A stretch of DNA of 20,391 nt from a virus: IMG/VR virus record IMGVR_UViG_3300023179_000618, positions 1 through 20,391 of that record. The stretch is one strand, 5' to 3'. Numbering within the stretch: the first letter of the stretch is position 1; every line of letters begins with the position of its first letter. The position numbers were made by a program, and so were the translations under genes. Below the pieces are notes generated by a model that saw only the letters and a list, made by a program, of their open reading frames with translations, was not told the DNA's origin and did not search any database. Positions 1 through 20,391 of this stretch are shown piece by piece.

Positions 1-962
1 GGGGGAGGGGGCGGGGGCGGAGTGACCCTGGGCCGCCGCGGCCCGTCGAATGCGGCCGCAGCGCTGCACCTGCAGTTGATCACATTCCCAGCGCTGGCCC
101 CCAGCGACGAATCGCCGGGGAACTTCAGTCGCTGGCCCGAGACGACGAACGGGTCCTCCAAGGGCACGGTCTGCGAGGCGTTGTAGTGGTCGTACTTCGA
201 CCTGCGCTTCGGATCGTACCCGCGGGTCCGGCTGTCGATCGTCCGGATCCACTCGTGCCAGGGGATTTCGGCGTCGACCATCGCCGCATGCGCGCCGTTG
301 TTCATCGCCCCGGTCGCCTCTGTTCTTGCGACCCGCCGGGCCTGCACGTCATCGTACTGAGTGAGGCGTGATTTGACTGATGCTGTCAGCTCCCGTATCG
401 ACAGCCCCTCCGCCAGCCCCTCGCTGACGGCCCGGGCGAGCTGGACCTGCACCCCCTCGCTGATCTGTCTCCAGATCCCTACCTCCCGCGCCGAGGTCCA
501 AGCGTCGACCGCCGCCCGCATTTCGGGCGAGAAATCGATGTAGATGTCGCGGGGGTCGACAGAGCTCCCAACCGGGGCAATCTGCATGATCGACATGAAC
601 CGGTCAATCCAAGCTCCCAGCCCCTGCCTCGCTGTGCGATTGTCTGCCCCGGTCGAAGTCTGAATGAACTGCTGCTCGAGCGCCGCCCCGGCAAGTTGCA
701 TCCGGGCCACGTCGCGACGGATGATCCTGCGGAATGACGCCTCATCCTCCCGGGTGGGAGTCCAGATCAGGGCCCCAACAGGCTGGCTGTTTGGGTAATC
801 CCGGAGCGCCGCGACAATCCGGTCGATGACGGGAGCCCGCCATTTCCGGATGTCCAAGTAGGTCCGACGCTCCTGCCTCGCGTGGTCGCGCAGGAACGCC
901 GCGTGCCTCGCCTGGGAGGCGGCAGCCGTGCGGCGCTGGCGAATCGAACGCAGGGCGGTCAT
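1..962 (-). CDS. Phage head morphogenesis protein, Mu F / SPP1 gp7 family (C-terminus off the left edge)
   Basis: This is a minor capsid protein that binds near the portal and helps prohead assembly or early DNA entry in tailed phages. The frame is open for 320 codons and runs out of the window, so the stop is not seen. A helical N-terminal half is followed by the family hallmark ARRVARTEATGA at residues 208-219, then TIDSRTRG at 241-248, and the closing NCRC motif at 296-299, typical of the Phage_Mu_F domain. The visible sequence then becomes proline-rich (residues 311-320), so an extra C-terminal extension follows. The ATG overlaps the portal stop as ATGA, so the two are translationally coupled. 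Portal followed by a Mu F-like protein is the usual order in head modules. The family call is firm; the full length is unknown. Confidence 0.9.
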   Translation of the reverse strand, partial: MTALRSIRQRRTAAASQARHAAFLRDHARQERRTYLDIRKWRAPVIDRIVAALRDYPNSQPVGALIWTPTREDEASFRRIIRRDVARMQLAGAALEQQFIQTSTGADNRTARQGLGAWIDRFMSIMQIAPVGSSVDPRDIYIDFSPEMRAAVDAWTSAREVGIWRQISEGVQVQLARAVSEGLAEGLSIRELTASVKSRLTQYDDVQARRVARTEATGAMNNGAHAAMVDAEIPWHEWIRTIDSRTRGYDPKRRSKYDHYNASQTVPLEDPFVVSGQRLKFPGDSSLGASAGNVINCRCSAAAAFDGPRRPRVTPPPPPP

Positions 963-2428
963 TCGTCTTCAGGATCCTCCGCCGGGGGATCTTCCGGGTC
1001 CACCGGGGCCCCATCGTCGCCGACCTCTTCGCCGGTATCGGCCCCCGGTTCCGGCGATGGGGGCTCCGGAATCGCCTCTGGATCCAGAGGGACCATGCCG
1101 CTCGGCATGTACCCTGTCTCGGCCGTTGGGATCCCCCACGGCTCGCGGCCGCGTTGAATCCGCCGTTCGTCGGGCGACATCGCACCAGACGACAGGTCGA
1201 TCTTGACCTCTTCCCGCTCGTCAGCGCTGTCGGTCGGGACCGCATCAGAGAACCACAGACACAGCCCCTGACCGAAACGGGGCGCAATTCTCTCCGTGAA
1301 GAACCCCGCGATGAATGCCGCCCGAGGATTCAGGTTCTGGCCGAAGATGATGTTGGCCCCCTCGATGCTGGCCCGGTTCACGTCCTCGGTGATCCCGAAC
1401 AGCACCTTGGGTGTCCCCCGCAGGGCCAGCACCTGGTCGCGGGCCTGGTTGGCGGACGTTCCGTAGTCCATCTCCCGGGGGGAAGTCGACCACTTTTCGT
1501 ACTTGATACCGGGTGGGGCAATCAGCGGCTCCCCGTGCCGCCGCAGCCCGCTGGCCCGCTGCATCACGGCCTCCTTGATCCGCACGATCAGGTCGGGGTT
1601 GGGCTTGTCGTGCACGTCCGAATCGAGCGTCACCAGCAGGTCTGGATTGCCCCCGTTCCGGAACTGCATGGTGCGAGAAACCTCGATCGACTCGGCGTTT
1701 TCGATCCACCTCGATCCGCCGGTCATGGGCGAAAATCCGTCCCACTTGCTGATCGGCGACTTGTACCGGCAGTACTCAACCCACTCCAGGGGGAAGAACT
1801 CCCGCCGCGTGGTGTCTCCCTCCGGCGTGATCACCCACCCCGTCTGGCTGGCTGAACTGTCCGCGAAGTACGGCTCAATCCACGTCGCCGGGATGATGTG
1901 CAGCTCGGCCGCCTGGTTTCCTACCCCGTTCGCGGCTCGCAGATTGTTCGGCAGCAACCAGACATAGCAGCGGCCGAACGTCTCCAGAGACGTCAGGAAC
2001 TCGTACGCAAACGCCTGCCACCAGTCGGCTGAGTTCACACTGCCGATCAGCCGCGCGAACGGGTGCGACTTGTCCAGCGGCTCGATTTCTTGGTGCCCGG
2101 CCGACTGCAGAATCCGAGGGTAGTTCCGCTGCAGGTTCTGCGCTTGTGCGTAGCTCAGCCTCTGTCGAGTGTTGGGCCGCGCCGTCGACGATCCGGATAC
2201 GCTCCCGGTGTACGGGCAGAGCTGCGAGAATCGCCACGCCAGAGCCGAGATGCTGACGTAATTCCACTCGGTGTAATGGCTGACTTGCTCTCTGGATGTA
2301 CGGATCGTACCCCGGTTGTAGCGCTGAGCCGGATCAAGGCTCACAAGCTGCGGGATGACGGGCCCGGCCATCGCCTGAGATTGCGTGGGGAACGTCGCGG
2401 GTTCGAACGTATCGAGCAAGCTGGGCAT
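959..2428 (-). CDS. Phage portal protein, HK97-like
   Basis: This protein would form the dodecameric ring at one capsid vertex through which the terminase pumps DNA and to which the tail attaches. Its 489 residues are within the range of portal proteins. The central segment SPISKWDGFSP (224-234), the helix leading to GTPKVLFGI (338-346) and NLNPRAAFI (365-373) match the stem and wing pattern of HK97-type portals. The C-terminus is an acidic, proline-rich tail. The ATG at 2428 is preceded by GGAG at 8 nt, which supports this start. It sits between the terminase genes and the Mu F-like head gene, as expected. I recognise it from motif pattern and context, not from an alignment. Confidence 0.88.
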   Translation of the reverse strand: MPSLLDTFEPATFPTQSQAMAGPVIPQLVSLDPAQRYNRGTIRTSREQVSHYTEWNYVSISALAWRFSQLCPYTGSVSGSSTARPNTRQRLSYAQAQNLQRNYPRILQSAGHQEIEPLDKSHPFARLIGSVNSADWWQAFAYEFLTSLETFGRCYVWLLPNNLRAANGVGNQAAELHIIPATWIEPYFADSSASQTGWVITPEGDTTRREFFPLEWVEYCRYKSPISKWDGFSPMTGGSRWIENAESIEVSRTMQFRNGGNPDLLVTLDSDVHDKPNPDLIVRIKEAVMQRASGLRRHGEPLIAPPGIKYEKWSTSPREMDYGTSANQARDQVLALRGTPKVLFGITEDVNRASIEGANIIFGQNLNPRAAFIAGFFTERIAPRFGQGLCLWFSDAVPTDSADEREEVKIDLSSGAMSPDERRIQRGREPWGIPTAETGYMPSGMVPLDPEAIPEPPSPEPGADTGEEVGDDGAPVDPEDPPAEDPEDE

Positions 2429-2508
2429 TGACTTCGCTCCGAGTGTGGTCAGTCCAGCCTACTGATTTTGCTGGGCAAGTCGAGTGCGAGATGGAATGAC
2501 AGGGCCAC

Positions 2509-2739
2509 TCATCGCGGCTGTCGCCGCAGCGACTCAAACACGGCCTTCGCCTCCGCGCCCTCCGCCGCGTGGTGCCAGGCCTGGGAGTCAGTGCGGTTTT
2601 CCAGCAGCGTGACGACCCGCTTCAGTGCCTCGATTTCGAGCTCCTTCATTCGCAGGAGGTGGTCACGCAGGGCCAGTTCCTGGGCCATCCGCTCGCGCGA
2701 CATGAACCATGTCCAGATCCTCTTACGCAGGATTCGCAA
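2509..2739 (-). CDS. Small coiled-coil protein of unknown function
   Basis: This 76-residue protein sits between the large terminase and the portal. Residues about 15-50 are rich in Glu, Leu, Arg and Met with heptad-like spacing, suggesting a helical or coiled-coil protein. The longest frame uses TTG at 2739 with GGAG six bases upstream, overlapping the end of the preceding gene by 17 bases. An internal ATG at 2703 (residue 13) is the alternative start. No family recognised. A role in head assembly is only suggested by position. Confidence 0.6.
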   Translation of the reverse strand: MRILRKRIWTWFMSRERMAQELALRDHLLRMKELEIEALKRVVTLLENRTDSQAWHHAAEGAEAKAVFESLRRQPR

Positions 2740-3241
2740 GGGTTGCTCCGATCGATTCCCCGAGAATTTCGGCGGTGCGGTACACCGCCGCCAGAGTGGT
2801 TTCGTCGTACCGCCGGTCCAGCACCAGCCCGCAGAACGCGATTATTTCCTCCCCGTGCGCCGTGGTCCCGACGACCGAGTCCTGCCACGTCAGCACATTG
2901 ATCACCCCGATCAGGGGGCCGTGGATCACTCGCCGGCCGACGTTTTCGCACTTGGCGTTTTGGCACCGCGACCACGATTCCGCCATCGGGGCCATCACCA
3001 GATTGCACTTCGGGCAAGGTTTGGGCCCCACCCGGTGCGGCTGGAAGATCTCCGGCTGAAACGCCTCCCCCTCGCCCCGCTCCAGTTGGTGTCGCTGCAG
3101 GTGGATCCGCAGGAACTCACTGACCTTCCAGCGCGGGACCGCCTCGCGGAAGGTAAGCAGTACGACGTGTTGCCGCTGGTTCTCCGGCAGCTTGTGCTGC
3201 CCCCGCAGCAGCTCGTGTGGCTTTCTGGTGGCTGCAATCAT
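2723..3241 (-). CDS. Zinc-ribbon-like protein of unknown function
   Basis: This 172-residue protein has a four-cysteine knuckle: Cys76-x2-Cys79 (CPKC) and Cys93-x4-Cys98, a spacing that can hold a zinc ion. The N-terminal third is basic, and the C-terminal half looks like a compact hydrophobic fold rather than a membrane segment. Its ATG overlaps the stop of the upstream 73-aa gene as ATGA, so it belongs to the packaging operon. I do not recognise the family. Nucleic-acid binding or a structural zinc site are both possible. Confidence 0.72.
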   Translation of the reverse strand: MIAATRKPHELLRGQHKLPENQRQHVVLLTFREAVPRWKVSEFLRIHLQRHQLERGEGEAFQPEIFQPHRVGPKPCPKCNLVMAPMAESWSRCQNAKCENVGRRVIHGPLIGVINVLTWQDSVVGTTAHGEEIIAFCGLVLDRRYDETTLAAVYRTAEILGESIGATLANPA

Positions 3242-3459
3242 CCCGTGATCCCGAGTGGCCCCCGATGTCCGTTGACAACCAGCTTGGCCGCCAGGTTCCG
3301 CAGCGACTCATCTCGGCTCAGGCCGGTGGCGCGGTCCCCTGTCTCCAGGCACTCCGCGGAGTAGCAGTCCCCCGCCACCGCCGCGTGGCAGATCTGCGTT
3401 CCGACGCAGATGTGCACAACTTGGCCTTGGAACGCGTCAACGACTCGGACTCGCTGCAT
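3238..3459 (-). CDS. Small hypothetical protein
   Basis: This 73-residue protein follows the large terminase. The frame is open further upstream (to 3516, inside the terminase gene), but the ATG at 3459 has AAAGGA eight bases ahead and leaves a 16-base gap after the terminase stop, so I chose it. It contains four cysteines without a clear metal-binding spacing and no membrane segment. Function unknown. Confidence 0.62.
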   Translation of the reverse strand: MQRVRVVDAFQGQVVHICVGTQICHAAVAGDCYSAECLETGDRATGLSRDESLRNLAAKLVVNGHRGPLGITG

Positions 3460-3475
3460 CCTGATTCCTTTCACT

Positions 3476-5161
3476 TCAACCAAACGCCCCGGCCGCCAAC
3501 CACCCAGCCAGGTCACCGCGACCGGCTCCGGCGATTGCCTCCAGGCAGTACACTGCCGAATCGCCCTTGTCTGGCGACCGGCCGATTTTCGACTGGACCG
3601 TGGGGCCCTCGTGCGCTGATCCAGGCACCTTCCGCTTGGGTGTCACCGCAAATCGGAACCCGTCGCTCCCCTGATAGACCTTCTCGACCGCGCACAGCTC
3701 CTGCCCCAGCTCGGGATCCTCCGGGAGCCAGAACACCGATGTTCCCTTGGGGCCGTCCGGGTTGAGCCGATCGCCCATGTCCGCGTATCGCTCGGCGCGA
3801 CGATTGGCGAACCGCTTCGGGTCGCTGGGCGCGTCATTCCCGCGGCATTCGATCACCCGCACCCCCTGCTCCCGAAGTCGATCGCCGACACCCTTGCCCA
3901 GCCCGTCGACGTCGACAGCCACCGCGACCTCTCCCTTCCTCAGGTCGATGCCGTGCTCGGCCTGGGCCACTCGCAGCAGCCAGCCAATCGTGTCCATCGT
4001 CGATGCGTACTGGGCGACATGCTGTGCCAGGATTCCCCGGTTCGCGCCTGCAGTGAGAACGGTCTTGTCCCCGTGCGAGCTCGCCGCCACGTCGAGACCG
4101 AACGCCGTCACCGGGATCAGTCTCCGCAACAGTCGCGTGGCGGCCTTCGAGCCCTGCGCCCGACGCCGCGTCCGCTCGTATCGCTGCCAGCCCGCATAGG
4201 CCCGCTTCAGCCAGCCGGACAGCACCAGTTGGGTGTCGGGATTCTCTTCTGGAAAGCGTCCGTGCGCGAACACCTGCACCCACCGAGGATCCCCGTCGGC
4301 ACACAGGCTCAGGTAATCGTCGTAGCAGATCTGCCCCGGGATGATCGGCCGGAAATGCGCCCGGTACACGTCTGCGGGGATTGGATCTCCGTGCTCGTAC
4401 CGCACTCCGTCGGCTTCAACTCCGCCGGGGGGCCCCGCGGGGGAGCTCAGTCGGCGGAACCGCACGTTCATGCACTCTGCGCCGTCGATTGTGATGCAGC
4501 GGGTCTTCCCTTCCGGTGTCAGGCGGGTCGTGTTGTCGTTGGGGCAATCGACCGGGAAGGCGTGGCGGAAGGCCCCCGACATCGTTCGCGGGTTCGCCTG
4601 AGCGAGGAACTTGGTCGCCTGGGTTTTGGCCATCTTGAACCGCCCGTCGGCTACTGCTGTCGCTTCGTCAAACACAAACAGCACGTGTTCCCCGTGGCGG
4701 CCAGAAAACGACTCATCGTCTCCGGGATTCACGACCTGAACGTATCGCTCTCCCTTGGGGTCGCCAATGCACTCGGAGTACTGCTCGTCACCTGGTCCAA
4801 TCCGCATGGCCTTGTACCACTGAGACACCTCGCCAAACAGCACCTGCACGCAATGGTCGAACGTGCTGCTGGTCAGCACGACCTTGGCATCTGGCCAGAT
4901 CGCAAAGTAAACGCAGACGCCGAGGCCAGCGACGGCCGACTTGCCACAGCCGGTATTCCCCTTCATGAAAACACGCCTGATTGTCGGGTCAAACAGAGAC
5001 CTGAGCGCCTCCTTTTGAAACTCGTCCAGCAGCGTCCCCGGCCACTGGAACTCGATGTATGGCAGCGGGTCCCCGCCGCGAGCCAGCAGTGTGACGTAGG
5101 CCAGCTTGCCAGCGGTGAGCTGCTGGGCAAACCGATCGCTGTTGGAGGGGAGCGACACCAT
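3476..5161 (-). CDS. terL: Terminase large subunit (packaging ATPase and nuclease)
   Basis: This is the motor that cuts concatemeric phage DNA and pumps it into the prohead through the portal. The ATPase domain shows Walker A GNTGCGKS at 68-75, Walker B LFVFDE at 161-166 and a coupling-type segment near 183-193. The C-terminal RNase H-like nuclease carries the three acidic positions: Asp357 in GLDVA, Asp417/419 in AVDVDG and Asp534 in SPDKGDS. The 561-residue length is usual for the family. The ATG shares one base with the small-subunit stop (TAATG). All expected catalytic residues appear present, so it should be active. Confidence 0.95.
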   Translation of the reverse strand: MVSLPSNSDRFAQQLTAGKLAYVTLLARGGDPLPYIEFQWPGTLLDEFQKEALRSLFDPTIRRVFMKGNTGCGKSAVAGLGVCVYFAIWPDAKVVLTSSTFDHCVQVLFGEVSQWYKAMRIGPGDEQYSECIGDPKGERYVQVVNPGDDESFSGRHGEHVLFVFDEATAVADGRFKMAKTQATKFLAQANPRTMSGAFRHAFPVDCPNDNTTRLTPEGKTRCITIDGAECMNVRFRRLSSPAGPPGGVEADGVRYEHGDPIPADVYRAHFRPIIPGQICYDDYLSLCADGDPRWVQVFAHGRFPEENPDTQLVLSGWLKRAYAGWQRYERTRRRAQGSKAATRLLRRLIPVTAFGLDVAASSHGDKTVLTAGANRGILAQHVAQYASTMDTIGWLLRVAQAEHGIDLRKGEVAVAVDVDGLGKGVGDRLREQGVRVIECRGNDAPSDPKRFANRRAERYADMGDRLNPDGPKGTSVFWLPEDPELGQELCAVEKVYQGSDGFRFAVTPKRKVPGSAHEGPTVQSKIGRSPDKGDSAVYCLEAIAGAGRGDLAGWLAAGAFG

Positions 5162-5634
5162 TACACGGCCCCCTGCTGACCCGAGAGATTCTGCAGGGTA
5201 TCGAACGCAGCAGCGATCTTGGCCAGATCCTCTGCCGGGGCCTGCTGCAACCGCGCAGCCTCAATTCGGATCGTCGCCGGCCCGTTTCCGGTGGTGTCCG
5301 TCATCGCGACCTTGCGGGGCTTCGCGAGGCCCATCAGCGAGTCAAGTTGTTCCTGCGCCTTCAACTTCTGCCAGACTGTCGCGGTTGGATCGGCGCGAAC
5401 ACCCTCGTAAAAGGCCATCGATTCGGCCCGCAGATCGCCCTCCGTGCGGCCGATTGCCTCCGAGATTTCAGTCCGCGCGCGAGACAGATATCTGTCACAC
5501 GTTCGCGTCGTCACCCCGTACTGCCCCTTGAGCCACTGGCGGATCTGCCCGATGGTCTGCCCCTGCCGCATGCGCAGGATCACCCCGTCGATTCGCTCGC
5601 GTTTCTGGGCGGCAGTGGGGACTTCACCCGGCAT
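5161..5634 (-). CDS. terS: Probable terminase small subunit
   Basis: The small terminase subunit recognises the packaging site and recruits the large subunit. Residues about 14-55 form a helix-turn-helix-like segment (QTIGQIRQWLKGQYGVTTRT then DRYLSRAR), followed by a helical oligomerisation-type region and a tail ending next to the terL start. The length of 157 residues fits. The call rests on the HTH, size and position immediately upstream of terL. The ATG at 5634 is preceded by GAGGGGGG at 9 nt. The gene faces the divergent XRE regulator across a shared control region at 5660-5692. Confidence 0.82.
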   Translation of the reverse strand: MPGEVPTAAQKRERIDGVILRMRQGQTIGQIRQWLKGQYGVTTRTCDRYLSRARTEISEAIGRTEGDLRAESMAFYEGVRADPTATVWQKLKAQEQLDSLMGLAKPRKVAMTDTTGNGPATIRIEAARLQQAPAEDLAKIAAAFDTLQNLSGQQGAV

Positions 5635-5659
5635 CGTCAGTTGCCCCCCTCAGGCCTGC

Positions 5660-5688
5660 GGAATACACTGATCCCAACACCGGTGTAT
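5660..5688 (-). promoter_or_regulatory. Candidate promoter for the terminase operon, overlapping operator half-sites
   Basis: On the minus strand a -10-like TATTCC (5665-5660) is preceded by CAGTG, as at the other minus-strand promoters here, and lies 17 nt from ATACAC (5688-5683), a poor -35. The -35 position overlaps the operator dyad, so this could be an activator-dependent or repressed late promoter. Weak by core-element match; supported by the shared layout. Confidence 0.42.
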
Positions 5689-5691
5689 GAT
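5663..5691 (+). promoter_or_regulatory. Promoter/operator for the XRE regulator, divergent with the terminase promoter
   Basis: On the plus strand a good -10, TATGAT (5686-5691), ends the operator core ACACCGGTGT, a perfect 10-bp palindrome at 5677-5686. It lies 17 nt from ATACAC (5663-5668). The same sequence read on the other strand gives the terminase promoter. The XRE gene starts 27 bases after the -10. This suggests autoregulation by the XRE protein. Confidence 0.6.
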
Positions 5692-5717
5692 TCTCGACCA
5701 CAGGACCCGACTCGACA

Positions 5718-6107
5718 ATGCCCCGCAAGCAGGCCCGCACAGGCCGCAACCGCTTCCACCCGCCCTCGCCCGAGGCTCTCGCCTCCGGCCGCGCTCTGCC
5801 AGGCCCGATCCTGGGCCCCATCGGCCAGGCGATCTGCAGGGCTGTCGATCCAGCAACAGGCACCGAGTCGCTGATGTCGCTCGCCGCAGCCGCAGGGACG
5901 ACGCAGCCGACCCTGACCCGCATCCTCGCGGGCAAGGTCGATCCGAAGGCGTCTGTGTTGAGCAAGCTGGCTGATCATTTCGGACTGGTTCTTCAACGGG
6001 CCAGAAAGCCACGCGTCAACGCAGGCAGTCGCGGCACAGTGGCACCCCCCTCTGAAGGAAAGACTCCTGAATCTGACCGCAGCGCTGGCAGATCCCGGCG
6101 ACACTGA
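5718..6107 (+). CDS. XRE-type helix-turn-helix regulator, candidate phage repressor
   Basis: This is the only gene I accept on the plus strand. Residues about 50-90 form a Cro/cI-type five-helix DNA-binding fold, with LAAAAGTTQPTLTRIL (55-70) as the HTH and LSKLADHFGLVL (81-92) as the closing helix. The N-terminal 48 residues are basic and proline-rich, and the C-terminal 37 residues look disordered; there is no LexA/cI-type peptidase domain. At 129 residues it is shorter than classical cI. It is divergent from the terminase operon and shares a palindromic control region with it. Similar dyads precede three other operons, so I infer it is the regulon's master regulator. Its 3' end overlaps the convergent gene at 6016 by 92 bases. 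Confidence 0.8.
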   Translation: MPRKQARTGRNRFHPPSPEALASGRALPGPILGPIGQAICRAVDPATGTESLMSLAAAAGTTQPTLTRILAGKVDPKASVLSKLADHFGLVLQRARKPRVNAGSRGTVAPPSEGKTPESDRSAGRSRRH

Positions 6108-6267
6108 TCGGGTCCTGGTACACGCGTTCGAGGACCATTTCCGGGTTTGCTTTCAGGGCTGCGCTCGCCGCCAGTGTCCAGCACGCACATTCACTCTCGT
6201 AGTATTGGCGATGCTTCCCGCCGGCAGCGGGCCGCAAAACCACTACAAAGAGCGAAGGCATTGGCAC
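6016..6267 (-). CDS. Small Cys-rich protein, possible zinc ribbon
   Basis: An 83-residue protein whose C-terminal 25 residues hold CQRC and CRDC pairs, a common zinc-ribbon spacing, with another CAC pair near residue 28. The start is GTG at 6267, or ATG at 6261 two codons later. It follows the 165-aa gene with a 3-base gap. Its last 92 bases overlap the XRE gene on the other strand, which is unusual and leaves some doubt about which protein ends where. Family not recognised. Confidence 0.58.
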   Translation of the reverse strand: MPMPSLFVVVLRPAAGGKHRQYYESECACWTLAASAALKANPEMVLERVYQDPISVAGICQRCGQIQESFLQRGVPLCRDCLR

Positions 6268-6270
6268 TGG

Positions 6271-6768
6271 TCAGGTCCCCAAGTTCTCCAGTATTCTCTG
6301 CTTCAACTGCACGTTGTCGTCATCAGCCCAATACGGCAGTGGGGCCCCAATCTTCACCAGCGCGAGCTGGTTTTTGCGGGCGGAGGCTGCCCAGTCAATC
6401 AGTCTTCGGGCACCGAATGCCGCGAGCGACCTGAGCGACGCAGCCCCCAGAGAGCATCCCCGGAGGTCCGCAACGCTGCGGTCGGCGATACGATCGATGC
6501 CTGTTTTTCTGCTGTTGCCGGGGTTGTCGCAGAACAGATTCCAGCCATGCGCTAGCGCGTATCTTGCCCCGTGGGCTGCGACAGCATTGGCGATGCGAGT
6601 CAGATCGTCTCCGCAATCGCGACCAAACTCGTTATCGGCGCGGATCGACATCTCAACAATTGCGGAGAGTCCAGTCAGTGTGTCGGGGGGCTGCAGCTCG
6701 GTCATCTGATCTGTGTTTCGCGGTGGTATCCGTGCGAATGCGGGACTAAGTACCTCCGGGGCATCCAT
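6271..6768 (-). CDS. Hypothetical protein
   Basis: A soluble protein with no recognised domain; the C-terminal two thirds look helical and mildly basic. The frame opens at ATG 6768, which lies in the loop of a perfect 10-bp hairpin and has GGAG 11 bases upstream. A second in-frame ATG at 6705 gives 144 residues and a more natural N-terminus (MTELQPPDTL) but lacks a ribosome-binding site. The start is unresolved; the stop at 6271 and the body are well supported by operon position. Confidence 0.6.
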   Translation of the reverse strand: MDAPEVLSPAFARIPPRNTDQMTELQPPDTLTGLSAIVEMSIRADNEFGRDCGDDLTRIANAVAAHGARYALAHGWNLFCDNPGNSRKTGIDRIADRSVADLRGCSLGAASLRSLAAFGARRLIDWAASARKNQLALVKIGAPLPYWADDDNVQLKQRILENLGT

Positions 6769-6779
6769 TCCCCGGAGGT
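6752..6779 (-). promoter_or_regulatory. Perfect 10-bp hairpin at a gene start
   Basis: Arms ACCTCCGGGG (6752-6761) and CCCCGGAGGT (6770-6779) pair perfectly around an 8-base loop. On the minus-strand RNA the loop holds the ATG at 6768. No U-run follows, so it is not a standard terminator. It could control translation of the 165-aa gene or protect mRNA; function is unproven. Confidence 0.55.
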
Positions 6780-6803
6780 CTCCAACGGCGTCTTCCGTGA
6801 CGC

Positions 6804-7100
6804 TTAGGGCTGGTTGCTGATGTCGACGCTGGGTGACCGGCCGTTGGCCTCCATGTCGAGGTCATGGTCGGCGACTTTCATCGCGTCAATGGCTTCGTTC
6901 TGAATTCGCTCCGACAGGTAGGTCAGCAGGAACAGCAGGTTGTCAATTTGCAGTCCAGTGTCCCGCAGGAAAGCCTCGTGAGGCTCAATCTCGGAGAGCA
7001 GAGGGCGAGCACTCTCCAGCTTTTGGTCCACTTCCCGCAGAAGCTCTGCGAGTCGGTCGTTCGCGAGGCGGCTTGGGTTGCTATTGTTGTTGCTTGGCAT
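6804..7100 (-). CDS. Small hypothetical helical protein
   Basis: This 98-residue protein has an Asn/Ser-rich start, then a helical stretch rich in Leu and Glu (residues about 12-75) with coiled-coil character, and a polar tail. The ATG at 7100 lies 30 bases after the previous stop and has no clear ribosome-binding site, so it may rely on coupling. No family recognised. Confidence 0.6.
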   Translation of the reverse strand: MPSNNNSNPSRLANDRLAELLREVDQKLESARPLLSEIEPHEAFLRDTGLQIDNLLFLLTYLSERIQNEAIDAMKVADHDLDMEANGRSPSVDISNQP

Positions 7101-7130
7101 TCAATTTCTGGCCACAGGGTTGACTGGGTT

Positions 7131-7379
7131 TCAGACTTCGTCGCAAACCTCGACGAAGCACTTTTTGTTCTCGATTCGGACGACGATTTTCCCCTGCCTG
7201 CCGGTCGATCCGCGGCCGAAGAACTCGCCTCCGTCTCCGATCCAATCAGGCAGCACGATTGCCGAGATCTCCCCCGGGTCGCGGGAGTATCCCTGCGAGT
7301 CAGTCCAGCCTGTTTCGTCGGGCGTGAGCACATCTCCGGCGATGGCATTGTGCTCAGCCCGGTGTTCGACTCGCCTCAC
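7131..7379 (-). CDS. Small hypothetical protein starting at GTG
   Basis: An 82-residue protein that starts inside the stop of the membrane-protein gene (GTGA). GGAGG six bases upstream fixes the start at GTG 7379 rather than the much longer open frame that runs to 7862. It has an acidic middle (DPGEISAIVLPDWIGDGGEFF) and a basic beta-like end (KIVVRIENKKCFVEV), suggesting a small beta-rich fold. Unknown family. Confidence 0.65.
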   Translation of the reverse strand: MRRVEHRAEHNAIAGDVLTPDETGWTDSQGYSRDPGEISAIVLPDWIGDGGEFFGRGSTGRQGKIVVRIENKKCFVEVCDEV

Positions 7380-7834
7380 TGACCACCTCCCTTCTGCTTC
7401 TCGGAACTGCCGGATGCCGCGTGATCTCTCGCTCGGACTTGCAGGACCAGTTCTCGCACCAGCGAGTCCAGCAACTGGTTGCTGTGCTGCATCTCGTGCA
7501 CAATCTGGTCCATGTGCTCGCGGTGCTGACGCTCCGTCTGCTGCTTGTCCTCCATGTGCTTGTCCCACAGCTCCTTGTAGCCCTGCTTGATCGACGCAAG
7601 GTGAGCTGGGATCGCTGTGTTGACGACGTACTGCCCGCCGAACCACATGCACGCCCCGAGGCTGATCAGCACCGCCCAGAGCGTTAGGTAAGCGGGGTGT
7701 TGCCGAGACAGAAAACCTAACGCTTCCCGCACCATCGTGATCTTCGGGTCGGCAGGTTGCGCAGGCTGAACGCCAGCCGCCGGCGTCTGCGGGACCAACT
7801 GGGACGCCAACTGCTTCGCGGCCCGCTCGGTCAT
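7376..7834 (-). CDS. Single-pass membrane protein with coiled-coil tail
   Basis: This 152-residue protein has one strong membrane segment at about residues 48-70 (YLTLWAVLISLGACMWFGG) and then a charged, His- and Gln-rich helical region (85-135) ending in a Gly/Lys tail. The ATG at 7834 overlaps the upstream stop as ATGA, which fixes the start over the longer frame to 7984. The design of one membrane helix plus coiled coil resembles phage spanins or anchored accessory proteins, but I cannot assign it. It belongs to a run of small genes between the methyltransferase and the packaging operon. Confidence 0.68.
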   Translation of the reverse strand: MTERAAKQLASQLVPQTPAAGVQPAQPADPKITMVREALGFLSRQHPAYLTLWAVLISLGACMWFGGQYVVNTAIPAHLASIKQGYKELWDKHMEDKQQTERQHREHMDQIVHEMQHSNQLLDSLVRELVLQVRARDHAASGSSEKQKGGGQ

Positions 7835-8139
7835 GGCGCGGCCTGCTGACTTCCGGCGACAACGATCACCACTTGCCCGCCCGCCAGCCTGCCTGCCAGG
7901 TCCAGCGCGGCCATCGCTTCTTGTTCGGTCGGTGGCACCGGAGGCTGCATTTGGGGGCCGTTGACGCTGCCGTACAGCACCCAATTCAAAAGGGCTTTCG
8001 CGGCAAGCTGGGCTGCGTTGTACCCTGCCGGGGGCAGTGCGGGGGAAACCAGCGTACCTGCCAGCGACTGGGGCGCTGAGGCGATTGGAGCCCCGGCAGC
8101 CTGTGCCAGCGGGGTCAGTTCTTTCTTTCGGCCATCCAT
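7831..8139 (-). CDS. Small Ala/Pro-rich hypothetical protein
   Basis: A 102-residue protein, rich in Ala, Pro and Gln, with a helical segment AAQLAAKALLNWVLYG near residues 42-57 and a hydrophobic C-terminus (GGQVVIVVAG). The ATG at 8139 lies inside the end of the upstream gene (25-base overlap), with GGGGAA nine bases ahead. A longer frame to 8313 is a shadow of that gene. No family recognised. Confidence 0.55.
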   Translation of the reverse strand: MDGRKKELTPLAQAAGAPIASAPQSLAGTLVSPALPPAGYNAAQLAAKALLNWVLYGSVNGPQMQPPVPPTEQEAMAALDLAGRLAGGQVVIVVAGSQQAAP

Positions 8140-8300
8140 CGTTCGATTTTCCCCAGTCTGACCGAAATCCAGCACGCGAACGCCAGGTTCAGTGCCAATC
8201 CAAACGCCATGCCGATCGCGAAAACAACCACCAGCATCCTGCCCAGAGTCTCCTCTGGTCCCTGTGACACCTGCACGCGGCTGAAGTATTCGGCGAACAC
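8115..8300 (-). CDS. Small membrane protein
   Basis: A 61-residue protein made largely of one long hydrophobic segment (about residues 22-50, LVVVFAIGMAFGLALNLAFA) with a charged C-terminus, giving an N-out or hairpin topology. Start is GTG at 8300. Size and hydropathy would fit a small holin-like or regulatory membrane protein; this is only a possibility. It overlaps the next gene. Confidence 0.55.
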   Translation of the reverse strand: MFAEYFSRVQVSQGPEETLGRMLVVVFAIGMAFGLALNLAFACWISVRLGKIERWMAERKN

Positions 8301-8419
8301 CGCTGCAGTCCACTCAAGCTGTGCGCTTGTGTATTGATCGCTGGGCTGGATTCAGGCAATCGAGTCGGACGGAATGGCCAGAATCATGCGCGAGTACGTG
8401 CAGTTTTGCAACACCTGTT

Positions 8420-8608
8420 TCACTGCTGATGCGACACTTGAACCATTTCTTCGCGCGATTCTCGCCAGTTCGGGACCTCTTTTTTCCAACGGAAGGCCAG
8501 ACTGGCCAGCTCGATCCAGGCCGCCGCCTCGGGCACTGGGATGCCACGCGCCTTCGCCAGTCGCTGGGGCCCGGTGGAGTTTATCTCGCGGATCATGGCG
8601 TCGGTCAT
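8420..8608 (-). CDS. Small hypothetical protein downstream of the cytosine methyltransferase
   Basis: A 62-residue soluble protein. ATG at 8608 lies two bases after the methyltransferase stop with GGAG seven bases ahead, which rejects the longer frame to 8923. It begins MTDAMIREINSTGP and holds Trp-rich amphipathic helices (AAAWIELASLAFRWKKEVP). Unknown family. The 119 bases after it hold nothing I can support except a degenerate ATACAC half-site. Confidence 0.62.
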   Translation of the reverse strand: MTDAMIREINSTGPQRLAKARGIPVPEAAAWIELASLAFRWKKEVPNWRESREEMVQVSHQQ

Positions 8609-8610
8609 GG

Positions 8611-9975
8611 TCACGCTCCGAGGATTGCCTGCGTGATTGCTGCGGCAACCGGTGGGCTCACCGAGTTGCCGATCTGGCGGGTCACGTCGGCCTTTGACCC
8701 GCAGAACACGTAGTCCGGCCTGAACCCTTGGGCGGCCGACAACTCGTGATTCTGGAGCATGCGAAAGCCTACGTCGACAACCTGCAGCTCGCGGCAGGTC
8801 TGCACGAGACTGGCCATCGCCAGCCCGTGGCGGTCGCGGGTCGTGATTGTGTCGACCGGCTCTCCGACCGGTGAGACGTCGGACGTGCCGTAGTAGTGCA
8901 GCAAGAACGGCATCACCAGACACGAATCAGCTTTCGTTGTGATCGTCGCAACCGGCGTCGAAACGGATCTCTCTGGAGACTGACCAGCGCGACCGCCGCA
9001 GCCTGCGATGAAAGGCATCGCCAGCCCCCTTCCGTTGTGCGTGCTGACGGTCCCGATCGGCTCGCGAAGGTCGCAGGTTCTGCTGTCGGCACCGCCGTGA
9101 TTTACCTCGACTGTGAACGGCAGGGCCAAGCCGTGATGCTGGCCGCCTGCCGTAATCGTCCCCACCGGCTTGGCCATTTCTTCCGCGTCGCAATTGTTCC
9201 GCAACTGAACTTGGAACGGCCCCACGAACCGCCGCAACCCGGCTTCGATCCGGGCGATCGTCTTTGGGGCCAGCGGCCGCTTCCGGTTGAAGATCGACGG
9301 GCACGGGAGCGACCAGTCAACCACTTCGGCGGCCGCTCTCCATCGCGGCAGCCCCAGACCGGGCAGCTCACCGCCGGCATATCGCGTATGTGTCGGCTCA
9401 GGAAATAGCGGCATCCTATTGCCCTTCCGGGCCACCACGAACAGCCGATTGCGGGACGTCGCAGCGCCGAAGTCGGCCGCGTTCAATTGCCGCCAATCGA
9501 CGCGATATCCGGCCGCTTCGATTGCAGCAATCCACGCACGGAAAAACGCCCCACGCTTGCTGACCAGCGGTCGGCCGTCGTCTCCGATCGGCCCCCATTG
9601 CTCGAACTCGACGACATTCTCGACCACGACCCAAGACGGCCGATGGTGCTCGATCCAGCGCATCACGTCCCACGCCCCCGACCGTTGCTGGTCCGATGTC
9701 GGCCGGCCTCCGCGGGCTCGCGAATGGTGCGTGCACTCCGGCGAGGCGAACAGCAGGTCGATGCGCTCGCACTCGCCTGGGTTCACCTGGTCCAGTCGGC
9801 TGTTGACGTGGCGGGCGTCCGGGAAGTTGGCAGCGTGGGTTTGTACGGCCACCGACCAATGGTTGACCGCGAACCGAACCCTGGCGGCCCCCGTCGACTC
9901 GGCTCCGGCGGACGTCCCGCCAGCGCCACAGAAAAGATCACAGCAGTTGAGTTGCTTCACTGGTATTTTTCTCAC
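8611..9975 (-). CDS. DNA (cytosine-5-)-methyltransferase
   Basis: Methylates cytosine at carbon 5, probably protecting phage DNA from host restriction. Motifs in order: I, DLFCGAGG (13-20); IV, SPECTHHS (78-85) with catalytic Cys81; VI, ENV (119-121); VIII, QLNAADFGAATSRNRLFVV (163-181); X, QIGNSVSPPVA (434-444). Motif IV reads SPEC rather than the usual PPCQ. The recognition region contains four repeats of the type P-V-x-T-I-T-x(n)-G-L-A-M-P-F at about 270-287, 306-323, 341-359 and 373-389. Start is GTG 9975 with AGGA seven bases upstream. Length, 454 residues, is ordinary. No cognate restriction enzyme gene is seen nearby, so it looks like an orphan phage methyltransferase. Confidence 0.93.
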   Translation of the reverse strand: MRKIPVKQLNCCDLFCGAGGTSAGAESTGAARVRFAVNHWSVAVQTHAANFPDARHVNSRLDQVNPGECERIDLLFASPECTHHSRARGGRPTSDQQRSGAWDVMRWIEHHRPSWVVVENVVEFEQWGPIGDDGRPLVSKRGAFFRAWIAAIEAAGYRVDWRQLNAADFGAATSRNRLFVVARKGNRMPLFPEPTHTRYAGGELPGLGLPRWRAAAEVVDWSLPCPSIFNRKRPLAPKTIARIEAGLRRFVGPFQVQLRNNCDAEEMAKPVGTITAGGQHHGLALPFTVEVNHGGADSRTCDLREPIGTVSTHNGRGLAMPFIAGCGGRAGQSPERSVSTPVATITTKADSCLVMPFLLHYYGTSDVSPVGEPVDTITTRDRHGLAMASLVQTCRELQVVDVGFRMLQNHELSAAQGFRPDYVFCGSKADVTRQIGNSVSPPVAAAITQAILGA

Positions 9976-9984
9976 TTGAACATC

Positions 9985-10224
9985 CTATTCGGATCGGGGA
10001 CCGCGCAAACAATCTTCGCGCCCGGGAAGAGGATTCGACTGGCACCAATCCTCCGAAGACACACATTCCCACCAGCCGCCACGCCCCCAGCACACATCAC
10101 AGTCTAGGGTCTCATCCACGTCCGAGAACTCATCGTCGCAGCACCCTGTGCCACCGCAGTGGTCGCACTTGTGCCAGCCGCAAGCACAACCGCAACGGGC
10201 GCAGAGGATCGAATCATCGTCCAT
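9985..10224 (-). CDS. CxxC-rich mini-protein resembling the DnaJ zinc domain
   Basis: A 79-residue acidic protein with 13 cysteines, including CDHCGGTG and CDVCWGRG, close to the CxxCxGxG repeats that bind zinc in DnaJ. Only this type of domain is present; there is no J domain. The ATG at 10224 overlaps the end of the adenine methylase gene, with a G-rich ribosome-binding site nine bases ahead; an ATG at 10263 in the same frame is inside that gene and is less likely. Possibly a small chaperone-like or anti-host protein, unproven. Confidence 0.72.
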   Translation of the reverse strand: MDDDSILCARCGCACGWHKCDHCGGTGCCDDEFSDVDETLDCDVCWGRGGWWECVSSEDWCQSNPLPGREDCLRGPRSE

Positions 10225-11083
10225 CGAACATCCCCCCACCGGCGCGCGAGGGCCCGTTGACAATCAACACCTCTGGCTTGGCTTGGTTGGTTTGCGTCCG
10301 GCCTTCGACCGGGATCCAGGTCCATCGGACGCCATCCGGATACAGCTCGCGGATCAGCGGGTGGTCGCCGAATCGGATCACGACCCGCGCCCGCGAGAAC
10401 TCCGCCAGGCACGCTGCCAGTCGCCGATGGTCGGCTTCGGTGAAACCGTGGCGGTATTTGGCCCCATCGTCTGGCCAGGGGGCGTCGATGTAGATGCCAG
10501 TTTCCCGTGTGTCTGGGCAGTTTTGGAGGAACTCGAACGCGTCCATGGAGGTGAAGGAACACCGGCGCATAATCCGGCCCCACTCCACCAGACCTCGCAC
10601 GGCTGAGCGGTAACGGGTGTTGGAGTCGCCGCCATTCGCGTTCCAACGGGTGGACAGGCTGCCGCTGAATTCATCGCGGCAGCCGGCCTTGTGCGAGCGT
10701 CCCATCCAGCAGCACACGAAGTAGTGGTAAGCGGCGAGCGGGTCTCCGTGGTCCATGCACGCGGGAGCGTTGTCTCTGCACCAGCCCTGTGATTCTGACA
10801 GAATCTCCGGATGAAACGGCACTCTGGTCAGTCGCTTGAGCAGCTCGCGGCGCATCGCACCATCAGCGACCACACGAGCCAGGTTGATCACGTGGCGGTG
10901 CAGATCGTTGACCGCGATCGACCGGGCGTCGATCGCCGCCACTTCGCTCATTCCGCCGGCAAACGGCACGCCGACCCATTTGCAGCCGGCGAGCTCTTCG
11001 GCGACCAGCGGGGCAATCGTCCGGCCAGCGCCGAACCACGGGGCCAGGGCACGCACTGGCATTGAGTCTTTGTCGTCAGGCAT
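10214..11083 (-). CDS. D12-class DNA adenine methylase-like protein
   Basis: Transfers a methyl group from SAM to the N6 of adenine in DNA, if active. The SAM site looks like PFAGGMSEV (40-48), followed by VND (58-60). The catalytic tetrad position reads DAPW (200-203), where D12 enzymes normally have DPPY. The end EVLIVNGP (271-278) fits the family. The ATG at 11083 has GGAGG six bases ahead and overlaps the DUF5131 stop. With the cytosine methyltransferase it gives this phage two DNA modification enzymes. The altered tetrad leaves activity uncertain. Confidence 0.78.
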   Translation of the reverse strand: MPDDKDSMPVRALAPWFGAGRTIAPLVAEELAGCKWVGVPFAGGMSEVAAIDARSIAVNDLHRHVINLARVVADGAMRRELLKRLTRVPFHPEILSESQGWCRDNAPACMDHGDPLAAYHYFVCCWMGRSHKAGCRDEFSGSLSTRWNANGGDSNTRYRSAVRGLVEWGRIMRRCSFTSMDAFEFLQNCPDTRETGIYIDAPWPDDGAKYRHGFTEADHRRLAACLAEFSRARVVIRFGDHPLIRELYPDGVRWTWIPVEGRTQTNQAKPEVLIVNGPSRAGGGMFDGR

Positions 11084-12203
11084 TCCGCACCTCCGGGAAC
11101 TGCCTCACACGCAGGCCTACGGGCCACTCGGTCGGGTCGCCACCCTTGCGGTCTGTCAGCCCAAGAACGCTGAAGTTGCCGAATCCGTCACCGCAGAACT
11201 GGACCGGAGAGACAGGCCCAGTGTGCCCCGGCCACCGCTCTCCGTCTGGCAGCCTTGTCGATTGGCGGCTACCGAGCTGCTTCACGAACGCAGGCACACA
11301 GGCCGTTTTGCACTGAGAGACGAGATCCCGGATCCACTCCACGTCGCAGCATCTCGCATCCGGCCCGCTCTCGCCGCCGATGATCACCCAGTCCAAGACG
11401 CTGTCTAGGCACATGTCGCAGTACTGGCATTCCGATATCGATTCGCTGCACCGGCACTTGATCGCTTCGCCGAGGTCGACAGGCCCCAGCAGCGGCTCAG
11501 CAGACACGCCCAGCACGGGGCAGAGATCGCGGCACTTCAACAGCTCGGGAACCATAGCGTCGGCCGTCTTTTGGTCGCTGATCGACGTGAGCAGCCACAC
11601 GTTCGGGAAATGCCTGTGCTTGCCAAGAGTTCCCGGAACGCCGGCGTCTGGGAATCCGTTTTTGGGCCACATCCGCCGCACGTTCTCGGGCCGCTTGGTG
11701 ACATAGATCCAGTCTAGGTTCGGCGTTGCGTCGATCAGCCAGAACAGGCGGACGCGAACGTCGTCCAGAGTCAGCAATCGAACCATTCCTGGCTCAATGT
11801 TGTCGCGTTCAATCTCCAGCAACGCCCCTGGTCCATCCGCCGACATCGCGACGTATCTGTCTGGTTCCGGACTTGGCTGGCAATCGTGCACGTACAGTGT
11901 GCGCCCAGCCGAGTCCACCATTGGTCCCCGCCAGTCCTCGAACACGTCGGCCAGTGACGCACAGAACACCCGCCGCCGAACGCCATCCGCCGCCGCCTCC
12001 CGGTCCCACTTCAGCGGCTGCCGCCACTGGGCCTCGCTCGCAACGACTCGTGTGCCGTTTGGCCCCCAGACGCCAAGCACCGCCGGATTGCGTCGGGCCA
12101 GCGTTCTGGCGTAGCAGTTGTCACAGCCAGTGTGCACTTCCTGACAGCCGCGCCACGGGTTGAACGTGTGGTCGGTCCATTCGATCTTCGAATTTTTACC
12201 CAC
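11076..12203 (-). CDS. DUF5131 / phage Gp37-Gp68 family protein with CX6CX2C motif
   Basis: The N-terminus KNSKIEWTDHTFNPWRGC followed by HTGCDNCYA is diagnostic of the Gp37/Gp68 family. Cys20, Cys27 and Cys30 form a three-cysteine motif reminiscent of iron-sulfur sites in radical-SAM-like proteins; the function is not established. A second cluster of five cysteines at 250, 252, 259, 262 and 265 lies just before IIGGESG (about 274-280). Length is 375 residues. The start is GTG at 12203 because a near-perfect ribosome-binding site, GGAGGTGA, lies five bases upstream; the longer frame to 12218 would place that site inside the gene. It is next to the adenine methylase, a pairing that hints at a nucleic-acid-related role. 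Confidence 0.85.
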   Translation of the reverse strand: MGKNSKIEWTDHTFNPWRGCQEVHTGCDNCYARTLARRNPAVLGVWGPNGTRVVASEAQWRQPLKWDREAAADGVRRRVFCASLADVFEDWRGPMVDSAGRTLYVHDCQPSPEPDRYVAMSADGPGALLEIERDNIEPGMVRLLTLDDVRVRLFWLIDATPNLDWIYVTKRPENVRRMWPKNGFPDAGVPGTLGKHRHFPNVWLLTSISDQKTADAMVPELLKCRDLCPVLGVSAEPLLGPVDLGEAIKCRCSESISECQYCDMCLDSVLDWVIIGGESGPDARCCDVEWIRDLVSQCKTACVPAFVKQLGSRQSTRLPDGERWPGHTGPVSPVQFCGDGFGNFSVLGLTDRKGGDPTEWPVGLRVRQFPEVRNA

Positions 12204-12396
12204 AGGAATCACCTCCATTCAGTGCCCCAGAGTCCAACAAGTCCCCAAACGGCTTTCCGCGCGGATCGCCACTCGCCCACAGCAGCGCAGTCGCGACCAT
12301 CGCAAAATCTTGCGACTTCATTTGTCGGGCGAACTCCAGAACCACTTCAGCGGCCTGCAGCACGCGTTTCGTGTCGGGATTGTGTTTCTTGCTCAT
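12196..12396 (-). CDS. Small hypothetical protein
   Basis: A 66-residue soluble protein with a basic N-terminus and one amphipathic helix (residues 12-45). ATG at 12396 overlaps the RusA stop as ATGA, and its own stop overlaps the start of the DUF5131 gene, so it is coupled on both sides. Function unknown. Confidence 0.65.
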   Translation of the reverse strand: MSKKHNPDTKRVLQAAEVVLEFARQMKSQDFAMVATALLWASGDPRGKPFGDLLDSGALNGGDSCG

Positions 12397-12878
12397 GCTT
12401 CTTCTTCCACCTTGTAAACTTCGACCTTCACTCCTTGTCGTTCGGCGTAGCTCTTCTTGATCACGTGGATCACGATTCGGCTGTCGTCTCGGTAGACGAT
12501 CCCGGTCATCGCGTCCTCAACCCCCCGCAGAACCTTGCTGCTGTCGGGCTTGACCGTGCAGTGCTTTGGAGCGCTGGGCAGCAACCCCCGCTTTCCAAAA
12601 TGGCCCTTCGGCCGCAGCACTTCAATGGTCAGCACCAGTGCGACGGGCCCCTCGAACATCGGCGATGTCCCCATCGCCGCAAACGCCGCGGCCGACACCT
12701 GGTTCATCCAGTGCTTCGACTGCGGGTTGTCGTCGACTGTCGCCGTCAGGATGGACCCGTTCTGTCGCAGCACAGGCTGCCCGGTCGACCTGTTCCGGAT
12801 GGCGATGGACCGCTTTGAGCCGCGCGGCTGCGGCTTTCCGTGAACGTAGAATGCGGTGATCAGATCTTCAATCTGCAT
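12393..12878 (-). CDS. rusA: RusA-like Holliday junction resolvase
   Basis: Resolves four-way DNA junctions during phage recombination and replication. The start FYVHGKPQPRGSKR (10-23), the central HFGKRG (93-98) and KPDSSKVLRGVEDAMTG (110-126) followed by YRDD (129-132) match phage RusA proteins. Acidic candidates are Asp112, Asp122, Asp131 and Asp132. The position of the second Asp of the usual D-x-D pair is Ser114, so one catalytic acid may be missing. Start at ATG 12878 overlaps the previous stop as TGATG; a longer frame to 12989 is rejected. The 161-residue length is a little above E. coli RusA. The family call is fairly sure, the activity less so. Confidence 0.8.
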   Translation of the reverse strand: MQIEDLITAFYVHGKPQPRGSKRSIAIRNRSTGQPVLRQNGSILTATVDDNPQSKHWMNQVSAAAFAAMGTSPMFEGPVALVLTIEVLRPKGHFGKRGLLPSAPKHCTVKPDSSKVLRGVEDAMTGIVYRDDSRIVIHVIKKSYAERQGVKVEVYKVEEEA

Positions 12879-13117
12879 CACAGCCCCCTGTTCTGGGCGA
12901 GCCACTGTCGCTCTGCAGCAATCGCCTCGCACCGCAACTGGTACGGCCCGAGCACCGGCCCTCCAGACGGCCCCATGTCGGCGATCCACTCCCCGTCAGG
13001 CGTCGGTTCGACGTGCGACGCACGCACGATCTCCGCCGACCCGAGCTCTCGCAGGAATGCCATCTGGTCGTCCCAGACGAACTGCACTTTGCCGCCTGGT
13101 GTGATAGTGCAGGTCAT
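12878..13117 (-). CDS. Small conserved-looking phage protein
   Basis: A 79-residue protein with the pattern IVRASHVEP, then GEWIADMGPSGGPVLGP and a C-terminal helix RCEAIAAERQWL. I recall this layout from small phage and prophage proteins of unknown function, but cannot name a family. ATG at 13117 overlaps the upstream stop (ATGA). It is coupled to rusA downstream. Confidence 0.7.
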   Translation of the reverse strand: MTCTITPGGKVQFVWDDQMAFLRELGSAEIVRASHVEPTPDGEWIADMGPSGGPVLGPYQLRCEAIAAERQWLAQNRGL

Positions 13118-13347
13118 AATCGCCCCATGGTGTTGTTGAGAAGATGCAGCACCTCAGTGGTCAAGATCCTGACCGCTGCGATGTGGTCGTTGATGGTAAT
13201 TGGTGGCTTCCCGCGGCTCTCAGCGGACAACACATCCAGCGTGGTCCTCGCGATTGCGTCGGCCAGCTTGCGTATTGCTGTATCTCGGTCGACATGCTCG
13301 GTCGGCATGCCCATGCAGTCCAGTCCCAGCGGCTCATTGTGGCTCAT
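13114..13347 (-). CDS. Small hypothetical protein
   Basis: About 77 residues, mostly helical (DTAIRKLADAIARTTLDVL), with no membrane segment. The start could be ATG 13347 or TTG 13362 (82 residues); GGAG lies close to the TTG. Either start lies inside the 52-aa membrane-protein gene upstream. Function unknown. Confidence 0.6.
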   Translation of the reverse strand: MSHNEPLGLDCMGMPTEHVDRDTAIRKLADAIARTTLDVLSAESRGKPPITINDHIAAVRILTTEVLHLLNNTMGRL

Positions 13348-13492
13348 GATCTTCCGACTCAATTGTCTCCAGCCTGCAGTGCAGGACCTCCACCATCCGC
13401 AGCAGCAGATGGCACTGGATCCACAAAACAGCTACCGCCGACACCAGTGCCGCCAGCAGGAACCACTGGAAAAACAGCAGTTCAGGACTCAC
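13334..13492 (-). CDS. 52-aa single-pass membrane protein, too short for routine ORF calling
   Basis: The frame GTG 13492 to TGA 13334 fills what would otherwise be a gap between two genes. It encodes MSPELLFFQWFLLAALVSAV and continues hydrophobic to about residue 30, then a charged C-terminus ending DHEPQ. The GTG overlaps the DUF2997 stop as GTGA, like neighbouring junctions. That junction and the clear membrane helix support it as a real gene. No strong ribosome-binding site, so it may be coupled. Role unknown. Confidence 0.62.
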   Translation of the reverse strand: MSPELLFFQWFLLAALVSAVAVLWIQCHLLLRMVEVLHCRLETIESEDHEPQ

Positions 13493-13683
13493 TGTGCACC
13501 CGCCTTCGCCTGCGCCCCGAGCCCGGCGGCATGGTGGTACTCCGGCTTGCGGATGTTGTCTGTCGTGGTCCCGACAGCGGCCTCAATGGCCTTCGACAGG
13601 GCCTCGCAGCCCGATCCGACCACTCCCTTGGTCTCGACCCTCACGGCCCCGTCCGGTCCGATCGTGACTTCGACTGTCTTCAT
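13489..13683 (-). CDS. DUF2997-family protein
   Basis: A 64-residue protein. TVEVTIGPDGAVRVETKG followed by GSGCEALSKAIEAAVG fits DUF2997, a small family found beside DUF1257 (Ycf35) genes. The start is ATG 13683, four bases after the DUF1257 stop, with AGAAAGG upstream; the longer frame to 13728 is inside that gene. The single Cys in GSGC is the family position. Function is unknown; its fixed link to DUF1257 suggests a joint complex. Confidence 0.78.
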   Translation of the reverse strand: MKTVEVTIGPDGAVRVETKGVVGSGCEALSKAIEAAVGTTTDNIRKPEYHHAAGLGAQAKAGAQ

Positions 13684-13687
13684 CTGC

Positions 13688-14212
13688 TCAGCCTTTCTGA
13701 AACACGAGCCGAATGGAACCGTCCGCAAGCCGCTGCTCTTGGACCTGAAAGCCTTGCTGCTGGCCCGCTCGAATCGCGGCCACCCGGGCGTAGGACTGGG
13801 TCAGCTTCTGCCCTGCGTCGCCGACAAACTGCACCAGCGACGTCCGGCTCTTGTTGCCTGTCCAGTCAGTACGCCCCTCATCGGCGTCTAGACCGGTCGT
13901 GTAGTTGCATCGTCCGGAGTTCCAGTTGTCCCACAGTAGGACAAATCCGGGCTTCCCGTCGCGCCGACCGCAGACTCCGATCTCATAACAGCGATCGGCC
14001 CCATCCACCGACAGAGGGACTCGGATCGCGTGATCGCACGTCCCGAGTTCATCAGCCGCGAATCCCTGCGGCACGGGGTAGTCACCGACCGATCGGCCGT
14101 ACCAGCGATACGTTCGCTGGCCCCGGACGAGCTCCAGGCCAATCGATTTGGCCGCTGCCTCCAAGTCGTCCAGCGACTTGATTTCGACATTGATTGTCGC
14201 GACATGACTCAC
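13688..14212 (-). CDS. DUF1257 / Ycf35-like protein
   Basis: A 174-residue protein. The start SHVATINVEIKSLDDLEAA, the core CYEIGVCGRRDGKPGFVLLWD and the C-terminus LTQSYARVAAIRAGQQQGF then DGSIRLVF match DUF1257, known as Ycf35 in plastids and cyanobacteria. Function is not established. The GTG start at 14212 has GGGAGGA six bases upstream; the longer frame to 14281 would run through the promoter. Its own promoter and operator lie at 14241-14269, and DUF2997 follows after four bases. It carries an insertion relative to short family members between about residues 35 and 65. Confidence 0.83.
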   Translation of the reverse strand: MSHVATINVEIKSLDDLEAAAKSIGLELVRGQRTYRWYGRSVGDYPVPQGFAADELGTCDHAIRVPLSVDGADRCYEIGVCGRRDGKPGFVLLWDNWNSGRCNYTTGLDADEGRTDWTGNKSRTSLVQFVGDAGQKLTQSYARVAAIRAGQQQGFQVQEQRLADGSIRLVFQKG

Positions 14213-14240
14213 TGCAGTTCCTCCCGGGCACGAGATTGCA

Positions 14241-14269
14241 ATCATACACTTGTGTATCACATGCGTCAA
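14241..14269 (-). promoter_or_regulatory. Sigma-70-type promoter with perfect 14-bp operator
   Basis: TTGACG (14269-14264), 17 nt, TATGAT (14246-14241). The spacer holds ATACACTTGTGTAT (14244-14257), which is a palindrome except for the two central bases and overlaps the -10. The expected start of transcription is about 22 bases before the GTG of the DUF1257 gene. This is the best match to the shared operator. Confidence 0.85.
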
Positions 14270-14295
14270 AACTGACAGCACATGATTCTCGTCAC

Positions 14296-15285
14296 TCAGT
14301 CGTCCTCGAATGTGATCTTGCGGGTGGGTCGCTCCACGATCAGAGACTCCAACCGCGACTGCACTTCGGCCAGGCCGGTCGCCAGCTCAGCCCGGACATC
14401 GCCGGACTTGCGGACGTCGTTCGGGTCCTTCCCGGCCAGCAGCCCCATCGCTTGCGTGATCACGGCATCAAGCTGCTCCGAGCTGCCCACACTTACCTTG
14501 CGGAACCGCTCAAAAAACTCCCCAAAGTTCTCGATTGCCGAATCCCTGAACGTCTTCGGCTTCCCGTCATCGTCCCCACTGAGCCGCTCCGACAGGTGCG
14601 ACACCAACCGCTGCAGTTCTTCGGCGAATGCGGCCTCCATCGCAACCGCCGCCTGTTCGAACTGCGCCGCCACTTGGGCCTGCTGCCGCGCCCAGATGTC
14701 CGGGTGCAGTTCCTTCAGCATGTCGGGCGGCTCGATGGCTGGGTAATCCCAACTGAAGCCGAACTCCTGCGAGATCGTGGCGGGGTAGTCCTCCAGGTTC
14801 CAGAGCTCTCCCAGCGACTGCCGGGCATCGTCGCACAGCACCTGGTAGGCGTTGTCGAGCTCCTGCAATGCGACTCGCAGTTGCTCCCGGTAGTCACCCA
14901 TCTGCGCCTCGAACTCTTCGATCCGCGACTTGCGGATCAGCCGCACCCCCCGCACGGGGTACTCGACAGATGCCAGATTCCAGTATTGCCGGACCTTGCT
15001 GAGGATGCTGGTCACAGCCCGGTAGAGCTTGTGGTTCGTGTCCAGCAGCCTCTTCGACGCCTTGACCATCGTGGCTTCGGCGTCGAATTCCTCGGCGGCC
15101 CTCCGGGTGTGCTCCGACGTGAGCCTCTTGCTCGCGCCGAACCGGCGAATCGTCACCCGCACGCCGGCGGTGTTGGCCCGGAGTTCAGCCCCGAGGGAGT
15201 CCCCGGAGATGCTCCGGATCGGCCGCCAGGGCATCGCGCCGGAGGCGTATGGCGTGTAAGGCTCTTCAGTTGCTGCTGAGATCAT
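14296..15285 (-). CDS. 329-aa helical protein of unknown function linked to the AAA ATPase
   Basis: A soluble protein with little beta character after residue 60: long charged helices, including a coiled-coil-like stretch KRLLDTNHKLYRAVTSIL and FEQAAVAMEAAFAEELQRL. It starts MISAATEEPYTPY and ends in a acidic tail. ATG at 15285 overlaps the 61-aa gene stop (ATGA), so it is in the ATPase operon. I recognise no family. It could be the partner or client of the ATPase, which is inference from position only. Confidence 0.75.
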   Translation of the reverse strand: MISAATEEPYTPYASGAMPWRPIRSISGDSLGAELRANTAGVRVTIRRFGASKRLTSEHTRRAAEEFDAEATMVKASKRLLDTNHKLYRAVTSILSKVRQYWNLASVEYPVRGVRLIRKSRIEEFEAQMGDYREQLRVALQELDNAYQVLCDDARQSLGELWNLEDYPATISQEFGFSWDYPAIEPPDMLKELHPDIWARQQAQVAAQFEQAAVAMEAAFAEELQRLVSHLSERLSGDDDGKPKTFRDSAIENFGEFFERFRKVSVGSSEQLDAVITQAMGLLAGKDPNDVRKSGDVRAELATGLAEVQSRLESLIVERPTRKITFEDD

Positions 15286-15467
15286 GCTGTTCCTTTGATT
15301 GAACTGGAGAGCCTTTCGATTTCGGTGTACACCCGAAAAAACGCCTCATCGTCGTAGGCTTCGGAATGTCCTTGGCTCCTTCGGGATTCGTTCTTGACCT
15401 TCATCATTTCGATCAGTGCGTTTTGCGCACAGATCAGCCCCCAGACCTTCAGGTTGTGTGGCGACAT
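15282..15467 (-). CDS. Small hypothetical protein in the AAA operon
   Basis: A 61-residue protein, mostly charged helix. ATG at 15467 shares a base with the ATPase stop (TGATG), with GGAG nearby; GTG 15470 is one codon upstream. The C-terminus is coupled to the 329-aa gene. Function unknown. Confidence 0.65.
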   Translation of the reverse strand: MSPHNLKVWGLICAQNALIEMMKVKNESRRSQGHSEAYDDEAFFRVYTEIERLSSSIKGTA

Positions 15468-16960
15468 CACTCCACCTCGATCTTTCTGCCGCTCACAGCG
15501 GCTGGTTTGCGTTCCCTCTCGTACACGCCAGGGTAGCTGGCCGACAGGAACTTCCCGCTGGCCGCCTCCCGCAACCGGGCGAGCCGATCAGCAGCCGATC
15601 GCGAGACCGGCACAACGAACTCCGCAGCCTCACTGACGGGGCAGCCCAGGCGGTAGGCGATCTCGCAGCACTGGCGGATCTCAGCCCCGGTCCACCCATC
15701 GTCGTTTGGCAGCAATTCCGCAAGCTCTGGCGTCAGGTCGCATGCGTAGATTCCGTATCGTTGCAGCCAGATCTCCCAGATTTTGACTCGCTCTTTTTCG
15801 TTCGGCAGATCGAAGAAGAACGTCCCGAGCGTGAACCGTCGACGCAGTTCGGGGGGGAGCTCCGCGATGCTGTTGCAGGTCGCAATCCACAGCGACCGGG
15901 AGTTGCTCACGGCGGTCACCACCTTCAGGGCCTGCCGGAGTTGCTGCTCCGACTGCCCGACCAGCGAGCCTTTCGCGGCTCCCAGGTCGAGCTGGATCGT
16001 GGGGATCCGGCCCTCAGCCCCAGCGGCTTTCGCGACCGCGGATTTGGCGGCCCCGGGGGGCCCCACGAAGATCATGCCGGCGGCCTCTTTGTCCTGCATG
16101 TACGAGAGCAGGCAACCGAGCTGATCCTGCGAGACGCCCGAGGTGTCACCGCTCCCGCCCAGGGCCTTTTCGATCTCGTCCACGAAGACGACTGCGTTTG
16201 GGCGAGATTGGCCGTGCATGATTCTGGACAGGAAGCTCTTGACGACTTCACACCCGCCGATCTGGCGAAAGTCGTCCCCGCCCTGCCAGACCTTAAGACC
16301 GGGGGTCTGCTCCACCTGCTGGCGCTTCCGCTGCCAGAGCCCCGTCAGGTCGACACCCTCTCGCGTCAGGCACATCGCCGTAACCTGTTCCGCCGCAAAC
16401 GCCGACAGCCCTCGGAGCGCATCAATTGCCTGGTCGACGACTTCTTCGTCCGGCTCGACGCCGGCGTTCGCGTACTGCTGCAAGATGATCTTGGCGATCT
16501 CCTGCGTCGACGGGAGCGGCTCATCGAAGACAACGACGTCTTCGGACAACTCAGCCGGCAGCGTGATCGACGGCCCCAGCATGACCAGCATCCGGCCGTC
16601 GGCCTTGAAGGCGTCCCGCAGGTTCCAGACGCCTTGCACAAGCGTCGGGTCGCCGATCCACCGGCCGGCGAGGTGCATCAGCACCACAGCCCCGCCAGGG
16701 GCCTTGAGACCCACCCCGCACAGGTTCAGCGGGTTGCCAACCGTGGGGTCGTAATCCCCACGGTTGGCGTTCCACCAATCCTCGCTTGTTTTGCCGTGCG
16801 GGCGTATCCCCCGCACAATGTCCCACTCCAGCTTGACAGCCGTCCCGTTGATTCCGGCGCACAGGCCGGCGACCGTGGCCCCTGCGTCGCTGGTGTTGAT
16901 CGCCACCAGCGGCACGCCCGCACGGCGGGCGTTCTTGACTTGCTTGACGATCTCCGACAT
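15467..16960 (-). CDS. Ycf46-like AAA+ ATPase with permuted core (Walker B before Walker A)
   Basis: The N-terminal domain (about 1-215) resembles Ycf46: VPLVAINTSD (16-25), KLEWDIVRGI (43-52), and LPAELSEDVVVFDEPLP (134-150). The ATPase core is out of the usual order. IGGCEVVKSFL (234-244) leads directly to VVFVDEIEKALGG (257-269), a Walker B with Asp261-Glu262. The P-loop GPPGAAKS (300-307) comes after it, then LDLGAAKGSLVGQSE (324-338), sensor 1 LWIATCN (357-363), the arginine-finger region ELRRRF (371-376) and a sensor-2 region GWTGAE (422-427). In ordinary AAA+ proteins the P-loop precedes Walker B. All catalytic pieces are present. The 497-residue length is similar to Ycf46. ATG 16960 follows a long structured leader and its own promoter. 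Confidence 0.88.
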   Translation of the reverse strand: MSEIVKQVKNARRAGVPLVAINTSDAGATVAGLCAGINGTAVKLEWDIVRGIRPHGKTSEDWWNANRGDYDPTVGNPLNLCGVGLKAPGGAVVLMHLAGRWIGDPTLVQGVWNLRDAFKADGRMLVMLGPSITLPAELSEDVVVFDEPLPSTQEIAKIILQQYANAGVEPDEEVVDQAIDALRGLSAFAAEQVTAMCLTREGVDLTGLWQRKRQQVEQTPGLKVWQGGDDFRQIGGCEVVKSFLSRIMHGQSRPNAVVFVDEIEKALGGSGDTSGVSQDQLGCLLSYMQDKEAAGMIFVGPPGAAKSAVAKAAGAEGRIPTIQLDLGAAKGSLVGQSEQQLRQALKVVTAVSNSRSLWIATCNSIAELPPELRRRFTLGTFFFDLPNEKERVKIWEIWLQRYGIYACDLTPELAELLPNDDGWTGAEIRQCCEIAYRLGCPVSEAAEFVVPVSRSAADRLARLREAASGKFLSASYPGVYERERKPAAVSGRKIEVE

Positions 16961-16995
16961 GCGCAGTGAACCTTCAGGGGCGGGCGGGGGAGGCT

Positions 16996-17136
16996 CGGGG
17001 CAACGCGAGGGACAGCTACTGGCGGGTCAGGTTTGGTTGTCGGCGTTGTAGGTTCGGTGTGTGCTCGCGAGACACTTCCGTTACCGCAGTCCGACGCAAC
17101 CGACGTTCTGTTTTCGCTGTCGCTCGCGTTGCCCCG
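16996..17136 (-). promoter_or_regulatory. Candidate structured RNA leader of the AAA ATPase operon
   Basis: Three nested inverted repeats share one centre near 17066. Outer: 21-base arms at 16996-17016 and 17116-17136 with one mismatch (core GGGGCAACGCGAG). Middle: GGTTGTCGG at 17035-17043 with its complement at 17091-17101, allowing a 2-base bulge. Inner: CTCGCGAG hairpin with flanks at 17059-17075. The structure starts about four bases after the predicted transcription start and ends 35 bases before the ATG. It might act as a riboregulator or stabiliser, or as a DNA cruciform. Function is not known. Confidence 0.6.
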
Positions 17137-17146
17137 TGATGACTGA

Positions 17147-17175
17147 ATCATACACTCGCGTATGAGGCCAGTCAA
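17147..17175 (-). promoter_or_regulatory. Sigma-70-type promoter with operator O1 for the AAA operon
   Basis: TTGACT (17175-17170), 17 nt, TATGAT (17152-17147). The dyad ATACACTCGCGTAT (17150-17163), flanked as TCATAC...GTATGA, covers the -10 and part of the spacer. It differs from the 14244 site at two positions. Transcription would start near 17140 and give a leader of about 180 bases. Confidence 0.85.
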
Positions 17176-17184
17176 GCACAAATG

Positions 17185-17196
17185 GCACACTTGTGC
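17185..17196. promoter_or_regulatory. Second operator-like dyad O2 upstream of the AAA promoter
   Basis: GCACACTTGTGC has the same core as the 14244 operator (ACACTTGTG) and is an inverted repeat with two central bases. Its centre is 34 bases, just over three helical turns, from O1, upstream of the -35. Paired sites would allow cooperative binding of a dimeric repressor. Confidence 0.5.
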
Positions 17197-17222
17197 AAAA
17201 AATGTCGAAATGGCCCCGGCGA

Positions 17223-17894
17223 CTACCTCACCAGCCTGCGGTCGGGAGACTCGATTCGGAACCCGGCCCCCTCCCGAAGGCGGCTGTTGATGCGGTGTCC
17301 GACCATGTCCGGGAGCTGCAGGGCGGTGCAGTTCGTCGTGACGATCAGGGGCTTGCCGTGCCGCAGATTGACGATCCGCAGCAATGCCTCGCTCTGCGGT
17401 TCTGTCAGCGCCCGAACGCCCACGTCGTCCAGCACCAGCAGCGACATCTGATCGATCCACCGCAGGATCTGACTCTCGGTGCGGTCGACCGAACCGCCGT
17501 CCAGCAGCGGCATCGAGGTCGCCCCGGAGGGGCTGGTGCGGGCCTCCATCACGTGGCCCAGCAGCGTGGAACAGTCGAGCATTCGAGCACTGCGGTCCGG
17601 GACCAGCGAAAGCAGCAGGGCAGCCAGGCACGACTTCCCGGCCCCGACATCGCCGGCAATCACGAGCGGCCAGGCCCCGTCGCTGATCGCCTGCAGCGAT
17701 TGAACAACGATCTTGGCGTCTGCCTGCTCCCATGTCGCGCGGGCCACGCCCGGAGGCCAAGGGCGGTCAGAACGGGACTTCGGCGTCTGGGTCGACCGGC
17801 CTCCCGCCGATGGCGAGGTGCGGCGGAAGCGGCTGGCCAGCTCGGCGACCACCGGTCCCAGTTGCTGCGGTTCGGACTGAGGGTTCAAAGTCAT
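17223..17894 (-). CDS. DnaC-like helicase loader ATPase
   Basis: Loads the replicative helicase at the phage origin. The AAA+ core has Walker A GDVGAGKS (81-88), Walker B LLVLDDVG (152-159), sensor 1 TTN (186-188) and an arginine-finger box RINSRL (201-206), as in DnaC/IstB proteins. The 223-residue length fits. The ATG at 17894 has GGAGG five bases ahead, which is strong, although it makes the first 43 codons overlap the replication initiator by 128 bases in another frame. A downstream GTG (codon 50) lacks a ribosome-binding site. It follows the initiator gene, as in many phage replication modules. Confidence 0.86.
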   Translation of the reverse strand: MTLNPQSEPQQLGPVVAELASRFRRTSPSAGGRSTQTPKSRSDRPWPPGVARATWEQADAKIVVQSLQAISDGAWPLVIAGDVGAGKSCLAALLLSLVPDRSARMLDCSTLLGHVMEARTSPSGATSMPLLDGGSVDRTESQILRWIDQMSLLVLDDVGVRALTEPQSEALLRIVNLRHGKPLIVTTNCTALQLPDMVGHRINSRLREGAGFRIESPDRRLVR

Positions 17895-18696
17895 GCTTTC
17901 CTCCGAGAATCTCGTCAATCGTGGTCGGGACAAGAAACTGCCGGAGGGAGACCACCGTCCCGTTCCGCAGGGGGAATTTTGCCATCGCCTTGCGCGCTCG
18001 CTCCAACCAACCGGGCGTCTGCCACGCCGTCCGGAATGGCTCAGCCAGGTTGTACGGCATCGCGTTGAAACTGAGCTCGCACGCGCCGCGCCCGGCATGC
18101 GTGTTCCATTCGCGGATGAACTCGGACTCGATGACCAGCCAGTCCGGAGTCGGGTCGTAGCCAGGCGTCTGCGCGAGAATCTTTGGGTGTTCTTCGTGGG
18201 CCGTTCCTGGTTCGGTACGCGCATCTCCTGCGGAGATGTAGAAGCTAGAAGCTAGAGCGTTGCTTTGTGGTTTGCTTTCGCCTCCAGCTTTCGGGTTGCT
18301 TTCCGTTTGCTTTCGTTTTGCTTTCGTTTTGCTTTCCGTTTGCTTTCCGGATGGCCTCCCGCCCTTTTTTCCAGCCTCCGAACGCACGTTCGACACCTCG
18401 CCCTCACGCACCATCCGGCGGTTGAAGATGGCCCCGTTTTCGTCTCTGGAGAACACCTTCCGCTCCTCCAGTTCTGACAGCAGAACGCGTGCGGTCGATA
18501 CTTCGATTCCTGTCAAAATAGCGATTTCCTCCACTGCCAGGGGCCGCCCAGCGACCACCAGATACCCTCTCGGAGTGCAGTCGTGCATCCTGCAGAGCAG
18601 GTCGATCCAGAGCCCCCGGGCCGCCAGCGAAACCAGCCTCAAATCAGTACCGTGCAGCCAGTCGGCAGGGAAGAACTTTATCCACGGGGCGCGCAT
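17767..18696 (-). CDS. Phage replication initiator / replisome organizer-like protein
   Basis: A 309-residue protein. The N-terminus WIKFFPADWLHGTDLRLVSL (residues 5-24) and AARGLWIDLLCRMHD, then a winged-helix segment PLAVEEIAILTGIEVSTARV (52-71) with LLSELEERKVF, match N-terminal domains of phage replication proteins. A Lys/Gln/Ser linker (117-146) encoded by 11-bp DNA repeats follows, then a C-terminal domain with WLVIESEFIREWN and a likely helicase-loader interaction tail. GGAGGGG lies ahead of ATG 18696; a GTG at 18723 would extend it by nine residues. The adjacent DnaC-like gene supports a replication role. The repeat array inside the gene may be the origin it binds. Confidence 0.8.
   Translation of the reverse strand: MRAPWIKFFPADWLHGTDLRLVSLAARGLWIDLLCRMHDCTPRGYLVVAGRPLAVEEIAILTGIEVSTARVLLSELEERKVFSRDENGAIFNRRMVREGEVSNVRSEAGKKGGRPSGKQTESKTKAKRKQTESNPKAGGESKPQSNALASSFYISAGDARTEPGTAHEEHPKILAQTPGYDPTPDWLVIESEFIREWNTHAGRGACELSFNAMPYNLAEPFRTAWQTPGWLERARKAMAKFPLRNGTVVSLRQFLVPTTIDEILGGKHDFEPSVRTAATGTGGRRAGQPLPPHLAIGGRPVDPDAEVPF
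18262..18350. repeat. Iteron-like 11-bp repeats inside the initiator gene (candidate origin)
   Basis: GCTTT recurs at 18262, 18274, 18287, 18298, 18309, 18320, 18331 and 18342. The last six are exactly 11 bases apart with the unit TTTTGCTTTCG and variants (minus strand CGAAAGCAAAA). Eleven is not a multiple of three, so the array is not a simple amino-acid repeat; the same residues recur only every 33 bases (KQTES). A short direct repeat, AGCTAGA, lies beside it at 18243-18256. The location in an initiator gene recalls phage lambda ori in O. Confidence 0.65.
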
Positions 18697-18745
18697 GTGA
18701 GCCCCTCCGCGTCTGCGCCGCACTTCGTGGACATCGACGACTCCA

Positions 18746-18796
18746 AGAAAAACGCCACCAGACCAGCCCGGTAGTAGACGGGCCGATCTGGTGGCG
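18746..18796 (-). terminator. Intrinsic terminator between the promoter and the replication initiator
   Basis: On the minus strand arms of 18 bases (18796-18779 and 18770-18753), starting CGCCACCAGA and allowing two G-U pairs, close an 8-base loop and are followed by TTTTTCTT. It would end transcription of the upstream operon and of the nearby promoter at 18851-18879 before the initiator gene is reached. The loop sequence TCTACTAC is complementary to the loop of a hairpin upstream, so it may be a controlled attenuator. Confidence 0.85.
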
Positions 18797-18821
18797 GATG
18801 AAAAGCAATTGTCGTCGCGCG

Positions 18822-18837
18822 GCAGCTACTACCCTGC
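18822..18837 (-). promoter_or_regulatory. Leader hairpin with loop complementary to the terminator loop
   Basis: On the minus strand GCAG GGTAGTAG CTGC forms a 4-bp stem with an 8-base loop. GGTAGTAG is exactly complementary to CTACTACC at 18777-18770 in the terminator loop and first base of its arm. A kissing interaction could hold or release the terminator. The stem is short, so this needs structure testing. Confidence 0.5.
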
Positions 18838-18850
18838 AGCGCTGACCGGA

Positions 18851-18881
18851 ACGATACACTTCGGTATCAGTTGTCACAACT
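18851..18881 (-). promoter_or_regulatory. Candidate promoter with operator and a second palindrome, upstream of the initiator
   Basis: TTGTGA (18879-18874), 17 nt, TATCGT (18856-18851): a weaker promoter than at 14241 or 17147. The dyad ATACACTTCGGTAT (18854-18867) differs from the 14244 operator at two bases. A separate perfect palindrome, AGTTGTCACAACT (18869-18881), covers the -35. Transcription would start near 18844 and reach the terminator after about 95 bases. Confidence 0.65.
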
Positions 18882-19109
18882 CTGCTGGAGCTCACGGAGG
18901 AGCTCCGGGCTCAAAACGATCTTGAGATCGGTAGTCTCGACCAGAGCTGCCAGCCTCTCGCGTGTCGCCGCGCAGGCTTCGACCGGCCATGTCACAACTC
19001 GCCTGCGTCGCAGCTCGCGAGGTCGTGAGTAGCGTTCGGCGTCGTGGTAGGCCGCGAGCTGATCCGGGCTGGCCGTCACTGCTGAGGGCTGCAATGGGCC
19101 GTATGGCAT
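18867..19109 (-). CDS. Small hypothetical protein
   Basis: An 80-residue protein, basic in the middle (SRPRELRRRRVVTW) and helical at the C-terminus. The ATG at 19109 lies three bases after the stop of the SMC-like gene, with GGAGGTG about nine bases ahead. Its stop lies in the next control region. Function unknown. Confidence 0.62.
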   Translation of the reverse strand: MPYGPLQPSAVTASPDQLAAYHDAERYSRPRELRRRRVVTWPVEACAATRERLAALVETTDLKIVLSPELLRELQQSCDN

Positions 19110-19112
19110 TGG

Positions 19113-20391
19113 TCAGAGCACCTCCACCGACATCTCGCACGCGTCTGCCTCTGCGGTAACAGCAGTCGCAGACACCTCGCGGCAGTGCTGGGCGATCTGC
19201 TCGCGAGCGATCGGGTCCAGTCCCTCCCAGGCTTCCTGCGGGATGACGATCAGGCCTTCCGCACCGACCGATGTCACACAGACGTCGATGGCGATGCGCC
19301 ACCGCTCGCCGTGCGACAGATCCGCGTAGAGCTCGTCCGGTCCGCGGTCGGTCGCAAGCCGCAACCGCCCGCCGTCGAACCGCAGGCCGGTACCGCACGT
19401 GTCGATCAGCGACGACAGCACGTGGTCGCATTTCGCAGCGGCATCTCGGGCGTCCCTCGCCGCCAGACCGGCTGTGCTGGACCGCACCTTGGCCTCTCGG
19501 CACCGCTGGATTTGAGCTTCGTGCTGACGCTTCAGTTGGGCCTTGCGGATGTTGTCCGTCGCTGCTGTCACCGCCTCTGCAGCCTCCGTGATCGCCGCCG
19601 TGTCAACAGGAACGATTCCAGACGCCTTGTTGACCTCCGCCTCCAGTTCCAGAATCGTCCTTCCTGCAGACTCGAGGCTCTCGACGTTCGCGGCAGCCTG
19701 CTCTGTCCTTTTCTCTGCGTCATCGCGGCGCACGAGAGCATCAGCGAGCTGCTGCTTCAGATCGGCCACGATTCGCTCGTGATTGTCCCACTCTGCCTGC
19801 GCTGCGTCTCGCTGCTCAGTCGCCAGTCGCAGCTTGGTATCGTGCCCGTGGCTGAGCACCCGCACCCGGGCAAGAGCCTCGTTGGCCCGAACTGTGGCAG
19901 CCTCATTTGCTCTCGCCGCGGCCTCCAGCTCCATCTTGCGCCGCGTGGCGGCCTCAAGTTGCGACTGCAGCACCTGCGGGTCAGTCGGCCCGTCGTACCT
20001 GTATCCCTCCGGGTCAGATTCGAGGGCCGCGGCTTCCCGTCTCGCCAGCTCCGCCTCCTGCTCTGAGTCGCGGGCACGAGCCTGGTACGCCCGCTTGGCG
20101 ATCGCAGCCAGCTTGACAGGGTCGGTCTCGTCCCCGAGTGGAAGCTCCACGCCAGGCATCAGGCCGTTGAACTGCTCTGGTCGCGCCTCAGCACGTGCCA
20201 GCGTCAGCAGTGCCTTCACCCGCTGGGCGTCGGCCTTCTCCGGGTCTTGGATCCCGGGGTCGACCAGCGTCGACGGGTCGACGCCCCCCTCGATCGCCGT
20301 CACTTCCAGCTCGCCAGACCGTGCGGCCCGCTTGCCGACGCGGAGTGTGACACCCAGCCCCTCGACGCTCGCGGGCCGCACGGTCTGGCGA
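19113..20391 (-). CDS. SMC/Rad50-like coiled-coil ATPase, C-terminal part (N-terminus off the right edge)
   Basis: The protein has a long charged coiled coil (about residues 135-320 counted from GTG 20381), then the ABC signature LSHGER (355-360) and a D-loop-like EGLDPIAREQI (386-396). The Walker B position reads LIVIPQEAW rather than the usual hydrophobic-DE, so the acidic residues are shifted or missing. The frame stays open upstream of 20381 to the window edge, and no Walker A is visible, so the true start is likely beyond the window. Such ATPases serve recombination or DNA repair in phages. Residue numbers are provisional. Confidence 0.72.
   Translation of the reverse strand, partial: RQTVRPASVEGLGVTLRVGKRAARSGELEVTAIEGGVDPSTLVDPGIQDPEKADAQRVKALLTLARAEARPEQFNGLMPGVELPLGDETDPVKLAAIAKRAYQARARDSEQEAELARREAAALESDPEGYRYDGPTDPQVLQSQLEAATRRKMELEAAARANEAATVRANEALARVRVLSHGHDTKLRLATEQRDAAQAEWDNHERIVADLKQQLADALVRRDDAEKRTEQAAANVESLESAGRTILELEAEVNKASGIVPVDTAAITEAAEAVTAATDNIRKAQLKRQHEAQIQRCREAKVRSSTAGLAARDARDAAAKCDHVLSSLIDTCGTGLRFDGGRLRLATDRGPDELYADLSHGERWRIAIDVCVTSVGAEGLIVIPQEAWEGLDPIAREQIAQHCREVSATAVTAEADACEMSVEVL

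Follow-up and report, generated by a model that had tools for sequence, protein, structure and literature searches.

Walker B precedes Walker A in a family of phage AAA+ ATPases with two exchanged blocks

A gene on a metagenomic virus contig encodes an AAA+ ATPase in which the Walker B segment lies ahead of the P-loop. This order results from an internal exchange of two adjacent blocks that leaves the ends of the chain unmoved, and not from an end-to-end circular permutation. The window, by which we mean the whole stretch of DNA that was analysed, spans the 20,391 bases of a virus record. Among its genes are those for a portal, for head morphogenesis and for a terminase-like function, as well as genes for a DnaC-like helicase loader, a replisome organiser, RusA and methylases. 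The ATPase gene is a two-module ORF of 497 amino acids at positions 15467..16960, on the minus strand (16960..15467). The original prediction, made from the sequence alone, had claimed that Walker B (residues 257-269) precedes the P-loop GPPGAAKS (residues 300-307), with sensor 1 after both. It gave no strand, but the claim held, with coordinates and residue positions exact.

Along the chain, the motifs run from Walker B through Walker A and sensor 1 to the arginine fingers, and the canonical AAA+ order of Walker A, Walker B and sensor 1 is not met. All features given here lie on the minus strand. The N-terminal module (residues 1-210, 16331..16960) is AAA-like without a P-loop and aligns with D1 of p97/Cdc48. 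The displaced block B (residues 256-292, 16085..16195) consists of beta3 with Walker B (strand 256-260), followed by alpha3 (helix 275-290), and corresponds to positions 315-355 of a profile of canonical relatives. Within this block, Walker B (VVFVDEIE, residues 257-264 with D261 and E262, 16169..16192), assigned by its conservation in permuted representatives, opens the segment VVFVDEIEKALGG (residues 257-269). Block A (residues 293-352, 15905..16084) carries beta1, the P-loop, alpha1, beta2, pore loop 1 and alpha2, as judged from predicted secondary structure and the profile match, and includes Walker A (GPPGAAKS, residues 300-307 with K306, 16040..16063). Sensor 1 is found on beta4 (IATCN, residues 359-363, of which ATCN is 360-363; 15872..15886), and the arginine fingers (RRR, residues 373-375 within RRRF, 373-376) are at 15836..15844.

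The exchange is no chance pattern and was shown by profile alignment. A canonical profile HMM made from eight canonical-order relatives matched the window ATPase in an N block (residues 90-254 to hmm 81-248), a Walker B block (256-292 to hmm 315-355, i-E 1e-6), a Walker A block (290-352 to hmm 251-313, i-E 2e-17) and a C block (354-489 to hmm 356-484, i-E 2e-33). The same four-block order (hmm 1-245, 315-355, 251-313, 356-490) was present in 43/43 proteins of the permuted set, i.e., the window ATPase and 42 relatives; their chains read N, beta3-alpha3 with Walker B, beta1-alpha1-beta2-alpha2 with Walker A, and beta4-lid. The breakpoints fall between secondary-structure elements, and only about three residues are left at the canonical Walker B site, between the end of alpha2 (352) and the start of beta4 (356). 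The further claim that the block from Walker B to CLLSYMQDK had moved ahead of the P-loop held both in this alignment and in the element order of two AlphaFold models.

Standard profiles are interrupted in a similar manner. Pfam AAA (PF00004) matched the window ATPase in two stretches (1.2e-12, 48.9 bits against a cut-off of 21.2), and PHROG 8638, which is collinear with canonical relatives in one stretch, matched permuted proteins in 3-4 stretches. In the window ATPase (6.2e-56) there were four, spanning the N-terminal and catalytic modules, and likewise four in gp103, the ATPase of phage Tunturi_3 (7.8e-40). As collinear profile methods split or under-score permuted proteins, other rewired NTPases may hide in metagenomes. 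We determined motif order in 242 loci that were gathered mostly by alignment-based searches, yielding 168 permuted and 65 canonical proteins (233 classifiable). No intermediate with a duplicated block (A-B-A-B or B-A-B) was found among these 233. Single-sequence searches of viral contigs returned at most the near-identical L001 and otherwise nothing, and the wider family was reached only with alignments as queries. One scan confirmed at least 427 relatives, for only part of which motif order was checked.

Next, we focused on how the rearranged chain may fold. The AlphaFold model of the window ATPase (pLDDT 87.8) contains the elements E256-260, H275-290, E294-299, H306-317, E321-324, H336-352 and E356-362, and the model of a canonical relative (pLDDT 88.9) contains the same strands and helices in the normal order. 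On the same solved chains, 24-40 fewer residues were aligned for the permuted than for the canonical model, at similar rmsd (6bmf_B, 218 vs 257; 6g2v, 202 vs 234; 3cf0_A, 211 vs 247; 5uie_B, 209 vs 249). As would be expected of a sequential aligner, this deficit roughly equals the length of the displaced block, which by hmm match is 37 residues. Within the permuted family (~94 effective sequences), covariation between beta1 and beta4 was the strongest of ten strand pairs (a score attained by a fraction of 0.002 of randomly chosen window pairs), that between beta3 and beta4 came second, only at the 7% level (0.07), and alpha2-alpha3 pairs were among the top couplings. This favours the usual beta1-beta4-beta3 sheet, as the canonical 5-1-4-3-2 arrangement predicts, and lends support without being decisive. 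The suggestion in the original prediction that the fold could be rebuilt with altered connectivity is supported by the predicted elements and the covariation, with placement unmeasured. We infer from the same evidence, without a measured distance between D261/E262 and K306, that the fold has probably been rebuilt with rewired loops.

A VIA alignment of residues 1-492 of the window ATPase to p97 209-775 (Z 18.4, rmsd 6.4, 413 aligned) places both modules on a classical double-module AAA protein. Residues 1-210 of the window ATPase and of a canonical relative (L078) both align with p97 D1, with the P-loop absent. Structural alignment thus suggests that the N-terminal module of both forms is a degenerate AAA-like module without a P-loop. 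The explanation that we consider likely is a classical (p97/Vps4-like) AAA+ ATPase with this degenerate N-terminal module and one catalytic module of rewired connectivity. The beta3-alpha3 unit with Walker B would have been relocated from between alpha2 and beta4 to ahead of beta1, giving the order beta3-alpha3-beta1-alpha1-beta2-alpha2-beta4-alpha4-beta5, and the usual 5-1-4-3-2 parallel sheet would be rebuilt from it. In the canonical sheet, the parallel strands start from one edge, and all three reconnection points (alpha0-beta3, alpha3-beta1 and alpha2-beta4) are located there. Each loop thus has to reach no further than a nearby strand, which can leave the active site intact.

The claim that all catalytic residues remain held in 108 dereplicated permuted representatives. 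Walker A Lys and Ser/Thr, Walker B Glu and sensor-1 Asn were each found in 108/108, Walker B Asp in 106/108, and Arg at the aligned arginine-finger column in 103/108. Immediately ahead of the Walker A Lys, at residue 305 in the window ATPase, the usual Gly gives way to Ala in 56/108 permuted vs 0/43 canonical representatives, and the arginine-finger loop is shorter than in canonical relatives. The pattern GxxGxAK[ST] is found in active MCM and MoxR/RavA proteins. The window gene differs from L001 at 81 of 1,494 bases with a dN/dS of 0.08, which shows that it is under purifying selection. Membership of the AAA+ group is backed by motifs and homology and the chain order departs from it, while ATP hydrolysis and ring assembly are inferred only.

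Among the alternatives, domain swapping accepts that the block swap is real and proposes that beta3-alpha3 completes the sheet of the neighbouring subunit, which would place the active sites between chains. In favour of this, the block forms a unit of its own, flanked by a linker at either end, and AAA+ rings hold neighbouring modules close. However, the monomer is predicted with confidence (pLDDT ~91-93 over residues 291-320 and 92 over 351-360) and the linkers are short, and we regard domain swapping as very unlikely. Covariation cannot tell cis from trans placement of block 256-292. A second alternative is that the protein is a pseudo-ATPase, in which VVFVDEIE is not a working Walker B and a nucleotide-binding scaffold that has lost the normal fold is kept for its partners. 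The Gly-to-Ala change in 56/108 members and the shortened arginine-finger loop would fit this. However, a relic is expected to lose its catalytic residues, whereas all 108 diverse members have kept the Walker A Lys, Walker B Glu and sensor-1 Asn. The original prediction would have been refuted if VVFVDE were not the Walker B strand or if another acidic pair after the P-loop filled that role. Neither is the case, as residues 256-260 are predicted to form a beta strand that runs up to the DE pair, and no alternative pair is present at the Walker B site after the P-loop. We therefore hold a pseudo-ATPase to be highly improbable as well. An assembly, gene-model or frame artefact, conceivable for a window that is a 20-kb piece of a virus contig from a metagenome, is all but excluded, because the order recurs in the 43/43 set, in 168 of the 233 classifiable proteins from many independent assemblies and in the complete genome of an isolated phage, and the gene is a single uninterrupted frame under purifying selection.

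The rewired module is carried by IMG/VR phages, one isolated phage (Tunturiibacter phage Tunturi_3, PP885686, complete genome) and metagenome-assembled genomes (MAGs) of Acidobacteriota and other phyla. The permuted ATPases form a large AAA+ branch, apparently undescribed, that is found in phages and in mobile elements of bacteria from soil and water. To place them, we created a phylogeny with permuted and canonical forms mapped onto the same profile columns. The 108 dereplicated permuted proteins formed one clade (support 0.98), which was again monophyletic when only the unmoved blocks were used (0.82); with single unmoved blocks, the support was weak (0.42-0.60). With plasmid relatives from cyanobacteria and actinobacteria as the root, a group of Planctomycetes and large phages was sister to the permuted clade. 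The original prediction had proposed a phylogeny of this motif order, which proves to characterise a whole clade of likely single origin. Permuted proteins share a median identity of 46% with one another, with a minimum of 27%, and of 35% with canonical forms, and the swap event is therefore old. As one example of a route, the beta1-to-alpha3 segment may have been duplicated in tandem and its outer copies then lost (A-B-A-B to B-A), a course that would leave just such an exchange of neighbours.

Some genomes contain more than one copy. The planctomycete MAG G006, the genome of L083 (contigs C180, C88 and C327), has a permuted copy and, in addition, ORFs whose match to the permuted profile is confined to the unmoved blocks, which is what canonical-order paralogues would show. 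Several acidobacterial MAGs hold two or more permuted copies, including L104 and L110 on the same 301-kb contig and copies in other Bryobacterales MAGs. In seven MAGs, no terminase matches were found on the contigs that carry the permuted copies, and the terminases sit on other contigs. This suggests that these copies, considered as possible prophage genes, may sit on non-phage mobile elements.

The closest known proteins are the canonical-order relatives (PHROG 8638 type) from Planctomycetes, large phages, and Candidatus Manganitrophus and Thermovibrio plasmids. They share the two-module architecture, the kinds of partner (DUF1257, DUF2997 and DUF3150) and all catalytic motifs with the permuted proteins, but place Walker A ahead of Walker B; cyanobacterial plasmid relatives also match the canonical profile. 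The likeness to Ycf46 that had been claimed received only indirect support. The best viral structural neighbours are named ycf46 (Foldseek 6.5e-27 to 8.3e-19), including a Pseudomonas phage SM1 protein (BFVD A0A0U3CC34), and a DUF1257 (Ycf35) gene is nearby, but identity to these phage proteins is only 13-19%. The likeness rests on these two observations, with no comparison to plastid or chromosomal Ycf46 behind it, and no permuted Ycf46 form is described in the open-access literature searched. Classical AAA proteins (p97/Cdc48, Vps4, fidgetin and spastin) resemble the catalytic module or the double-module architecture (Z 16-18) and share Walker A, Walker B, sensor 1 and the arginine fingers. 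They differ in their canonical beta1-beta2-beta3-beta4 order, and the N-terminal module of p97, unlike that of the window ATPase, has a P-loop. A weak NCBIfam match to the anti-phage ATPase IteA (3.9e-7, 29.6 bits against a cut-off of 510), covering part of the AAA module only, was rejected.

AAA+ modules are found throughout life, and the order of their chain has been treated as fixed. Natural permutation of a P-loop NTPase with the active site kept is documented for GTPases (YjeQ/RsgA, YqeH and YlqF; cpRAS, PMC2430557). These are G domains with an end-to-end circular permutation, whereas the window ATPase is an AAA protein with an internal two-block swap and its ends in place. In agreement with the original prediction, which knew of no formal description, we found no naturally permuted AAA+ core in the open-access literature searched, although absence there is not proof. 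Permutation is mentioned elsewhere in that literature for DNA methylases, HUH enzymes, a peptidase and Rossmann folds, and an article that carries both terms (PMC5095350) concerns engineered AAA+ proteases. A bolder reading, towards which we lean slightly, is that the core described here is the first AAA+ example of natural permutation, in which a single ancient swap gave rise to an active and widespread lineage of ring ATPases with unchanged partners and, presumably, function; its activity is inferred. If true, this would be a new chain topology in one of the most conserved motor folds in biology. A block swap with the catalytic residues kept is a natural experiment on the limits of rewiring a universal motor fold, and a natural clade next to canonical-order relatives with the same motifs and partners makes it possible to compare folding, ring assembly and catalysis directly between the two forms.

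In the window, the ATPase gene is followed downstream by a set of minus-strand genes. A 62-aa ORF of unknown function (15282..15470), supported by the reading frame only and without homologues found in other loci, separates it from a gene for a DUF3150-like helical partner of 329 aa (14296..15285). The Pfam DUF3150 profile did not match this protein directly, and the link is supplied by an iterated profile reaching the annotated DUF3150 of L243. Further along are genes for a DUF1257 (Ycf35) family protein (13688..14281; PF06868, 7.8e-6), a DUF2997 protein (13489..13683; PF11211, 4.4e-15) and an operon protein of ~80 aa (12878..13117). The latter was assigned by eye to the GSHVEP family, which occurs in 20 permuted and 7 canonical loci, and had no PHROG match. 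In dereplicated loci, a DUF3150-like gene was found in 99/108 permuted vs 32/36 canonical, DUF2997 in 65/108 vs 31/36 and DUF1257 in 50/108 vs 30/36. Partner genes always share the strand of the ATPase in both forms, and canonical relatives on plasmids have the whole or part of the DUF3150/DUF1257/DUF2997 set. As the operon is common to both forms, the permuted proteins look orthologue-like and belong to the same functional setting rather than to a new system. Together with the DUF3150-like, DUF1257 and DUF2997 proteins, the ATPase would assemble into a ring that uses ATP to remodel a substrate of protein or nucleoprotein. That such a remodeller serves replication or maintenance of phages or other mobile elements could as well be wrong as right, as no characterised family member was found in the open-access literature searched. 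Enzyme activity, oligomeric state, substrate and biological role of the permuted ATPase are likewise inferred and not shown, no biochemistry being available, and the same literature yielded nothing on DUF3150 with AAA in phages.

A gene resembling a 4Fe-4S single-cluster or radical-SAM activase lies near the operon in both forms, including on plasmids L245 and L247. It was named by eye from sequence at L096:14479-15078 and in 13 further permuted loci. The window also contains another minus-strand group (8614-12218), which encodes a C-5 cytosine methylase, a D12-type adenine methylase and a DUF5131 protein.
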